This document shows positions 1-64,000 of a stretch of DNA of 64,000 nt, piece after piece. The position numbers and the translations under genes were made by a program. Below the pieces are notes generated by a model. That model searched no databases and had not been told where the DNA came from. It worked only from the letters and a program-made list of their open reading frames with translations. Within the stretch, counting starts at the first letter, position 1; every line of letters starts with the position of its first letter. The DNA is from Synechococcus sp. RSCCF101. Its GTDB lineage: Bacteria; Cyanobacteriota; Cyanobacteriia; PCC-6307; Cyanobiaceae. The stretch is taken from NCBI RefSeq assembly GCF_008807075.1, contig NZ_CP035632.1:434001-498000 (forward strand), read 5' to 3'.

Positions 1-1
1 G

Positions 2-505
2 CGGCTGTTCCGCAAATCCAGCGGCACTGGAGCGTTTCTCAGCTATCTGGGTCATTGCCTGATGGAGAACCGCCATGGCCTGGTGGTCGCCAGTGAAGTG
101 ACCCGGGCGGATGGCCATGGGGAACGAACCGCTGCGCTGCGGATGGCAAAGGCTCTGCCGGGTACTCACCAGAAGACTCTCGCCGCGGACAAGGGCTACG
201 ACACCAGGGATTTCGTGGCAGGTGTTCGCTTTGCCGGCGTCACGCCGCATGTCGCCCAGAACAGCGGCCCGCGTCGCCGCTCCGCCATTGATGGCCGTAC
301 CGTCCGCCATGCGGGCTACGGCCAATCGATCAAGGCCAGGAAGCGGATCGAGCAGGTGTTTGGTTGGATCAAACAGGCTGCGGGGCTGCGGCAGCTCAAG
401 GCCAGAGGGCGATCCAGGGTCGGGGCAGTATTCCGGCTGCATGTGGCGGCCTACAACCTGATCCGACTGGCCAACCTGCTCAGCTCACGGGAGGCCATGG
501 CATGA
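2..505 (+). CDS. IS5-family transposase, C-terminal part (5' end outside window)
   Basis: The frame is open from the window edge, so the start lies outside. The visible 167 residues begin RLFRKSSGTGAFLSYLGH and continue with LMENRHGLVV, the block after the first catalytic Asp in IS5-type DDE transposases. ADKGYDT carries the second catalytic Asp and the IEQVFGWIKQ block supplies the final Glu. It ends normally near 505. The N-terminal fragment at 16474-16658 is of the same subgroup but is not contiguous. Family assignment is confident; activity cannot be judged. Confidence 0.9.
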   Translation, partial: RLFRKSSGTGAFLSYLGHCLMENRHGLVVASEVTRADGHGERTAALRMAKALPGTHQKTLAADKGYDTRDFVAGVRFAGVTPHVAQNSGPRRRSAIDGRTVRHAGYGQSIKARKRIEQVFGWIKQAAGLRQLKARGRSRVGAVFRLHVAAYNLIRLANLLSSREAMA

Positions 506-671
506 AACGCAGGCAACCGGGTGGTCCGATGCAAATAAGAGCCTTCTCCGACATAGTGCCGGCTGGCGGCTGCATCAAAGCCGTCACTCCGGCGACTCGG
601 GAATCGCTGCCAGAAGCACCGAGGTGGGAAACAGCAGGACCAGCTCCTGTCTCGGCTGCAATTTCAGCAGC

Positions 672-839
672 CTCCTAGTGCATGTCCACGCTCATCAGGG
701 CAACGGGCCGACCACCTACAGCGTCGTAGTGGCCAGGCCAACGGACGATGGAATGCCGCACACCTATGACCTTCCGGAGTGCGTGTTTGTCGGGCCAGCG
801 TCAGACCTCAAGGACTTTGCGTTCTCGCTAGGTCGTAAG
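672..839 (+). pseudogene. Degraded paralogue of the small protein gene at 43779-44039
   Basis: Translation of this stretch gives HVHAHQGNGPTTYSVVVARP and, after a short gap, PECVFVGPASDLKDFAFSLG. These line up with HIDAHRGDGCTTYSVVVARP and PECVFMGSSDELKDFVFSLG of the intact protein at 43779-44039. The N-terminal part (residues equivalent to MPYLAETLAARYGM) is missing and the C-terminus runs into unrelated sequence. It is therefore a 5'-truncated copy. Function of the family is unknown. Confidence 0.7.
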
Positions 840-2257
840 CCCCTTCTCACAACGGCGTGGCTGACGGAGGAGGTCCCCCTGCGCCGGGAGTGTGTCGTTC
901 GCCCGTCCGTCATGCCCGAGTCGGAACAGGACTGCTCACCTTCCAGCGAGTTCGACCGTGTTCCTGCGAGAGCTGGGTTGCAGGGCGGGTTGGCAGCCAA
1001 TGAAGCAGATGAGGCAAGTGATGGCCAAGGCACTGCGCTGACACCACGTTGTGGTCACGCTCAGAAAGTTCACATCAGACAGGTCAGCCAAGGGAGTGTT
1101 CCGGCTGCTCACAGCAGCGGTGAGCGCTCACGAGGCGACTTGGTGCTTACCTGAAGGGTTTGGTTTCGTTGAAGATCGGTTGTATGACGCTCCGAGGCTG
1201 ACCAACAGCAGATCCATGGCTAATGAGGGATGAATGAATGGTGGCAGCGATGGCTGATGAATCCAGCGTGTGGAAGGCGGTTCCCTTCCTCAAGACCACG
1301 CAGCGGATGCCGCACCAGCTGAGATTCTCATCGGTCCGCCAGCGTCCGCAGCAGTCGCATTCTCAAGACCCGGAGCTATGTTGCCGCGTGTTGTATGCGC
1401 CCCCGCCAGCTATCCCTGGATGATGGAAGGCCACCAAGGCATCCATTCCATGAAGACAGCTGGAGAGCAGTCCGTAGGCTATCGGCGATCATCCTTCAAG
1501 TAGGGGGCGGATAGGCCGTCACCGCGCAGCTGCGCCGATAACTAGCTGATCGTTGGAGCAGCTGGTGGCCCTCAGCAGTCGGTAGTGGGTTCGAGTCTGG
1601 CCATTGAGCTGGCGAAGGCGGCCTGATGACCTCCCTGTCAGTCAGAATGGGTAGCAGGCGGGCTCTATCACACCCTTGGACTCTTCGCTTGATGACGGAG
1701 CGTGGGCCCGCCTGACCCGCCTTAACAGGGCTGTTTCAATGATGAAGGCGGATGGTTGCACTGTCCCGCCTCAGCTCTTGCGCGCCCTGGTGCTGACGGA
1801 AGACCGTGAGCGACAGCGGGATACGTTCACAGAGTTTGTTGACCTCGTTCGATTCCCAATCCCATGAACTCGTCCGGCTCGATCGAGCGGGACAGCTGCA
1901 GCATTGCAGTGATTGAGCGTCAATCTGGCACTCGCGCCAGTTGTCTAGAGCGGGCAGGGCAACCAAGAACAGGAGAAGCTTGCACTGCTGCACCAGAGGC
2001 ATTCCAAGGAATAGGGGGGACGTCCAGCACGCAGCGTGACGCCCCTTCTATAGAAGGCCTCTAAGGGGGGATCGCAGACCTTCTACATATTGGTCTAGCG
2101 CGTCTCTGGATTGTTGTGTCCTCTTGGCCTGGATAGGTGACGGATTGAAACAGCAGGCCGACTCTGCAGTGACATCGCCGGCCCTCAGGTCTTCGGTGGA
2201 GAGCTAGCACCTCAGTGGAGCGACCCAGCAGACAACCAGGCCCGACAGGGCGATCAG
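840..2257. other. Gene-poor stretch between transposon debris and hsp20
   Basis: No recognisable gene. An open frame at 1676-1867 (+, 63 residues, starting MDSSLDDGAWARLTRLN) has a plausible composition but no family I recognise and no clear ribosome binding site. CCTTCTATAGAAGG at 2044-2057 is a perfect 14-bp palindrome of unknown role. The remainder resembles decayed accessory DNA. Confidence 0.4.
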
Positions 2258-2293
2258 CAAGGGCCCAACTGCCTTCAGCCAGCGGGGCCCTTG
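2258..2293 (-). terminator. Hairpin downstream of hsp20
   Basis: CAAGGGCCC at 2258-2266 and GGGCCCTTG at 2285-2293 form a perfect 9-bp GC-rich stem just beyond the hsp20 stop on the minus strand. No T-run follows, so intrinsic termination is likely but not certain. Confidence 0.5.
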
Positions 2294-2298
2294 TGCTC

Positions 2299-2736
2299 TC
2301 AGCCGATCGGAATGGTCAGTGCTTCTGAGGCTTCTTCCTTGGCCTTCTTGGGCAACTGGATCACCAGTTGCCCATCCTTGGCTGTCGCGGTCAGCGCAGA
2401 CGCATCGACGTTGTCTGGGATGGTGAAGCTTCGATGGAAACTACCATGGAAGCACTCCATCCGGTGCACCTGGCCACTGTCGTCGTCCCACTCCTGGTGA
2501 CGTTCCCCTTTGATGCTAAGGACACCATCTTCAAGGGTGATGGAGAGGTCGTCCTTGTCGACACCTGGTAGGTCGGCGTTGATCGTGAAGCAATCGTCCT
2601 TCTCGACGATATCAACACGTGGATTCCACTCCTGTGGGGTCAACCAATCTCGGCCCGCACCCCCGAACGCTCGAGCGGTGCGGTCAAAGAGATCATCGAT
2701 CTCCCGAAGTGGCGATTGCCAACGCATGAGTTTCAC
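2299..2736 (-). CDS. hspA: Small heat-shock protein, Hsp20 / alpha-crystallin family
   Basis: 145 residues, the usual size for bacterial Hsp20. The N-terminus (MKLMRWQSPLREIDDLFDR) is the class-A type found in cyanobacterial HspA. The alpha-crystallin domain spans about residues 38-140, with the ADLPGVDKDDLSI and LEDGVLSIKGER strands and a C-terminal LTIPIG (I-x-I anchor). Such proteins are ATP-independent holdases that bind unfolding proteins and stabilise membranes. The gene is monocistronic and followed by a hairpin. No CIRCE element is apparent upstream. Confidence 0.93.
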   Translation of the reverse strand: MKLMRWQSPLREIDDLFDRTARAFGGAGRDWLTPQEWNPRVDIVEKDDCFTINADLPGVDKDDLSITLEDGVLSIKGERHQEWDDDSGQVHRMECFHGSFHRSFTIPDNVDASALTATAKDGQLVIQLPKKAKEEASEALTIPIG

Positions 2737-3111
2737 AGCTTGATCCTCCGTTTACAGTGCTAAAGGCAGCGAGGATCCCCATAGAGCGTCTGTCCACGCC
2801 ACCTAGACTCAAGTAATACTCTGCACCCGCTGCGCTGTCTGATCAAGGCTGCTTCGATGAAGAAAGCCGTACTGTTTGGGCAGGTATACACACCATAGAA
2901 GATTTCCGGAGTACAAAGGGAATCGTAGATTGCCCTGCACATGCCTGAGTAAGCGAGAATGGACCACGCTCTGTACCCGCGGGGCAACCTGATGCAGAGG
3001 TAACAGCGGCCGTTACACGACTACATATCAGGAAGCGCGTATGGCTGCTCGCTCCCATGCATGAATCGCCTCCTTCCGTGCAATCCAGGGTTGCTCTTGC
3101 CCTGTCCAGCG
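2737..3111. other. Divergent promoter region between hsp20 and phosphoribosyltransferase
   Basis: 375 bases without a gene. It should hold the promoters of both flanking, divergently read genes. I see no CIRCE repeat or other operator I can name. Confidence 0.35.
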
Positions 3112-3780
3112 ATGACTGAGCACCTCTCGTCTCCACTCTGGGCTGATCGTCAGCAGGCGGGTCGTGCTCTGGCCACCGTCTTCGCGGGGGATGACCGATT
3201 CGAGAGTGACTCGTCCTGCATCGTGGGTCTGCCGCGCGGCGGGGTTCCCGTTGCGGCGGCGATGGCCCAACAGCTGGGTAGACCCCTCCTCACCTGGTCT
3301 GTACGCAAGATTGCCGATCCGATGTGGCCAGAGGTCGCCCTGGGTGCCGTCGCCCCAGGTGGCGTGGTGGTGTGGCGCAACGGTGGTGGAGCTGTATGGC
3401 GTGCCACAACGGCGATCAGACACGGCTGGTTGCGGGAGCAGCAGCAGGAGCTTGAGCGCCGTCAGCAGTTGTATGGCGATCCAGCTGGACGGTTGTTGAC
3501 TGGGCGCCACCTCGTTGTCGTGGATGACGGGGTCGCGACCGGTATGACGGTCAAAGCAGCCTTGCTGTCCCTGAGGAGAGTCGGTCCAGCATCACTGGTT
3601 CTCGCCGTACCCGTTGTGGATCGTGTCGTGGCACGACAACTGAAGCAACTAGTAGATCACCTCCTTGTGCTTGCTTCAGTTCCGAATCTTGTGTCCGTCG
3701 GTGAGTGGTACGAACAGTTTGCCCAACTCACCGACACAGAAGTACGCGCTCTCTTGACGTCTCACAATCACGATCACTAG
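3112..3780 (+). CDS. Phosphoribosyltransferase-domain protein
   Basis: The start at 3112 (MTEHLSSPLWADRQQAGRAL) is preferred over an in-frame ATG at 3061 because the preceding 17 residues (CNPGLLLPCP) look non-coding. The fold is type-I PRTase: GLPRGGVPVAAAMA forms the first loop, and VVVDDGVATGMTVKAAL is the PRPP-binding motif with its two acidic residues. The WSVRKIADP segment is typical of stand-alone PRTase proteins often found beside stress or hydrolase genes. Substrate cannot be assigned; it could be a regulator or salvage enzyme. Neighbours give no operon context. Confidence 0.85.
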   Translation: MTEHLSSPLWADRQQAGRALATVFAGDDRFESDSSCIVGLPRGGVPVAAAMAQQLGRPLLTWSVRKIADPMWPEVALGAVAPGGVVVWRNGGGAVWRATTAIRHGWLREQQQELERRQQLYGDPAGRLLTGRHLVVVDDGVATGMTVKAALLSLRRVGPASLVLAVPVVDRVVARQLKQLVDHLLVLASVPNLVSVGEWYEQFAQLTDTEVRALLTSHNHDH

Positions 3781-3962
3781 AAGGCTCCTGGCGGAGGCGA
3801 CAGTGATGTTGGTGCATCCATCGAGACCCTGGCCTCCACCGGTGGCCCGAGCAGCGTCAAGGATCTCGAACGCATCAGTGTCTGTAGGCGGGCTGGTGAA
3901 GCGCGGTCTCCTCGTCCACGCTGCCGCCTTGCTGGTGAGCAGCGGCTCCGGCAATGCAACCA

Positions 3963-4162
3963 CGGGCGTATGTGATCAACGCCGATACCCTGGTGCTGCG
4001 CAACGGATTCGGGTAGCGCATGGCTTATATCGATGCCCCGCTGCGCGCTGAGCCCAGTGTCCTGAGGTCCAGGGCCTCCGCTGGATTGTGACCACTGGCG
4101 TACGCATCGAGCCGATCTCCAACGACCAGTACGGCCGCACCGTGGCAAAGGTGATGACCTGA
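3963..4162 (+). pseudogene. Remnant of a secreted thermonuclease (SNase-like)
   Basis: One frame reads VINADTLVLRNGFG, a stop, then RMAYIDAPLRAEP. A second frame (4088-4162) reads TTGVRIEPISNDQYGRTVAK and ends at a stop. Together they match the start, the (V)RLAYIDAPE catalytic block and the later DRYGRTVAEV block of staphylococcal-nuclease-like proteins. The first stop and the frameshift show that the gene is dead. Upstream sequence encoding VKRGLLVHAAALLVSSGSG (another frame) may be what is left of its signal peptide. Confidence 0.6.
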
Positions 4163-4241
4163 TGGGGATGGCCAGAAGGAGAATTACACCGAATGACTGT
4201 CTGCCAGTGAAAGTCACGGATGCAAGCAGTGGCGGTTGTGT

Positions 4242-5054
4242 TCATCTACTCCCATCGACGATGACCGGTGGGTTGCCGCCGCTGCCGGGCACACCTGGCA
4301 CAACTGCCGTCTGACCGTTCCACTGGTCAAGGAAGAGTTTGTACAGTACGCGCTCATCAAGACTGGCGGCCAGGGTGCGGAACTTCTTGGCCTCTTCGTT
4401 GGCGATGCGAACCTCAGTCTGCGCTTTCAGTAGGCGCTGCTGAGCAATCTGTTTCTCTTCGATGGCCGCTCGGTATTCCTCGGCAATCTGCAGGCCGGTA
4501 AGATCAAGGCCCATCACGCTGACATAACCGAAACGCTCCAACTCATCGCCAACCTGATCCTCAACCTTCTCGGAAATGCTTCCCCATTCCGCGGCGATAG
4601 TGACCAGTTCGTACTGGGTGAAGACAGACTTCAACGCTTTGAGTAGTGATGGCTTCACTATCTTCGGATAGACGTTAGCGTCCTGCGAAGCAATTTGCTT
4701 ATACACCCGCCCGGCCTCATCCGGGATGAGGGCGTACTTCACGGTCGCAGTGGCCTGGATGACCTGGAGATCCTTCGTCAGACTGGCAAATTCCTCAGGT
4801 TGCACCTGGGTTTTGATCGAGAAGCGGTGCACGTTCTGAAGAAAAGGGATCTTGACATGTAAGCCCGCCGATCTCGAGCTGCCGGTGACCTTTCCCAGCG
4901 TGGTGACCACGGCAACGTTGCCTGCGCGAACGACGAAGAGCGACTGGCTCAAGAGCACACCAGCTGTAAGGGCGGTGATCCCCAGGCGGGCTCCCCGTCG
5001 GGGTCTCCATCGACCTGCCCCACTGACCAGACGAGGGATGCGGGTCTGTTTCAC
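4242..5054 (-). CDS. SPFH / prohibitin-family membrane protein
   Basis: 270 residues. A basic N-terminus is followed by one membrane anchor (about residues 25-45, LGITALTAGVLLSQSLFVV) and an SPFH (band 7) domain from about residue 45 (GNVAVVTTLGKVTG) to 200. A short helical region rich in E, K and Q follows (EEYRAAIEEKQIAQQRLLKA). Prohibitin-like proteins form large ring assemblies in the membrane that organise proteases such as FtsH. The C-terminal GVPGSGGNPPVIVDG resembles other cyanobacterial prohibitins. It stands alone. Confidence 0.87.
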   Translation of the reverse strand: MKQTRIPRLVSGAGRWRPRRGARLGITALTAGVLLSQSLFVVRAGNVAVVTTLGKVTGSSRSAGLHVKIPFLQNVHRFSIKTQVQPEEFASLTKDLQVIQATATVKYALIPDEAGRVYKQIASQDANVYPKIVKPSLLKALKSVFTQYELVTIAAEWGSISEKVEDQVGDELERFGYVSVMGLDLTGLQIAEEYRAAIEEKQIAQQRLLKAQTEVRIANEEAKKFRTLAASLDERVLYKLFLDQWNGQTAVVPGVPGSGGNPPVIVDGSR

Positions 5055-5219
5055 TGATGCCCCCTAAAATCGTCTATCTATGTTGTAGACCCATCTGGCA
5101 GATCTGACAGCCAACCACTGAGATGCAGTGATCCTGCAGATCCCTCCTCATGAAGCCAGAGGTGTTGAGGCGGTCTCTAAGCATCCTCACTCACCATGTT
5201 GGTCAGTAGATCGGTATCC

Positions 5220-7517
5220 TCAATCGCTGTTGAATAACTTCGGACGACTCGACACCTGGTTCAGCCTGAGCCAGTCCGCCAGCTTGGTATGCCGTCGCCG
5301 CGAACGATGGTTCCTGACTGCCATCGCCAGAGCCTTCTTCTGGCCCACCAGAACCACCAGCTTCTTGCCGCGCGTGATGCCGGTGTACACCAGGTTGCGC
5401 TGGAGCATGGTGTAGTGCTGCGTGAGCAGCGGGATCACCACAGCCGGGTACTCGCTGCCCTGGCTCTTGTGAATCGTGCAGGCGTAGGCCGGCACCAGGT
5501 TGTCCAGCTCTCCCCAGCCGTAGACCACTTCGCGAGCATCGAACCGCACCGTCAGTTCGCTGGCATCGGCATCGATCGCTGCAACGGTGCCCACATCCCC
5601 ATTGAAGACCTCCTTCTCGTAGTCGTTGGCCATCTGCATCACCTTGTCTCCGGGTGCAAAGCGCCAGCCGAAGCGTTCGACCTGTTCTGCCGGATCGGGG
5701 TTGAGCAGTGATTGCAGCTCGATGTTCAACGAGCGTGAGCCGCAGCCGCCACGGGCCATCGGTGTGAGCACCTGAACCTGGCCGATCGGATCGAGGCCGA
5801 ATCGGGCCGGAATTCGCTGTCCCACCACTTTGAGGATCAGCTCCACTGCCTGCTCCGGCGTCTCGGCAGGCAGGAAGTAGAAGTCCGTTGTGGCCTCAGG
5901 CGGCGGCGGGCGCAGGTCGGGGATGGAGCCGGCATTGATGGTGTGCGCGGTGGTGATGATGCGGCTGCTGGCGGCCTGCCGGAACACCTCGCTGAGCCGG
6001 GCGACCGGCACCGCGCCGCTGTTGATCAGATCGGCCAGCACCTGCCCGGGTCCGACGGAGGGCAGTTGGTCCACATCCCCCACCAGCAGCAGGGCCGCTT
6101 CACGAGGGACGGCGGCCAGGAGCGATGCCATCAGGGGGACATCCACCATCGAGGTTTCATCGACCACCACCAGATCCGCCTCCAGCGGCAGCTCACCGTT
6201 GCGCTTGAAGCCAAAGGCCGTCGGATCGAACTCCAGCAGCCGGTGGATCGTTTTGGCCTCCAGCCCGGTGGTTTCGCTCAGCCGCTTGGCTGCCCGGCCG
6301 GTGGGGGCGCAGAGCTGAATGCGGAGCTTCTTGACCGCCAGGATCTGGAGGATGGCGTTGATGAGGGTGGTCTTGCCCACGCCAGGACCACCGGTGATCA
6401 CCAGCAGCCTGGAGCCCAGAGCCTGGCGAACGGCAATCTTCTGGCTCTCCGCCAGTTCGATGCCCAGGCGCTGCTCGACCCAGGGGATGGCTCTTTCGGC
6501 ATCGATCGTTCCCCACGCCGGCTCACCCTGGTTGAGGCTGCTGATTGCGGTGGCGATCGCCTGCTCGTCCCGGTGCAGGTGAAACAGGAAGATCGCCGGT
6601 TGCCCCTCCAGCTCGTCTGCCACCACCGAGCCCTCGCTCAGCTCCAGATCCAGGGCGCTCTGGATCAGGCTGGTCTCCAGACGGACGCGGCTGCTCGCGC
6701 CGGTCTCATCGGTGCGCTCGACGGAGAGCAGTTCAGCGGCCAGGTCGAGCAGCTCGGCGGTGGGCAGACCGCAGTGGCCCTCGCCGCTGGCTTCCATCAG
6801 CGCGTAGCTGATGCCGGCCCGCAGGCGGATCATGGCTGTGGGGTCGATCCCGAGCCGCCCGGCGATGGCATCGGCTGTGCGGAAGCCGATGCCGCGGATG
6901 TCGCGCGCCAGGCGGTAGGGGTTCTCCGCCATCACCTGCACGGCGTCATTGCCGTACGTCTTGAAGATCCGGACCGCACGGGCGGTGCCGACGCCATGGC
7001 TGTGGAGGAACACCATGATTTCGCGCACCACCTTCTGATCGGCCCAGGCCTGGGCGATGCGGCCTGCGCGCACCTTGCCGATGCCGGGCACCTCCCTCAG
7101 GCGTTCGGAGGCGTGCTCGATCACATCGAACACCTCCGCCCCGAAGGCGCTCACCAGCTTGCTGGCGTAGATGGGGCCGATGCCGCGGATCATCCCAGAG
7201 CCCAGGTACTTCTCGATGCCTTCCGCCGTGGTTGGAGCCGACGCCTTGAGGAAGGACGCCTTGAACTGCTGACCGTGCTGCCGGTCGTTCACCCAGGTGC
7301 CACTGGCTGTGATCCATTCGCCAGCGCTGATCTCGGCGGCATGGCCCACGAGCGTGACCAGATCGCGGTGGCCGCGCGCCTTGATGCGCAGAACGCAGAA
7401 GCCGTTGGCTGGGTTGTGGAAGGTGACGCGCTCGATCGCACCGGCCAGCACCTCAGTCGACTGCCCCTGTGGCCCGGATGCGTGAGGAGGGCCGGCCATG
7501 CAGGAGAGCCGCTGCAT
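5220..7517 (-). CDS. recD2: RecD2-type SF1 ATP-dependent DNA helicase
   Basis: 765 residues, the size of RecD2. The N-terminal OB-like region begins GAIERVTFHNPANGFCVLRI. Helix-hairpin-helix repeats follow at about 100-220 (GSGMIRGIGPIYASKLV, EVPGIGKVRAGRIA, RDIRGIGFRTADAIAGRLG). Walker A is GGPGVGKTTLI, Walker B VVVDETSMVD, and motif VI lies in AYACTIHKSQGSEYPAVVIP. RecD2 unwinds DNA 5'-3' outside RecBCD and acts in repair. A second in-frame ATG six codons downstream (MAGPPHAS) could be the true start. A long open frame on the opposite strand is a GC-driven shadow. Confidence 0.95.
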   Translation of the reverse strand: MQRLSCMAGPPHASGPQGQSTEVLAGAIERVTFHNPANGFCVLRIKARGHRDLVTLVGHAAEISAGEWITASGTWVNDRQHGQQFKASFLKASAPTTAEGIEKYLGSGMIRGIGPIYASKLVSAFGAEVFDVIEHASERLREVPGIGKVRAGRIAQAWADQKVVREIMVFLHSHGVGTARAVRIFKTYGNDAVQVMAENPYRLARDIRGIGFRTADAIAGRLGIDPTAMIRLRAGISYALMEASGEGHCGLPTAELLDLAAELLSVERTDETGASSRVRLETSLIQSALDLELSEGSVVADELEGQPAIFLFHLHRDEQAIATAISSLNQGEPAWGTIDAERAIPWVEQRLGIELAESQKIAVRQALGSRLLVITGGPGVGKTTLINAILQILAVKKLRIQLCAPTGRAAKRLSETTGLEAKTIHRLLEFDPTAFGFKRNGELPLEADLVVVDETSMVDVPLMASLLAAVPREAALLLVGDVDQLPSVGPGQVLADLINSGAVPVARLSEVFRQAASSRIITTAHTINAGSIPDLRPPPPEATTDFYFLPAETPEQAVELILKVVGQRIPARFGLDPIGQVQVLTPMARGGCGSRSLNIELQSLLNPDPAEQVERFGWRFAPGDKVMQMANDYEKEVFNGDVGTVAAIDADASELTVRFDAREVVYGWGELDNLVPAYACTIHKSQGSEYPAVVIPLLTQHYTMLQRNLVYTGITRGKKLVVLVGQKKALAMAVRNHRSRRRHTKLADWLRLNQVSSRPKLFNSD

Positions 7518-7920
7518 TCCCAGCCTGCATCAACAGCACCCGAAAGCAGCCTGGGCTGCTGCTCCCGTGATCGCAAAGCATTCGCAGGACCGATTGATCT
7601 AACGCACGTTGTGAGGTGCACAGTCTCGCGATAGGGCTCTCCAGCTCAGTTGCGGATCATGTCGTTCTATGCACAGATTATTGCTGACCACGCTGACATC
7701 GCAACATGCTGCCTGGTCTCAGTCTTCTCTCAGTCGTTTCAGAGTCCCTCCGCTGCAATCGATCTGATGTCTGACAGTTGTCACCACCGCAGGGGTTCAC
7801 TCGCCGTTCACCGATGCAGCTGTCTGCTGTGCCCATTTTGACGGTGATCACCTGCATGATGGATGAAGAGGTTCCGTGCATGTGGTCTGTCCGCCTGCAC
7901 ACAATAGTGGAGACCGGATC
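7518..7920. other. Intergenic, no gene seen
   Basis: About 400 bases between the divergent recD2 and the small gene at 7921. Short open frames on both strands have no family resemblance. GAGACCGGATC lies just before the ATG at 7921 without a strong Shine-Dalgarno. Confidence 0.4.
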
Positions 7921-8094
7921 ATGAAGTCCTCAATGACACTCACCCTCAACGACCAGTTTGCCATCGAGCAGATGTCGCGAGCCGTTGAATCAACAGATGA
8001 TCTGCAGGCCATCAAGCAGCTCACTCAGCAGTTGATCAGGGCCTGGTTCCTGCAGCGGGCCGCGACCCGCTGGCTGATTCGGCAGCAGCTCTGA
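7921..8094 (+). CDS. Small helical protein, unknown function
   Basis: 57 residues starting MKSSMTLTLNDQFAIEQMSR and ending RAATRWLIRQQL. I do not recognise a named family with certainty. It looks predominantly alpha-helical, with heptad-like spacing of hydrophobics (AIKQLTQQLIRAWFL). Overall size and look recall cyanobacterial NblA-type proteins, but the diagnostic NblA residues are not convincing. Two in-frame methionines (residues 1 and 5) precede the conserved-looking region. Confidence 0.55.
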   Translation: MKSSMTLTLNDQFAIEQMSRAVESTDDLQAIKQLTQQLIRAWFLQRAATRWLIRQQL

Positions 8095-8126
8095 GAGGTT
8101 GATTGGACGTCTCTGATCTGCCTTCC

Positions 8127-8725
8127 TCAGCTGTTCTGAGGCCTGTCGTTAGCGCGCTCGTACAGATCCGCCGTCGCATCCGGCGTGAAGCGGGCGTAGC
8201 TGTGTAGATGCACCTCGATGGTGTGCCCCATGGCCTGGGCGATGTTGGCGATCGGCAGACCGAGGGCGTGGCTGCGTTTGGCATAGCGGTGCCGGAAGGC
8301 GTAGGGGGTGAGCTGCTCTGCCTGTTGCTCCGCCTGTGTTCGCAGGTTGTTCCAGCAGTCCTGCCGCCGGAGATAGGTCCCGACGGCCTCTCCTCCTTTC
8401 CCCTCCTTCCCAAGCGCTGGCAGCGCAGCCCCCAGGGCAACGCAGTCCTGCAGGTTCCAGTAGACTGGATCTACGCTGGAATCCCGGAGCAGCAGAGCGT
8501 GGAGACGACGTGGCTCTGTTCGCTCGCCTTTGCGCCCACCTTTGCTCTTGCGGTACGTCGTCCATAGCTCCGGGCCATGGGTTCCCTCCTTGATGCAGAG
8601 GTGCCTCAGCTCCTCTGGCCTGAGCCCGTAGACCGCCAGCAGTCTGATGGCGTACCGCCAGCGTTCACCAGCTGAGTCCCGAGGCAGTGCGTCCAGCAGC
8701 TCCAGGATCTGTTGATCGGTGAGGG
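8127..8725 (-). pseudogene. Tyrosine recombinase / phage integrase, catalytic domain only
   Basis: The open frame encodes the C-terminal catalytic domain. The first Arg lies in LLAVYGLRPEELRHL, HRYAKRSH gives HxxR, MGHTIEVHLHSY gives the second His/Trp-position His, and the Tyr nucleophile follows. The N-terminal arm/core-binding domains are absent. The frame runs back into transposon sequence (SGRLRTLIHPGPVSG) at 8726, so the 5' half has been replaced by the MITE-like element. Probably a former integrase; inactive or at best a fusion. Confidence 0.8.
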
Positions 8726-8915
8726 TGACGTGGACCCCGGAAACCGGTCCAGGGTGAATGAGAGTCCTCAGCCGGCCAGACTGGGCCGTGGAGCTCACTA
8801 TGAAACGAATCCTTCCCACACCACAGTAGATCTCCCGCAAACTCACCTGGGAGCTGCACCATGACCATGACCACCCACTCTCATTAAGCCTGGACCAATA
8901 AAGGAGGTCACGTCA
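8726..8915. mobile_element. MITE-like internally deleted copy of the IS3-type element at 25233-26469
   Basis: The left end (TGACGTGGACCCCGGAAACC, then GGTCCAGGG) matches the transposase-proximal end of the full element, including the start of its OrfA (MKRI codons at about 8800). The right end (GGACCAATAAAGGAGGTCAC, then GTCA) matches the opposite terminus. About 1 kb in between is missing, leaving both termini in roughly 190 bp. It truncates the integrase gene. Confidence 0.75.
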
Positions 8916-8985
8916 ATCCTCTGCTGAACAACGTGACGAGCCACAGCAGGTAGACGTATAGTCTCACCACCCGCATGCAGATGTC

Positions 8986-9609
8986 ATGAATGAATTGGTT
9001 CAAGATATCTGTCTAAAGTCTCGATCAAAATCTCCATTTGTGATCGGTGTCTCCGGGATCGACGGATCAGGAAAGGGATATATCAGCAGTCTGATTGCAA
9101 CAAGGCTGAGAGAGAGCAACCGGTCAGTGGAGGTCATTGGCATTGACGGCTGGCTTGCCAGGCCATGCGAGAGGTTCAGCAAGACCGATCCAGCTCAGCA
9201 TTTTCTTGACCATGGCATCAGATTGCATGATTTCTATCATCTTGTTTTTGCTCCCCTTTCGCAAACAGGTTTTTTGGATCTCATAACCCAACACTCAGGA
9301 CCAGGCAACGAGGCGGAATATGTCGATTATCACTATCAGATCAAGGGGCCCGAGATCCTTGTCTTTGAAGGCATCTTTCTGTTTCAGCCTCCTTTTGCCT
9401 TTGACTACAGCATCTGGGTTGACTGCAGCTTCGAAACAGCCCTGGCGAGGGCCATCGAGCGCAATCAAGAAGGTCTGGGGGTAGAGGAGATTCTGCAGGA
9501 CTACAATAGTATCTACCACGCGGCACAGCGTCTCCATATGACTCGCGACAAACCGAAAGAGATGGCAACCCTGATCTATGACAATGACGATAGGCGCAGA
9601 ATTAGTTAA
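8986..9609 (+). CDS. Uridine-kinase-like P-loop NTPase
   Basis: 207 residues. Walker A is GVSGIDGSGKGYISS (about residues 21-35). VIGIDGWLARPCERF and the LHDFYHLVF region occupy the substrate-binding positions of phosphoribulokinase/uridine-kinase proteins, and ILVFEGIFLFQPP gives the Walker B-like strand. The AR...ER lid region (FETALARAIERNQEG) follows. It most likely phosphorylates a nucleoside or small metabolite; the substrate is open. It is visibly more AT-rich than neighbouring core genes, suggesting acquisition. Confidence 0.85.
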   Translation: MNELVQDICLKSRSKSPFVIGVSGIDGSGKGYISSLIATRLRESNRSVEVIGIDGWLARPCERFSKTDPAQHFLDHGIRLHDFYHLVFAPLSQTGFLDLITQHSGPGNEAEYVDYHYQIKGPEILVFEGIFLFQPPFAFDYSIWVDCSFETALARAIERNQEGLGVEEILQDYNSIYHAAQRLHMTRDKPKEMATLIYDNDDRRRIS

Positions 9610-9694
9610 CGAGGAGCACCACGCTTTCACCAACAAGGCTTCCTGAGTCGCAGATCTGGCGAGCCATCCCCGAGGTCAGAAGATCGTTCCTGGC

Positions 9695-9928
9695 TTAATC
9701 CCAGTCGGTTTTGATCAGGTCAAGGTCACCAGGCCACAGCTCACCAAGAACATCCATCAACTCTGAGCTGATATCTCGATGAGCGCGAAAGCGCTGCACA
9801 AGAGTCTGCAGCTCTGCGGCATCGACTCGTCCATCGGACAAGATGGCCTCGACTTGTGAACGGAAATGGTTCAACACTGTCATCTGGTCTTCTGTGAGTG
9901 GGGCGCGGCCGGGCCGTTCAATGTCCAT
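9695..9928 (-). CDS. Small acidic protein, unknown function
   Basis: 77 residues, starting MDIERPGRAPLTEDQMTVLN. One segment, LSDGRVDAAELQTLV, has the D-G-x-V/I-D-x-x-E spacing of an EF-hand or TerB-like loop, but there is only one copy. No signal peptide or membrane segment. Unrecognised family. Confidence 0.55.
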   Translation of the reverse strand: MDIERPGRAPLTEDQMTVLNHFRSQVEAILSDGRVDAAELQTLVQRFRAHRDISSELMDVLGELWPGDLDLIKTDWD

Positions 9929-9980
9929 CAGTCAGTAGCTGAGAAGTCTTCTGCCTGTCTAGCCAACCCGTCCTTCGGCG

Positions 9981-10630
9981 TCAGCTGTCTGTCTGGCGTG
10001 CCACAGGATCCTGAGTGACTGACAATACAATTGTTACAACAGGGAAGAGTCGGCGGAGCCGCTCTTCTTTCGCTGCCCGACAACCATCGAAGTCGGCTGG
10101 CGCCACACTCTGCGTCGGATGGACGTAAAGGATGGCCTGCACCGAGCGACCGATCTGAAAAATGGCATGGTCCACCACGGACAGACCAGCCTTAGACAGA
10201 AACGGCCGGGCTTCCTGCAGCAACGAATCGCGGGTCTTGCTCTCAGCCACAGCACCGCTGAGTTCCCAGAATCTGCGTTGCAGAATTAGGAACGGATCTC
10301 TCACGGTCAGCAGGCACTGAATCACCACAAGAATGGCGTCGGTCACTGGAACCAACGGGCCCAGTGGCGTTGGTATAAGAAGAGGTGCAAGCAAGAACGC
10401 AACGCCAACTCCGGCACTGATGGCACCATCCACCAGCGCCGAGAGTCGTTCGACCTTGAGAATGGCGTTGTTGCGTCCGCATTGGACCCATGCCCTGTGA
10501 TGGCTGTAGGCCATCGTCAGGCACAGAGCCACCATCGTCAGGGAGTAGGGAGGCACGATTCCAAAGACCGGAGGCTCAAACTGCACCCCGCTGGCGAAGC
10601 TCAGCAGCTTCCCCACATTGGTGGTGAGGG
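9981..10630 (-). pseudogene. Cation diffusion facilitator-like transporter, 5'-truncated
   Basis: The coding sequence lacks a proper N-terminus because the IS3-type element begins near 10631. What remains has membrane helices (TMVALCLTMAYSHHRAW; LVDGAISAGVGVAFLLAPLL; VTDAILVVIQCLLT) and a hydrophilic C-terminal domain (QEARPFLSKAGLSVVDHAIF) like CDF-family exporters. These export divalent metal ions with a cytoplasmic dimerisation domain. The first one or two helices are missing, so it is likely non-functional. Confidence 0.65.
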
Positions 10631-10707
10631 CACCCCCTCTGCCAGGAAAGATGACGCCTCTCCATCCCGACCACTTCACCCACCAGGGGGCCTGATGGAA
10701 TCGATCA

Positions 10708-11214
10708 ATGCGTTGTTACAGCGAGGCCGTCAAGGCTGATGTCAAGAGACGAATGAGCCCGCCCGAGCGACAGAGCGTGGCTCGGATTTCCGAGGAGCTG
10801 GGCATCCACGTGGTGACCCTCTACAACTGGAGAAAGGCCTGGCGTCTGCAGGGAGAGGTGGTGCCCGCATCCGAGAGGGAGCCAGAAGGCTGGAGCGCTG
10901 CCGACAAGTTCACGGTGGTGCTGGAGACCGCTGGAGTCAACGACACCGAGCTCGGTGCCTACTGCCGTGAGCGGGGGCTGTTCCCTGAGCAGGTGAGCCG
11001 CTGGCGTCAGGCCGCCACCGATGCCAACGCCGCGCCAGTGCTGACGAGGGCCGAGCAGAAGGATCTGGAGAGGCTCCGCGCCCGGGACCAGCGAGAGATC
11101 AAGGCCCTCAAGAAGGAGCTGCAGCGCAAGGAGAAGGCCCTGGCGGAGGCAGCAGCACTGCTGGTGCTGCGAAAAAAGTGGGAGGCCTTCTGCTCGGAGG
11201 ACGCGGAAGGCTGA
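10708..11214 (+). CDS. IS3-family OrfA (helix-turn-helix subunit), copy 1
   Basis: 168 residues. The N-terminal HTH (SVARISEELGIHVVTLYNWRK, about residues 25-45) binds the terminal repeats. A second HTH-like region (YCRERGLFPEQVSRWR) and a long coiled coil (LERLRARDQREIKALKKELQ) follow. OrfA overlaps OrfB by 37 bp; the active transposase should be the OrfAB fusion made by -1 frameshifting. Differs from copy 2 by V instead of L in ETAGVND. Confidence 0.93.
   Translation: MRCYSEAVKADVKRRMSPPERQSVARISEELGIHVVTLYNWRKAWRLQGEVVPASEREPEGWSAADKFTVVLETAGVNDTELGAYCRERGLFPEQVSRWRQAATDANAAPVLTRAEQKDLERLRARDQREIKALKKELQRKEKALAEAAALLVLRKKWEAFCSEDAEG
11172..11178 (+). promoter_or_regulatory. Programmed -1 frameshift slippery site (A AAA AAG)
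   Basis: AAAAAAG lies in the OrfA/OrfB overlap. In the OrfA frame it reads A-AAA-AAG, the canonical -1 heptamer, and OrfB is in the -1 frame immediately after it. Confidence 0.85.
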
Positions 11215-12299
11215 CGAGTGCCGCGCATCGGCAAAAGGCGATCGCGTTGATCGGTGAGGCCAAGGCCAGCGGAGCCACCCTCAGCGCTGCCTGCGGGGAG
11301 ATCGGCATTTCCCTGCGCACCCTCAAGCGCTGGCGGAAGGCCTTTCTGGGTGATGGGGACGGAGAAGACCGCCGTAGAGGCAGCCCTCGCCATGTCGCCC
11401 ACCGCCTGAGCGAGGAAGAACGCCAGCGGATCCTGCTCACCTGCAACCAACCGGAGTACGCCTCGCTGCCGCCGGGACAGATCGTGCCCGCACTGGCCGA
11501 TCAGGACCTGTTCATCGGCTCCGAGTCCAGCTTGTACCGGGTGCTGCACGCGCATGGTCAGGCCCATCGCCGGGGCCGTGCACGACCACCACAGGAGCCA
11601 CGGCCTGTGCCACGGCTGCGAGCGGATCGCCCCAATGCTGTGTGGTCGTGGGACATCACCTATCTGCCCACCACGGTGCGGGGTGTGTGGCTGTACCTCT
11701 ATCTGGTGATCGACGTCTGGAGCCGCAAGGTGGTGGCCTGGGATGTCGCCGAACGAGAAGACGCGCAGATCGCCGCTGACCTGGTGGGTCGGGCCTGCCT
11801 GCGGGAGCGGATCAGCAGAGGCTGCCGCCAACCGCTGGTTCTCCACGCCGACAACGGCAACGCCATGCGGGCCGCCACCCTCGAGGCCCGGTTGGAAGAG
11901 CTGGGGGTGCTGCGTTCGTTCTCCCGGCCCCGGGTGTCGAACGACAATCCCTACTCGGAATCCCTGTTCCGAACCGTCAAATACCGTCCTGACTACCCGA
12001 AAAGGCCATTCACCAGCAAGGCAGAGGCCTGCGAGTGGGTGGCGTCGTTCGTGGATTGGTACAACCACCAGCACCGCCACAGCGGCATCAAGTTCGTGAC
12101 GCCGGACCAGCGCCACAGCGGGGATGCGGCCGAACTCTGCCGGCGTCGTGCCGATGTCTACGAGAAGGCCCGGCAGAAGCACCCGCGTCGATGGAGCCGA
12201 TCCACCCGCTGCTGGCGTCAGCCAGCGGTGGTGTGGATCAACAAGCCACCAGAAGAGCCGCAGAGGGCACTGGCCATACCATTGGGTCAGGCCGCCTGA
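11178..12299 (+). CDS. IS3-family OrfB (DDE integrase), copy 1, full length
   Basis: 373 residues from the GTG at the frameshift site; in the cell it is probably made as OrfAB. The integrase core has the DDE residues in VWSWDITYLPT (Asp), VLHADNGNAMR (Asp) and NDNPYSESLFRTVKY (Glu), with the HSGIKFVTPDQRHSG block downstream. It retains the last 28 codons that copy 2 has lost, so this copy can encode the intact enzyme, which may act on copy 2 in trans. Confidence 0.93.
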   Translation: MGGLLLGGRGRLTSAAHRQKAIALIGEAKASGATLSAACGEIGISLRTLKRWRKAFLGDGDGEDRRRGSPRHVAHRLSEEERQRILLTCNQPEYASLPPGQIVPALADQDLFIGSESSLYRVLHAHGQAHRRGRARPPQEPRPVPRLRADRPNAVWSWDITYLPTTVRGVWLYLYLVIDVWSRKVVAWDVAEREDAQIAADLVGRACLRERISRGCRQPLVLHADNGNAMRAATLEARLEELGVLRSFSRPRVSNDNPYSESLFRTVKYRPDYPKRPFTSKAEACEWVASFVDWYNHQHRHSGIKFVTPDQRHSGDAAELCRRRADVYEKARQKHPRRWSRSTRCWRQPAVVWINKPPEEPQRALAIPLGQAA

Positions 12300-12332
12300 A
12301 GAGCAGCCCAGGAGTGACAACTTTCCTGAAAG

Positions 12333-12785
12333 TCACCGGCCCAGGGCCGCGGAGTAGAGCGTCACCTGGGCAATGAAGGCCGAGCCACCGCCAGCGGTGG
12401 GCTCTGCCGAGCCCCGCAACGTCTTGCCGTCACACACCAGCTGATCGAGATCGGCCGCACCATCAGGGATCTGAGCGATCGTCCAGTCGCGAATGGCATC
12501 GCAGACGGCCGTGACATCCACCTGCAGGAAGAAGTAGCGGAAGGCGGAATCAGACGGTGGGCGCCGCAGTTCGATCCCAAGCGCCTCGATGAGAACAGCG
12601 TGATGGCGCCGGGCAAAGCGCTCCAGATCCCGGAGGCTCTCGCACCGGCTCAGGATTCCGAGAACCGCCACCAGGAGCAGGTACCAGGCCGGGATGCGAA
12701 CGCCCCGGCGCATGCGGGCATCAGGAATAGCCCGGAGGTAGGTGATCAGGTCGAGATCAGTTGCGTCAGAGGCGATCTGGGGCAC
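12333..12785 (-). pseudogene. ISAs1-family transposase, N-terminal fragment
   Basis: 150 residues remain. DLITYLRAIPDARMRRGVRI and YLLLVAVLGILSRCESLRDL form the DDE_Tnp_1-associated N-terminal domain of ISAs1 transposases, and QLVCDGKTLRGS carries the first catalytic Asp. Coding stops at LYSAALG, where the IS3-type right end joins. A full enzyme has about 370 residues, so the rest is lost. Confidence 0.88.
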
Positions 12786-12867
12786 GGAGACGGAGCGATC
12801 CCGCTGACCTCAGCCCATGCTGGCAGCCGTGGCAAGGATTGCTGTGCCGAACTTTGAATCAGCCCTG
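12336..12867 (-). mobile_element. ISAs1-family element, 5' fragment
   Basis: A possible terminal sequence CAGGGCTGATTCAAAGTTCG reads leftward from 12867, followed by the transposase gene, which is cut at about 12340 by the IS3-type element. The 3' half is not in the window. Confidence 0.7.
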
Positions 12868-13176
12868 GGCTCATCCCCCAAGCGGGCCGGGCGCCCCGGC
12901 GGTCGCCCTCCGACGCAGAACTCGATCATCTGCTCGGTGTGGTAGCGAGACATGGAGCTTCTACCACACCCGCTGTCCCTCGAAGACTGAGAAGCGGGTG
13001 GGTATAACCCAGTGACCATAAGAATGGCAAGCCGTGGCAGAAGTGTCACAACATCTTGTTTGTCGCGCCAAAACAGACTCAGTACAAACGCAGGCGATGA
13101 GTTGCACACTGCCTGGGAACTGCAGAGTCATCTCAGCGTCAATAGCGAAAGGCCAGTTCATAGCCATAGGCCGCCA
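12868..13176. other. Intergenic, no gene seen
   Basis: About 300 bases. A minus-strand stretch reads SRYHTEQMIEFCVGGRPPGR, which could be a scrap of a gene, but no family is recognisable. Confidence 0.35.
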
Positions 13177-15396
13177 TTAATGAACCCAGCCCAGAACGTC
13201 CCGAAGGACAGACCAACGTGGTGGAGTGACTTCATCGACATTGCCTTCAATCCAGTAGCCGAACAGATCATCGATCGTTCTATCAGAGAGCTTTAGGCGA
13301 ACCCATGTTGAAATAATCTCATTCAGCTGATCATCAGTCTTTGGTAAAGGATAGGCGACTGGCACAGACACCAGTGGTTTTGGGATAGTGACTCCATAGC
13401 TCGGGTGTAAGAGGGTCCAGGCAGATCCCGTTTCCGCAGAGGTTGCAAGCGCATCAAGATATCCAGACTTCTCCGGATCAAGTAACACATCTGGTGAGTC
13501 GACAGCAATAAGCTTTGCCTCAGGGAGCATCGTTTGAAGCAGCGTCTCGTAGTAGGGAACGTCCGCTGTCACACCAATACGTACGGAACCAAGACGTTTG
13601 ATCTTGGTCCAGTCACTGAAGTCGCCTCTTGCATAGTCGGGCATCACGAACCCCAGCGAATAGTTCTTGATTGCCGGAGCAAAGTCGATCCAGCCGATTC
13701 GATCTGGGGTAACAGGCGTTTCGTTAACACTGATATTGCACTGAGCAAGCCGAAGAAAGGATGCCAGTTCTTCTGCTGATCTCACCCGTGATGGAATTGG
13801 TACCAGCGTGAGATCACGCTCAAGGCTCTTGGCCATGAGATAAGCCATCTCAATGTTAAAACCAACAAGTTGATCTGAATTGTTGGTGAACGCCAGGGGA
13901 TATGTATTGGGTTTATAACATGCGCGCAAGACTGCAGGAGGATATGCAGCTTTGTTTGCATTAGCTGCTGACGGCCACTGCGAGTCAGATGTCAGAAATG
14001 ACCTATCGACTGGGGCCGGGCTTGATGGTCTGGCGCGCAGAAAACCAAGACTCTTGAGCAGCTGATCTTTCGTATAGCCATCCGAGAATCCGTAGGTAAA
14101 ACCAACCTGGATGATGCCAACAAGCATCAGGTTAAGAAGTACAGTAGCCAGCGAGAAGCGGATCAGTCTGCGGCGGGGAAATTTGAGCGACCCAGTCATA
14201 GCGCAGGTACCCAGTAGCGCTATAGCCACGGTATGAACAGCCGCCACTAGAGTTGTAAACCTAGAAGACGAGACGTCTGCAGCGATATAGAGCTGCAGCA
14301 TATCTGCAGGTAGTTGCAGCGAATCAAGGAGGAACTGTACCGATACAACTGAGCTGCCAAACAGGCTTGCAATGCCAGCAGAGATCAAGACTGGGTAGTC
14401 ATTCCAAGGCAGCTGTGAGCCTCCATACCAGGCCGCGAAAGGCAGAAAGAACAGGGTAAGAAGACGACCCGTGCTGGGAAAGTTGAAGGATGTCGGGACG
14501 AGGACTTCAATCGCAGATCGACCTTCTTCAGCTTCAGTACTAGACGCAAGCTCTTTAAACAAACGCTGACTCGTCTCAACTAGTGATGGCAAGACGATCA
14601 ACAGGTTTGCTGTCGCAAAGGCCGTAACAAGAGATGTCTGTAAGGGAGTAAGGAGCTTACGATAAGATATTCCTGTAAGGATCGTTATCAGGCCCGGCAG
14701 CACCCAAAAGGAAAGGAAAAGAGCCATAGCTGCTTGCACTACAATATAGACTTGGAGTCTCCCAAAGTCATCGGGATTAAGAGTGCCAGCAGCACTGGCG
14801 CTGATAGCAAATACGCCTATTGGACTAAGCCTTGCCACGAAGTTGACGATCCGCGTCAGGGCTCGTGTGAGCCCATCCATATATTCGACCAACCTTCCCT
14901 TCTCTGGAATTCCAATGATGGCTAGACCCAATGTGATGCTGAAGAGAACAACAGCTGGAATAATCGTCTGGGCCATCGCCGCGAAGGGATTGCTCGGCAC
15001 GAAAAGATCAAGAAAACTGATCGCCTTGGCTTCGTTGAGTAGACTGCTACTGAAGAAAGACGACGCATCCCAAGCAGGAAATGCAAGAGGGACAATCAGT
15101 AGCTGAAAGATAACGATGCTCCAGAGGACAACCATCACGAACCCAGCTCTAGTGAACAGTGTCCTAGCTTCTCTATAGTCAAGTTTACCCAGACCTGCCA
15201 CCAGCGAAGTAATGATGTAGGGAAGTACTGGCATCTGTATGAGTCGGATATAGATGTCTCCAATGAACTGGAGAGACTCAGCCATCTCTCCAACCAATAT
15301 TCCGGCAAGAATGCCTAGGATGAAGCCCAGTAGAACTTGCGTCGGCAGATCATAATTCCATGGTAATTGGAGTCGCAGTCGCAGAGAGCGATTCAT
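13177..15396 (-). CDS. Fusion: SDF-family symporter + SBP_bac_3 periplasmic binding domain
   Basis: 739 residues. Residues 15-410 form a dicarboxylate/amino-acid:cation (SDF) symporter (QVLLGFILGILAGILVGEMA; QTIIPAVVLFSITLGLAI; VARLSPIGVFAISAS). The HP1 serine-rich loop is replaced by TAFATANLLIVLP (258-270) and the usual NMDGT motif by TSFNFPSTG (302-310). An extra hydrophobic segment (411-437) follows the last SDF helix. Residues about 488-722 form a family-3 solute-binding domain (LRACYKPNTYPLAF; LVGFNIEMAYLMAKSLER). The extra helix would place that domain in the periplasm. Downstream of the DUF924 gene by 50 bp, probably one operon; AT-richer than core genes. Confidence 0.87.
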   Translation of the reverse strand: MNRSLRLRLQLPWNYDLPTQVLLGFILGILAGILVGEMAESLQFIGDIYIRLIQMPVLPYIITSLVAGLGKLDYREARTLFTRAGFVMVVLWSIVIFQLLIVPLAFPAWDASSFFSSSLLNEAKAISFLDLFVPSNPFAAMAQTIIPAVVLFSITLGLAIIGIPEKGRLVEYMDGLTRALTRIVNFVARLSPIGVFAISASAAGTLNPDDFGRLQVYIVVQAAMALFLSFWVLPGLITILTGISYRKLLTPLQTSLVTAFATANLLIVLPSLVETSQRLFKELASSTEAEEGRSAIEVLVPTSFNFPSTGRLLTLFFLPFAAWYGGSQLPWNDYPVLISAGIASLFGSSVVSVQFLLDSLQLPADMLQLYIAADVSSSRFTTLVAAVHTVAIALLGTCAMTGSLKFPRRRLIRFSLATVLLNLMLVGIIQVGFTYGFSDGYTKDQLLKSLGFLRARPSSPAPVDRSFLTSDSQWPSAANANKAAYPPAVLRACYKPNTYPLAFTNNSDQLVGFNIEMAYLMAKSLERDLTLVPIPSRVRSAEELASFLRLAQCNISVNETPVTPDRIGWIDFAPAIKNYSLGFVMPDYARGDFSDWTKIKRLGSVRIGVTADVPYYETLLQTMLPEAKLIAVDSPDVLLDPEKSGYLDALATSAETGSAWTLLHPSYGVTIPKPLVSVPVAYPLPKTDDQLNEIISTWVRLKLSDRTIDDLFGYWIEGNVDEVTPPRWSVLRDVLGWVH

Positions 15397-15446
15397 ACCT
15401 TGATAAGTTCTCTTGAATGAGTGCTGAGGTGTTTAGCAGGAGAGTG

Positions 15447-16304
15447 CTACCACTTCGAACCATCAATAAACCCAGGCTCTCCATATCTTTCAAGATATGT
15501 CTCCTCTTGAGCAGTGCTTGGACGTCCACGTCTGACATTTCGATGGGGAAAACGACCAAACATTAAAATGATCTGAAAGTGCTCCATCCCTTTTTCAAAA
15601 GCGTTGAGAAACTCAAACTGGTGGTCATCGTCTTCATTAAGCCTTCTGAGATAGAGCAATGAGATGATCTGTGAGTTCAATTCTTCATCGTGCATGAACG
15701 GATAAACCACGAAGAGCTTCTGATAACCAGTAAAATAAAAGGAATAGAAGCATTTCTGGAGGTTGATTCTGGCCGCTTGTAGTGCTAGGTGATCATGCCG
15801 ATAGGAACGCTCAGTACCTCGAAACATATTCCTTGCAAACTGATCGATCAAGAGGATGAAAGCCAGGTTCTCATATGGATTACTCCGAATATCCCACCCC
15901 TGAACCAAGTGCCCTGAGCCTTCATTCGTTGCGGCCTCAAAGATGGTCATGAATCTCTCCCTTATAATCCTGTCGACCTCCTTGCTTCCCTCAATCCCTT
16001 TCGCGCCGTGGGGAAACCATTTTTCATTATATCGCCCTTTTCCGCCCTCAATCATGTCTTCATCCCACTCTTCAAACCAGAAACGAAGTACTGTCATTGC
16101 TGCGGGGTCTGTACTCGCTAGATGTCTCTGGCGTGCTTTGAACGTGACGTCTGCGCATGCCGTACCGTTCGCCCCCTCATCCAGGGTCTCTGAGAGCTGA
16201 CCGGCAAAAACGTTTTCATCCGCAGCGGCGAAACGGGCGAAAGGGAGAATGCAAGCAACTCCTAGTGCGAGGGAACAGAGAAGCCGGTACGTAGGCTGAC
16301 TCAT
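15447..16304 (-). CDS. Secreted DUF924-family protein
   Basis: 285 residues. An N-terminal signal peptide (YRLLCSLALGVACILPFARF, likely cleaved after AAA) precedes a DUF924 domain from about residue 70. Landmarks are VLRFWFEEWD, LAFILLIDQFARNMFRGTER, VVYPFMHDEELNSQ and ILMFGRFPHRNVRRGRPST. DUF924 proteins are all-helical, generally around 190 residues and cytoplasmic; export here is unusual. It is the first gene of a pair with the symporter fusion, so a periplasmic role linked to solute uptake is plausible. Enzymatic function of the family is not established. Confidence 0.87.
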   Translation of the reverse strand: MSQPTYRLLCSLALGVACILPFARFAAADENVFAGQLSETLDEGANGTACADVTFKARQRHLASTDPAAMTVLRFWFEEWDEDMIEGGKGRYNEKWFPHGAKGIEGSKEVDRIIRERFMTIFEAATNEGSGHLVQGWDIRSNPYENLAFILLIDQFARNMFRGTERSYRHDHLALQAARINLQKCFYSFYFTGYQKLFVVYPFMHDEELNSQIISLLYLRRLNEDDDHQFEFLNAFEKGMEHFQIILMFGRFPHRNVRRGRPSTAQEETYLERYGEPGFIDGSKW

Positions 16305-16473
16305 TGTGGAAAACTCTTCACCACACTCTAGTAGGTTAATCGTCTGCCGAGTGACACTCCGAAATCTGCCATAATGGATAAACGGCCCATATGAGATGAG
16401 AGGTCATCAGAAGCGTAGCCCTTGACTGTTTTCCTACGTCACGATCGAGGACCGGATCCTGGCTAGCCATCCC

Positions 16474-16658
16474 TTGCTCTGTATCTTCAGGTTGCTGAAT
16501 CAGGCTCTCCATCGCCTCAATCCACCCTTTGGAGATCTATGCGCCTCAGAAGGCCGACCATCAGTTCCGCCGGAGCAGTTGCTGCTGGCCTCACTTTTGG
16601 AGCAGCTCAACTACAACCTGTTGTTTTGCTGGTTTATCGGCTTGAGCCCGGATGATCC
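16474..16658 (+). pseudogene. IS5-family transposase, N-terminal scrap
   Basis: Reads GRPSVPPEQLLLASLLEQLN then YNLLFCWFIGLSPDD, the N-terminal DUF772 region of IS5 transposases, with an internal deletion (the usual VLYSIRSERQLM segment is missing). It stops abruptly at an IS3-type terminus at 16659. Confidence 0.75.
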
Positions 16659-16805
16659 TGACGTGACCCCCTTCATCGGTCCAGGCTTTATGAGAGTGCG
16701 TGGTCATGGTCATGCGGCAGCTCCTTGTTGAGCTGTCTCCAGGAGCGGAGGCCCTGAAGGGCCGAATACGGCATGAGCATGTTGTACACCCACCTCCACC
16801 TGTCA
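16659..16805. mobile_element. End fragment of the IS3-type element of 25233-26469
   Basis: TGACGTGACCCCCTTCATCG then GTCCAGG followed by the CATGCGGCAGCTCCTTGTTG stretch matches the 25233 end and the beginning of OrfB's 3' end, with several substitutions. The match fades near 16805. Confidence 0.75.
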
Positions 16806-16828
16806 ACCCGGCTGGCGAGAGACACTCG

Positions 16829-17091
16829 CTTGATCCGTGAGAAGCTGGCAGCAACTCAGGGTTCAGCGATTGCGATCAATGTGCTGGTGATGAACCTGGA
16901 GAAGCTGCTGGAGCTTCTTTTTGTCCTTGTCGCCTTCTGGTCGCGGGTTCTCCTTGGCACAGAGGTCGCTGATGCGCGGGAATCTGCGGCCTGTGGCTAC
17001 CGCGTGGTTCCTGCCTGATGAACAGTCGTGCAGCAGGACTCCCGATCGGCAAACGCGCTGGTGCTGAGCGTGTGGACTTTTCAGGAAGCCC
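16829..17091 (+). pseudogene. C-terminal scrap of the IS5/IS1182-type element found at 18032-24037
   Basis: LIREKLAATQGSAIAINVLV and NLEKLLELLF are identical to the transposase C-terminus at 18105-19325 (read on the other strand), and the sequence ends in TTTTCAGGAAGCCC at 17091, the same terminal repeat. The 5' portion is absent. Confidence 0.8.
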
Positions 17092-17422
17092 TACTTACGG
17101 ATTCAAGGCTGGTCAGTCCTTAGTATCAGTGAAGCGTAAGCGATATCATGACCACCTGGAAAGTCAGACAGAGACAGTTGCACTGGTTTGAAGCTAGGCG
17201 CCATTGGCATAGTTATTAATTTCACAGGACGTTGGGAACCTCTGAGCTGTCAATTGCCTGACCCCTAATGGATGGTTAGGAGATGCCAGCACCTGCATCA
17301 CGCTAGGTAAAACATGCTTGAAGTGCACATGGTGATGTCTAGTCTTACATGAGAGAACACATCCAAGGCTTACGCTTATTGGCATGTATCTCGCTTGCTG
17401 CACTTTCACCTAGGAGCTACTA
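17092..17422. other. Intergenic upstream of the interrupted collar-like gene
   Basis: About 330 bases, relatively AT-rich, with no gene. Presumably contains the old promoter of the gene at 17423; no motif I can name. Confidence 0.35.
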
Positions 17423-18031
17423 ATGGACATACCACATATTGCCCCTGTTGTGCTAGCGGTTGCCTTCTCTTCTGCGGTGTCTGCATCAGAGTTTATGCAT
17501 TGCAATAAGCTGCTGGAACGAGACATTATGGAGAGTGAGTCGAAGTTTACTGCGTCGGATCAGTTAACGTATGAGTATCAAAAGTATTGCGCCAATAAGA
17601 GTTATGCTTATAACGATGATATCCGAGCAGAAGCTCACCTGAGGCTTATCCCTAAAAGCGCTGGTGCAGAAGTTAGTCGCGACCAGCACTCCGACAGATT
17701 GAGCAATGGTGTGAGACAAACAAGGACTATGCAGAAGGGAGCTCATACTCACAGGAAGAAATGCGACGTGCAAGTAAGGCTATCCTCGATTCGTGGAATC
17801 AATGTCAGGTCTCTGCACGCAAAGGTCCTCTTGTAACCCCAGCAATCTTCCATAATCGGGTTACAGTCGACCTGTCGACTATTGGTGGAGGGAGTCATAC
17901 TCTGACAGGAATCAAGCCTCTAGGCCTATCGTGTGCAGTCTCAATGAAGGGTCAAGGCGCTGTACCGTCACCTGCTACACGCGTAACCAAGGAGACGGCA
18001 GACACAGTTGGGGCTAGGCAATATATAATTA
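17423..18031 (+). pseudogene. Secreted tail-collar-like protein, 5' part (interrupted gene)
   Basis: Begins with a signal peptide (MDIPHIAPVVLAVAFSSAVS, likely cleaved near SASEF). It continues ASDQLTYEYQKYCANKSYAY in frame 1, then needs one frameshift near 17690 to continue EQWCETNKDYAEGSSYSQEE and later VTVDLSTIGGGSHTLTGIKP. It is cut at 18031 by the IS5-type element. Removing the element with one TAATTA copy restores ARQYIITGDNITISCD across the junction into 24044-24561. The frameshift means the gene had already been damaged or decayed afterwards. Confidence 0.7.
18026..18031. repeat. Target-site duplication TAATTA, left copy
   Basis: TAATTA directly abuts the terminal repeat GGGCTTCCTGA at 18032; the matching copy is 24038-24043. 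Only a 6-bp duplication restores the reading frame of the host gene. Confidence 0.8.
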
Positions 18032-18104
18032 GGGCTTCCTGAAAAGCCCACACGCCAAGCAAGAGCGCAGTGGACGGTCGCCAGTTCTCCTGCACGGCTG
18101 TTCA

Positions 18105-19325
18105 TCAGGCCGGCACCGCGTTGTAATCAGAGGCCGCAGAGTCGCTTCCATCAACGACCTCTGTCCCCAGGAGAACCTGCAGCCAAAGCATGACAAGGGC
18201 AAAAAGAAGCTCCAGCAGCTTCTCCAGGTTCATCACCAGCACATTGATCGCAATCGCTGAACCCTGAGTTGCTGCCAGCTTCTCACGGATCAGGGCCAGG
18301 CCAAAACGGCGTTTGCCCTGGCCGAATTTGCCCTCCACCGCATTACGCTGCCGCTGATCTGCGGCAAATTGCTGTCTCTCGGCTGCCACCAGATCGGGAT
18401 CATTCTTGGGCCGACCGAGGCGAGGACCACTCAGGCGAATGTCATGACGCCGGCAGAAGGCGCGATTTGCCCTGGTCCGATAGATCTGATCGGCACAGAT
18501 GACTTCTGGATAATGACCATATCGGCGCCGGTAAGCTCTGGCTTGGCCCTTGAGGTCTTCTCCTTCGTTGTAGGGCGAATAGCTGAGACGATCCAGGAAC
18601 GCAAATCCATTGCCAGTCAGCGAGATTGAGATCTTCGCTCCGAATTCGACATTGCTCCTGGCTTTGCCTCGAACAATTGGCCTGATGTGAGATTGAACCA
18701 GGCTGACGATCCGATCGGGGATGCTACGGCTGCCGGAGTGATGGAGAATCTTCTGCTGCCGGACCAGCTCACTGGCCACCAGCAGCTTGCGGTACCAGTG
18801 GCGACCTGCGGCCAGAAGGCAGCCACCGCAGGCGATCAGGTCATCGATGCTGGCCAGGTTGTGGTCCAGGTGACCCAGTTGCTGTCCAATGGCCTTGCGG
18901 ATCTTGCTGATGCGGGGTCGCTTCTTCCGGGCTACCGCCAGGAACTGCTGTCTGGCTTTCTTTCGGTGGGTGCGTGGCTTGCCGCCAAAGCAGTCGCTGA
19001 CCTGCGGATGCATCGCATCAATCAGCCGCTCGGTGACTTCCCTGGCTTCATTGAGCAGAGACAGATCGGTTGGGTAACGGATGTCGGCCGGGACGCAGGT
19101 GGCGTCGATCAGAAGCGTGCCCTGGTTCTGAGATGACACATCTGGCTGGGGCGGCCGTTCGCCCCCGCTGACAGACCCACCACCGCGGCCAGGATCCTCG
19201 TCATCACTGGAAGCCGCAGCTTGGATGACATTCAATCCATGTCGCACGATCCGCTCGTTGCAGTCGTTCACCACCGACTCCGGTAATCGCTTGCGGAAAT
19301 GGACCAGCATCGATGGAACGATTGT
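18105..19325 (-). pseudogene. IS5/IS1182-type transposase, C-terminal part
   Basis: About 406 codons from the IS21 junction. It includes LVHFRKRLPESVVNDCNERI, the first catalytic Asp region (GTLLIDATCVPADIRYPTDL), EVICADQIYRTRANR, and NAVEGKFGQGKRRFGLALIR near the final Glu. The N-terminal 120 residues are at 23609-23973. Disrupted, hence inactive. Confidence 0.87.
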
Positions 19326-19546
19326 TGTCAACCGACATGCGGAAAGTCCTCACTGCCGACACGAAAAAGTCCTCACTGGATGCGGCGGTCAGCGACCCTT
19401 CCGTTGGCTGATGGTCTGTTGTCTGCTTGGTGCTGATGGCTGCTGTGCAGCGGTCGTTCGTTGTGCTCATCGGTGTTGGTCGTTGGCTGGTGACTGGTGA
19501 CTGGTCCTGAGAGTCGGTTGCCCCAGGTGGGGTGACGGTTCCGCCC

Positions 19547-20194
19547 TCAGGACTTCTCTTCTGGGGATGGGGAAGCACTGCTGTTGGCTCCGGAGCTGGG
19601 GGCGGTGGCCTGCGGTGAGCGGATCAGGCCCGATCGGCGCTTTTCCCTGAGCCGGTAGCTGTCGCCCCGGATCGTCAGCACATGGCTGTGGTGCAGCAAG
19701 CGATCGAGGATCGCGGTGGCGACCACCTGATCACCGAACACCTCTCCCCACTCCGTGACCGCCCGATTGGAGCTGATCAGCACGCTGCCCTGCTCATAGC
19801 GGCGGGAGATCAGCTGGAAGAACAGGTAAGCGGCGTCGTGCTCCAGGGGCAGATAGCCCAGCTCGTCGATGATCAGCAGCCTCGGCTTGCCGTAGTACGT
19901 GAGCTGCCGCGCCAGTTCGCCCTGCTGCTGGGCCCGCGCCAGGCTGCCGATCAGCTCGGCGGCGGAACAGAACAGCACGCTGTGGCCCAGACGGATCGCC
20001 TCCCGTCCCAGCGCCACCTCCAGAGGGGTCTTCCCCACCCCGGGTGGGCCGAGCAGGACCAGGTTGTCGCCGTTGGCGATCCAGCGGCAGGTGGCCAGCT
20101 CCCGGATCTGGGCGGGATCGATCGAGGGCTGGGCCTCGAATTCGAATCCCCCCAGCGTCCGGACGCATGGGAAACGGGCCAGGCGCATGGCCAT
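19547..20194 (-). pseudogene. istB: IstB ATPase helper, C-terminal part
   Basis: Contains FEFEAQPSIDPAQIRELATC, Walker A (LGPPGVGKTPLEVALG), Walker B (RLLIIDELGYLPLE), sensor ISSNRAVTEWGEVFGD and HHSHVLTIRGDSYRLREKRR. Walker A has Pro where Thr/His is usual. The first ~75 residues lie beyond the inserted element at 21901-22124. IstB loads target DNA for the IstA transposase; split, so inactive. Confidence 0.88.
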
Positions 20195-20272
20195 CTCGAA
20201 CCGGCTCCCCCGCTTTCAGGAAAGTTGTCACCCCTCTCAATCGCACACCCGGGGGCTTGATGGAGCAGTTCA

Positions 20273-20779
20273 ATGCGTCGTTACAGCGAGGCCGTCAAGG
20301 CTGATGTCAAGAGACGAATGAGCCCGCCCGAGCGACAGAGCGTGGCTCGGATTTCCGAGGAGCTGGGCATCCACGTGGTGACCCTCTACAACTGGAGAAA
20401 GGCCTGGCGTCTGCAGGGAGAGGTGGTGCCCGCATCCGAGAGGGAGCCAGAAGGCTGGAGCGCTGCCGACAAGTTCACGGTGGTGCTGGAGACCGCTGGC
20501 CTCAACGACACCGAGCTCGGTGCCTACTGCCGTGAGCGGGGGCTGTTCCCTGAGCAGGTGAGCCGCTGGCGTCAGGCCGCCACCGATGCCAACGCCGCGC
20601 CAGTGCTGACGAGGGCCGAGCAGAAGGATCTGGAGAGGCTCCGCGCCCGGGACCAGCGAGAGATCAAGGCCCTCAAGAAGGAGCTGCAGCGCAAGGAGAA
20701 GGCCCTGGCGGAGGCAGCAGCACTGCTGGTGCTGCGAAAAAAGTGGGAGGCCTTCTGCTCGGAGGACGCGGAAGGCTGA
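20273..20779 (+). CDS. IS3-family OrfA, copy 2
   Basis: 168 residues, identical to copy 1's OrfA except for R for C at position 3 and L for V in ETAGLND. Same HTH (SVARISEELGIHVVTLYNWR) and coiled coil. The slippery AAAAAAG is at 20737-20743. Confidence 0.93.
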   Translation: MRRYSEAVKADVKRRMSPPERQSVARISEELGIHVVTLYNWRKAWRLQGEVVPASEREPEGWSAADKFTVVLETAGLNDTELGAYCRERGLFPEQVSRWRQAATDANAAPVLTRAEQKDLERLRARDQREIKALKKELQRKEKALAEAAALLVLRKKWEAFCSEDAEG

Positions 20780-21780
20780 CGAGTGCCGCGCATCGGCAAA
20801 AGGCGATCGCGTTGATCGGTGAGGCCAAGGCCAGCGGAGCCACCCTCAGCGCTGCCTGCGGGGAGATCGGCATTTCCCTGCGCACCCTCAAGCGCTGGCG
20901 GAAGGCCTTTCTGGGTGATGGGGACGGAGAAGACCGCCGTAGAGGCAGCCCTCGCCATGTCGCCCACCGCCTGAGCGAGGAAGAACGCCAGCGGATCCTG
21001 CTCACCTGCAACCAACCGGAGTACGCCTCGCTGCCGCCGGGACAGATCGTGCCCGCACTGGCCGATCAGGACCTGTTCATCGGCTCCGAGTCCAGCTTGT
21101 ACCGGGTGCTGCACGCGCATGGTCAGGCCCATCGCCGGGGCCGTGCACGACCACCACAGGAGCCACGGCCTGTGCCACGGCTGCGAGCGGATCGCCCCAA
21201 TGCTGTGTGGTCGTGGGACATCACCTATCTGCCCACCACGGTGCGGGGTGTGTGGCTGTACCTCTATCTGGTGATCGACGTCTGGAGCCGCAAGGTGGTG
21301 GCCTGGGATGTCGCCGAACGAGAAGACGCGCAGATCGCCGCTGACCTGGTGGGTCGGGCCTGCCTGCGGGAGCGGATCAGCAGAGGCTGCCGCCAACCGC
21401 TGGTTCTCCACGCCGACAACGGCAACGCCATGCGGGCCGCCACCCTCGAGGCCCGGTTGGAAGAGCTGGGGGTGCTGCGTTCGTTCTCCCGGCCCCGGGT
21501 GTCGAACGACAATCCCTACTCGGAATCCCTGTTCCGAACCGTCAAATACCGTCCTGACTACCCGAAAAGGCCATTCACCAGCAAGGCAGAGGCCTGCGAG
21601 TGGGTGGCGTCGTTCGTGGATTGGTACAACCACCAGCACCGCCACAGCGGCATCAAGTTCGTGACGCCGGACCAGCGCCACAGCGGGGATGCGGCCGAAC
21701 TCTGCCGGCGTCGTGCCGATGTCTACGAGAAGGCCCGGCAGAAGCACCCGCGTCGATGGAGCCGATCCACCCGCTGCTAG
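20743..21780 (+). pseudogene. IS3-family OrfB, copy 2, truncated by a nonsense mutation
   Basis: Identical to copy 1 through the DDE core (VWSWDITYLPT, HADNGNAMR, NDNPYSESLF) but CTGCTGG has become CTGCTAG near 21780, ending the protein at 345 instead of 373 residues. The catalytic core is complete, so partial activity is possible; the lost 28 residues are a C-terminal tail. Confidence 0.88.
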
Positions 21781-21948
21781 CGTCAGCCAGCGGTGGTGTG
21801 GATCAACAAGCCACCAGAAGAGCCGCAGAGGGCACTGGCCATACCATTGGGTCAGGCCGCCTGAAGAGCAGCCCAGGAGTGACAACTTTCCTGAAAGTCA
21901 CCGGCTCTGGTCCTTGCGGCTCACCTCGGCACCACACAGCCAGGCCAG

Positions 21949-21987
21949 GGCCTCCCGCAGCGTCATCTGATGACGCTGCGGGAGGCC
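21949..21987. repeat. Inverted repeat inside the istB 5' fragment
   Basis: GGCCTCCCGCAGCGTCAT (21949-21966) and its exact reverse complement (21970-21987) with a 3-nt centre. It coincides with the istB frameshift between LDNLLEEASRSVIR-stop and MTLREALAWLCGAEVSRKDQ in the next frame. Confidence 0.75.
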
Positions 21988-22124
21988 TCCTCCAGCAGGT
22001 TGTCGAGGCGGTCGCGGATGGCGGTGAGCCGCAGGCGGGTGAGCATCGCCTCCAGGTCAGCCACCAGGGCGGCCAGTTCCGCCGGTCTCTCCAGCGGTGC
22101 GGTGGTGGTGCGGCTGCGGTTCAT
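21963..22124 (-). pseudogene. istB: IstB, N-terminal fragment
   Basis: Starts MNRSRTTTAPLERPAELAAL with its ATG overlapping the istA stop (ATGA), the normal coupling in IS21. It reads RLRLTAIRDRLDNLLEEA and then hits a stop in the inverted repeat. The continuation MTLREALAWLCGAEVSRKDQ is in another frame up to the IS3-type insertion at 21900. Confidence 0.78.
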
Positions 22125-23422
22125 GCCTCCACCTCCGTCAGCACGGCGGCGTAGTCGCTCAGGGATCGGGCCAGGCTGGAGGTGCGCACCGCTCGTGTCG
22201 CCGGAGGACCAACAGCGGGTGTCGCCTGACACCTGTCGGGGATGGCTGGCTGCAGGGAAGCGCGTGCCTGCTGCAGCTGCTCGGCCGGCAGCAGGCCCTG
22301 CCAGTGGCTTCTGATCACCTGACGGCAGCGGTGGTTCGCGCTCTGGAGTGGGTGCTCCGCCACGATCCGGCCCCGGTGCAGCAATCGCACCGTCTGATGG
22401 CGGACCTGCGCCGTGATCCGCTGGCCGATCAGCTGCTGGGGAGCGGAATACCAGTTCCCCTCCAGCTGAATGCAGCAGTCCTTGGCCACCACTCGCTTCT
22501 GTTCCCGCTCAGCCAGGAACGAGGGCTTGCCGCACAGCGGCCTCAGGGCACTGGCCTCGTCCCGCTGGAACCGCTCCAGGGGCCGTTCTCCGGTGGTGCC
22601 GTGACGACGGACATCCGCCACCTCGCGCATCCACCAGGCCAGATGGGCCTCCATGGCACCCCAGCTGCGGAAGGTGTGTCCGGCCAGACCGCTGCCCTTG
22701 ACGTAGCGCACCCCTCGCTCGTCCTTGCCCTTGGTGCGAGGCCGGTAGGGGCGGCAGGCACGGGGCGTGAACCCCCAGTGCTCGGCAAAGGCGAGGAAGG
22801 TGGGATGAAACACCAGCTCACCGCTGGCGGGATCGTGCCGGCGGACCAGGGCGCGGGCGTTGTCCACCGGCACCTGCTCGGGAATGCCGCCCCAGTGTCG
22901 GAAGGCCTCCTCCATCGCCTGCAGCCAGTTCGCCTGCCGCTCATGGCCGTACGGCCGCACCACCAGACGGCGCGAGTAGCCGAGCGTGAGCACGCACAGG
23001 TGCACCCGACGGCGCTCCCCACCAATGCTCACGGCGCACTGGCCAAAGTCGGCCTGGAGCTGCCGGCCGGGTGGCGTCTCGTAGCGCACGGTGGCCAGCT
23101 GACGGATCCGCAGCTCGCGGCGCCAGGCCGCCACGGCCCGTTCCACCGTGCGCTGGGACACATCAATGCCCTTCTGCCGCAGCAGTTCCTGGCGGAGCAC
23201 CTCGGCATTGCCGCGATGCTGCTCAAACTGCTCGCGCAGCCAGGCGATCTGCTCATCGAGGCGCCGGCTGCGCCGGGGCTGGCCGTAGGGCTGCCAGCCG
23301 CCCTGGCGCAGATAGCGGCGAACGGTCCGCGGACAGCAGCCCAGTTCATGGGCGATCGTTCGCTGGCTGAGGCCGCGGGCATGGAGCTGCAGCATCCGCT
23401 CCACCTCCTGGGGTGTTTCCAT
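22121..23422 (-). CDS. istA: IstA transposase of the IS21 element
   Basis: 433 residues from METPQEVERMLQLHARGLSQ. N-terminal HTH (SQRTIAHELGCCPRTVRRYL, residues 19-38) is followed by the DDE core: RQLQADFGQCAV (Asp), VPVDNARALVRRHD (Asp) and KGKDERGVRYVKGSGLAGH (Glu). A longer frame extends 42 codons upstream, but that part (AARSTTARADRRGEG) looks untranslated. IstA appears intact, while its partner IstB is broken. Confidence 0.9.
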   Translation of the reverse strand: METPQEVERMLQLHARGLSQRTIAHELGCCPRTVRRYLRQGGWQPYGQPRRSRRLDEQIAWLREQFEQHRGNAEVLRQELLRQKGIDVSQRTVERAVAAWRRELRIRQLATVRYETPPGRQLQADFGQCAVSIGGERRRVHLCVLTLGYSRRLVVRPYGHERQANWLQAMEEAFRHWGGIPEQVPVDNARALVRRHDPASGELVFHPTFLAFAEHWGFTPRACRPYRPRTKGKDERGVRYVKGSGLAGHTFRSWGAMEAHLAWWMREVADVRRHGTTGERPLERFQRDEASALRPLCGKPSFLAEREQKRVVAKDCCIQLEGNWYSAPQQLIGQRITAQVRHQTVRLLHRGRIVAEHPLQSANHRCRQVIRSHWQGLLPAEQLQQARASLQPAIPDRCQATPAVGPPATRAVRTSSLARSLSDYAAVLTEVEA

Positions 23423-23608
23423 CGCGCCCTCGCCTCGGCGGTCTGCCCTGGCTGTAGTGCTCCTGGCAGCAGCAGTGATGGGGGCCGCCGAACCAGGCAT
23501 CCGTTCGGCTGGCGTGAGCCTGGGGGCAGGGATGGATGGCGGAGTCACCGGTTCCGAGTGAGGACCTTTTCGTGTCGGATCTGGTGACTTTCCTCCTGTC
23601 GGCTGACA

Positions 23609-23973
23609 AATGGAGCAGAGTACTGATATGCCTCCAGACCAAGGAAAAACTGGAGATAAGGATTCTCCTTGACTTGCTCGACCAGCTCTTCATCGGTGAG
23701 CCCCATGCGAGCCTTGATGATCAGCGCCCCGAGTGCCATGCGGAAGGGCTTGGCGGGCGCTCCAAAACCCTTGCAGAACTGGGCGGCATAGTCATCCTCA
23801 AGCTCGTCCCAGGGAATCAGCTCGGCGAGCTTGATCCAGCGATTGTCTCCAGAGAGCTTGCCGCCGAATGGCAGGAAGAAATCCTCAAACGAGAGCTGAT
23901 GTCGATGCTCACGCCTGTACATGTGGAAAACTCTGGGCAGCTTCTCGGCCGGATTGCGCCGAATGGTCAACAT
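23609..23973 (-). pseudogene. IS5/IS1182-type transposase, N-terminal part
   Basis: MLTIRRNPAEKLPRVFHMYR starts the protein; PFRMALGALIIKARMGLTDE and ELVEQVKENPYLQFFLGLEA are the DUF772 helical domain of IS5/IS1182 transposases. It is cut after YSAPF by the IS21 terminus at 23608. Continues at 19325. Confidence 0.87.
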
Positions 23974-24037
23974 TTTACAGCGACAAGCTCCTCAGACTCG
24001 CTGCAGCGCAGCGGGTCTTGTCTTTCTCAGGAAGCCC

Positions 24038-24043
24038 TAATTA
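24038..24043. repeat. Target-site duplication TAATTA, right copy
   Basis: TAATTA directly follows the terminal repeat ending at 24037; partner at 18026-18031. Confidence 0.8.
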
Positions 24044-24561
24044 CTGGCGACAATATTACGATCAGCTGTGATCGATTACCTGTTCGACAAGATCAGGATG
24101 AGACCAGCCTGGTTGGGCCTCAGGTTTACATGCCAGCCACTCTGACAGTAACTACAACAGGTGGTTCTCGTACAATTACCACACCAGGCCAGGAAGAAGA
24201 ATGGACCAATATTCCTTTCAGGCCTGTTCTACTGTTCGAGACTTCTTCATGTCCCATCGGATGGGAAAGACATCCTTATTCACTTGGTAACTATATTCTC
24301 GGTGCCTCGCCTGATTATCCAGTCAATTCTTACGGCGGAGATACATCGATCAAGCCGGATGGGCTGCATAATCACAGAACCACTGATGATATCGAGATTG
24401 GTGTGGAGACATTTCTTCCAGGCCTCAGCCCATCAACAGGTTTATCTAGAGAGGCTCGACTCCACACGCATACGACCGATGAGTTCCCGCATCACGACCA
24501 TGGTGGTGAACTTATCCCACCTTATCTCAGTCTTTCTGTCTGCAGACCAGCCGGGAGATAA
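24044..24561 (+). pseudogene. Secreted tail-collar-like protein, 3' part
   Basis: Continues the gene begun at 17423. It reads GDNITISCDRLPVRQDQDET, then a collar-type C-terminal domain: SCPIGWERHPYSLGNYILGA, GGDTSIKPDGLHNHRT, LHTHTTDEFPHHDHGG and finally IPPYLSLSVCRPAG. The GW...GNYI-G, paired HxH clusters and PPYLxLxxC ending are typical of phage-tail-collar/receptor-binding folds that also occur in secreted bacterial proteins. The original product was about 375 residues. Confidence 0.72.
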
Positions 24562-24976
24562 GCTACTTGTCATAGGTTAAGAGTCGCCTTCTGGCGATGA
24601 TCAGTGCAGGTCGCATTGCCTCCATCTGCCCGTTTATAATCATGTCTACTCGGTACCTGGCTCCGTCAAGATGTGTTGGCAACTGCTCGATGCATCCTCA
24701 TTGCCAGTGTCCTCCAGCATGTAGATGTAACCACGATCCCTCCCAGCTGAGGTGGTCTGGTTTTTCTGGACAGGTCCCATCGTTAACCTTTGAGGCGGGG
24801 CACCGCCCCTGAGAAGAGGCTCCCTCCAATGAGCAGGCGTCGAACCCACAGAGAGAGCTATTGAGCAAGGTCAACGGAATCACTGGTCCTCAGCTGGCGT
24901 TCACCTCAGCAGCGACTCAAGGAACTGCTCTTCAGAATCACGTCGTGAGATACAAGTCCTAAATCCAACTATCTCC
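24562..24976. other. Intergenic, no gene seen
   Basis: About 415 bases. Short frames on both strands lack family resemblance. Probably the downstream region of the interrupted gene. Confidence 0.4.
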
Positions 24977-25195
24977 TTAGTTGCTCCTGTCTATTGCAGC
25001 ACTTAATACGTCCCTGGCGGTATCTAGGCCGATGCGATATCGACGTAATGCGTCGGCTCGCTCATCATCAGAGTGAGCAGTAAGCCAAACGGTATTCAGG
25101 TTAGATCCGAGCAGTTGTATGCGTGCAGAGTATGCTGCCAAAAGTGCCTTCTTGGTTTCACTAGCAATCTCCACTTCGCTTACCTGGATTGCCAT
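24977..25195 (-). CDS. Small helical protein, unknown function
   Basis: 72 residues starting MAIQVSEVEIASETKKALLA and ending ARDVLSAAIDRSN. The composition is that of a real, soluble, mostly helical protein, and it is not GC-skewed like shadow frames. Family not recognised. It sits between the broken collar gene and an IS3-type element. Confidence 0.5.
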   Translation of the reverse strand: MAIQVSEVEIASETKKALLAAYSARIQLLGSNLNTVWLTAHSDDERADALRRYRIGLDTARDVLSAAIDRSN

Positions 25196-25283
25196 GCTGA
25201 TGGTTGTTTACTCCCTGCAGCCTAGGTTCGATTGACGTGACCCCCTTTATCGGTCCAGGCCTTATGAGAGTTGGTGGTCGTGG

Positions 25284-26126
25284 TCATGCGGCAGCTCCTT
25301 GTTGAGCTGCCTCCAGGGGCGTACGCCCCTGGAGGGCCGAATGCGGCCTGAGGGAGTTGTACTCCCAGCGCCAGCGGTCGGCCAGGATCTGAGCCTCAGG
25401 AGCCGTGGTGAACAGCTCGGTGTTGAGGAACTCATCCCTGAATCTCCCGTTGAACGACTCGGCAAAGCCGTTCTGCCACGGAGATCCCGGTTCGATGGTC
25501 GCCGTTGTCGTGCCACTGGTCTTGCACCACCGCCGCAGCGCGTGGGCAATGAACTCGGGGCCGTTGTCCGATCGGATGAACGCCGGCGCGGGGTAGAGGC
25601 TGGTCAGCTCCTCCAGCACGGCCACCACGTCCCTGGCCTTGCAGCGCCTGCCCACCCGGATGGCCAGGCAGAGACGGCTGTGCTCATCGATCACGTTCAG
25701 GAACTTGAGCCGCCGGCCATCAGCGGTGGCATCGAACTGGAAGTCCATGGCCCACACCTGGTGGGGATACTCGGCCCGGTGTCGACGCACCGAGCCGTCA
25801 GCGGGCCGTGCCCGTTTCTGCCTGCGGGGAGTGGGGCGCTGCAGACCCTCCTCCCGCCAGATCCGTTGCACCCGTTTGTGGTTCACGGCCCAGCCCTCGC
25901 GCCGCAGCACGCGGTGAGCCATCCGCCGGCCCCAGCGGATGTGGTCGGCGGCGATCTCCCTCAGCCGCCGCCGGAGCTTGGTCTCCTCAACCCCAGGGGT
26001 CCTGCCGCCATGGCGTTGGGTGCTGCGGTGCTGGCCCACCACCCGGCAGGCGAACCGCTCCGATGCCCGGTGACGCTGCTGCAGGACAACCACGGCCCTG
26101 CGCCTGCGTTCCGGGCTCAGAAGTTT
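25284..26126 (-). CDS. IS3-family OrfB (DDE integrase), IS407-like
   Basis: About 280 codons from the frameshift site. HTH_21-like region (RRLREIAADHIRWGRRMAHR; VNHKRVQRIWREEGLQ), then the core: QVWAMDFQFDATADG (Asp), AFIRSDNGPEFIAHAL (Asp) and PWQNGFAESFNGRFRDEFLN (Glu). No independent start is evident, so it is expected as OrfAB. The last residues overlap the terminal repeat region. Confidence 0.9.
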   Translation of the reverse strand, partial: KLLSPERRRRAVVVLQQRHRASERFACRVVGQHRSTQRHGGRTPGVEETKLRRRLREIAADHIRWGRRMAHRVLRREGWAVNHKRVQRIWREEGLQRPTPRRQKRARPADGSVRRHRAEYPHQVWAMDFQFDATADGRRLKFLNVIDEHSRLCLAIRVGRRCKARDVVAVLEELTSLYPAPAFIRSDNGPEFIAHALRRWCKTSGTTTATIEPGSPWQNGFAESFNGRFRDEFLNTELFTTAPEAQILADRWRWEYNSLRPHSALQGRTPLEAAQQGAAA

Positions 26127-26395
26127 CCCTCGGCAAGGTCTTTCAGCATTGCCTTCTCCAGCTCGGCCTCGGCCAGCAGCTTCTTGAGTCGGGCGTTCTC
26201 CTTCTCCAGCTGGGTCAGGCGCTTGGCCTCCTCGGCCTGCATCCCTCCAAACTGCTGCCGCCAGCGGTGGTACGTCGGCTGTGTCACCTCGATCACGCGG
26301 CAGACCTCGTTGACGGTCTTGCCCTGGGCGATCAGCTGCTCTGCGGTCTTGAGCTTGCGGATGATCTGCTCGGGTGTGTGGCGGATTCGTTTCAT
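26117..26395 (-). CDS. IS3-family OrfA, IS407-like
   Basis: 92 residues starting MKRIRHTPEQIIRKLKTAEQ. The HTH is in GKTVNEVCRVIEVTQPTYHR, followed by a leucine-zipper coiled coil (RLTQLEKENARLKKLLAEAE). An upstream in-frame Met exists but precedes the usual OrfA start. Ends LAEGNF just past the slippery site. Confidence 0.92.
   Translation of the reverse strand: MKRIRHTPEQIIRKLKTAEQLIAQGKTVNEVCRVIEVTQPTYHRWRQQFGGMQAEEAKRLTQLEKENARLKKLLAEAELEKAMLKDLAEGNF
26123..26129 (-). promoter_or_regulatory. Programmed -1 frameshift slippery site (G GGA AAC)
   Basis: Minus-strand GGGAAAC reads G-GGA-AAC in the OrfA frame, six codon-bases before the OrfA stop. Slipping back one base continues KLLSPERRRRAV into OrfB. 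Confidence 0.8.
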
Positions 26396-26477
26396 GGTGA
26401 AGTCCCCGGCCCAGTCTGGCCGGTTGAGGACTCTCATTCACCCTGGACCGGTTTCCGGGGTCCACGTCACCCTGGGG

Positions 26478-26532
26478 CGCCCCCGCCCCCGCCCCCGCCC
26501 CCGCCCCCGCCCCCGCCCCGCCCCCGCCCCCC
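26478..26532. repeat. GCCCCC hexanucleotide tandem repeat
   Basis: About eight near-perfect (GCCCCC) units, imperfect toward the right end, start 9 bp outside the IS3-type terminus. The complementary GGGGGC strand could form G-quadruplexes. Confidence 0.9.
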
Positions 26533-26636
26533 GGCAGTCCTGACCCCTGCCGCGCAACCCGCGTGACGCCTCAGGTCACCTTCCGGGACGCCTGTGTACC
26601 TTTTCAGTAGTTCCCGGTCCCTGGACCTGAATTCCG

Positions 26637-26768
26637 ATGAAGCGTCCCGCCGCCCTGGCCCTTGCCGCACTGGTGCTCTCCGTGGCGACTGGCTGGGCTG
26701 CCAGCCCGCTGCAGGCCCATCACCACACCAACGATCAGGTTCCCGCCGCGACCCAGCCTGAGGAGTGA
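26637..26768 (+). CDS. Small secreted protein, unknown
   Basis: 43 residues: MKRPAALALAALVLSVATGW is a textbook signal peptide, then AASPLQAHHHTNDQVPAATQ and a PEE end. The mature part would be about 20 residues, His-rich (HHH). A hairpin follows the stop. No family recognised. Confidence 0.5.
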   Translation: MKRPAALALAALVLSVATGWAASPLQAHHHTNDQVPAATQPEE

Positions 26769-26772
26769 GCTC

Positions 26773-26800
26773 GGCCTTGCCCTGAGGACAGGGCCAGGCC
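26773..26800. terminator. Hairpin between convergent genes
   Basis: GGCCTTGCCCTG-AGGA-CAGGGCCAGGCC forms a GC-rich stem with one mismatch/bulge. It lies between the stop at 26768 (+) and the PKS stop at 26837 (-) and could serve both. Confidence 0.55.
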
Positions 26801-26836
26801 GGCTCTGCCTCGCCTGCTGTTCACACGACTGGCTGT

Positions 26837-27928
26837 TCAGTCCGAGAGATCGAGCAGAGCGGCCTCGGCGCTGAGCCCGGGGCCGAAGGCCAGAGCCAGG
26901 CAGGGTCCGCTCTCAGCGCTGCGGCGTAACCGCTCAAGAATGAAGAGCACGGTCGCCGACGACATGTTGCCGTGATCGTGCAACACCTCTCGTGATGCCG
27001 TCAGCTGCGCGGGAGACAACTTCAGGGCCTCGGCACAGGCCGTGAGAATCTTCGGCCCGCCGGGATGCAGGGCCCAGCTGCGAATGGCCTCGACACGGAG
27101 TGCCGCAGTGTCCAGCCAACCCTCCAGCCAGGGCTTCAGAGCCTCAGCCACCACGGTCGGGACCCTGGGCGAGAGGCCCATCGAGAAGCCGTGATCGCCG
27201 ATCTGCCAGTGCATGAGGTTTCGGCTGCCGGGAATCACTGTGGCGCCGTTGGCGCGAAGCACGAGGGACCTGCCCGTTGCTGGAGGTGACGCCGAGGCCA
27301 CCACCGCTGCGGCTCCATCCGCGAACAGGGCGTTGGCGACCAGCTTCTCCGGTTCCCAGCCGTAGTGCAGGTGAAGACTGCACAGCTCCACCGAGCACAG
27401 CAGCACCACAGCTCCTGCATCCGCTTCCGCGTAGGCCCGGGCAACGCGAAGCCCGTTCAGGGCTCCGTGGCAGCCCATGAACCCCACATGGGTTCTCTGC
27501 ACAGAAGCAGACAGAGCCAACGTCTCGATCAGGGCGAGATCCACTCCGGGTGCCTCGAAGCCGGTGCAACTCACCGTGACCAGATGGGTGATGCTCTCCG
27601 GCCGCAATCCGGAATCCCTGAATGCAGCCCGGCAGGCCTTCAGGGCCAGCGGCGTGGCATGACGAGCGAAGGCGCGCATCCTGTCTGCCGTGCCCGGGCT
27701 CTCCTCGCCGTAGAACGGCAGGCGCTGCTGGATCGGGAGCTGCCGGCCGGACCCCTCGAGCAGAACGGAGCCCCGTCTGTGGACCTGGGATCGCTGGTGG
27801 ATTCTGCGCACCAGTCCGGCCTGCTCGGGCCGCTCCGCGTTCACACGCTCCGCCAGGGCGATGGACTCCTCGGCACTCACCGCCTGTTCCGGCACGGCCG
27901 TGCCGATCCCGTGGAGCGTCAGGGGCAT
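26837..27928 (-). CDS. Type III polyketide synthase (chalcone/alkylresorcinol synthase-like)
   Basis: 363 residues from MPLTLHGIGTAVPEQAVSAE. Catalytic triad visible: Cys121 in THLVTVSCTGFEAPGVD, His288 in SWALHPGGPKIL, Asn321 in HDHGNMSSATVLFI. The GFMGCHGALNGLRVARAYAE block is also typical. Such enzymes extend a fatty acyl starter with malonyl-CoA and cyclise it to resorcinols or pyrones. Third gene of a tight operon; its start overlaps the FAD gene by 10 bp. In picocyanobacteria, type III PKS clusters are linked to alkylresorcinol/hierridin compounds; the exact product here is inferred. Confidence 0.93.
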   Translation of the reverse strand: MPLTLHGIGTAVPEQAVSAEESIALAERVNAERPEQAGLVRRIHQRSQVHRRGSVLLEGSGRQLPIQQRLPFYGEESPGTADRMRAFARHATPLALKACRAAFRDSGLRPESITHLVTVSCTGFEAPGVDLALIETLALSASVQRTHVGFMGCHGALNGLRVARAYAEADAGAVVLLCSVELCSLHLHYGWEPEKLVANALFADGAAAVVASASPPATGRSLVLRANGATVIPGSRNLMHWQIGDHGFSMGLSPRVPTVVAEALKPWLEGWLDTAALRVEAIRSWALHPGGPKILTACAEALKLSPAQLTASREVLHDHGNMSSATVLFILERLRRSAESGPCLALAFGPGLSAEAALLDLSD

Positions 27929-29127
27929 GACGTCGGCCCCATCGGCGGCAGGGACACACGGTTCAGGCCACTCACGATCCGCTCGGGGATGTGTGGCCAT
28001 CGCCGGACGAGCGCAAAGACCGCGGACGTCGGCGCCGGCCGCCGCAGCAACCAGGCCAGCGAACGACACATCCTCTGTCGCCGGATCAGGGAGCGCCGCA
28101 TCCTCTGCTGCCAGCGACGTTCCAGATCGGGGCTCCAGTGCTGGAGCCCTTCCAGCACGAACGGGGCTGCTGCTGCGCCAGCGGTGAGGGCCCAGGCCAT
28201 GCCTTCGCCGGTGAAGGGCTCCACATAGCCCGCTGCATCGCCGAGAACGAGAAAGCGATCGCCCGCCAACCGGCCATTGCGACGCGTGAGGGGTGGCGTC
28301 AGTTGCCAGCGGGCGGAGTCAATCCCCTGCAGTGCAGCGAAGCCGGCCTGATGCAGCACGGCCCGCACGGCTCCAGCCGCACCTCCTGCCTCGGCAACGG
28401 CAGAGCGATCCAGCGCTGCGGCCAGATTCAACTCCCCGTCCTCCCGACGCACCAGCCCCACATAGCCGCCGGAACCGATCGCCATGTGAATCGTGCCCGG
28501 CTCGTAGCCGGCCGTTCGGGCCCGCAGGACGCAACCGGCCCCCACCCGGGACCGCGGGGCCACCCAGGGTTGGCAGCCCTCCTGATCGGGGACCACGTGG
28601 TGCACTAGGCCTGCAGCGATCAGCACCACCCGCGCCTGAACCCGAGAGGCCGCACGTCCGTTCGAGGGGGTGAGGCGCACCGTGCGCCAGCCCCTCTCAG
28701 AGGCTTCGATCGCTGCACTCGTCTGGAATCGAACGCTGGCTCCAGCCGCAGCGGCTGCCTCCGCCAGGGCCTGATCGAACCTCTCGCGGGAGAGGACCTG
28801 GCCGCCGGGCAAGCCGACCGTGGCCTCGACGCCGTTCAACCCCAGACGCAGCCGGTGCAGAGGCAGCCCGCCCCGGTCCGCGATCAGCTCCTGCTGGCCG
28901 ACGGCGGCAAGGACTGCCTGCGCCTGGTTGTTGAAACAGCAGCCGCAGACCTTCCAGCGGGGAAAGGACCGCTTCTCCACCAGCAGCACGCGCAGGCCCC
29001 GGCGGGCGCAGTCGAGCGCTGCCAGGCCTCCGGCCACCCCGGCGCCCACCACCACCACATCCCATCGCGTGGCCCCGGCCTGAGTGCTCAATCCGGACTC
29101 CAGCTGAGGAGATACCGCTCGGGCCAT
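27919..29127 (-). CDS. FAD-dependent oxidoreductase of the type III PKS cluster
   Basis: About 402 residues from MARAVSPQLESGLSTQAGAT; the start overlaps the methyltransferase by 40 bp, and a TTG ten codons in is an alternative. Rossmann motif VVVGAGVAGGLAALDCARRG, KVCGCCFNNQA near the flavin, and the FAD-phosphate motif LVLGDAAGYVEPFTGEGMAW place it in the geranylgeranyl-reductase / aromatic hydroxylase / halogenase group. It probably oxidises the polyketide ring. No Trp-halogenase WxWxIP motif is seen, so halogenation is unlikely. Confidence 0.9.
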   Translation of the reverse strand: MARAVSPQLESGLSTQAGATRWDVVVVGAGVAGGLAALDCARRGLRVLLVEKRSFPRWKVCGCCFNNQAQAVLAAVGQQELIADRGGLPLHRLRLGLNGVEATVGLPGGQVLSRERFDQALAEAAAAAGASVRFQTSAAIEASERGWRTVRLTPSNGRAASRVQARVVLIAAGLVHHVVPDQEGCQPWVAPRSRVGAGCVLRARTAGYEPGTIHMAIGSGGYVGLVRREDGELNLAAALDRSAVAEAGGAAGAVRAVLHQAGFAALQGIDSARWQLTPPLTRRNGRLAGDRFLVLGDAAGYVEPFTGEGMAWALTAGAAAAPFVLEGLQHWSPDLERRWQQRMRRSLIRRQRMCRSLAWLLRRPAPTSAVFALVRRWPHIPERIVSGLNRVSLPPMGPTSCP

Positions 29128-29834
29128 GTGCGCTGGAGCCGTACTGAAGACAGGCCAGCCTGGTGCGCCAGCTCCAGGATCTCGCTCGCCGTGAAGGCGG
29201 CACGCACGGACAGGGGGCCGTCGGTGTGCACAACCCAGGAGCGGCTGAGAAGACGGGTTCCCATCCAGGCCAGGGCGTAGCCCAGGCGGCTGCGGATCAG
29301 GTCGTCCACCAGCACCAGCCGTCTGGCCCGCGCGGCCATCCCAAGGAGCAGGCGGATCACGTCCGGCCCATCGAGATGGTGCGCGAACAGGGTGCACAGC
29401 ACCACATCGGCAGTCGCGTCTGTGGGGGGCTCCAGGGCATCGGCCACGAACAGATCCAGCTCCACGCCTCGGCGCCTGGCGTTCGCGGTGGCGATGCGGA
29501 TGGCCTCCGGGTTGATGTCGCAGGCACGGATCCGCAGATCGATGCCGCGTCGTTCGGCCATCTGCGCGAGATCGATGGCCGTGTCGCCTCCACCGCAGGC
29601 CAGCTCGAGCACCGAGAGCGGAGCATCAGGGTGGTTCCTCGCTAACTGGGCAATGGGCTCAAGCAAGCCGGCGGAGCAGCGACTTACGGCGTTGATCCGG
29701 CGGAGTCCGGCCAGCGCTCGTTCATGCTCGCGGGGATCGAGGCCCGGTTGATCCATCACCTCCGGCCGACGATCGCGCTGATTCAGGGCCTTGCCCGGGC
29801 GCATGGGAACCGCGCTGCTGTCCACAGCATTCAA
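29088..29834 (-). CDS. Class I SAM-dependent methyltransferase of the type III PKS cluster
   Basis: 248 residues. Motif I LSVLELACGGGDTAIDLAQM, the acidic strand end RIRACDINPEAIRI, and motif IV DVVLCTLFAHHLDGPDVIRL are clear. First gene of the operon with the FAD enzyme and PKS. It likely methylates a phenolic hydroxyl or ring carbon of the product. The C-terminal SARAAFTASEILELAHQ-like region is standard for small-molecule methyltransferases of this type. Confidence 0.9.
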   Translation of the reverse strand: MNAVDSSAVPMRPGKALNQRDRRPEVMDQPGLDPREHERALAGLRRINAVSRCSAGLLEPIAQLARNHPDAPLSVLELACGGGDTAIDLAQMAERRGIDLRIRACDINPEAIRIATANARRRGVELDLFVADALEPPTDATADVVLCTLFAHHLDGPDVIRLLLGMAARARRLVLVDDLIRSRLGYALAWMGTRLLSRSWVVHTDGPLSVRAAFTASEILELAHQAGLSSVRLQRTWPERYLLSWSPD

Positions 29835-29892
29835 CCGCAGGCCACGGGGTGACTGTGAACAGGGTTAGTGTCTCACCAATTGGTTCGAGACG

Positions 29893-30012
29893 ATGACCGA
29901 CTACACACCACTGATCATCGCAATGATTGCCCTCGTCCTGGTGATTACATCAGCGGTCGTTTACGTGCTCGCTCAGCCGACCGACCTGCCGTCGTTGAAG
30001 CGGAACAAGTGA
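29893..30012 (+). CDS. Small single-pass membrane protein, unknown
   Basis: 39 residues: MTDYTPLIIAMIALVLVITS then AVVYVLAQPTDLPSLKRNK. One transmembrane helix with a basic C-terminus, the size of small photosystem subunits, but it does not match PsbM, PsbX, PsbY, PetM or PetN. It lies 58 bp from the divergent methyltransferase start and upstream of the 30080 gene in the same direction. Confidence 0.5.
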   Translation: MTDYTPLIIAMIALVLVITSAVVYVLAQPTDLPSLKRNK

Positions 30013-30079
30013 AGCCACTGCTCGCTCCGCGAACCGCATTATTGGATCGACTGATCGGCAGTACTGACCTCGCCAAGGG

Positions 30080-30709
30080 ATGACCACTCAGCTCACCGCC
30101 ATCAACTGGGCCAAGGTCCTGACGATTGGTATGGTGGTTGTCCTGATGCTGATCCACGGACTACCGGGCCAGCGACAGATCCTCTACGCCTGCATGCACA
30201 TCAGCTACTGCAGCTGGTGGTTGCTGGAGCAACGCTTCTATCCTGAGCGCCGCCGTCAGATCTTTACGGAACCGGTCGGCACGTGGGGGTTTCTCGCGGC
30301 GTTGCTGGTGATCGGTGTGTTCTATGCGCTACCCGCCTTCCTCGCATTTGCCAATCCGGCCGATCTCTCGGTTGCTGCGACGGCAACGGCCATCCCGCTC
30401 TTTTATTTCGGCAGCTTGATCAATACGTCTGCTGATGTACAGAAGATGACTGCCAAGGCAAACGGAGTTGGTCTTGTAAGTGATGGCATCTGGAGTCAAG
30501 TGCGTCATGTGAATTACACCGGAGACCTGATGCGCTATCTCAGCTTTGCGGTCATTGCCGGATCCCCCTGGGCTTTCCTGGTCCCCGGCTCTATCGCTAT
30601 TCTGTACATCCAGCGCATCAGCACGAAAGAGCGCTCCATGTCACAGAAGTATGATGACTTCGAGACGTACCGCCAGCAGAGCAATCGTCTGTTGCCGGGG
30701 TTCTGGTGA
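30080..30709 (+). CDS. Integral membrane methyltransferase-like protein (ICMT/DUF1295 type)
   Basis: 209 residues with about five hydrophobic segments (VLTIGMVVVLMLIHGL; WGFLAALLVIGVFYALPAFL; FAVIAGSPWAFLVPGSIAIL). The C-terminal block SDGIWSQVRHVNYTGDLMRY, then ERSMSQKYDDFETYRQQSNR, is the SAM-binding/active region of the isoprenylcysteine methyltransferase / steroid-reductase-like family. Divergent from the PKS operon; participation in the same pathway is possible but only inferred. Confidence 0.78.
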   Translation: MTTQLTAINWAKVLTIGMVVVLMLIHGLPGQRQILYACMHISYCSWWLLEQRFYPERRRQIFTEPVGTWGFLAALLVIGVFYALPAFLAFANPADLSVAATATAIPLFYFGSLINTSADVQKMTAKANGVGLVSDGIWSQVRHVNYTGDLMRYLSFAVIAGSPWAFLVPGSIAILYIQRISTKERSMSQKYDDFETYRQQSNRLLPGFW

Positions 30710-30711
30710 CG

Positions 30712-30730
30712 GACCCTGTCTTTCAGGGTC
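30712..30730. terminator. Short hairpin after the membrane methyltransferase gene
   Basis: GACCCTG-TCTTT-CAGGGTC is a perfect 7-bp stem directly after the stop at 30709. It could also serve the convergent gene ending at 30803. Confidence 0.5.
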
Positions 30731-30802
30731 TGCCGGCGGTTGAGATCGGTTCAGGTCAGTGACCGGCCTTTCCATGTCCACCCAACGCCCGGTGAGGCAG
30801 CG

Positions 30803-31177
30803 TTACTCCCCCATCGGCTCGCAGGTGTAGCTGACCAGGCCGCCTCGGCGCTGGTTGAATTCCGGATGATCAGCATCCTCCGCACGCCACCACCAGCGGC
30901 CATCGGTGTAGCTGGGCGTGCCGGCGTTATTGGTCCGTGGCAGCTGGAGGGTCTCACCGCGCCAGTGGATCAGAAGCCCATCTCCCGGCAGCGTCCCATC
31001 CGCAGCGTTCGGGATCGCCGTGGCTGGTCCGCTGGCATCCATCAGCCCGTTGATGCGTTCCACCCGCAGTGGATCCCCATCACACAGCCAATCCGCCCAA
31101 GCGGCCAGGGGCAGGGCCAGAACAAGCACAAGGCTCAGGATCACGGCACAGAAGCCCGTCACGGCAGAGTCGCGCAA
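30803..31177 (-). CDS. Secreted protein, unknown function
   Basis: 124 residues with a signal peptide (TGFCAVILSLVLVLALPLAAW, cleavage near AWA-DW). The mature part has two Cys (DWLCDGDPLRVERINGLMD and VSYTCEPMGE) likely disulfide-linked. A motif LQLPRTNNAGTPSYTDGRWW follows. The short beta-rich, two-Cys design recalls MliC/lysozyme-inhibitor-like folds, but the match is weak. Confidence 0.65.
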   Translation of the reverse strand: MRDSAVTGFCAVILSLVLVLALPLAAWADWLCDGDPLRVERINGLMDASGPATAIPNAADGTLPGDGLLIHWRGETLQLPRTNNAGTPSYTDGRWWWRAEDADHPEFNQRRGGLVSYTCEPMGE

Positions 31178-31225
31178 TGTCCTGGACCATCATGACGGGG
31201 TCTGCCTGACGTGGCTGAGCGGTGT

Positions 31226-31759
31226 TCACTGTTGTTGTTGGTGTGATGTCAGGCCAGTGCTCCAGGGCCTGGCCCATTGACTGGCCACTGTTCGAGCCAT
31301 CTGAATGCAGTTGGCCACGGCATCACCATCAGCACAGGCCCGTGTGCCGCTCGCGACGGATCTGTAGAGATCGGCCACGGCCCAGGCCTCCGTCTCTGGC
31401 GCGCCGGCATGGCGGGGGATCAGATGGAGATGGAGGTGCGGTGCACCTTCGCCGAAGGCCATCGCATAGACCCGATCACAGCCGGTGACCTGGCGGACGA
31501 GCCTGCTCGAGGCCTGAACTGCGTCTCCCCAATCCAGCGCTTCGCTCCTGCTGAACTCGGCCGGGCCAGGGCAGTGGCGCCTGGCATCCAGAAGCATCCA
31601 GCCGACCAGGGGAGATGGTGCGGCATGGTGCCTGAGCAGCCACAGTGGATGCTCGGCGATGATGTCGGCACGGTCGCGGGCTGCGCTGGCGTGAAGCGCA
31701 CAGATTGCACAAGTAGACAAGGATTCTGTGCCTCCCGCGACCAGTTGTTGCATCAACAC
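31226..31759 (-). CDS. HIT-family protein
   Basis: 177 residues. The histidine triad appears as GEGAPHLHLHLIPRHAG (H-x-H-x-H), and CAICALHASAARDRADIIAE matches the N-terminal metal/dinucleotide end of HIT hydrolases. PLVGWMLLDARRHCPGPAEF fits the middle strand. HIT proteins hydrolyse nucleotide conjugates such as AMP-lysine or Ap4A. It lies 45 bp downstream of the acyl-CoA synthetase-like gene on the same strand, so co-transcription is likely. Confidence 0.85.
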   Translation of the reverse strand: MLMQQLVAGGTESLSTCAICALHASAARDRADIIAEHPLWLLRHHAAPSPLVGWMLLDARRHCPGPAEFSRSEALDWGDAVQASSRLVRQVTGCDRVYAMAFGEGAPHLHLHLIPRHAGAPETEAWAVADLYRSVASGTRACADGDAVANCIQMARTVASQWARPWSTGLTSHQQQQ

Positions 31760-31803
31760 TAACTCGGCTCAGATGCATCAGCGTTCTTCCAAGACACTCC
31801 TGA

Positions 31804-33369
31804 CTACTGGCTCTGAGTCTGTTCGAGTGCGGCACGCTGGTGCAGTCCCTTTCGATCCAGCTTGCCTGTCGCGGTGCGGGGCAGTTCGTCAACCACGTCC
31901 CAACGATCCGGGATCTTGTAGGCGGCCAGACGTGAGGACAGCCACTGCCGGAGTGACTCACCGCTGAGGGCAGCCGCTTCGGGTTCCCTTTCCACGAAGG
32001 CCTGCAGAATGGCTCCGTGATGGGGATCTGTAACGCCGACCACACACGAGCGGGCAACGCCCGGGTGAGAGTCGATCACGTTCTCAACTTCGTGGGGACT
32101 GATGTTGGACCCATCGCGAATCACGATCTCTCTCTGGCGTTCCACGAACCAGTAGTAGCCCTCTGCATCGCGCCGAGCGATGTCACCACTTCGCAGCCAT
32201 CCATCCGCGAGGGTTTCTGCGCTGGCGGCAGAATTCTTCCAATAGCCCTCCATCATCCCTGGTGCGCGCACCTGAATCTCCCCGACTCCAGGCCCGCGTA
32301 TATCGGTCCCGTCGTTGCCGATCAGCCGGATGCTGACGCCATCGGCGGGCAGGCCGATTGATCCCGGTCGATTGCGCCCATCCGACCGATTCGAGAGAAA
32401 GCCCTCGCATTCGGTCATCCCCAGCACCTGGGCCAGGTCATAGCCGAAGCGCGCCCGGAACCTGGCGTACAGAGCATCCGAGCACTCATCGCCACCCACG
32501 AACACCTGCCTGAGGCTGCTGAGGTCGAGATGCTCAGCCGCGGGGCACTCCAGCATGTCCAGCAGACTGGTTGGGAGGATCAAGGTGCCACTCGCCTGTT
32601 CCCGTTCCACGGCCAGGAGAAGAGTCTTCGGATCACGGTCTTCTTCGATCAACACCGTCGCACCGCTGATCAGGCAGGGAAGGCTCAGTCCAGCCAGACC
32701 TGCCACATAGCCAAGCCCGGTGGCCACAAGCCAGCGTTGGCCGGGTTGCATGTCGCGTGTGCTCTGTTGGCAGCGCGCCGCCCCCAGCAGACTCCTGTGG
32801 CTGTGAACGACTCCCTTGGGCCGACCTGTGCTGCCCGATGTGTAGAAGATCACAGCGGGGTCACTGGCCGAGGCGGCGTCGGGGACAGGCGCTTTGCTCT
32901 GAGCACTCAGCAGGCTGGCCAGGTCTTCGCCGCTCGGGCCTTCCCCATACCCTTCGGTGGCAACATGAAACCAGATCTGCTCGAGACTGCTGATCGTTCC
33001 AACAAGCCCCTGCACGAGAGACCTGCTAGCCGCGTGGGCGATCAGCAGCCTGGCGCCGGAGTGGGCGAGGGCATAGATGATTTCCGGCCGGCGGTAGCGC
33101 GTGTTGACCGGAACTGAAACGGCCCCAAGACGAAAGCAGGCGAAATCAAGGATCAGCACCTCCGGGACGTTGGGCAGCAGCAGCGCGATCCGATCTCCCC
33201 GCTGGATGCCCCGGCGTTGCAGCAGTGCCGCTGCCCGGTCCACGTGTTGATCCAGCTCGGCGTAACTGATGGAGGACGCCCGGTAGCGGATGGCCACCTG
33301 ATGCGGATGCGCCCGGGCCTGTGACCTCAGCTCCCCACCAAGGGTCGCGTCCTCCTGTTCCCCGTGCAT
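31804..33369 (-). CDS. AMP-forming acyl-CoA/acid ligase (ANL superfamily)
   Basis: 521 residues. The P-loop AVIFYTSGSTGRPKGVVHSH, A5 motif QVLGMTECEGF, A7 GWLRSGDIARRDAEGYYWFV, A8 hinge RQREIVIRDGSNISPHEVE and A10 Lys in LPRTATGKLDRKG are all present. It activates a carboxylic acid as acyl-adenylate and transfers it, probably to CoA. Substrate unknown; a fatty acid starter for the nearby type III PKS is a reasonable guess. Confidence 0.9.
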   Translation of the reverse strand: MHGEQEDATLGGELRSQARAHPHQVAIRYRASSISYAELDQHVDRAAALLQRRGIQRGDRIALLLPNVPEVLILDFACFRLGAVSVPVNTRYRRPEIIYALAHSGARLLIAHAASRSLVQGLVGTISSLEQIWFHVATEGYGEGPSGEDLASLLSAQSKAPVPDAASASDPAVIFYTSGSTGRPKGVVHSHRSLLGAARCQQSTRDMQPGQRWLVATGLGYVAGLAGLSLPCLISGATVLIEEDRDPKTLLLAVEREQASGTLILPTSLLDMLECPAAEHLDLSSLRQVFVGGDECSDALYARFRARFGYDLAQVLGMTECEGFLSNRSDGRNRPGSIGLPADGVSIRLIGNDGTDIRGPGVGEIQVRAPGMMEGYWKNSAASAETLADGWLRSGDIARRDAEGYYWFVERQREIVIRDGSNISPHEVENVIDSHPGVARSCVVGVTDPHHGAILQAFVEREPEAAALSGESLRQWLSSRLAAYKIPDRWDVVDELPRTATGKLDRKGLHQRAALEQTQSQ

Positions 33370-33579
33370 GGTGTTGCGTTCGTGGCCCGCTCCTCAAGGT
33401 TGCCACCGTCGACAGCCACTCCCGGCCGTCCCTTGTGCTGGAGCCAGCGTCACGATCCAGCTCCGGGACGCCATGGCCCTCTGCGCCCTTGAAGTGCCGC
33501 TGTGTCAGCGCTTCGCATCACTGTCCAACCAAGATTCAGGGATTAGAGTTGTCTGGGATGTTGATGTCTTTGACTCTGC

Positions 33580-34401
33580 ATGAGTCGTGCTCAGCCACGT
33601 CCGATTGTCAAGTGGGCTGGCGGCAAGCAGGCCATTGCCCACAGCATTGTGTCCTGCTTTCCCTCCATCTCAGGCACCTACTACGAGCCTTTTCTCGGGG
33701 GAGCGAGTGTGTTCATGAGGCTCAGGCCGGCCAGGGCTGTGTTGAACGACTCCAATTCCTGGCTGATCGACACGTACATCGCCGTCCGTGAGAACTGGCG
33801 TGCGGTTGCCGCCATTCTGCACGAGCTGCCGAACACCAGGGCCGACTACCTGCGGATTCGGCTTGAGAGCAGGACCTGCACCTCTCCGTGGCGCAGGGCG
33901 GCCTATTTCGTGTATCTTAACAAGACCTGCTTCAGGGGGCTGTATCGGGTCAACAGGCAGAACCATTTCAATGTGCCCTATGGCGCCTACAACCGCAGGT
34001 ACTTTGATGAGAACAACCTCGCGTTGGTCTCTGACAGCCTTCGTTCGGCCCAGCTTCGTTCGACAGACTTCGAGTGCTCGCTTGCCGGTGCCCGCCCGGG
34101 TGATGTTGTCTACTTCGATCCTCCCTACTACAAGCTCGGCGGCTATTCCGACTTCAATCGCTACACCTCTGCACAGTTCAGAGAGCCGGATCACGAGCGG
34201 CTGGCGGCCCTGTGCCGTAAGCTGGATGCCATGAACATCCGCTGGTTTGTCAGCAACAGCGACACGGACTATGTGCGCAGATTATTCGCTGGCTACTCCA
34301 TTCGCTCCATCGCCAACCGGCGTGACATCAACCTTGTTTCGAGACGACGGGGTGTTCGTGAACTTCTGATCTCGAACGACCGCCTGGATGATGATGGGTG
34401 A
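33580..34401 (+). CDS. dam: DNA adenine methyltransferase, Dam (D12) family
   Basis: 273 residues. PIVKWAGGKQAIAHSI and YYEPFLGGASVFMRL form the SAM-binding motif, and VVYFDPPYYKLGGYSDFN has the catalytic DPPY. FVSNSDTDYVRRLF sits near the C-terminus as in Dam. No restriction endonuclease gene is adjacent, so it is a solitary methylase, plausibly for GATC, which is the core of the HIP1 octamer common in cyanobacterial genomes. Confidence 0.92.
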   Translation: MSRAQPRPIVKWAGGKQAIAHSIVSCFPSISGTYYEPFLGGASVFMRLRPARAVLNDSNSWLIDTYIAVRENWRAVAAILHELPNTRADYLRIRLESRTCTSPWRRAAYFVYLNKTCFRGLYRVNRQNHFNVPYGAYNRRYFDENNLALVSDSLRSAQLRSTDFECSLAGARPGDVVYFDPPYYKLGGYSDFNRYTSAQFREPDHERLAALCRKLDAMNIRWFVSNSDTDYVRRLFAGYSIRSIANRRDINLVSRRRGVRELLISNDRLDDDG

Positions 34402-34460
34402 TGGCTACTTTCTGTTGAAATATTGGATAGTCGGTCTGTTTACCAGAGCCATCATGATCC

Positions 34461-34490
34461 TGACGTGGACCCGGGCCCACTCCAGGGGGC
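34461..34490. mobile_element. Possible lone terminus of the IS3-type element
   Basis: TGACGTGGACCCGGGCCCAC then TCCAGGGGG resembles the 26469 terminus (TGACGTGGACCCCGGAAACC then GGTCCAGGG). It is followed by unrelated sequence and is preceded by GATCC, as is the fragment at 16659. Confidence 0.4.
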
Positions 34491-34510
34491 CACGACAGTG
34501 ATCGAGGCCT

Positions 34511-35716
34511 TCAGAAGGGCGGAACGTTCTCCGGGGTGAGTTCCTCAGCCAGCCGCTTCCAGATCTCCTGCGCATGGTTGGTGTCGGGCTCCGAGTCCCG
34601 TCCGCTCACAGTCACGATCGCGACGCTCAGCTGCTGGTCTGGTAGGTAGCCGTGCAACACCCCCTGCCCCCCGAAGAGCGGCGTCTGGACGACCCATCCA
34701 TTGATCAGAACGACGCCGAGACCGAAATGCACACCATCGGGAAAGGAACGGCAGACCGTGGCAGGGCACTCTTCGGGCGGCGATCTGTGTTGAACTGGCG
34801 AGTCCACGGTCATGGTTGCCATGGAGGTCTCTCTCAACAGCTCTCCGGTCCCGACAGCCGTTGCCGAGCGAGACAGGTCACAGAGCGTTGTGGCCAGCAC
34901 TGCGCCAGGAGCCGTCTGCCAGGACGGATTCCAGAAGGTCGACTCCTCGAAGGGGCCACGCTCCCGTGTGGTGGTGTGCAGGACCGGCGGGGGCAGAGCC
35001 GGCGTTGTGACTGGGATGGTGTGTGCCAGACCCATCGGCTCGATCACCCGCTCCAGCAGCAGATCAGCCAGGGACTTCCCTCCCGCCCTGGCCAGGGCTT
35101 CGCCCAGCAGCACGTAGTTGGTGTGGGAGTAGTTCCAGGCTGAACCCGGCGGATACAGCGGGGGCGTGGCGAAGGCGATGGTCAGGAGTTGCTCGGGCGA
35201 GAACGCCTGAAAGGGGTCGTCTGCGAATGTCGTGAGGAAGCCCTCGTCCGGCACGTAGTCCGGGTAGCCGGACATGTGTCGGGCCAGCATCCCCAGTGTC
35301 ACCAGGTCCGCGTTGGGCAGCTCTCGATGGGGTAGCCAGCGCGAGAGCGAATCAGTCAGGGAGACCTCCCCCGACTCCGCCATCAGCATCAGGAGCGTGC
35401 CCATGTAGGCGAAGGCCACGTTGCCGTTGCGAAAGCGCTCGGCTCCGGTCAACGGCACACCCACCTGGTTCTCCCCGACCAGCCCTTCCGCGATCAGCGT
35501 CCCGCTCTGCGTGATGCGATACAAGGCTGCCGCCAGGCCTCGCTGGTCCACCTGCTTCTGAATGATGCGGCTGGCCGTGGCTCCGGCGCCTCCAAGGCTG
35601 ACGGTCTCGACCCGGCAGGGTGCTGGCTGGGTCTGCCCCAGAACTGGAGCCCCCGCCATCACCAGCACCAAACCCAGCAGAGGACGGATGAGCCCCATCG
35701 ACCAGAACCCTGCCAT
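34511..35716 (-). CDS. Secreted class-C beta-lactamase-fold protein lacking catalytic residues
   Basis: 401 residues from MAGFWSMGLIRPLLGLVLVM, whose start carries a signal peptide. The beta-lactamase/serine hydrolase fold is clear: LVTLGMLARHMSGYPDYVPD, PLYPPGSAWNYSHTNYVLLG, LLERVIEPMGLAHT, GGQGVLHGYLPD. The SxxK motif region reads RFRNGNVAFAYMG, with Asn99 for the nucleophilic Ser and Phe102 for Lys, and the second motif is YSH rather than YxN. It is therefore expected to be non-hydrolytic, perhaps a binding protein. A longer frame upstream of 35716 is not supported. Confidence 0.82.
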   Translation of the reverse strand: MAGFWSMGLIRPLLGLVLVMAGAPVLGQTQPAPCRVETVSLGGAGATASRIIQKQVDQRGLAAALYRITQSGTLIAEGLVGENQVGVPLTGAERFRNGNVAFAYMGTLLMLMAESGEVSLTDSLSRWLPHRELPNADLVTLGMLARHMSGYPDYVPDEGFLTTFADDPFQAFSPEQLLTIAFATPPLYPPGSAWNYSHTNYVLLGEALARAGGKSLADLLLERVIEPMGLAHTIPVTTPALPPPVLHTTTRERGPFEESTFWNPSWQTAPGAVLATTLCDLSRSATAVGTGELLRETSMATMTVDSPVQHRSPPEECPATVCRSFPDGVHFGLGVVLINGWVVQTPLFGGQGVLHGYLPDQQLSVAIVTVSGRDSEPDTNHAQEIWKRLAEELTPENVPPF

Positions 35717-35948
35717 GGCTGCTTCTCCTGGGCCCCATGTGTAGCCATGGGCAAGTACCCAGTCCGTTGACGCAACATGGGCAACCCAGGTCAGTCCCTC
35801 ACAAATGTTGTCAGGCACCAGATGAAGGTAGAAATACCCATCCCTTCGATCTGCGCTGGGGCTGGTGGATTGTGTGGGATGTCGGTTTTCTACCTCGCGC
35901 CATCAGCGAGGGCTGGCTAGACCGTGGAAGTCGATGCAACCGGCTGCT

Positions 35949-36098
35949 ATGGCCATCACCAGAACCGACGATCTCCACATCGTCTATCTCGACAAGCAAC
36001 CCTTTGCGCTTTGCAGCGACCGAGCTGAGGCGCTGAAGCTCTCATCCGTTCTGCTCAAGACCCATCAGGCCAAGCAGATTGCCATGTTGCATGCCTGA
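35949..36098 (+). CDS. 49-residue protein, paralogue of 49668-49817
   Basis: MAITRTDDLHIVYLDKQPFA, then LCSDRAEALKLSSVLLKTHQ and AKQIAMLHA. It aligns without gaps to the gene at 49668-49817 (HVVYLDKQPYALCHDRSEAL, then LLKDHHAKRIALLHA). Conservation across the pair supports the start. Fold looks like a small beta-alpha-alpha domain; function unknown. A hairpin follows at 36120. Confidence 0.72.
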   Translation: MAITRTDDLHIVYLDKQPFALCSDRAEALKLSSVLLKTHQAKQIAMLHA

Positions 36099-36119
36099 GG
36101 GGGAAGCATCAATGCAGCG

Positions 36120-36164
36120 CCCTCACAAGGGTGACCGAATGAGTGGCACCAGTGCTTGTGAGGG
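36120..36164. terminator. Hairpin between convergent small genes
   Basis: CCCTCACAAG (36120-36129) and CTTGTGAGGG (36155-36164) form a perfect 10-bp stem. It lies between the 49-residue gene (+) and the Nif11 precursor remnant (-). Confidence 0.5.
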
Positions 36165-36192
36165 GCCGTCACGCTGCTGTGTTGAGATCAAC

Positions 36193-36474
36193 TCATAAGC
36201 ACGTGAACGTGTGGTAATCAATGCACTGAGGGCCAATGCCCAGAGTCACGACTTCGCCGCAGACCCATAGCGATACCGCCACAGGGGTGCCTCCGCCGCT
36301 CACCGCTTCAAGCTCCTGGTCGGAAAGCTGCTGAACTTTGGAGGATTCAGCCTTGATGGCTCTGATGTCAGCCGCGGAGATCTCAAATCCTGCCTCCTTG
36401 GCAATGAGGGAAACCTGTTCGCTTGTTGCGGCTGACTGTGCTGCCTGCTTGAGCTTGGCTTGGTTGCGTCGCTT
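36193..36474 (-). pseudogene. Nif11-type RiPP (lanthipeptide-like) precursor, 5'-truncated
   Basis: The minus strand is open for 93 codons from the IS256 junction with no start codon. Residues 7-60 are a Nif11 leader: KLKQAAQSAATSEQVSLIAK, EAGFEISAADIRAIKAESSK, then LSDQELEAV. SGGG at 59-62 is the double-Gly-type cleavage site. The core, about 31 residues, reads TPVAVSLWVCGEVVTLGIGP then QCIDYHTFTCL, with Cys72, Cys84 and Cys92 and five Ser/Thr that could form (methyl)lanthionine rings. The layout is that of ProcA (prochlorosin) precursors. No LanM or peptidase-exporter gene is in the window; a TolC gene is 1.4 kb upstream, beyond the insertion. About 20-25 N-terminal residues are missing. 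Confidence 0.82.
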
Positions 36475-36477
36475 GGA

Positions 36478-37904
36478 GTGGTGTAAATCCCGAGGCCTGT
36501 GATCTGATCGGAGATCAGTGATCAGGCAGCTGCAGCGAGTGCAGCTGTTGCCCGATCTTGGACCGGTTCGCTGGTGTTGTCCAGCTTGGCCATCGACTGT
36601 TCAGAGAACACGCGACGGCCATCGAGCTGCCACTCCTCCTGCTGCTCCAGCAACAGTGCTCCCACCAGTCGGATGATCGCGGCGTCGTTCGGGAAGATGC
36701 CGACGACGCGGGTGCGGCGCTTGATCTCCTTGTTCAGCCGCTCGAGCGGATTGGTGCTCCAGATCTTGCGCCAGTGCTCCGGCGGGAAGGCCCGGAACGC
36801 GAGGACGTCTTCCTTGGCCTGCTCCATCAGCGCCGCAGCAGCGGGGAATTTCTCGGTGAGCATCGTCGTTACCTGCTCCCACTGCTCCCACTGCTGCCCT
36901 GCGGCCCGGGCCTCGGGCTGAACGAACACCGAGCGCAGGGCGGCAGCCACCATGTCCTGGCTTCCCTTGGGCACCTTGGCCAATAGGTTGCGGGCAAAGT
37001 GGACGCGGCAGCGCTGCCAGCTGCAGCCCTGGCAGCACCGGGCGATGGCCTTCTTGAGGCCGGCGTGGGCGTCGCTGATCACCAGTTGCACGCCTGAGAG
37101 CCCGCGCTCGCGCAGGCGGCGCAGGAAGGCGGTCCAGAACGTCTCATCCTCGCTGTCGCCCACCTCGATCCCCAGCACCTCGCGCTGGCCGTTGCCGGTG
37201 ATGCCGACCGCCACGATCACGGCTCTGGAGATCACCTGCCTGCGGGCCGGATCCCGGCCGTGAAGGTAGGTGGCATCGAGGTAGACGTACGGGTAGCGGC
37301 TGAACTCCAGAGGGCGCTGCAGGAAGGCCTGCACCTGGGTGTCGAGGCCCTGGCAGATGCGGCTGACCTCCGATTTGGAGACGCCGCTCTCACAGCCCAG
37401 CGCCACCACCAGCTCATCGACCTTGCGCGTCGAGACGCCCGAGACGTAGGCCTCCATCACCACGGCCCAGAGGGCCCGATCCACGCGGCGGCGGGGTTCC
37501 AGCAGGGAGGGGAAGAAGCTGCCTGTGCGAAAGCGTGGGATGCGCAGCTGGATGTCGCCGGCTGGCGTTGCCAGAAGCCGGTCACGGCTGCCATTGCGAT
37601 GGCCCCGACGCTCAGCTGTGCGCTGATGGCGATCGGCGCCAAGGGCAGCAGCGGCCTCGGCCTCGATCAGGGCCTGCAGTCCCTGGCGCACCAGTTCAGG
37701 GATCAGGTCACCGGCGCTGCCGCTGCCAAGCAGCTGGGCCAGCTCGCTGGCGGCAGAATCAGAAATGGGTATGGTCTGGTCTCAGGACGATGGTAGTGCT
37801 CCGACCAGGGTCACAGACCAGCCCACCCATTCCCCCGCAGGGGATCTGAGGACGAGACCGTCAGCACCGGCTACGCCGGTGCTGCTCCTCAGGATTTACA
37901 CCAC
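36478..37904 (-). mobile_element. IS256-family element
   Basis: GTGGTGTAAATCC (36478) and GGATTTACACCAC (to 37904) are perfect 13-bp inverted repeats. The 8-bp flanks (CGCTTGGA and TTGGTGGG) do not match, so no target duplication is present. It joins a truncated TolC gene to a truncated RiPP precursor. Confidence 0.87.
36522..37691 (-). CDS. IS256-family transposase
   Basis: 389 residues from the GTG at 37691. DDE residues lie in YPYVYLDATYLHGRDPARRQ (Asp), QLVISDAHAGLKKAIARCCQ (Asp) and IWSTNPLERLNKEIKRRTR (Glu). The CRVHFARNLLAKVP block is diagnostic of the Mutator/IS256 group. Coding potential continues upstream (SELAQLLGSGSAGDLIPELV) to about 37770 without a normal start codon, so the real start may be unusual or the N-terminus lost. 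Confidence 0.92.
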   Translation of the reverse strand: MRQGLQALIEAEAAAALGADRHQRTAERRGHRNGSRDRLLATPAGDIQLRIPRFRTGSFFPSLLEPRRRVDRALWAVVMEAYVSGVSTRKVDELVVALGCESGVSKSEVSRICQGLDTQVQAFLQRPLEFSRYPYVYLDATYLHGRDPARRQVISRAVIVAVGITGNGQREVLGIEVGDSEDETFWTAFLRRLRERGLSGVQLVISDAHAGLKKAIARCCQGCSWQRCRVHFARNLLAKVPKGSQDMVAAALRSVFVQPEARAAGQQWEQWEQVTTMLTEKFPAAAALMEQAKEDVLAFRAFPPEHWRKIWSTNPLERLNKEIKRRTRVVGIFPNDAAIIRLVGALLLEQQEEWQLDGRRVFSEQSMAKLDNTSEPVQDRATAALAAAA

Positions 37905-39459
37905 TTGGTGGGACGCCCCCGCTGTCTCCGGGCCAGGTGGAGGAGAAGCGATAGAGCTCAACAACGGCACTGTTGTAGTTGAGCATCGCGTTGGCCCGCT
38001 GTTGCACCGATTGCGAGAGCTGCTGGATGGTCTGCACGACGCTGGTGATGTCACCGACCCCCACCTGGAAGCGTGCCCGCGCCGCCTCCTGGGCGAGCTC
38101 GGCGCTGCGATAGGCCTGCTCAGCACTCTCCACGGCCACGCGTGCGGTCCGGAGCTTGGCGTAGGAGGAGCGAACCTGCTGGGTCACCTGCAGTTCACTG
38201 GTCATCGCTCTGGCCCGTTGCTCCCGGGCCTGGGCCCGTAGCGCCTGGGCGTTGGCGGCCTGAATCCCACCGTCGAAGATCGACCAGGTGAATCCGATCC
38301 CCGCAGCGGCACTCCATTGACGGCTGAGGGCGTAGCGCTCACCGGGGTCCTCCGGAACAGCCACCGATTCGTAACCGTTGAGCAGGTTGAGCCCGCCCGT
38401 TCCGACCAGGGACACCACCGGCAGGGTGCTGCGCAGGGCCGCAATGCCGCTCCAGTCAGCGGCTTCTGCCGCCGCCAGGCTGGCCAGAATCTCCTCCCGC
38501 TGGCGGCGGGCCTGGTCAATCGTGTCCTGCAGTGACAGGGTCCACTCCCCCTGAAGCCGGGCCCGTTCACTGGGGATGGCGAGGCTGTCGGCGGGAAGGG
38601 CCAGGCTTTCAGCGAGCCGGGCCGATTGCTGGATGTAGCGATTGGTGAAATCAACCAGCTGGCTCAGCTGGCTGAACAGCTGCGATCGGGTCTGCTCCAC
38701 ATCGAGCACGGTCACCATGCCGACGCTCTGCTGAGCTTCCAGCATGCTGAGCTGTTGCCTGTTGATGGCGTAGATCTGCTGGAAGTTGTCAATCAGGAGT
38801 TGACTGCTCTGAATGGCGAAGTACTCCTGCTGGATCTCCAGAATGATGTTGCGTGCGCTGATGTCAAACAGGTACTTCTGCTGTCTGAGGGCTTCAGAGG
38901 CGGCATTGATGTTGGGCTGCCGGCTCAGATCAAGCATGGTCCAGTTCACACTCGCTCCGCTCTGCAGCGCCAGGGCCTGGGATTTGGTGGCGACCTGGCG
39001 TTGCTGGTCGCCAAGGCGGGCGCCGGGCAGGGCATAGGCGTTGCGGACAAAGGTGCCCCACTGATAGCCGGCGAAGGGAACACCGTTCGAGAGCTGCAGG
39101 GTGGGATACCACTGGCGCTGTGCGGCGATCAACTGCCATTCGAACTGCTGAATGGTGCTGAAGGCTTCCAGGAGTCTTGGATTGTTCTCGAGGCCGAGCC
39201 GGATGGCCTCGCTCAGGCTGAGGTCCACCGCTTTCGAGCGGACCAGCTCCTGCAGGCTGTTCAGTGTGTCGACCAGCGGCCCTGGATCGGGAGCAGCGCT
39301 CGACGGATTGAATGGAAGGGGCGTCAGCTCCTGGGTCTGGGCTGATCGTCCCCAATCTGCGGCAAGGCTCGCCGTGTTGAGTTGGCTGGTCTGCGCAAAG
39401 GCAATCGCCAGAGTGGCAATCGACCATTTCCGAAGGCGCTGCTGCGCAGAGGACGCCAC
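37861..39459 (-). CDS. TolC-family outer-membrane efflux protein, 3' end replaced by IS256
   Basis: 532 residues as read. Signal peptide (WSIATLAIAFAQTSQLNTAS), then two OEP repeats: LSEAIRLGLENNPRLLEAFS, LLIDNFQQIYAINRQQLSML, VTVLDVEQTRSQLFSQLSQL, and AYRSAELAQEAARARFQVGV with DITSVVQTIQQLSQSVQQRA. TolC trimers form the outer-membrane duct of efflux pumps and type I secretion. The last ~15 codons (SGVNPEEQHRRSRC) lie in the IS256 terminus, so the natural C-terminus after FSSTWPGDSGG is lost; the beta-barrel core looks complete. Confidence 0.88.
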   Translation of the reverse strand: MASSAQQRLRKWSIATLAIAFAQTSQLNTASLAADWGRSAQTQELTPLPFNPSSAAPDPGPLVDTLNSLQELVRSKAVDLSLSEAIRLGLENNPRLLEAFSTIQQFEWQLIAAQRQWYPTLQLSNGVPFAGYQWGTFVRNAYALPGARLGDQQRQVATKSQALALQSGASVNWTMLDLSRQPNINAASEALRQQKYLFDISARNIILEIQQEYFAIQSSQLLIDNFQQIYAINRQQLSMLEAQQSVGMVTVLDVEQTRSQLFSQLSQLVDFTNRYIQQSARLAESLALPADSLAIPSERARLQGEWTLSLQDTIDQARRQREEILASLAAAEAADWSGIAALRSTLPVVSLVGTGGLNLLNGYESVAVPEDPGERYALSRQWSAAAGIGFTWSIFDGGIQAANAQALRAQAREQRARAMTSELQVTQQVRSSYAKLRTARVAVESAEQAYRSAELAQEAARARFQVGVGDITSVVQTIQQLSQSVQQRANAMLNYNSAVVELYRFSSTWPGDSGGVPPSGVNPEEQHRRSRC

Positions 39460-39636
39460 TTCCAGTGCAACTTAGATGTGAATGTTATCCCTTGGATTGG
39501 CAGCGTCAAGCTATGGTTCACGATTGGTTTCAGGGGATCACTCTGGCGCCGTAATGTTGTTCGATAACGTCACTAATAGCGCCAACGCTTACATCGACAA
39601 CAGAGTCCACTCCAGCGATTGGGGAACCTTCTTCGA

Positions 39637-40386
39637 TCAGGACGCCTTCCTTGCGTTGGTCATCAGTGGGGCGGAGCCATTCCAAAGCCACAGGCAACTG
39701 GTGATCGTTGGAATCAGCATGAACCAGGTGCCGAAAGGTGCGATCAGCCAACCTGCGATGGGTGCCGGCAGCAGGGATCCAACAATCCCAGTCGCGATGA
39801 GCACGGCCAGTGGTGACACGAGGATGAACCAACGCGGGAACATCGTGTCACCACGCAGGAGCGCCGCCGCAAGCCAGAGCGTTCCGAGTGAGAACGCCAC
39901 CATGGCCGTGAAATCCCCCATGATGAAATGCTCCACGATCAGGCGATTGGCCATGGCGTGAAAGGCTGGGTCTGTCGAGCCCACCAGCGACTGGGCCTGA
40001 GCGAGCACACTAAGAAAGGCCCAGCCGGCGTGCTGGATTCCTCCGATCATCAGCAGGGCGTAGGCCAGCAGCAGGCAGGGTGCCGTCGACCACCAGAAGC
40101 CAGCTTGGCGCAGCCCTACCCACCACGGATAGAGGCTGAGGGCATAGAGCGGATAGAGCCAACCAGCGGTCTGAGCGATCATGATCTGCCAGTGCGGACG
40201 CCCCGCGGCCGTCATGATCACGTCCGCGATCTGCGGGGAGAAGTAGTCCGATCCGGACAGACCGGCCGCGTAGCCGTAGAGGCTGTCGCAGACACCGTTC
40301 CAGAAGATCAGCGGTGCCACCAGGCATCCGATCAGACGGATGCGCCGTCGCTCCCGTCGCGCTCGGATGGAGCCGGCTGAGTTCAC
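39637..40386 (-). CDS. Polytopic membrane protein, unknown function
   Basis: About 249 residues from the GTG at 40386, which overlaps the PilZ stop as GTGA. At least six hydrophobic helices (LIGCLVAPLIFWNGVCDSLY; MIAQTAGWLYPLYALSLYPW; CLLLAYALLMIGGIQHAGWA; FSLGTLWLAAALL; WFILVSPLAVLIATGIVGSL; TWFMLIPTITSCLWLW). Resembles DUF6796-type membrane proteins. Coupling suggests co-regulation with the PilZ protein. Confidence 0.72.
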   Translation of the reverse strand: MNSAGSIRARRERRRIRLIGCLVAPLIFWNGVCDSLYGYAAGLSGSDYFSPQIADVIMTAAGRPHWQIMIAQTAGWLYPLYALSLYPWWVGLRQAGFWWSTAPCLLLAYALLMIGGIQHAGWAFLSVLAQAQSLVGSTDPAFHAMANRLIVEHFIMGDFTAMVAFSLGTLWLAAALLRGDTMFPRWFILVSPLAVLIATGIVGSLLPAPIAGWLIAPFGTWFMLIPTITSCLWLWNGSAPLMTNARKAS

Positions 40387-40847
40387 CCCGCCAGGAGTTC
40401 CATCGGCGCGTCTTCGGCGGGCGCCAGCTTCGGCAGGCGTGCCAGCGGTTCGGACAGGCGCACTCCGATGGTGCAAACGAAGATGTCGGCCACACACCAG
40501 CAGACCGAGCCTTTCAGATCCCGGGCTCCCATGTCGGGATGGTTGCTCACATCAAGCGTCACCTCTGTGCCGGACTCGAGTTTGTGATCTCCGATCAACA
40601 GGAGGCAGAACCCGGACAGGCTCACATCCAGGAGATCGGCCACGATCCACTGGTCGCTGTCGGTCGAATCGCTGCGGATGCGAAGCGGCGCGCAGGAGAC
40701 GACATCAAAACGTTCGCTGTCCCGCCGGCTGCCGCCGCTCGGCTCAGACGCCTGTGGAAGAAGGCTTGGCCGGAGTTCTGTGTCGACGCGCACGGATTGA
40801 GACGTTTCGTCAGAAGGACCGTTGTTATGCGGTTGAAGGCTGTTCAT
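40383..40847 (-). CDS. PilZ-domain protein (cyclic-di-GMP effector)
   Basis: 154 residues from MNSLQPHNNGPSDETSQSVR; the ATG has a good GGGAGG eight bases upstream, so the longer frame to 40946 is not used. PilZ signature: RRDSER (RxxxR) and LLDVSLSGFCLLLIG (DxSxxG), followed by LESGTEVTLDVSNH and a beta strand GSVCWCVADIFVCTIGVRLS. Binds c-di-GMP, consistent with the GGDEF/EAL genes at 44-49 kb. Translationally coupled to the membrane gene downstream. Confidence 0.83.
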   Translation of the reverse strand: MNSLQPHNNGPSDETSQSVRVDTELRPSLLPQASEPSGGSRRDSERFDVVSCAPLRIRSDSTDSDQWIVADLLDVSLSGFCLLLIGDHKLESGTEVTLDVSNHPDMGARDLKGSVCWCVADIFVCTIGVRLSEPLARLPKLAPAEDAPMELLAG

Positions 40848-41140
40848 CCGATTGGCCTCCCGGTGGTTGGACGTCCAGACAGCAAGCTTTTGCGTCTGAC
40901 CCATCGTGCCACGACTATACCGATCAGCTTCCGTTCTGACCACCAATGCTCATCTGAGCTGGGCGATTCCTGTCGCCCGATCGGCTCCGCCATCTCCGAT
41001 GTCGGGGCCTGAGCTCGAGAAGCGCCCCCGGGACAGCGATGTGCACTGCTGTTCCTGATGCTCCACGGCGATCTGATAATCGATTCGACTGATCGCGCGA
41101 CCATGCATTCTGTCTGGAATCCTGTCAGTGACCTCTTTTC

Positions 41141-41887
41141 ATGACTCTGGCCTGGCTATTGATGGGCCTGGGATGTGTGGCCGGGCTGTATGCCACTGTC
41201 GGCCATGCCGGAGCCTCCGGTTACATCGCTGTGTTCGCCCTCGCCGGCTATGAGGGCAGCGCGATCAGACCCATCGCCCTGGTGCTCAATGTGCTGGTGG
41301 CCAGCCTCGCCACGCTTCATTTCCATCGAGCCGGCCACCTTCGTCCCGGTCTTCTGCCACCGCTGCTTCTTGCATCCATCCCCGCTGCCGCCCTGGGCGG
41401 AGCGATCGCTCTTCCCAACAGGGCGCTCCAGCCCCTACTCGGGATCATCCTCCTCCTGTCCGCCGTGCGCCTGTGTTGGAACCCAGCATTGGACCGTCCC
41501 TTGCGCGGGGTTCCGCCGATCGCCGTGGTGAGCGTCACCGGCGCCGGGCTCGGTTTCATGGCTGGCCTCACCGGTACCGGTGGAGGCATCTTTCTCACTC
41601 CCTGGATGATCCTGAGGGGCTGGCTGTCGCCGCGTCAGGCCGGAGCCATTTCAGCGGTGTTCATCCTCGTCAACTCCCTGTCCGGTCTGGCCGGGCTGCT
41701 GGTCCGGCAGGGTCCCGAGCTCCTTCCCTCCCCAGCCAGCCTGGTTCCCATGGCTCTCGTGGTGATGGTCTGCGGGGCTTTCGGGGCCTGGTGCGGCAGC
41801 CACGCGATCCCGCCCCGCTGGATTCGCCGGCTCCTGGCGCTCGTGCTTCTTGTCGCCAGCGTGAAACTGCTGGCCGTTCGGTTCTGA
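41141..41887 (+). CDS. TauE/SafE-family membrane transporter
   Basis: 248 residues with about eight hydrophobic helices. GLYATVGHAGASGYIAVFAL and the repeat AGLGFMAGLTGTGGGIFLTP are the paired glycine-rich motifs of the TauE/SafE (DUF81) family, which export sulfite or related organosulfur anions. HRAGHLRPGLLPPLLLASIP is also typical. Starts MTLAWLLMGLG. Ends 31 bp from the convergent MOSC gene. Confidence 0.88.
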   Translation: MTLAWLLMGLGCVAGLYATVGHAGASGYIAVFALAGYEGSAIRPIALVLNVLVASLATLHFHRAGHLRPGLLPPLLLASIPAAALGGAIALPNRALQPLLGIILLLSAVRLCWNPALDRPLRGVPPIAVVSVTGAGLGFMAGLTGTGGGIFLTPWMILRGWLSPRQAGAISAVFILVNSLSGLAGLLVRQGPELLPSPASLVPMALVVMVCGAFGAWCGSHAIPPRWIRRLLALVLLVASVKLLAVRF

Positions 41888-41917
41888 TGCCGCGCAGCAC
41901 TGGTGTGCCTGGCTGGC

Positions 41918-42772
41918 TCACGTCGGCTCCCAGTGCACCGGATCGTTCATGACCATCGGGCCCGGCGTGAGCACGCTCAGACGGATTCCAGCCGTGACCC
42001 GGTTGTGTCGAGCCGTCGCGCGAAGGATCTCAAGATTCTCGACCAGATCTCCCTGCGCGAGGGTTGTGATCACGCAGCGCGGACATCCACCATCCACATG
42101 CAGCCGGGCGGTTGCCCCGATCCTCAGCACACCCCCTTCCCAGCCTTCCTCCACGAAGCCGCTCTCGCTGACCGTGGGCTCGATCAGGAGATTGGGGCGG
42201 AAGCGTTCCACAGCGAAGTCATGGTCGGGTTCGAGCTCCCGAAGGCGCCTGAGGGTGGCGGTGCTGATCGCATGGATGGCGCAGGCATCGAAGAAAGTGC
42301 CCTCCGGCAGCACGAGCTCATTCGTCACGTTCTGGTGGGCTCGTCCTTCGACCGGGGGCCAGTACTGATCCAGGCTTGCCCCCTTCGGCGGCTGGTGGAT
42401 CAACTGCACGGCTCGTCCGAACCGTGCGCTGAGACGTTCTGCGAGCTTGGGGTCCTCGCTCGTCAGCATTTCTGTGGCATCCGGGGCCTGTCCCAGCGGG
42501 CCTTCCACCGCCACTGGCGGAAGTGGCGTGCCGGGGGCGGGTTCTTCAAGGAAGCGCGCCCGGTACTCAAGCAACCCAGCCCAGGGTCGGGGATTCTTGG
42601 CGCTGGCGACCCGTCGGGCCTCCGGATCCCAGAGGGCATAGCTCCGATCACCTTGTACCCCACGTGCGTCCAGATCCAGGCTCTGCCGCCGTTCCCCGAG
42701 CATGGATTTCACCGGGTAGCGCCACAGCCCGCGAATGTGTCCCACCAGGGCGCCCGGTTCCGGTGCGGTCAT
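41918..42772 (-). CDS. MOSC-domain protein with N-terminal beta-barrel
   Basis: 284 residues from MTAPEPGALVGHIRGLWRYP. VKSMLGERRQSLDLDARGVQ is the MOSC_N barrel; RFRPNLLIEPTVSESGFVEE and LHVDGGCPRCVITT (conserved Cys for Moco) form the MOSC domain near the end. Such proteins (YcbX/mARC-like) reduce N-hydroxylated compounds with molybdenum cofactor. A longer upstream frame is unlikely. Confidence 0.9.
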   Translation of the reverse strand: MTAPEPGALVGHIRGLWRYPVKSMLGERRQSLDLDARGVQGDRSYALWDPEARRVASAKNPRPWAGLLEYRARFLEEPAPGTPLPPVAVEGPLGQAPDATEMLTSEDPKLAERLSARFGRAVQLIHQPPKGASLDQYWPPVEGRAHQNVTNELVLPEGTFFDACAIHAISTATLRRLRELEPDHDFAVERFRPNLLIEPTVSESGFVEEGWEGGVLRIGATARLHVDGGCPRCVITTLAQGDLVENLEILRATARHNRVTAGIRLSVLTPGPMVMNDPVHWEPT

Positions 42773-42921
42773 CGGATGCTTCGTCGTCGTCCGTGCATCA
42801 GTCTCCAGCGCGGAGTGGTGGGAGAGGAACGGTCTGGACCGAATCATCGATCCAGCCACAAACACCACGTCATGGCGCTCTTTCCGTCAGGGTGGTGAAA
42901 CCCCAGCTCAGGCTGTTTCAG

Positions 42922-43131
42922 ATGACCGAGCCCATCCGTCCCTATCACGGCGGCCAGATCACCGGCAATGCGTCCGGGCAGTGGGCCGCCTTCTTCCCCG
43001 CCGATGGCGAACAGATCGGCTGCGGCCGGGAGGAGAACGAAGAGGAAGCCCTCTTTCGCGCCCAGGAGTGCATCGACAACCACCTGGCTGCCCTGGAGAC
43101 GATCGAGGGAAGCGATCGTCGTTCCGATTGA
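42922..43131 (+). CDS. Small acidic protein, unknown function
   Basis: 69 residues: MTEPIRPYHGGQITGNASGQ then WAAFFPADGEQIGCGREENE. The C-terminus is helical and acidic (ALFRAQECIDNHLAALETIE). It looks like a single small alpha+beta domain conserved within cyanobacteria, but I cannot name it. The start is chosen where the composition becomes protein-like. Confidence 0.6.
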   Translation: MTEPIRPYHGGQITGNASGQWAAFFPADGEQIGCGREENEEEALFRAQECIDNHLAALETIEGSDRRSD

Positions 43132-43192
43132 CCACACCCTCCTGGCTTCCATCCCGGTCCGCGGCTAGCACTAGGGGGAGAGGGTGCGCACG

Positions 43193-43630
43193 ATGACTGA
43201 ACAGTGCTGCAACTGTCGGTTCTGGCAGGAGAAAGACGGCAGAAACGGCCAGTCCCACTGCCGCAGACGACCGCCCGTGCTCGTGGCGCATGACTACCAG
43301 GCCGGTCAGACCAATCCGCATGTGATCTGGCTGCAGCCGCAGACCTCCCCCTTCGACTGGTGCGGTGAATGGGAGCCGGCCTCTGAGGCTGCTATCTCAG
43401 CCGCCGATGTTGAGACGAAAAGACTGCAGACGAGCCCTCTGCGCAAGCGCCGGCAGCACAGAGATCATCTCGCTGCGGCTCGCCACCAGCTGATGGCCAG
43501 GAAGGCCGCCGAGGCGGCGAGCGGAGGTCCGGCCGCTCCCTCCCTGCCGGATCCACCCAGTCGCCCGTCCTTCGTGGTCGGAAGTGCCCGCGATCGAGAC
43601 CGGCATCACTGGGACGGCTGGCACGGCTAG
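43193..43630 (+). CDS. Cysteine-rich small protein, probable metal binding
   Basis: 145 residues starting MTEQCCNCRFWQEKDGRNGQ. Four cysteines (CxxC at C5/C8-like CCNC, C in HCRRRPP and C in WCGEW) suggest a zinc or iron-sulfur site near the N-terminus. The rest is a low-complexity basic/proline tail (RKRRQHRDHLAAARHQLMAR). Family not recognised. A GGGGGAGA purine run upstream of the ATG may act as the ribosome binding site. Confidence 0.62.
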   Translation: MTEQCCNCRFWQEKDGRNGQSHCRRRPPVLVAHDYQAGQTNPHVIWLQPQTSPFDWCGEWEPASEAAISAADVETKRLQTSPLRKRRQHRDHLAAARHQLMARKAAEAASGGPAAPSLPDPPSRPSFVVGSARDRDRHHWDGWHG

Positions 43631-43778
43631 ATCTCAGTCCGTGCGCCAGCAGCGAAAGGCCGAGAGTGAATCAACTCTCCCGAAAGCCTTCATGTTTGAG
43701 CCCTCCGAAAAGGCGTAGGACAGAAATGTGCTCAGACCCTGACAGGGTCTTGCTTCTTCCCTCGCTGAGGTGGCCCCC

Positions 43779-44039
43779 ATGCCCTACCTGGCTGAAACAC
43801 TCGCTGCCCGCTACGGCATGCATCGTCCGGGACATCCACCGAAGCTCGCCCTGGTGCACATCGATGCCCACCGTGGCGATGGCTGCACCACTTACAGCGT
43901 TGTGGTGGCGCGCCCCACTCCTGGCCATGCCCGCGCCGGCTTCACGGCACCGGAGTGCGTGTTCATGGGCTCCAGTGATGAGCTCAAGGATTTTGTCTTC
44001 TCTCTCGGTCGATCCAGGCAGGCCACGCGAGCAGCCTGA
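43779..44039 (+). CDS. Small protein, unknown function (intact paralogue of 672-839)
   Basis: 86 residues: MPYLAETLAARYGMHRPGHP, later HIDAHRGDGCTTYSVVVARP, TAPECVFMGSSDELKDFVFS, ending LGRSRQATRAA. ATG at 43779 has GAGG eight bases upstream, better than the GTG at 43770. A degraded copy exists at 672-839, so the family is duplicated. Fold and function unknown. Confidence 0.7.
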   Translation: MPYLAETLAARYGMHRPGHPPKLALVHIDAHRGDGCTTYSVVVARPTPGHARAGFTAPECVFMGSSDELKDFVFSLGRSRQATRAA

Positions 44040-44051
44040 TCACCGATCACC

Positions 44052-44100
44052 GGATTCATGAGCGTGCGGCTGGGGCGGCCAGCCGCACGCTCATGAATCC
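44052..44100. terminator. Long perfect hairpin (22-bp stem)
   Basis: Arms 44052-44073 and 44079-44100 are exact reverse complements (GGATTCATGAGCGTGCGGCT + GG) with loop GGCGG. It lies between convergent genes (stop 44039 and stop 44091), so a bidirectional terminator is likely. Confidence 0.6.
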
Positions 44101-44177
44101 ACCGGAGCGGGACGTGCTGCCAACAGGCAGACGGCAACCACCAGGCAGATGGTCACAAACATCGTGAAGACCATCAT
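44091..44177 (-). CDS. 28-residue single-pass membrane peptide
   Basis: MMVFTMFVTICLVVAVCLLA then ARPAPVDS. GGAGG lies about 12 bases before the ATG (a GTG codon three bases upstream is an alternative). One transmembrane helix. Its stop codon falls inside the right arm of the 44052-44100 hairpin. Similar tiny membrane proteins occur in cyanobacteria, but identity is unknown. Confidence 0.4.
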   Translation of the reverse strand: MMVFTMFVTICLVVAVCLLAARPAPVDS

Positions 44178-44188
44178 CACGATCTCAA

Positions 44189-44617
44189 CCTCCGAAGCAA
44201 CGAACAGCCGATCACCTCGGCCTCCAGGACCGAATCCGGCCTGTACAGCCTGAGGTTCAGATGACTCAGCGGCCGGATCAATGGCGCTGGGTTCGACGCA
44301 TGATCCGAACGTGCGCGCTGTTCACATCCCTCCGAAGCTGATCAGCAGTCTGGAGGTTGATTCAGCGACGCCTGAGTTCCTCTGATGCGTCTCTCTTTTC
44401 ATCATGACAGCCGCAAAACCCGGGCTGACGATGGATTCATGAAGGACCGCAACCATCTTTACAAACGTTATTGACATTGCCGCGCTCGTCCGGCCCGATC
44501 CGGTCCCGGATGCCGTGGGCTCCGGCAGGCAGAATGGAGTTCTCAGCCGGGTGTGAGCGCCCTGCGCGGACCCCATCCCATCCCCACGCCCCATCCGCTG
44601 ACCCCGAGCACCCGACC
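44189..44617. other. Intergenic upstream of the EAL-like gene
   Basis: About 430 bases; no gene. An AT-rich patch around 44455-44480 (TTTACAAACGTTATTGACAT) contains TTGACA-like sequence and may be the promoter of the 44618 gene. A longer reading frame enters from 44471, but those residues look untranslated. Confidence 0.35.
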
Positions 44618-45820
44618 ATGGCTGGAAGGAGATTCAACGTTCTCGTCCTGGTGGACGACGGGCCCCTCTCCAAGCAGATCGACACGACCCTGAGGCGCTG
44701 TGCGTTTGTGGCCCGCCATGGCTACGCCCGTCGCGCCGAGGACGTGCTGCGCAAGCTCCCGAAGGGCTGGGATCTGCTCCTGATCGACCCTGCCACCACC
44801 GATCTCGATCTCGATCCGCTGCTGCGGTCTCTGGCCGGCCAGAGCCGATGCCCCGATCTGGGCCTGCTCACTCCGGACCCGGACGCGGATCTCGGCGCCG
44901 TGATGAGCCTCTGCCACTCCTGCGACATGCAGGTTCTCGGCTCACTGCCCGCACCCTTCACCGATCAGCAGCTGAACGGTCTGCTGCATCCGGCTCCGCC
45001 TCCGGTGCCCTCCTTCACGCCCGTCGCCGCCCCACCGGTTCCCCTCGATGCAGCGCAGATCCGGCAGGGCCTTCGCTCCGATGCCGTGGCTGTGGCCTTC
45101 CAGCCCCAGCTGTTCAGCAAGGGGGGCAAACTGCGGGCCGTGGAGGCCTTCCTGCGCTGGCGTGATCCCAGTGGCGCCATTCAGCCTCCGGTCACCGTGC
45201 TTCCCATCGCCGAGCGCTGCGGCCTGTTGCCCGCCATCAATGATCAGGTGCTGGCCCGTGCCGTGAAGCAACTGGCTGACTGGCACGCCAAGGGCCTGTC
45301 CCTGCGCCTGTGCGTGAAGATGCCCGCCCCGATGCTGCACGGCAAGGAAACGGTCGAAGCGCTGATGACGCTGCTGGAGGACGCGTCGGTGAAGCCATCC
45401 GACATCATCCTCCACATCGAATCGCTGCCGCCCGACCGGAGCCTGGTACCGGTGCAGCAGAAAACACTGAGCGATCTGCACGACGACGGCTTTCTGCTCT
45501 CAGCCCTCTGCCCGATCATCATCCCGAACGACTTCATGCTCTCGCGTCTCTCGCGCGTGGTGTTCGATGAGTACCGCATCGATTTCAGACTGGCCCAATC
45601 GGGAACACTGTCGCATTCGCTGATGCAATCCACCCGGCGCTTCGTGACGGCGGTCCGCGATGCCAGCAAACTCGCTGTTGCCCAGAATCTGGAATCCGAT
45701 GCCGATTACCAGATCGCCATCGATGCGGGCGTCGATGTGGTGCAGGGCTTCTATGTCTCCAAGCCGCTTTTCCCCGCTGAGTTCGAGGCCTGGCACCGCG
45801 CTTCGGTCGCTGTCTCCTGA
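44618..45820 (+). CDS. Degenerate EAL-domain protein with N-terminal receiver-like domain
   Basis: 400 residues from MAGRRFNVLVLVDDGPLSKQ. Residues 1-120 resemble a response-regulator receiver (LLLIDPATTDLD at the phospho-Asp position). From about residue 150 an EAL-like domain follows: VAVAFQPQLFSKGGKLRAVE, EAFLRWRDPSGAIQPPVTVL, and VVQGFYVSKPLFPAEFEAWH. The catalytic motifs are lost: EAL is EAF, the DDFGTGYS metal loop is LSALCPIIIPND, and the ExLK-type positions are changed. Expected to be enzymatically inactive and regulatory. Its 3' end overlaps the convergent PQQ dehydrogenase gene by 70 bp. Confidence 0.82.
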   Translation: MAGRRFNVLVLVDDGPLSKQIDTTLRRCAFVARHGYARRAEDVLRKLPKGWDLLLIDPATTDLDLDPLLRSLAGQSRCPDLGLLTPDPDADLGAVMSLCHSCDMQVLGSLPAPFTDQQLNGLLHPAPPPVPSFTPVAAPPVPLDAAQIRQGLRSDAVAVAFQPQLFSKGGKLRAVEAFLRWRDPSGAIQPPVTVLPIAERCGLLPAINDQVLARAVKQLADWHAKGLSLRLCVKMPAPMLHGKETVEALMTLLEDASVKPSDIILHIESLPPDRSLVPVQQKTLSDLHDDGFLLSALCPIIIPNDFMLSRLSRVVFDEYRIDFRLAQSGTLSHSLMQSTRRFVTAVRDASKLAVAQNLESDADYQIAIDAGVDVVQGFYVSKPLFPAEFEAWHRASVAVS

Positions 45821-47046
45821 TCCGCCTCCCCGGCGACGTCTCCGCCCGCAACCAACCGCAGCAGGCGTCCGTCGTGGCCGCTGTCGGTGAGCACGTAGAG
45901 GCATCCGTCCGGTCCCTCCCGCACATCACGAACCCGCTGCCCGATCCGCAGGGCGCCCAACTCGACCACACTCCCATCACTCAGGCGGCGCAGGTGACGC
46001 ACATCCCGTGACACCAGCCCGCCGGCGAACAGGTCGCCCCGCCAGGCCCGCGTCATGCCGCCACCGTGAACCGCCAGTCCCGATGGTGCGATGGCCGGGG
46101 TCCAGACGTGCTGCGGATCCTGCAGGCCCGGCGCTGATCGCCGGGGTGTGATCTCGGCTCCCGAGTACTCCCGGCTGTGGGTCACCAGGGGCCAGCCATG
46201 GTTGCCGCCCGGGCCGACCCGGTTGAGCTCGTCACCTCCGAGGGCGCCGTGTTCACTCGCCCAGATGGCTCCTGCGCCGGCATCACGGGCCAGCCCCTGG
46301 ATGTTGCGGTGCCCGAGGCTCCAGACCGTCGGCTCGGCCCCCGCGTCTCCCACCAGTGGGTTGTCGGCGGGAATCGAGCCGTCGTCGCGCAGGCGCAGCA
46401 GTTTGCCCAGGGCGCTGCCCTGGTTCTGGGCCTGCTCACGGATCAGTGCCCCATCCAGCGTCAGGGGCGGATTGCCCCCGTCCCCCACCGACATCAGCAG
46501 GGTGCCGTCCTCCAGCCAGAGCAGCCTCGATCCGAAATGCTGGCTGCCCCGCTTCCACTGCGGCACTGCGTAGAGCACCTCCGGTTCGATCAGCCGCGTG
46601 CCCTCGAGGCGGGCCCGGGCCAGGGTGGTGCGGTTCCGTTCGGTGTCGCCCGCGGCGTAGGTGAGGTAGATCCAGCCGTTGCGCTCGAACTGCGGATGCA
46701 CGGCGACCTCCAGGAGGCCGCCCTGGCCCGACGCGAAGACCTCGGGCACGCCACTCACCAGCTCGGGCGTGGCCTGCCCGTGCCGGAACAGCTTCAACGC
46801 CCCGTCACGCTCGCTGATCAGGAGGGCCCCGTCCGGCAGCCAGCTCATGCTCCAGGGATGCCGAAGTCCGCTGACGATCACCTCCGCCTGCAGCGATGCA
46901 GCGTCCGCGGGAGCGGTCCGGGCGTCGGACGGTGTGTAGGGGACCGGCAGCAACTCGACGCCTGCCGGGCGGCTGCAGGCCGGCGCGGCCGTGAGGGCCG
47001 CCAGCAGCATCAGCAGGCCGGCGCCTCTGTGCCAGCTCCGAGTCAC
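45751..47046 (-). CDS. PQQ-dependent sugar dehydrogenase-like lipoprotein
   Basis: 431 residues. A lipobox signal peptide (LLMLLAALTAAPACS, Cys lipid-modified) precedes a six-bladed beta-propeller of the glucose/sorbosone dehydrogenase family: GLRHPWSMSWLPDGALLISE, GLLEVAVHPQFERNGWIYLT, LLMSVGDGGNPP, VWSLGHRNIQGLARDAGAGA, WASEHGALGGDELNRVGPGG NHGWP. Periplasmic oxidation of an aldose sugar is likely; PQQ supply is uncertain. Its start overlaps the GGDEF/EAL gene stop by 4 bp. Confidence 0.9.
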   Translation of the reverse strand: MTRSWHRGAGLLMLLAALTAAPACSRPAGVELLPVPYTPSDARTAPADAASLQAEVIVSGLRHPWSMSWLPDGALLISERDGALKLFRHGQATPELVSGVPEVFASGQGGLLEVAVHPQFERNGWIYLTYAAGDTERNRTTLARARLEGTRLIEPEVLYAVPQWKRGSQHFGSRLLWLEDGTLLMSVGDGGNPPLTLDGALIREQAQNQGSALGKLLRLRDDGSIPADNPLVGDAGAEPTVWSLGHRNIQGLARDAGAGAIWASEHGALGGDELNRVGPGGNHGWPLVTHSREYSGAEITPRRSAPGLQDPQHVWTPAIAPSGLAVHGGGMTRAWRGDLFAGGLVSRDVRHLRRLSDGSVVELGALRIGQRVRDVREGPDGCLYVLTDSGHDGRLLRLVAGGDVAGEADQETATEARCQASNSAGKSGLET

Positions 47047-49475
47047 CGGTGGCTCGCCATGAACTCAGGGATGGCCTCAGCGGGGAGGGGGCGGCTGAAC
47101 CAGTGCCCCTGGCCCAAGTGGCAACCGCGCTGCCGGAGAAAGGCTTCCTGCTCAGTGCGCTCGATTCCTTCGGCGATGATCTCGAGATTCATGGCATGGC
47201 CCAGGGAGATGATCGCTTCGGCGATGGCGATGTCGTCCGGATCATCGGGCAGGTCGCGCACGAAGGATTGATCAAGCTTCAGGCGATTGATCGGTAGCTT
47301 CTTCAGCATGCCAAGGGATGAATAGCCGGTTCCGAAGTCATCCACGGAGACCATCACCCCGGTTGCACGCACCTGATCCAGCTGGGCGATGCTGCGGTCG
47401 GGCTGTTTCATGATTGATGATTCCGTGATCTCGATCTCCAGCTGATCGGCCGGAAATCCCGTGGCGGAGACCACCATCGCCAGGTCCTCGGCGAAGCTGC
47501 TGCGCAGCAGCTCCGGTGTGGCCACATTCACGGCCATGTGTCCGATCGCCAGCCCGGCCTCCAGCCAGGCTCTGCCATCCCGGCAGGCCTGTTCCAGCAC
47601 CCACCGACCGATGGGGCGGATCAGGCCGCTCCGCTCGGCGAAGGGGATGAAGCGCGACGGTGCGATCACACCGTTCTGGGGATGGCGCCAGCGCAGCAGG
47701 GCTTCCATGCCGCTGACCCGCCGCGACTGCAGATCGAACTGGGGTTGATAGACGAGGAACAGTTCCTGCCGATCCAGCGCCTGCTTGAGCCCCGTTTCGA
47801 GAAACACATGCTCAAATGCCTCGGCCGTGAACTCGGAGGAATAGAAGAGCACGGTGTTGCGGCCTTCATCCTTCGCCTTGTACATCGCCGCATCGGCATT
47901 GGCCAGCAGGCTGGACACGTCTGCCCCGTCGGCCGGATAGAAGCTCAGCCCCATGCTCGCGGTGATGCTGATCGAGATCCCATTCACCGTGTAGGGGTGT
48001 TGAAAGGCCGCCAGCAGATCGTCCACCACAGCTCTGGCCGCCTCACGAGAGCTGACGTTCTCCAGCAGCACCACGAATTCATCGCCGCTGATCCGGGCCA
48101 GGGTGTCACTGGCGCGGACCCGCTGACGGATGCGGGCGGTGATCTCGATCAGCAGCTCATCGCCGGTGCTGTGGCCCAGGCTGTCGTTGATGTGCTTGAA
48201 GCGGTCGAGATCGATGAACAGCACCGCCAGGCTGCTGCCGGCGCGACGGCATCGCTCGATGCTGTGCTGCAGCCGCGAGGTGAACAGCGTGCGATTCGGC
48301 AGATCGGTGAGGGGATCGTGGTGCGCCAGATGATTCAGCCGCTCCTGGTGCTGTTTGAGCAGGCTGATGTCCGAGAACACGCCCACATAGCCGCTGGGCT
48401 GCTCAGCCTCATCCACAACGGTGCTGATGGTCAGCAGTTCAGGAAAGATGGCGCCGTCTTTGGAGCGGTTCCAGATCTCACCATGCCAGTGGCCCTGCTG
48501 CTGCACCTCCTGCCACATGGCCTCGTAGAAGCGGGCGTCGTGACGACCGGATCGCAGCAGGTTGGGATTGCGGCCGATCACCTCCTCCCGGCTGTAGCCG
48601 GTCACTCTGGAGAAGGCGTCGTTCACATCCAGGATGCTGCCGTTGAGATCGGTGATGATCACCCCTTCGGCGGTGGATTCGAACACGGCAGCGGCCTGCT
48701 GCAGGCGGCGCTGATCCTGGCGGGCCCGAGTCACATCCCTGGCCACGATGAAGATCAGGTCGTGCTCGACTCGGGCCTCCGCTGACCAGGTCAACTGATG
48801 CAGGGCCCCGCCCGCGTCCCTGACCCGACAGTCCAGCTCCATCGTGGTCCCCTCGCGCTGGCAGCTGCGGAACCGCTCAAGGAACAGCGTCCGGTCGATG
48901 GGATCGATCAGGTCGGTGGCCGCACGGCCGAGCAACGCCGCGGGCTGCAGCCCCAGCACCCGGGCCCAGGCCGGATTGGCGCGCTGGATGCGCCAGTCGA
49001 GGTCGGTGATCAGGTTGAGCGTGTTGGCCTGCTCGAAGAACTGGTTGAGCGCCAGCTGGTCCTGCCGTTCCCGGGTCACATCGATGATCACGCTGTCCCA
49101 GGCGGTGCCACCATCCGCCAGGCGCCTGGGTGTGCCGGTGCCGCTGACCCATTTGATCTGCCCCGAGGGGGTGCGCATGCGCCACTCGTGTCTCCAGAAC
49201 TCCAGCGTGTCGGCCGATCGCTGCACCGACTCGGCGAGCCCCTTCACATCGTCGGCCAGCACCTGGCTCGACAGCGCGGAGGCATCGTCCACCACATCGC
49301 TGGCGGGAATCTCCCAGAGATCGATGCAGCCCTTGCTCATGTAGCTGACGGTGTCCGTACCGTCGGTATTGAGCACATATTGAAAAATGGCCCCCGGGAT
49401 GCCGTTCGCGAAGCGGCGGAAGCGATGCTCCGCCTCCTGCAATGAATCGCTGTAGACCTCGGCCCGGTCCTGCAT
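47043..49475 (-). CDS. PAS-GGDEF-EAL cyclic-di-GMP signalling protein
   Basis: 810 residues. Two or three PAS domains (about 1-390; RITGYSREEVIGRNPNLLRS, with a PAC-like YVGVFSDISLLKQHQERLNH) sense a ligand or redox state. The GGDEF domain has the SGDEF variant (LARISGDEFVVLLENVS) and may be an active cyclase. The EAL domain has SGMEALLRWRHPQNGVIAPS, VSVDDFGTGYSSLGMLKKLP and AEGIERTEQEAFLRQRGC, all catalytic residues present, so phosphodiesterase activity is likely. ATGA-coupled upstream partner of the PQQ gene. Confidence 0.93.
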   Translation of the reverse strand: MQDRAEVYSDSLQEAEHRFRRFANGIPGAIFQYVLNTDGTDTVSYMSKGCIDLWEIPASDVVDDASALSSQVLADDVKGLAESVQRSADTLEFWRHEWRMRTPSGQIKWVSGTGTPRRLADGGTAWDSVIIDVTRERQDQLALNQFFEQANTLNLITDLDWRIQRANPAWARVLGLQPAALLGRAATDLIDPIDRTLFLERFRSCQREGTTMELDCRVRDAGGALHQLTWSAEARVEHDLIFIVARDVTRARQDQRRLQQAAAVFESTAEGVIITDLNGSILDVNDAFSRVTGYSREEVIGRNPNLLRSGRHDARFYEAMWQEVQQQGHWHGEIWNRSKDGAIFPELLTISTVVDEAEQPSGYVGVFSDISLLKQHQERLNHLAHHDPLTDLPNRTLFTSRLQHSIERCRRAGSSLAVLFIDLDRFKHINDSLGHSTGDELLIEITARIRQRVRASDTLARISGDEFVVLLENVSSREAARAVVDDLLAAFQHPYTVNGISISITASMGLSFYPADGADVSSLLANADAAMYKAKDEGRNTVLFYSSEFTAEAFEHVFLETGLKQALDRQELFLVYQPQFDLQSRRVSGMEALLRWRHPQNGVIAPSRFIPFAERSGLIRPIGRWVLEQACRDGRAWLEAGLAIGHMAVNVATPELLRSSFAEDLAMVVSATGFPADQLEIEITESSIMKQPDRSIAQLDQVRATGVMVSVDDFGTGYSSLGMLKKLPINRLKLDQSFVRDLPDDPDDIAIAEAIISLGHAMNLEIIAEGIERTEQEAFLRQRGCHLGQGHWFSRPLPAEAIPEFMASHR

Positions 49476-49667
49476 GACGATGATTCGGTTGCACGGCGCG
49501 GCCTGACGGTGTCGGTCGCGCGGCGGACTGCCTCCTGCTCAGGCTAGATCTCCGTTTCGGCTCTGACAGCCGTGGTCTGGCTGCTCAGCGGCCTCCTCGG
49601 CCGACCGCTGTGAGGCGCCGGGACCCACGCCGCGCTAAATCTGAAGAGAACCTGAAGGGCTTGAGTC

Positions 49668-49817
49668 ATGGTCATCTCCCGCCAGCCCAATCTCCACGTC
49701 GTCTACCTCGACAAGCAGCCCTACGCGCTCTGTCACGACCGCAGCGAAGCGCTCCGTGTCACGGCCGGGCTGCTCAAGGACCACCACGCCAAACGCATCG
49801 CCCTGCTGCACGCCTGA
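49668..49817 (+). CDS. 49-residue protein, paralogue of 35949-36098
   Basis: MVISRQPNLHVVYLDKQPYA then LCHDRSEALRVTAGLLKDHH and AKRIALLHA. About two thirds identical to the protein at 35949-36098 over the full 49 residues with no gaps. Starts at the ATG after TTGAGTC. Unknown function; the two copies are 13.6 kb apart. Confidence 0.72.
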   Translation: MVISRQPNLHVVYLDKQPYALCHDRSEALRVTAGLLKDHHAKRIALLHA

Positions 49818-49845
49818 GGGACCCTTCCCAGCCGCCTGCCCCGAT

Positions 49846-50295
49846 TCAGAGGGCCAGCAGGTCCGCCACATGCCGGTCTTCGGCATCGATCAGTGAGGCC
49901 AGGATCACCCTGCCGCCCAGGTCATGCACCCGCTCTTGCAGCTCACTGAAATCCGCTCGGCTGAGCAGCAGGTAGATCAGGGAACTGTCCGGCTGCATCA
50001 GGGCGTCGATGGCCTGGCAGGTCGTCAGGTTGATGCCCACCCTGCCCAGGGCGGTCTTGTCGTCCTTCTCGTGGATGGTGCTGATCAGTTCACCCCAGAG
50101 CCGGGTGCGATGGCCGGTGATGGCGCCGATGATGTCGGCATAGGGCTTGATGCGCAGCTTGCCTGATCGGTCGCGGGTCACCACCACCGCGTCTTCGAGG
50201 AAGGCCAGGGCGTCGTTGTTGGCCTTGAGAGCGTCCAGCATCACCTCATCGGCCCGGTGACGCCCGGCAAAGCCCACAACAACCAGCTGATTCAT
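49846..50295 (-). CDS. DUF1269-family protein
   Basis: 149 residues: MNQLVVVGFAGRHRADEVML, then FLEDAVVVTRDRSGKLRIKP with the typical acidic/basic pair, and LWGELISTIHEKDDKTALGR. C-terminal half LLLSRADFSELQERVHDLGG RVILASL. DUF1269 proteins are cyanobacterial/actinobacterial and often membrane-associated; the usual glycine-rich hydrophobic segment is weak here. Function unknown. Confidence 0.82.
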   Translation of the reverse strand: MNQLVVVGFAGRHRADEVMLDALKANNDALAFLEDAVVVTRDRSGKLRIKPYADIIGAITGHRTRLWGELISTIHEKDDKTALGRVGINLTTCQAIDALMQPDSSLIYLLLSRADFSELQERVHDLGGRVILASLIDAEDRHVADLLAL

Positions 50296-50337
50296 CCTGC
50301 TGCCCCTCCTGTTGCTGGGCTGACCGTAGCCGGCGCT

Positions 50338-50721
50338 TCAGGGGCTGAGGCTGAGCAGGAGGATGAGGCCGCTGCTCAGCAGCAGGCTGGCGAAGGTGCA
50401 GGCCATGCCGACCACCCTCTGGCGGATGCGCTCCGCCCGCCTGGAGACCGCCAGCGCATGCACCACCCGGCCGATCAGCAGCAGGGCGCCATCCACCAGC
50501 AGCACTGCGGTGGCCGCTCCCAGTTGCTCACAGGCCATCAGCAGCAGCAGGCCGAACGGCGCGTATTCAGCACAGTTGGCATGGGCCCGGATCGCCCGCT
50601 GCAGGTCGACCCGATCGCCGTCGCCGAGGGCCACCCGGAAGCGGTTGCGCAGGCGGATCGTGCGCAGGCTCAGCACCACGAACAGCAGGGCGATGGCTGC
50701 GGCGAAGAGAGGCCAGATCAT
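50338..50721 (-). CDS. MAPEG-family membrane protein
   Basis: 127 residues, four hydrophobic helices. ALGDGDRVDLQRAIRAHANC then AEYAPFGLLLLMACEQLGAA is the MAPEG signature (RAHANxxEY). These glutathione-transferase-like membrane enzymes act on eicosanoid or peroxide substrates; in bacteria the role is unknown. Located among small stress-type genes. Confidence 0.85.
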   Translation of the reverse strand: MIWPLFAAAIALLFVVLSLRTIRLRNRFRVALGDGDRVDLQRAIRAHANCAEYAPFGLLLLMACEQLGAATAVLLVDGALLLIGRVVHALAVSRRAERIRQRVVGMACTFASLLLSSGLILLLSLSP

Positions 50722-50733
50722 GAGGTTCCGCTG

Positions 50734-51108
50734 TCAGGCCTGTGAGTACAGCCCGAAGGGATTGCCCTCGGTGTCCTCGCAGATGGCGATGCAGCCGTAG
50801 TGACCCACCCGGCGCTTGCTGCGCAGCACCCTGCCTCCTGCCGGTTCGACCCGTCCCTCCTCAACGGAGCAGTCGTCGCACTGGAAGTAGACCAGCGTTC
50901 CTCCAGGCCCCGGTGGCATCTGGGGCATCAGGGTCAGGGCACCACCCGCGCCCACCTGATCGTCCCGCATCGGGAAGGCCCAGTAGTCCGGCACCTCCTC
51001 GGTGGGCATGTTGGTGAGGCTCACTCCCAGCACCGTTTCGTAAAAGCGGCGGGCCCTGGCCATGTCGCTCACGCCGAGTTCAAACCAGCTGACGGGGTTG
51101 CCGGGCAT
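50734..51108 (-). CDS. VOC/glyoxalase-fold protein
   Basis: 124 residues: SWFELGVSDMARARRFYETV, GAGGALTLMPQMPPGPGGTL VYFQC and RRVGHYGCIAICEDTEGNPF, the paired betaalphabetabetabeta units of the vicinal-oxygen-chelate superfamily. Metal ligand positions (H/E) are partly retained. It ends GLYSQA, as in YdcJ/Glo_EDI_BRP-like proteins. Substrate unknown. Confidence 0.88.
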   Translation of the reverse strand: MPGNPVSWFELGVSDMARARRFYETVLGVSLTNMPTEEVPDYWAFPMRDDQVGAGGALTLMPQMPPGPGGTLVYFQCDDCSVEEGRVEPAGGRVLRSKRRVGHYGCIAICEDTEGNPFGLYSQA

Positions 51109-51146
51109 GGACCGATCCGATCAAGGATGGGTTCAGGCTATGGCGT

Positions 51147-51212
51147 TCAGAGCAGCAGGCTGAGCACCGACATGCCGAAGCCGAAGCCAAGAACGAGTGT
51201 GATCGGATCCAT
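51147..51212 (-). CDS. Putative 21-residue hydrophobic peptide
   Basis: MDPITLVLGFGFGMSVLSLL + L. Compare with the 40-residue frame at 52815-52937, which starts MDPLSLFLVSSFGFSLLCGC. No strong ribosome binding site. Could be a real membrane mini-protein or chance. Confidence 0.25.
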   Translation of the reverse strand: MDPITLVLGFGFGMSVLSLLL

Positions 51213-51327
51213 GGAGCTGTCTGCTGCACCAAGGGCATCGTCAACCCGTGAGCACCACCAGAGCTGTGATCGACACCGCCCCCAGCCGTGATCCTGCTCA
51301 CACCGGGAGCCTGCGGTTAGCTTGCCC

Positions 51328-51786
51328 GTGAGCGCAGCGGCCGCGGTGACACAGCCTTCGTCGGTGGCCGGACTCGCCCGCGCGATTCAGCTCTCGGTGG
51401 CTCCGGTGTTCCTGCTCACCGGCATCGCCGGCCTTCTGAACCTCTTCACCGGACGCCTGACGCGCATCGTCGATCGCGCCAGAAACCTGCAGAACGCTCT
51501 GGACCGCCCCGAGGTGGTGGATCGGGCCCGGATGGAGGCCGCCCTGCAGGTGCAGCGGCGCCGCACGTTTCTGATCAACCGGGCCATCCTCTGCACCGGG
51601 ATCACCGCTCTGCTGGTGGCCGGCGTGGTGGCGGTGCTGTTCATCAGCGCCGTGGCGGCCCTGGACCTGGCGGTGATCGTGGTTCCGGTGTTCGTGCTGG
51701 CGATGCTGTCGCTGATTTCCGGTCTGGTGCTCTTTCTGCTGGAGGTGCAGATGGCGATTCGCCAGAACCCGCATCGCTATTACTGA
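51328..51786 (+). CDS. DUF2721-family membrane protein
   Basis: 152 residues from the GTG at 51328 (a TTG two codons upstream is alternative). Three hydrophobic segments (RAIQLSVAPVFLLTGIAGLL; INRAILCTGITALLVAGVVA; IVVPVFVLAMLSLISGLVLF). The cytoplasmic RLTRIVDRARNLQNAL and RRRTFLIN motifs are diagnostic of DUF2721. Function unknown. Confidence 0.85.
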   Translation: MSAAAAVTQPSSVAGLARAIQLSVAPVFLLTGIAGLLNLFTGRLTRIVDRARNLQNALDRPEVVDRARMEAALQVQRRRTFLINRAILCTGITALLVAGVVAVLFISAVAALDLAVIVVPVFVLAMLSLISGLVLFLLEVQMAIRQNPHRYY

Positions 51787-51839
51787 CGCACGCCGGACCC
51801 ACCGCGTTTGTACCGTCGCAGAAACGCGGGATCAAACCG

Positions 51840-52829
51840 ATGGGACTGCTTGTCGACGGGGTCTGGACGGATCAGTGGTACGACACCAGCAGCACGGGCG
51901 GCCGCTTCGAGCGCTCCAGGGCCGTCTTCCGCAACTGGCTCACCGCGGATGGCTCCCCCGGGCCGACCGGCCGGGGCGGCTTCGCGGCCGAGGCAGGCCG
52001 CTACCACCTCTACGTGTCGCTGGCCTGTCCCTGGGCGCACCGCACACTGATCGTGCGCGCCCTCAAGGGGCTGAACGATCTGATCCCCATCTCCGTGGTG
52101 CACTGGTACATGGGCAAGGACGGCTGGACCTTCGCCGATGGCGAGGGTGTGATTCCCGATCCCAACGAGGGGGTGGAGATGCTGCATCAGCTCTACACCC
52201 GTGCGGAGGCCACCTACAGCGGCCGCGTGACCGTGCCGGTGCTCTGGGACAAGCAGACCCGCACGATCGTGAGCAACGAATCCTCCGAGATCATCCGCAT
52301 GTTCAACAGTGCCTTCGACGGCCTGGGCGCGCGTGAGGGCAACTACTACCCGGCTGCGATGCGCTCAGCGATCGATGCCGTGAACGATGTGGTGTATCCG
52401 ACCATCAACAACGGTGTCTACCGCTGTGGCTTCGCCACTACTCAGGCGGCCTACGAAGAGGCCCTCACGCCGCTGTTCGACAGCCTGGATCAGCTGGAGC
52501 AGCGACTCACCGCGCAGCGTTACCTGCTGGGGTCCGAGCTGACGGAAGCGGACGTGCGCCTGTTCACCACCCTGCTGCGGTTTGATCCGGTGTATGTGGG
52601 GCACTTCAAGTGCAACCTGCGTCGCATCGCCGACTACCCGGCCCTGTTCGCCTACACCCGCGATCTCTATCAGCACCCCGGCGTGGCAGCCACGGTGAAT
52701 CTCAATCACATCAAGCGGCATTACTACGAGAGCCATCACACGATCAACCCCACCGGCGTCGTGCCCGTGGGCCCCGAGATCGACTACGGCGCCCCCCATG
52801 GCCGTGAGGCCCTCTCAACGATGACCTGA
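51840..52829 (+). CDS. Glutathionyl-hydroquinone reductase-type GST
   Basis: 329 residues, the size of YqjG/xenobiotic-reductase GSTs. The catalytic Cys is in HLYVSLACPWAHRTLIVRAL. VPVLWDKQTRTIVSNESSEI and IRMFNSAF form the GSH site; the C-terminal domain has LTEADVRLFTTLLRFDPVY VGHFKCN. These enzymes reduce glutathionyl-hydroquinones and detoxify quinones, useful under light stress. N-terminal GLLVDGVWTDQWYDTSSTGG is also typical. Confidence 0.92.
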   Translation: MGLLVDGVWTDQWYDTSSTGGRFERSRAVFRNWLTADGSPGPTGRGGFAAEAGRYHLYVSLACPWAHRTLIVRALKGLNDLIPISVVHWYMGKDGWTFADGEGVIPDPNEGVEMLHQLYTRAEATYSGRVTVPVLWDKQTRTIVSNESSEIIRMFNSAFDGLGAREGNYYPAAMRSAIDAVNDVVYPTINNGVYRCGFATTQAAYEEALTPLFDSLDQLEQRLTAQRYLLGSELTEADVRLFTTLLRFDPVYVGHFKCNLRRIADYPALFAYTRDLYQHPGVAATVNLNHIKRHYYESHHTINPTGVVPVGPEIDYGAPHGREALSTMT

Positions 52830-52937
52830 TCGCGATGGTGGTGTGCTGGACACGCTCCGGTCATCCACGCCCAGCAGGCAGCCGCAGAGCAGGGAGAAGC
52901 CAAAGCTGGACACCAGAAAGAGGCTGAGGGGATCCAT
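52815..52937 (-). CDS. Putative 40-residue hydrophobic peptide
   Basis: MDPLSLFLVSSFGFSLLCGC then LLGVDDRSVSSTPPSRSGHR. Starts like the peptide at 51147-51212. It overlaps the 3' end of the GST gene by 15 bp (convergent). No convincing ribosome binding site. Confidence 0.25.
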   Translation of the reverse strand: MDPLSLFLVSSFGFSLLCGCLLGVDDRSVSSTPPSRSGHR

Positions 52938-53059
52938 GGGTGGGCCTGTTGCGGCTGATCACGACACACCGTCGCCCCGCCCTGGGGGGTTGGTCCGTGA
53001 TCCCTCTCAGGTCCACCTGTGAGGTTTCTCACAGGGATGCGCACTACAACCGTATCAGT

Positions 53060-53077
53060 GTTACGGTACGTAAAGAT
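53060..53077 (+). promoter_or_regulatory. Possible HLR1-like repeat upstream of the hli gene
   Basis: GTTACGGT-AC-GTAAAGAT is a weak match to the HLR1 direct repeat (two GTTACA-like octamers two bases apart), the RpaB binding site of high-light genes. It ends 11 bases before the ATG, closer than usual. Confidence 0.25.
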
Positions 53078-53088
53078 TCCTTGACCCG

Positions 53089-53337
53089 ATGGCAGCCTCC
53101 TTCTCTGAGCGTTCCTCCACTCCTCAGGCCGCGTCTGTGGCTGACACCCGTGCTTCCCACGCCGAGCAGCTGCGTCGGGCCGAGCGCTTCAACGGGCGAG
53201 CTGCGATGCTCGGTCTGGTGATCGGCGTGGTGGTGGAGGGCCTGACCGGAATGGGTATCGCCCATCAGATCGGTCTTGGGGCGCTCGTTGACGGCTACGC
53301 GGCCTGCCGCACGTCCATGCTCCCGTTCTGCTTCTGA
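53089..53337 (+). CDS. hli: High-light-inducible protein (Hli/Scp)
   Basis: 82 residues with one transmembrane helix. The chlorophyll-binding motif E-x-x-N-G-R-A-A-M-x-G is in QLRRAERFNGRAAMLGLVIG VVVEG, followed by TGMGIAHQIGLGAL. Hli proteins bind chlorophyll and carotenoid and protect photosystem assembly under high light. The N-terminal ~40 residues are a longer soluble arm than in minimal Hli. Strong evidence that the host is cyanobacterial. Confidence 0.92.
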   Translation: MAASFSERSSTPQAASVADTRASHAEQLRRAERFNGRAAMLGLVIGVVVEGLTGMGIAHQIGLGALVDGYAACRTSMLPFCF

Positions 53338-53391
53338 GCCGTCTCGGGGGTCATCCGCGGAGTCCACTGCCGGCGTGGTGGTTCACCCGGT

Positions 53392-53826
53392 TCAACGGTT
53401 GCGACGGATGCAGCGCAAGCTGTTATCCCTCTCAACCCGAACGACCACGCTTCCGGCATTGGCAAAGGTTGAGTCCAGGCATTTGACAGGCCCCCTGGAC
53501 GAAAAGCGCTTCGACCGAAAGTTGACTCGTCGCCCACGTCGTCCCTGCTGCGCCCCTCCGCACACTCTTTCTCTGCCGTTGCGCGGATTCAGCAGGGTCA
53601 CCCCTGGTCCATCCCGTGTTTCCTGATTGGCGGCAACGCACTCGCGGGCGACGGCCACGGCTTCAGCCACTTTGGCTGTTCGATCAGACCGATCACGAAC
53701 TCCGAGAAACATCGGGATGGATACGGCGCTCAGCACTCCCAGGATGGCCACGGTCACGATCACCTCAACGAGGGTGAATCCCCGCTGATGCGACTCGGAA
53801 TCAGCAATGTCTTGCAGACCACTCAT
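53392..53826 (-). CDS. Type IV prepilin-like protein (GspG/PilA type)
   Basis: 144 residues from MSGLQDIADSESHQRGFTLV. The N-methylation/cleavage motif is RG-FTLVEVIVTVAILGVLSA, with Glu at +5 of the mature protein, then a hydrophobic helix. The globular part has two Cys pairs (RECVAANQET, RERVCGGAQ; later VKCLDSTF, LRCIRR). Likely a pilus or competence/secretion pseudopilin. Prepilin peptidase is elsewhere. Confidence 0.87.
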   Translation of the reverse strand: MSGLQDIADSESHQRGFTLVEVIVTVAILGVLSAVSIPMFLGVRDRSDRTAKVAEAVAVARECVAANQETRDGPGVTLLNPRNGRERVCGGAQQGRRGRRVNFRSKRFSSRGPVKCLDSTFANAGSVVVRVERDNSLRCIRRNR

Positions 53827-53853
53827 GGTGCAGCTCCAGAGCAGTGATATCAC

Positions 53854-54358
53854 GGCTCTATATTAATAATGAATCTCGACGCTGTCAAGACGCAGGATCT
53901 GCCCTCGTGTATCTGGCCAATGGCTTTCCTCAAATCATGATTGCTCCTCTGCTGGTTCCATCTGGATGGGATCAGCGAGATCGTAGAAATCACGCATACT
54001 GGACTACTTGGAGGCCAGCGGGAGCAGCACGCGCCCACCTCAGAAACAGAATCATCCGGGCTGTGTGATACAGCGACGTCTTGGCTGATCAGCTCCGGGC
54101 AGCACACTCGCCACCAGAGGGTTCGACAGAGCCATGGCCGGCAGCGAGAGGCAAGCATCCCTCCTTCAGGCCGATCTGTGCTGATGCGCGCTCAGTCCTC
54201 CTCAGCGCGAGATTGACGGGTTCAGTTCACCCCCGCCAGGCGGGACAACGGGGATGTGATCAACCTCACAATCACTCCTGATCGGCATCACGGCGGATCC
54301 ATCAGGGCCGGCAGATGCTGACTCCATCAGCCGACCTGCCCCCGCAGCGATCCCTTCC
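53854..54358. other. Intergenic, no gene seen
   Basis: About 500 bases between the divergent prepilin and sigma-factor genes. The AT-rich part (53855-53880, TATTAATAATGA) may be the prepilin promoter. No other element recognised. Confidence 0.4.
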
Positions 54359-55252
54359 ATGGCCACCCCTTCCCGTGTTCCCACCAGTGGACTGACGGCC
54401 TACATGGGCTCCATCGGTTCCATCTCCCGCCTCACCACCGCTGAGGAGATCGAACTCGGCCGGCGCATCCAGCTCTGGCGCCGTTCCGCCGACCCGGATG
54501 GGCCCTGCCGGCGCCGCGGCCGCCGGGCCCGCGATCGGATGATCACGGCCAACCTGCGGTTGGTGGTGGCCCTCGCCCGCTCCTACCGCGACGGAGCTGC
54601 ACGGCTGGGGTTGAGCTTCTCGGATCTGATCCAGGAAGGGAACATCGGTCTGGCCCGCGCTGCCGACCGTTTCGATCCGGAGAAGGGCTACCGCTTCTCC
54701 ACCTACGCCACCTGGTGGATTCGCGAGGCGATGGGCCGGTGCCTGGCCGAGCAGGGCCGTCTGATCCGTCTGCCGCTGCAGGTGTCCCAGCTGATTCAGA
54801 AGGCGTCGGCGATCCGCCGCAGCAGCCTTCAGGAACGGGGGCGCCTCCCCAGCCGCAGTGAACTGGCGGAGGCGATGGCCCTCAGCCCGGATCGCCTGCG
54901 GGGCGTGCTCGGGGCCGCCGCCCTGCGCACCACCAGTGGCGATGTGCGGCTCCACGGCGGTGAAGGCAGCACCCTGCTGGAGCTGCAGCCCGATGCCCGG
55001 CGGGAACCGGGCCTGGACCCCACCATCACCGAACTGGCCCTCAAGCCCCTCACTGTCCGGGAGCGGCAGGTGATCCGGGGAGTGGTCTTCGAGGACCGTC
55101 CGCTGCGGGAGATGGCGCGCGAGCTGGGCTGTTCCTCAGCCGCGGTGTCTGCCACCAAACGGCGCGCGCTCAACCGGCTGCGGGATCACATGGCCAGCGG
55201 CAACGACTCCGCAGCCCCGCCCAGCAGGGCCGTCTGCCGGAAATCCGCCTAA
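54359..55252 (+). CDS. Group-2 sigma-70 family sigma factor
   Basis: 297 residues. Region 1.2 (RLTTAEEIELGRRIQLWRRS), region 2 (NLRLVVALARSYRDGAARLG, SDLIQEGNIGLARAADRFDP, GYRFSTYATWWIREAMGRCL), region 3 (GRLPSRSELAEAMALSPDRL) and region 4 (PLREMARELGCSSAAVSATK) are all present. It lacks region 1.1 and the long NCR of RpoD. Group-2 factors redirect RNA polymerase in stress or nutrient conditions. Start MATPSRVPTSGLTAYMGSIG. Confidence 0.94.
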   Translation: MATPSRVPTSGLTAYMGSIGSISRLTTAEEIELGRRIQLWRRSADPDGPCRRRGRRARDRMITANLRLVVALARSYRDGAARLGLSFSDLIQEGNIGLARAADRFDPEKGYRFSTYATWWIREAMGRCLAEQGRLIRLPLQVSQLIQKASAIRRSSLQERGRLPSRSELAEAMALSPDRLRGVLGAAALRTTSGDVRLHGGEGSTLLELQPDARREPGLDPTITELALKPLTVRERQVIRGVVFEDRPLREMARELGCSSAAVSATKRRALNRLRDHMASGNDSAAPPSRAVCRKSA

Positions 55253-55293
55253 CGTCTCGCCACGTTCCGATCCGGCACCGCCGCCCCGCGTCG

Positions 55294-55455
55294 ATGACTG
55301 CCAGTGCTCCTCTTCGTCTTGTCGTGGCGCTTGCAGGAGCCACGGGTCTGTTGATCAGCGCCCAGTCTCTGTTCCAGTTCAAAAGCCTGCCGCCGGTCGA
55401 AGCGGCACCTCAGATGGCGCAGGGTTACGCCGCCACCCCCCCGAGTCGGGTCTGA
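55294..55455 (+). CDS. Small membrane-anchored or secreted peptide
   Basis: 53 residues: MTASAPLRLVVALAGATGLL then ISAQSLFQFKSLPPVEAAPQ and MAQGYAATPPSRV. One hydrophobic segment, possibly an uncleaved anchor. 38 bp after the sigma-factor stop, so may be co-transcribed. Unknown. Confidence 0.45.
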   Translation: MTASAPLRLVVALAGATGLLISAQSLFQFKSLPPVEAAPQMAQGYAATPPSRV

Positions 55456-55519
55456 CACCCTCCTGCGTGGCGGCTTCCCGCCCGTGCCGATCGTTACGGC
55501 TTCCTAGCTTCGCGACGGC

Positions 55520-56368
55520 TTGTTGAAAGGGCGCACCGTGGGCAGCAAATGGGAGAACTTCCTCCGCAATCTGGGTGAGTGGAGGGGGTCCTTCACCACC
55601 CTGAATGGCGAGGGCGAGCCGGTGTCGAAAACGGCCTCGGTGCTGACGCTCGAGGCCAACCCCGATCGTGACCTGGTGCACTTCCGACTGGTGCGCCACG
55701 CCGACGACACGTTCGACTCGCCGGTCGTCAGCGATAACCGGCAGGACTACCGCGCCCTGGGTCGCCAGGTGGTGTTCTTCTCCAGTGGCTGCTTCTGCAA
55801 GGGCAATGAACAGGTGGCGCCCATCACGCCCTTCGGCGCCGAATACGGGTTCCTCACATCAGACCGTCGCCTGCGTCTGGTGCAGCTGTTCGACGAGGCG
55901 GGCCGGTTCGACCGCCATGTGCTGATCCGTGAGGTTCTTGCCGGCAGCGACGGACAGGAGCGGCCCCCGCTCAAGCTGGAGGCGCTGGTCGGTGACTGGC
56001 AGGGGGAGCGGGAACGCATCGCGGCCGACTGGCCGGAGCCGGAGACGCAATCCTGCAGCCTTCAGGTGCGCCGGGAGGGCTCTGACGGCATCACGGTCGT
56101 TGAGGAGGAGGACGGCCAGCGGCGATGCCGCCAGGGGAGGGTGACCAGCCATGGCGTGGCGTTCGAGGGCGAGCGGCCCAGCGCCTGGCATCTGATGGCC
56201 GATGGCGGCCTCAGCGATGTGCCCGGGCAGGTGAGCCACCGCGATGGCTTCAGCCTGTCGGTCGGTTGGCTTAGTGAGCCGGGTGTGCTGCAGCGGTTGA
56301 TCCGCACCTACAACGACCGTGGCGAATGGCTCCACTCCAGCCATGCCGTGCTGCGGCGGGTCGGCTGA
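55520..56368 (+). CDS. DUF3598-family protein (lipocalin-like, cyanobacterial)
   Basis: 282 residues. SKWENFLRNLGEWRGSFTTL then NGEGEPVSKTASVLTLEAN opens the DUF3598 domain; VVFFSSGCFCKGNEQVAPIT, YGFLTSDRRLRLVQLFDEAG and LVGDWQGERERIAADW recur in the second lipocalin-like half. The family is essentially cyanobacterial and related to CpcS/CpeS-like bilin-binding folds, but ligand is unknown. Confidence 0.85.
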   Translation: MLKGRTVGSKWENFLRNLGEWRGSFTTLNGEGEPVSKTASVLTLEANPDRDLVHFRLVRHADDTFDSPVVSDNRQDYRALGRQVVFFSSGCFCKGNEQVAPITPFGAEYGFLTSDRRLRLVQLFDEAGRFDRHVLIREVLAGSDGQERPPLKLEALVGDWQGERERIAADWPEPETQSCSLQVRREGSDGITVVEEEDGQRRCRQGRVTSHGVAFEGERPSAWHLMADGGLSDVPGQVSHRDGFSLSVGWLSEPGVLQRLIRTYNDRGEWLHSSHAVLRRVG

Positions 56369-56393
56369 TCAGCCGCAGCCGTCAGCCGTCGGC

Positions 56394-56624
56394 TCATGGC
56401 CGTGGATTGTGCAGAGCATCGGGCGAGAACCGGCGCTGGTGGCGCTGCAGCCGCTGCTGGCGCTGCAGCCGGCGCAGCTGCAGCTCCTGGTGCTGGATCT
56501 GCTGCTGCTGCATCCGGTAGCCCGGCGGCAGACCGTAGCGGTGGCTCCCGGCGCCGGCTGATGACGCTGCCAGCATCACCACGCTGATCAGTCCGGTCAC
56601 GAGGAACGACAGGTGCAGCGGCAT
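56394..56624 (-). CDS. Gln/Arg-rich small secreted protein
   Basis: 76 residues: signal peptide MPLHLSFLVTGLISVVMLAA (cleaved near SSAGA), then YGLPPGYRMQQQQIQHQELQ and LRRLQRQQRLQRHQRRF. Low complexity, repeats of QxR/QRH. Might be a chance frame in GC-rich DNA, but the signal peptide supports translation. Function unknown. Confidence 0.45.
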   Translation of the reverse strand: MPLHLSFLVTGLISVVMLAASSAGAGSHRYGLPPGYRMQQQQIQHQELQLRRLQRQQRLQRHQRRFSPDALHNPRP

Positions 56625-56675
56625 GCGACCTCCAGATGCGGCCTCCTCCCATGGTCGGCGTGATGGCGGAGCCTG

Positions 56676-56948
56676 TCAGCCGCCGGCCAGGGCCTGCTCG
56701 AGTGCCTGATGATCCCGGTCGCGGCGCTGGAGCGACAGGCTGGGCAGTCCCGGCTGCAGCAGGGTGCGGTAGGCCTCCAGGACCAGAGCCTTTTCGTGCT
56801 CCAGCTCGGCCCGGCAGTCCCTGGGGCAGATCCGCTCGGCGTCGTCGAGGCCCCGCAGGGCGCTGTTGAGCGTGCCGGCCAGCGCGTTCCGCTGGCTGCG
56901 CAGCCGGTTGATCGCGCCGCGGGCTGTGCTCGTGCTGGCGTTGGGCAT
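56676..56948 (-). CDS. Small helical protein, unknown
   Basis: 90 residues: MPNASTSTARGAINRLRSQR, NALAGTLNSALRGLDDAERI, and CPRDCRAELEHEKALVLEAY. Mostly helical with two cysteines. No recognised family. The ATG is divergent from the lipase-like gene at 57051 and 103 bp away. Confidence 0.5.
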   Translation of the reverse strand: MPNASTSTARGAINRLRSQRNALAGTLNSALRGLDDAERICPRDCRAELEHEKALVLEAYRTLLQPGLPSLSLQRRDRDHQALEQALAGG

Positions 56949-57050
56949 GGCTGAATCGCCTGAGGTTGCTCTGCTGATTCACTACCGGCGAAACGGCGGC
57001 CCGGATGTCGGCTGCTCCATAGATTGCGCGGAGGCACCCTCCGGCGAGCC

Positions 57051-57809
57051 ATGACCCAGCCCACTGCCGCTCAGCCGGTGCTGATCCTGGGTGGGTTTCT
57101 GATCGCGTCGGAGGCCTACGGGCCGATGGCCGATGGGCTGCGCGATCGCCAGGGGGTGGAGGTGGAGGTGGTGCCCGTGAGCCGGGCGGACTGGCTGCTC
57201 ACGGTGTGGGCCATCGGATGGCGCCGGCTGCTTGATCGGGTCGATGACGCCGTTCGCCGGTTGCAGGCCCGCTCCCCCAGTGGCCGCATCACCCTGATCG
57301 GCCACAGCTCCGGGGCGGTGATGCTGCGGTTGTTCCTGGGGCCGGAGCCCTTCGCCGGCCGGGTCTACGACGGCCGCCGCCGCTGCAACCGACTGGTGAT
57401 GCTGGGCGGGCCCCATCAGGCGGTGCGAGCCACCCCCCTGCGCGCCCTGGTGGACCGTCGCTATCCGGGATGTCCCTTTGCCGATCAGGTGGATTACGTC
57501 TCCGTCGCCGGTCGTCTGAATCTGGAGGGGAGCTCCGCGAGCGCACTTTCCCGCCGGGGGGCGCGGCGCTCGTACCGCACCATTGCCGGCGACGCTGCCG
57601 ACGGGATGGAGGGGGATGGCCTGGTTCCGGTCGCCTCGGCTCTGCTGGCGGACTCCCGCCAGCTGGTGCTCGAGGACACGGCCCATGGGCGCCTGTTCGG
57701 CGATCACTGGTATGGCTCGCCCGAGCGCCTCAGCCAGTGGTGGCCCTTCGTCCTGGCCGATCCGCCGGCTGCAGCCGCTCCAGGCGAAGGCGGCCGTCGG
57801 CGTGGCTGA
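57051..57809 (+). CDS. Alpha/beta hydrolase (lipase/esterase-like)
   Basis: 252 residues from MTQPTAAQPVLILGGFLIAS. Nucleophile elbow GRITLIGHSSGAVMLRLFLG (G-x-S-x-G), Asp in MEGDGLVPVASALLADSRQL and His in VLEDTAHGRLFGDHWYGS complete a triad. VMLGGPHQAVRATP is typical of PGAP1/lipase-like members. Substrate unknown. Its 3' end overlaps the convergent permease gene by 80 bp. Confidence 0.85.
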   Translation: MTQPTAAQPVLILGGFLIASEAYGPMADGLRDRQGVEVEVVPVSRADWLLTVWAIGWRRLLDRVDDAVRRLQARSPSGRITLIGHSSGAVMLRLFLGPEPFAGRVYDGRRRCNRLVMLGGPHQAVRATPLRALVDRRYPGCPFADQVDYVSVAGRLNLEGSSASALSRRGARRSYRTIAGDAADGMEGDGLVPVASALLADSRQLVLEDTAHGRLFGDHWYGSPERLSQWWPFVLADPPAAAAPGEGGRRRG

Positions 57810-58590
57810 GCTGCAGAAATCCCAGCACCACCACGGCCACGACGCCCAGCGCTGTGGCTGCCGCGATCATGAACATGATCACGATCTGGTAGCGCACCGC
57901 TGCGGCGGGCAGGGCTCCCTCCAGGATCTGGCCGGTCATCATTCCCGGCAGGCTCACCACCCCCATCACGGTCATGGCGTTGATCGTGGGCACCATGGCC
58001 ACCCGCACGGCCTCCCGCACCACCGACGCGGAGGCCTCCCAGCGACCGGCCCCCACCGCCAGAGCCTGCTCGATGCGATGCCGCCCCTCCTGCAGGCCTC
58101 CCATGAGGGTGTCGAGCCCCAGGGAGATGCCGTTGAGGGTGTTGCCCAGCACCATGCCCAGCAGAGGAATCAGGTACTGGGGGTCGTACCAGGGGGCCGG
58201 ACGGAGGATGCCGCCCACGGCCACGCCCGTGACCAGTGCGGCGCTCGTGAGCACCGACACCATGCTGCTCAGGTGAATGCCCGGGAAGCGCTGGCGGGTG
58301 CGGCTCACGGCCGAGTGGCCCGCCACGCTGCCCATCAGCAGCGCCAGCAGCAGAATCACGCCGGGGCTGTCCTGCCGGAACACCCAGCCCAGGGCGGTTC
58401 CGGTGAGTAGCAGCTGCACCACCATGCGCAGGGAGGCGGTGACCAGCCCCCTGGCCAGCCCGAGTTGCAGCAGGGCCGAGAGGCCCACGTTCACCAGGAT
58501 CAGGCTGGCGGCTCCAACCAGCTGTAGGGGGCCGATCGGGATCGCTCCGGAGCCGCCTGCGGCGGCTGTGCCCAGGAGCCAACCGCTCAT
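57730..58590 (-). CDS. fetB: ABC transporter permease, FetB/UPF0014 family
   Basis: 286 residues from MSGWLLGTAAAGGSGAIPIG, about seven helices. LARGLVTASLRMVVQLLLTG, SAVSRTRQRFPGIHLSSMVS and the EAxxxG-type cytoplasmic loop ASASVVREAVRVAMVPTINA MTVMG are typical. With FetA it forms an exporter implicated in iron homeostasis and peroxide resistance. Start overlaps FetA stop by 4 bp. Confidence 0.87.
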   Translation of the reverse strand: MSGWLLGTAAAGGSGAIPIGPLQLVGAASLILVNVGLSALLQLGLARGLVTASLRMVVQLLLTGTALGWVFRQDSPGVILLLALLMGSVAGHSAVSRTRQRFPGIHLSSMVSVLTSAALVTGVAVGGILRPAPWYDPQYLIPLLGMVLGNTLNGISLGLDTLMGGLQEGRHRIEQALAVGAGRWEASASVVREAVRVAMVPTINAMTVMGVVSLPGMMTGQILEGALPAAAVRYQIVIMFMIAAATALGVVAVVVLGFLQLSHADGRLRLERLQPADRPGRRATTG

Positions 58591-59249
58591 CGCGTCATCG
58601 CGGCCGCCGACGACGCGGCGGGCAGTGGCTGCACCCGCCCGCACAGCCGGCGGATCTGACGCGGGTCGTGGCTCACGATCAGCAGCGCGCGCTCGCCGCC
58701 CGTCTGCCAGGCCAGCAGCAACTGCTCCAGACGGTGACAGGTGGCCTGATCCAGGGAGGCCGAGGGTTCATCCAGCAGAAGCACGGCCGGATCGAGCTGC
58801 AGCGCCCGCAGTAGGCCGAGCAGCTGACGTTCACCGCCGGAGAGATGCTCCGTGCGGCGCTCCAGGAAGGACTCGGGGCGCCCCAGGTGCCGCAGCCACT
58901 GCTCCAGGCGTCGCTGCGGCCAGCCGCGGTGGCGGTGCACGGCATAGCGGAAGGGCTGGCGCAGGTCATCGGCCACCGTGCCGCCCAGTGCCACCGGTTG
59001 CTGGGGCACGTAGCTCACGCGGGAGCGCCACTCCTGCAGGCCCCACTGCTCCGGCGACCGTTGCGCCAGCTGGAGCGTGCCGCTCTGCAGCCGCTCGAGA
59101 CGGGCCACCTGACGCAGCAGCAGCGTCTTGCCGCTGCCGGAGGGACCGATCAGCCCGACCCGCTCACCCGCGCGAAGATCCAGGTTCAGCCCATGCCACA
59201 GCCAGGCTCCCGCCAGCCGGCAGCTGAGATTGCGGGCTTCCAGGATCAC
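58587..59249 (-). CDS. fetA: ABC transporter ATP-binding subunit, FetA-like
   Basis: 220 residues from the GTG at 59249. Walker A LIGPSGSGKTLLLRQVARLE, Q-loop SYVPQQPVALGG, signature EHLSGGERQLLGLLRALQLD, Walker B PAVLLLDEPSASLDQ, and H-loop ALLIVSHDPRQIRRL. The start overlaps the upstream DUF6737-like gene as GTGA, and the stop overlaps FetB, so the three are translationally coupled. Confidence 0.9.
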   Translation of the reverse strand: MILEARNLSCRLAGAWLWHGLNLDLRAGERVGLIGPSGSGKTLLLRQVARLERLQSGTLQLAQRSPEQWGLQEWRSRVSYVPQQPVALGGTVADDLRQPFRYAVHRHRGWPQRRLEQWLRHLGRPESFLERRTEHLSGGERQLLGLLRALQLDPAVLLLDEPSASLDQATCHRLEQLLLAWQTGGERALLIVSHDPRQIRRLCGRVQPLPAASSAAAMTR

Positions 59250-59518
59250 GCGTCCGGCCCACGCAGGGTTCCCTGCTCGTGCACGATGGGAGCCAGCACG
59301 AGAAAGAGGGTCCACCAGCCCAGCACGGCCAGACCCACCAGGCTGGAGAGCCAGATCCGGTGCAGCAGCAGCCAGGACCCCGCGATCATCGCGGAGCCGG
59401 TGAGCAGGAGGGTCCAGGGCTGGCACCACCAGGGCTTGTGGCTCCAGAAGCCGCCATCGGTCCCCGATCCGGTGCCGGCAGGGGCGGCAGAAGGCTGATC
59501 CTGTGAGGGAGCGCTCAT
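59246..59518 (-). CDS. DUF6737-like small membrane protein
   Basis: 90 residues from MSAPSQDQPSAAPAGTGSGT; then GGFWSHKPWWCQPWTLLLTG, SAMIAGSWLLLHRIWLSSLV, and GLAVLGWWTLFLVLAPIVHE. Two membrane helices after a WSHKPWWCQPWT motif conserved in cyanobacterial DUF6737-type proteins. First gene of the fetAB operon with GTGA coupling; might modulate the transporter. Confidence 0.72.
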   Translation of the reverse strand: MSAPSQDQPSAAPAGTGSGTDGGFWSHKPWWCQPWTLLLTGSAMIAGSWLLLHRIWLSSLVGLAVLGWWTLFLVLAPIVHEQGTLRGPDA

Positions 59519-59598
59519 GCGGGCCGCCGGCACTGGGCTCATCCTGCCCGCTTGGTGGCGACGCGCACAGCGCACGGTGCGGGCCGCGGGCGAGAAGG

Positions 59599-60033
59599 AT
59601 GCCCTTCATGCCCGAGTGGATGGATCGTCCAACAGCTTTCGCGGCCATCGCCCTGGCGGCCGTCTCCTGGGACGGCCGGCTCACCAAGGCGGGCTCGCGC
59701 TCCCTGCGCCACGTTCTCGACTACCGCCAGCCTTACTCCTCCTGGAGCGATGGCCGGATGGTGTCACTCATGGATGGGCTCCTCGTCTCCCTGCGGGAGA
59801 TGGGACCCGAGGCCCTGATGGCGGAGGCCTCGCGTGAGCTGCCCGCTCACCTCCGGCAGACCGCCTTCGCCACGGCGGCGGAGATCATGCGCTCGGACGG
59901 CAGCCTGGAGGAGGAGGAAGAGCGCATCCTGGGCCGGCTCTCCCAGTTGCTCGGCCTGGAGACCCAGCAGACCCGGGCGATCATCGAAGTGATGGATGTG
60001 CTGCACACCAGCCTGGAGGACATCCCCCTCTGA
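59599..60033 (+). CDS. TerB-like (tellurite-resistance-fold) protein
   Basis: 144 residues starting MPFMPEWMDRPTAFAAIALA (a second Met at 59608 is possible). TerB signature: AAVSWDGRLTKAGSRSLRHV at the N-side and AAEIMRSDGSLEEEEERILG, then RLSQLLGLETQQTRAIIEVM, with acidic metal-binding residues. TerB-fold proteins act in metal/membrane stress responses. Divergent from the fetAB operon. Confidence 0.82.
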   Translation: MPFMPEWMDRPTAFAAIALAAVSWDGRLTKAGSRSLRHVLDYRQPYSSWSDGRMVSLMDGLLVSLREMGPEALMAEASRELPAHLRQTAFATAAEIMRSDGSLEEEEERILGRLSQLLGLETQQTRAIIEVMDVLHTSLEDIPL

Positions 60034-60186
60034 GCCCTCGTGGCTCACCAGCCTGGGTGGATACCGCCTCGTGGAGCAGATGCCAGGGCGCTTCAGAATC
60101 TCTTAACCAAAAGTGTGAGTGAGCACACCGAATCCAGGGGTGCACGGTTGCACACTGACGCGACCGACGTCACGACCTGCCCACCC

Positions 60187-60363
60187 ATGCTCTCTGAAAC
60201 GTTGCCGATGGTTTCGGTTCAGTGTCTGAGCTGGGAAGCCAATGGCCAGCTCGACGACAGCGACTATCGCAGCGTGGTGTTGCGCCTGATGCAGTGGGAT
60301 CCCCAGGCAAATCTCGACCTGCTGCGCATCACCGGCGCTGAGCTGCTCACGGCGGCCGACTGA
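60187..60363 (+). CDS. 58-residue protein coupled to the tautomerase gene
   Basis: MLSETLPMVSVQCLSWEANG then QLDDSDYRSVVLRLMQWDPQ and ANLDLLRITGAELLTAAD. Its TGA overlaps the ATG of the next gene by one base (TGATG), suggesting coupled translation. Composition and the WEANGQ/DDSDY pattern look protein-like. Family not recognised. Confidence 0.6.
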   Translation: MLSETLPMVSVQCLSWEANGQLDDSDYRSVVLRLMQWDPQANLDLLRITGAELLTAAD

Positions 60364-60719
60364 TGCCCCTGGTTCGTCTCCACACCTCCGCCCCCGCCCC
60401 CACGACGGATGTGCTCGCTGCCCTCCAGGGGGCTCTTTCCTCCAGCGCGGCCAGCCTGCTCGGCAAGCCTGAGCGCTACGTGATGACCCTGCTGGAGACG
60501 GGCCTCACCATGGGCTTCGGCGGTGATGCCAGCCAGCCCACGTGCTACATGGAAGTGGCGAGCGTGGGCCAGCTGAAGCCGGAGCAGACGAGCCGGATCA
60601 GTGCCGCCTTCTGCGCTCTGGTGGAGCAGCATCTGGGCGTTCCGGCCGACCGCACCTACATCGCCTTCACTCCGGCTCAGGGGCATCTCTGGGGCTGGAA
60701 CGGCAGCACCTTCGGCTGA
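60363..60719 (+). CDS. MIF-like phenylpyruvate/dopachrome tautomerase
   Basis: 118 residues. After Met removal Pro1 (MPLVRLHTSAP) would be the catalytic base. SSSAASLLGKPERYVMTLLE, FGGDASQPTCYMEVASVGQL and VPADRTYIAFTPAQGHLWGW NGSTFG match MIF family members of cyanobacteria. MIF homologues are small trimeric tautomerases; physiological substrate in cyanobacteria is unclear. Confidence 0.92.
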   Translation: MPLVRLHTSAPAPTTDVLAALQGALSSSAASLLGKPERYVMTLLETGLTMGFGGDASQPTCYMEVASVGQLKPEQTSRISAAFCALVEQHLGVPADRTYIAFTPAQGHLWGWNGSTFG

Positions 60720-60757
60720 GCGGGGCCCCTGAGGCCGGCAGCGGAGTGCACGACCGA

Positions 60758-61069
60758 TCAGGCCGTGGCGCTCTGCTGGCGGCTGACGCCGTAGGCCACG
60801 CCTCCTGCGGCCGCCAGGGTGAGGGTGCCGGCTGCCGCCAGGAAGAGCAGGGTCTGGAGCGCCAGCAGCAGCAGGCCGATCGCCGAGGCCACCTTGATCT
60901 GCACCTGCGCCTTGATCAGCAGGGTGAGCAGCAGCAGCACCGTGGCTTTGAGGCCGGCGATGGTCGCCGCGCTGATCGGGCAGGGCAGCGGTAGCGGCAG
61001 GGGCACGGGAAGGAGCATCGGAACCGGCGCGATGGGGAACGATTCTGGCGTTCGATCCCCGCCGGTCAC
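60758..61069 (-). CDS. Small hydrophobic membrane protein
   Basis: 103 residues from the GTG at 61069, which overlaps the CPBP stop as GTGA. Pro/Leu-rich N-terminus (PIAPVPMLLPVPLPLPLPCP), then two helices (GLKATVLLLLTLLIKAQVQI; IGLLLLALQTLLFLAAAGTL). No family recognised. Third gene of the CPBP operon. Confidence 0.55.
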   Translation of the reverse strand: MTGGDRTPESFPIAPVPMLLPVPLPLPLPCPISAATIAGLKATVLLLLTLLIKAQVQIKVASAIGLLLLALQTLLFLAAAGTLTLAAAGGVAYGVSRQQSATA

Positions 61070-63540
61070 GGCGCGGCCCTGCGCTCCGGGAGCGGTGACT
61101 GCGGATGCAGCCTCGCCGCGCCACCGAGAGCCTCGAGCCAGATCAGCACCGCCAGCCAGTGGATCAGCACCGCGGGCAGCAGGGAGCCGCTGAGCCCGTA
61201 GGCCAGCGAGCAGGCCAGCCCCAGCAGCGTGGCCTGGGTCAGGAAGCGGGGATCGCGGAAGAGCGTGCGGCCCGGCCGGTACCAGAGCCGGCCGGCCAGC
61301 GGGTGGTAGAGCACGAACAGGCCCGTGCTCAGAGCGATCCAGGCCGCCATCCGCCAGGGACTCAACCCCTCCAGGGGATGGGGCAGGAGCAGCCCGCGGA
61401 ACAGCACCTCCTCCAGCAGAGCGGGTGTGATCAGCAGCTGCAGCGCCCGGAGTGGCAGCAGGAGACGGCTCCGCGAGCGCGCCTCACCGCTGGCTCCCGG
61501 CTGAGGGGGGATCAGGAAGCCGCTGGTGCGGCCGATCGGGATCGCCACGGCGGCATAGAAGCCGAGCACCAGCAGCGACGGCCCGATCGAGCCACGCCGC
61601 AGCGGCGGGATCAGGGCATCGGAGAGCCGTCGCAGCGCTTCGCCGACCGGCCGCAGGCCGCCCAGCACTCCCGTGGCCGGCACCGGGTCCAGGCGGGGAT
61701 CCCGGCCCGGGATCTGGTCGGTGTTGAGAAGCCGCAGCGGCAGACCGTGCTGAAGGAAGGTGGCGGCGTAGGCATCGAAGGCCCGGCGCGGCAGCATCGA
61801 GCGCAGGCTGAGCAGGGCGTCGAGCAGCCGCTGGCTGCTCTGGAAGCCCGCACTCCAGCCGGTGTCCGCCTCCCCCTGCCAGCGTCCTGTGCCGGCACTG
61901 AGGCCAAGGCCGGATTCCGCCACAGACCCTGGCTCGCCCGTTCTGGCCAGCCGCGTGACATCGGCGTTGCGGCGCCAGTCGCTGCGGGCGGTGCCGAAGG
62001 GCGTCAGCAGGTCATTGAGGGCCTCTCCCAGGGAGCCGACCGGTCCGTCGGCACTGTTCAGGGCGATCCAGAGAGCCTGGCTCGAGTCCTGAACGCAGGA
62101 GGTGGCCGGGGTCACCAGGGCCACCCCGCCGCCGTCACCGCTGCGGTAGCGGGCACTGATCAGCTCGGTCTGCAGAGCCAGGGCATCCAGGGCCTGGTCC
62201 GGAAGCGGGACGAGCGCATCCGAGATGGGCCGCAATCCCACCCAGCCGCGCCGGAGATCTCCGGCGTAGGTCGACCGGTCCTGGCTGCCGGAGACGATGC
62301 CGTTGGGGTTGTTGGCATAGATCTGGTGGTAGGTGATCTGAAAGCGCAGATCCCGACTGAGGGGATCGCGGACCACTTCTGCCTCGCCGAAGGCGAAATG
62401 CCCGCTCACGGTCCAGGCCGGCGATCGTTCCCCATCGACGCCGCCGATTCCACCGAAGCTGTGCATCAGCAGGCCCCGGTCGCCCTCTTTCCAGTCGGGT
62501 CGGTGGCCTGGATGCAGCTCCGTGCTGTCGGCCCGACCCCGCTGGCGGCGTCGGGGATCCCAGTTGTCGCGGTGGATGTAACGCAGCGCAGCGCCCTTCC
62601 CCTCGATCGTCCGGCCGGCCTCCACCAGTGTCACAGCGCGGGGGTCGATCGCCTGCACGGTGAAGATCCCATCGGCGGCTGGTGCCCCGTTGATCCACCA
62701 GCCCTCCCGGTTCAGCGGTGAGGCGGCCAGGCCCAGGGGATCGATCACCCGTCGCCCGAAGCGATCGCGCGGCAACTGCGGAATCCGGATGGTCTCCTCG
62801 GGTCCGCTGAAGTCGCCGCTGCCTGCCTCGAAGTGCCGGACCCGGAACAGGTCGCCATCGCCCGCGGCCGGCAGGGGCTCGAGCACCTGCACCAGCCCCT
62901 CCCATCGGCCGGTGATCTGCACCGGCGGAAGCGCGATTGAAAGGCCTTCAGCGGTGACGCTCACCCCCTCGAGGGCCACAGTCACATCGTCGTCGGGGCG
63001 GGCTCCGGCCAGCGACTGCAGCGGGCCGATGGCGCTCCGGCCATTGAGCCGATCGGGGACCACGTTGTGGTCCTCCCGGGCCTGCCGTGCGCTCTCGCCG
63101 AAGCGGATGTCGGTGGTGACGGCCCGCACCAGGCGGTCCAGCTCGGGTTGGTCCGCCCAGCCCAACCTGAGTGTCTGTCCCACCAGCTCCCGGTGGGGTT
63201 CCGGTGCCTGCTCCAGCTCAATCCAGACCCAGTCACCGCCATCGCCGGCGGAAGGCAGGATCAGTCGCCCCATCCAGGCTGCGTGCGGCCGGTAGAGACC
63301 GTCCGCAGGCTCGAGGTCGATCGGATAAGCCTCCGGCCTGCTCCAGGGAGAGCGACGGATGAGGGCGTCGCTGCTGCTGGCGAGCGGAGCCTGCGGCGTG
63401 CCCTGCGTCTGCGTTGAGGGCTCGCCCCTGGCCGGCGGCAGGGTGGTGATGGATGGGACCAGCCCGGCGGGCGCTGCGGCGAGAAGCAGTCCCAGCAACG
63501 CCAGCAGAACGGCGCGGGCGGATCGGCGGATCGGGTTCAC
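61066..63540 (-). CDS. CPBP-family intramembrane protease with a large extracytoplasmic N-terminal region
   Basis: 824 residues from the GTG at 63540. Signal/anchor segment (AVLLALLGLLLAAAPAGLVP), then about 580 residues of beta-rich soluble sequence of unknown fold (YRPHAAWMGRLILPSAGDGG; WTVSGHFAFGEAEVVRDPLS; YHQIYANNPNGIVSGSQDRS). The membrane domain follows (SLLVLGFYAAVAIPIGRTSG) with the protease motif LLITPALLEEVLFRGLLLPH (EExxxR) and VLIHWLAVLIW near the end. Related proteases process or protect membrane proteins. Coupled by GTGA overlaps to genes on both sides. Confidence 0.87.
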   Translation of the reverse strand: MNPIRRSARAVLLALLGLLLAAAPAGLVPSITTLPPARGEPSTQTQGTPQAPLASSSDALIRRSPWSRPEAYPIDLEPADGLYRPHAAWMGRLILPSAGDGGDWVWIELEQAPEPHRELVGQTLRLGWADQPELDRLVRAVTTDIRFGESARQAREDHNVVPDRLNGRSAIGPLQSLAGARPDDDVTVALEGVSVTAEGLSIALPPVQITGRWEGLVQVLEPLPAAGDGDLFRVRHFEAGSGDFSGPEETIRIPQLPRDRFGRRVIDPLGLAASPLNREGWWINGAPAADGIFTVQAIDPRAVTLVEAGRTIEGKGAALRYIHRDNWDPRRRQRGRADSTELHPGHRPDWKEGDRGLLMHSFGGIGGVDGERSPAWTVSGHFAFGEAEVVRDPLSRDLRFQITYHQIYANNPNGIVSGSQDRSTYAGDLRRGWVGLRPISDALVPLPDQALDALALQTELISARYRSGDGGGVALVTPATSCVQDSSQALWIALNSADGPVGSLGEALNDLLTPFGTARSDWRRNADVTRLARTGEPGSVAESGLGLSAGTGRWQGEADTGWSAGFQSSQRLLDALLSLRSMLPRRAFDAYAATFLQHGLPLRLLNTDQIPGRDPRLDPVPATGVLGGLRPVGEALRRLSDALIPPLRRGSIGPSLLVLGFYAAVAIPIGRTSGFLIPPQPGASGEARSRSRLLLPLRALQLLITPALLEEVLFRGLLLPHPLEGLSPWRMAAWIALSTGLFVLYHPLAGRLWYRPGRTLFRDPRFLTQATLLGLACSLAYGLSGSLLPAVLIHWLAVLIWLEALGGAARLHPQSPLPERRAAP

Positions 63541-64000
63541 TGAGGCCTCTCGGCGATCACCGCGAAGAAGGGATCGCCCTTGCCGCCGATCCAGCCGAGC
63601 GGTCCGGGAGCGCGGGTGTCCTCCGCCAGCAGCTGTGGGCGGGGCCAGCCCTGGGCCATCAGGACGCTGCTGATGGTGAGCAGGTGGTCCCTGTCGCCGC
63701 CATCGGTCCACACCTGCGGTGCCTTGGTGAAGAACATGCGGTTGCTGAAGGCCACGATCAGCTGGCCGTGGGGTCGCACCACCCGCAGCAGTTCCGCGGC
63801 CACGGCCTCAGGTTGCTGCAGGTACTGCCAGCCGGCAACGATCAGCGCTGCATCGACGCTGCCATCGTCCAGCGGCAGGGTCTGATCCCGGTTGAGGTTC
63901 TGCACCCAGCGCTGGTCGAGCCGGGGGTTGGCGGCCAGCTCCTGCTCGTTGAGGCCATGGCCGATCACCCGGTCGTAGCGAATGTCGTCGGGCAGGTGGC
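63537..64000 (-). CDS. SAM-dependent methyltransferase-like protein, 3' part (start outside window)
   Basis: Open through the window edge (HLPDDIRYDRVIGHGLNEQE). LPLDDGSVDAALIVAGWQYL is motif IV of class I methyltransferases, then VAAELLRVVRPHGQLIVAFS NRMFFTKAP. The SAM-binding GxGxG lies beyond the edge. Ends ...FFAVIAERPQ overlapping the CPBP start as GTGA. Confidence 0.8.
   Translation of the reverse strand, partial: HLPDDIRYDRVIGHGLNEQELAANPRLDQRWVQNLNRDQTLPLDDGSVDAALIVAGWQYLQQPEAVAAELLRVVRPHGQLIVAFSNRMFFTKAPQVWTDGGDRDHLLTISSVLMAQGWPRPQLLAEDTRAPGPLGWIGGKGDPFFAVIAERPQ

Follow-up and report, generated by a model that had tools for sequence, protein, structure and literature searches.

A probable IS256-associated deletion scar of a prochlorosin-type lanthipeptide locus in Synechococcus sp. 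RSCCF101

The window (the whole stretch of 64,000 nucleotides of Synechococcus sp. RSCCF101 that was analysed) very probably preserves what an IS256-associated deletion left of a class II lanthipeptide locus of the prochlorosin type. An insertion sequence (IS) separates a Nif11-leader precursor without its beginning from a tolC gene without its end (Table 1). The locus is an instructive fossil; the gene cluster that it represents is of a known kind and is not a new system.

Table 1. Features of the locus, with positions in the window
Feature	Position	Strand	Evidence
Native Nif11-leader precursor remnant, stop codon included	36193..36461	-	TIGR03798; boundary from IS end
Parts of the precursor remnant: leader (starting near residue 20), cleavage site SGGG and core TPVAVSLWVCGEVVTLGIGPQCIDYHTFTCL of 31 residues	36193..36461	-	
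Insertion sequence of the IS256 family (1459 bp) with imperfect inverted repeats GGTTGCGTCGCTTGGAGTGGTGTAAATCCCGAGG / GGGGGCGTCCCACCAAGTGGTGTAAATCCTGAGG at its ends and without a target-site duplication	36462..37920	-	Copy-end comparison
Transposase (Transposase_mut) of the IS256 family; frame open, listed start GTG	36522..37691	-	NF033543, PF00872
Native part (513 codons) of the gene for a TolC-family outer-membrane protein, from the lanthipeptide/Nif11 export locus	37921..39459	-	TIGR01844, PF02321, orthologues

Results

The minus strand at 36193-36474 was translated to 93 residues and a stop codon, which the initial annotation had described as a headless Nif11-type RiPP precursor of 93 open codons. 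Profile searches upheld this description. The leader_Nif11 model TIGR03798 matched at 2.4e-11 with 43.7 bits (cut-off 32.3), residues 4-61 being aligned to positions 15-68 of the 68 in the profile, with the N-terminal part of the profile absent, and the Pfam Nif11 model scored 24.6 bits (cut-off 23.8). When TIGR03798 was searched against the whole genome, the remnant was the sole Nif11 leader above the cut-off (44.2 bits, profile start 14-15). Its frame is open for 135 codons without a stop, and among these no ATG, GTG or TTG stands before the leader. In 36193-36474 the common start codons are confined to three GTGs at or past the cleavage site (codons 58, 65 and 76), of which codon 58 lies immediately ahead of SGGG. 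Intact relatives start with MSEEQLKAFLE and reach the site equivalent to the first native residues of the remnant at about position 20, so the remnant lacks about 20 leader residues.

The annotated frame could be kept and its upstream boundary could not. The IS terminal repeat, not the precursor, accounts for codons 1-4 (KRRN) and for the first base of codon 5, and the native fragment ends at 36461 because comparison with other IS copies sets the left end of the element at 36462. This fragment is a remnant of a TIGR03798 Nif11-leader RiPP precursor and not a working member of that family. A fusion of the fragment to the transposase was ruled out, as the transposase is read in another frame and ends at 36522.

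The leader ends in LEAVSGGG, a cleavage motif of the ELExxxGG type, and the 31-residue core that follows has three Cys and five Ser/Thr, in agreement with the roughly 31 residues, three Cys and several Ser/Thr first noted. The core was compared with cores from the fetched lanthipeptide/Nif11 loci (74 cores, among them the window core itself, which was set aside). The best local alignment score was 32, which falls among the best scores of shuffled cores (median 30, 95% at 37), and this best match was therefore rejected as a core orthologue. Searching the whole precursor against 400 genomes of the family gave no match with a recognisable core, and a scan of bacterial genome contigs gave one relative, matching in the leader only. 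The suggestion that the core may be undescribed is thus consistent with these comparisons. An unmatched core is to be expected, since core sequences of the prochlorosin family vary strongly even inside one strain (PMC10783134).

The element between the two genes was assigned to the IS256 family by its transposase (NF033543, 359.6 bits, cut-off 150; PF00872, 442.5 bits) and by inverted repeats at both ends. The genome holds two further near-full copies at 99% identity and one partial copy at 85%. By comparison of the copies, the element was found to extend past the conserved TGTAAATCC, to GGTTGCG (36462) and CGCCCCC (37920). One near-full copy (L006) is flanked on both sides by the 8-bp duplication ATCATCCC. 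At the window copy no target-site duplication was found, the flanks CTTGGCTT and GCTGTCTC being different. The window copy thus shares with known IS256-family elements a Mutator-type transposase and terminal inverted repeats, and differs in having no duplication, as expected for a deletion junction; the missing 8 bp bear on the event and not on family membership. The other near-full copy (L005, genome positions 1860373-1861790) is also apparently without a target duplication and is perhaps a second rearrangement point. The partial copy (L007, 1501-2117; genome positions 1145196-1145812) is about 620 bp long.

On the far side of the IS, the TolC protein (TIGR01844, 92.1 bits; PF02321, 171.8 bits) is clipped at its C-terminus. 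In a C-terminal alignment it is conserved up to STWPGDS, after which its frame enters the IS, where orthologues have 12-28 more residues; its tail has been replaced by 19 IS-encoded codons, the frame staying open on to 37861. Among the 400 family genomes, its closest orthologues (46-64% identity) lie inside lanthipeptide/Nif11 export loci, and the next group reaches at most 38%. The order tolC-hlyD-abc1(C39)-abc2 was found in all 17 loci of the close group, and the tolC stop overlaps the start of the next gene in 13/13 aligned loci. In one intact locus (G252) the three transport genes had NHLP ABC1, ABC2 and HlyD as best matches, all below the equivalog cut-offs, and LanM matched its model above the cut-off at 760.7 bits.

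A lanM gene was present within the stretch read in 13 of the 17 loci and is co-oriented in several. In G252, G192 and G300 it is convergent, and past it, at 9.1-9.8 kb from the tolC end, Nif11 precursors stand on the tolC strand. The order and orientation of tolC and precursor in the window are collinear with the same three loci, with the middle genes missing. Like ProcA/SyncA precursors, the remnant can be placed in or near a lanthipeptide export/synthetase locus, by way of tolC, the genes between being gone. Four loci (L087, L088, L090 and L094) had tolC-hlyD-abc1-abc2 and no lanM in the stretch read, and two of them (L087 and L094) also no Nif11 match there. In a TolC tree the window protein had no clear placement, and no clear synteny with the intact loci was seen outside tolC and the precursor. 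No close relative with an uninterrupted locus was found from which the missing leader could be read, the best TolC orthologue being only 64% identical and the genus consisting of one genome.

The genome itself (one contig, 2.98 Mb, 98% complete) was then searched for the partners that a working precursor would have. Neither PF13575 (DUF4135), used for LanM, nor the LanC-like domain PF05147 had a match. As a control, 11 other Nif11-bearing genomes were searched with PF13575; it was detected in 10, and the remaining genome is 53% complete. The proposal that the precursor belongs to a working set served by a LanM encoded elsewhere in the genome is not supported by these results, nor by the search for Nif11 leaders, which found no other over the cut-off. 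The only other Nif11 domain found (G000:C1:1503979-1504146; L048, 5611-6675, minus strand) lies in a Nif11/cupin protein (TIGR03890, 250 bits), and was ruled out as a sister precursor.

A peptidase-containing exporter, for which a search had also been suggested, was not detected: a C39 search found no PCAT-type transporter. Its two matches were ruled out as the missing PCAT, being of about 1000 aa, as against about 730 aa for PCATs, and better matched by the HlyB type I secretion model than by NHLP. They are ABC transporters for type I secretion that carry a C39-like domain (L046, 9755-13890; L047, 6290-10625), and each gene adjoins a HlyD-like gene. No matching HlyD was found in the genome, the best having 30% identity over 147 aa. 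Near the IS there were no remnants of hlyD, abc1/2 or lanM, the only hits in the window being weak ABC-ATPase-like matches far off, at 58.7-59.3 kb. The plus-strand open frame at 33580-34401, judged by its motifs, is presumably a DNA adenine methylase.

Discussion

The precursor does stand beside an IS256-family element, as first described; its decapitation by simple insertion of that element is improbable. Since tolC is clipped as well and no target-site duplication is present, a locus-wide deletion is indicated rather than a plain insertion. In the ancestor, tolC-hlyD-abc1(C39 peptidase)-abc2 probably occupied the minus strand; lanM came next, and beyond it lay Nif11-leader precursors, encoded on the tolC strand. 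From this arrangement an IS256-family element would have removed a segment of some 9-10 kb, as judged from the intact loci. One end of the segment would lie about 12-28 codons short of the tolC end, the other at about codon 20 of a precursor past lanM. The losses would comprise hlyD, both ABC genes and probably lanM; we infer this content, because lanM is absent from the stretch read in 4 of the 17 loci and is co-oriented in several. Left behind would be the IS between a tolC whose tail is IS-derived and a precursor that lacks its start and the first helix of its leader. Such a deletion, possibly a single event, could have run out from one IS end, or could have resulted from recombination between two copies in direct orientation. 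Either route would yield the observed state, in which a single IS with flanks that do not match lies between two truncated genes, and the data fit both equally.

The same genes could also have been brought together without such a deletion. If the IS had inserted into a stand-alone Nif11 precursor that by chance lay beside tolC, in a genome that had already lost the transport and synthetase genes or had never had them, the scattering of precursor genes across picocyanobacterial genomes would be in line with it, as would a survey in which LanM was found in only 9 of 12 precursor-bearing Synechococcus/Prochlorococcus strains (PMC10783134). An insertion should however leave an 8-bp duplication and both halves of the gene, and at the window IS neither the duplication nor, across the element, the precursor start or the tolC end is present; hlyD also follows tolC in every locus of the close group. 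We consider this explanation improbable. An IS-mediated inversion or translocation that joined a lanthipeptide tolC to a distant Nif11 precursor, the other genes being lost separately, appears similarly improbable. The three near-identical IS copies would make recombination between distant copies possible, and the L005 copy resembles the window copy in its apparent want of a duplication, but the flanks of these two copies do not pair, the searches for LanM, LanC-like, C39 and HlyD partners found none surviving elsewhere in the genome, and a chance junction would have had to reproduce the order and orientation of the intact loci.

Separate from the origin of the locus is whether the fragment is still expressed, with translation starting at the cleavage-site GTG or at a rare start codon inside the IS and transcription coming from the transposase, yielding a functional unmodified core peptide. 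The transposase is encoded on the same strand and reads toward the remnant, whose frame is open and has a GTG just ahead of SGGG. None of the common start codons would yield a leader, however, and no synthetase or PCAT-type exporter is left for modification or export; judged from the sequence, such a peptide is extremely unlikely. No lanthipeptide is expected from the remnant, since the synthetase, a dedicated exporter and the start codon are all missing.

The locus can be set beside two known systems. With the ProcA/SyncA precursors of picocyanobacteria, which are accompanied by ProcM/SyncM, the remnant shares a Nif11 leader ending in an ELExxxGG-type site and a variable, Cys-bearing core. 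It differs in having lost its start and first leader residues, in lying beside an exporter reduced to tolC, and in belonging to a genome without a ProcM-like LanM or another Nif11 leader above the cut-off. In NHLP/NHLM bacteriocin export, the models TIGR03794, TIGR03796 and TIGR03797 fit best, below their equivalog cut-offs, to the three genes that follow tolC in intact relatives, whereas none of the three is in the window and tolC alone survives. The distribution of prochlorosin loci among picocyanobacteria is patchy. TolC, HlyD, ABC and C39 genes have been reported near prochlorosin clusters, as in the intact relatives of this locus, and transposases near such clusters have been interpreted as signs of transfer (PMC10783134). 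In the literature covered, which is incomplete, no IS256 deletion scar of a prochlorosin-type locus was found described.

Tentatively, the loss of a prochlorosin pathway may have been frozen here as a single IS-driven deletion, in one step and without gradual decay, and modification by a ProcM-type enzyme might make the orphan 31-residue core a new lanthipeptide scaffold. Where LanM is missing, an orphan Nif11 precursor is not in itself a sign of modification by an unknown enzyme. The locus offers a readable case of pathway loss, in which one IS-associated deletion would have taken the exporter and probably the synthetase genes and left two clipped end genes.
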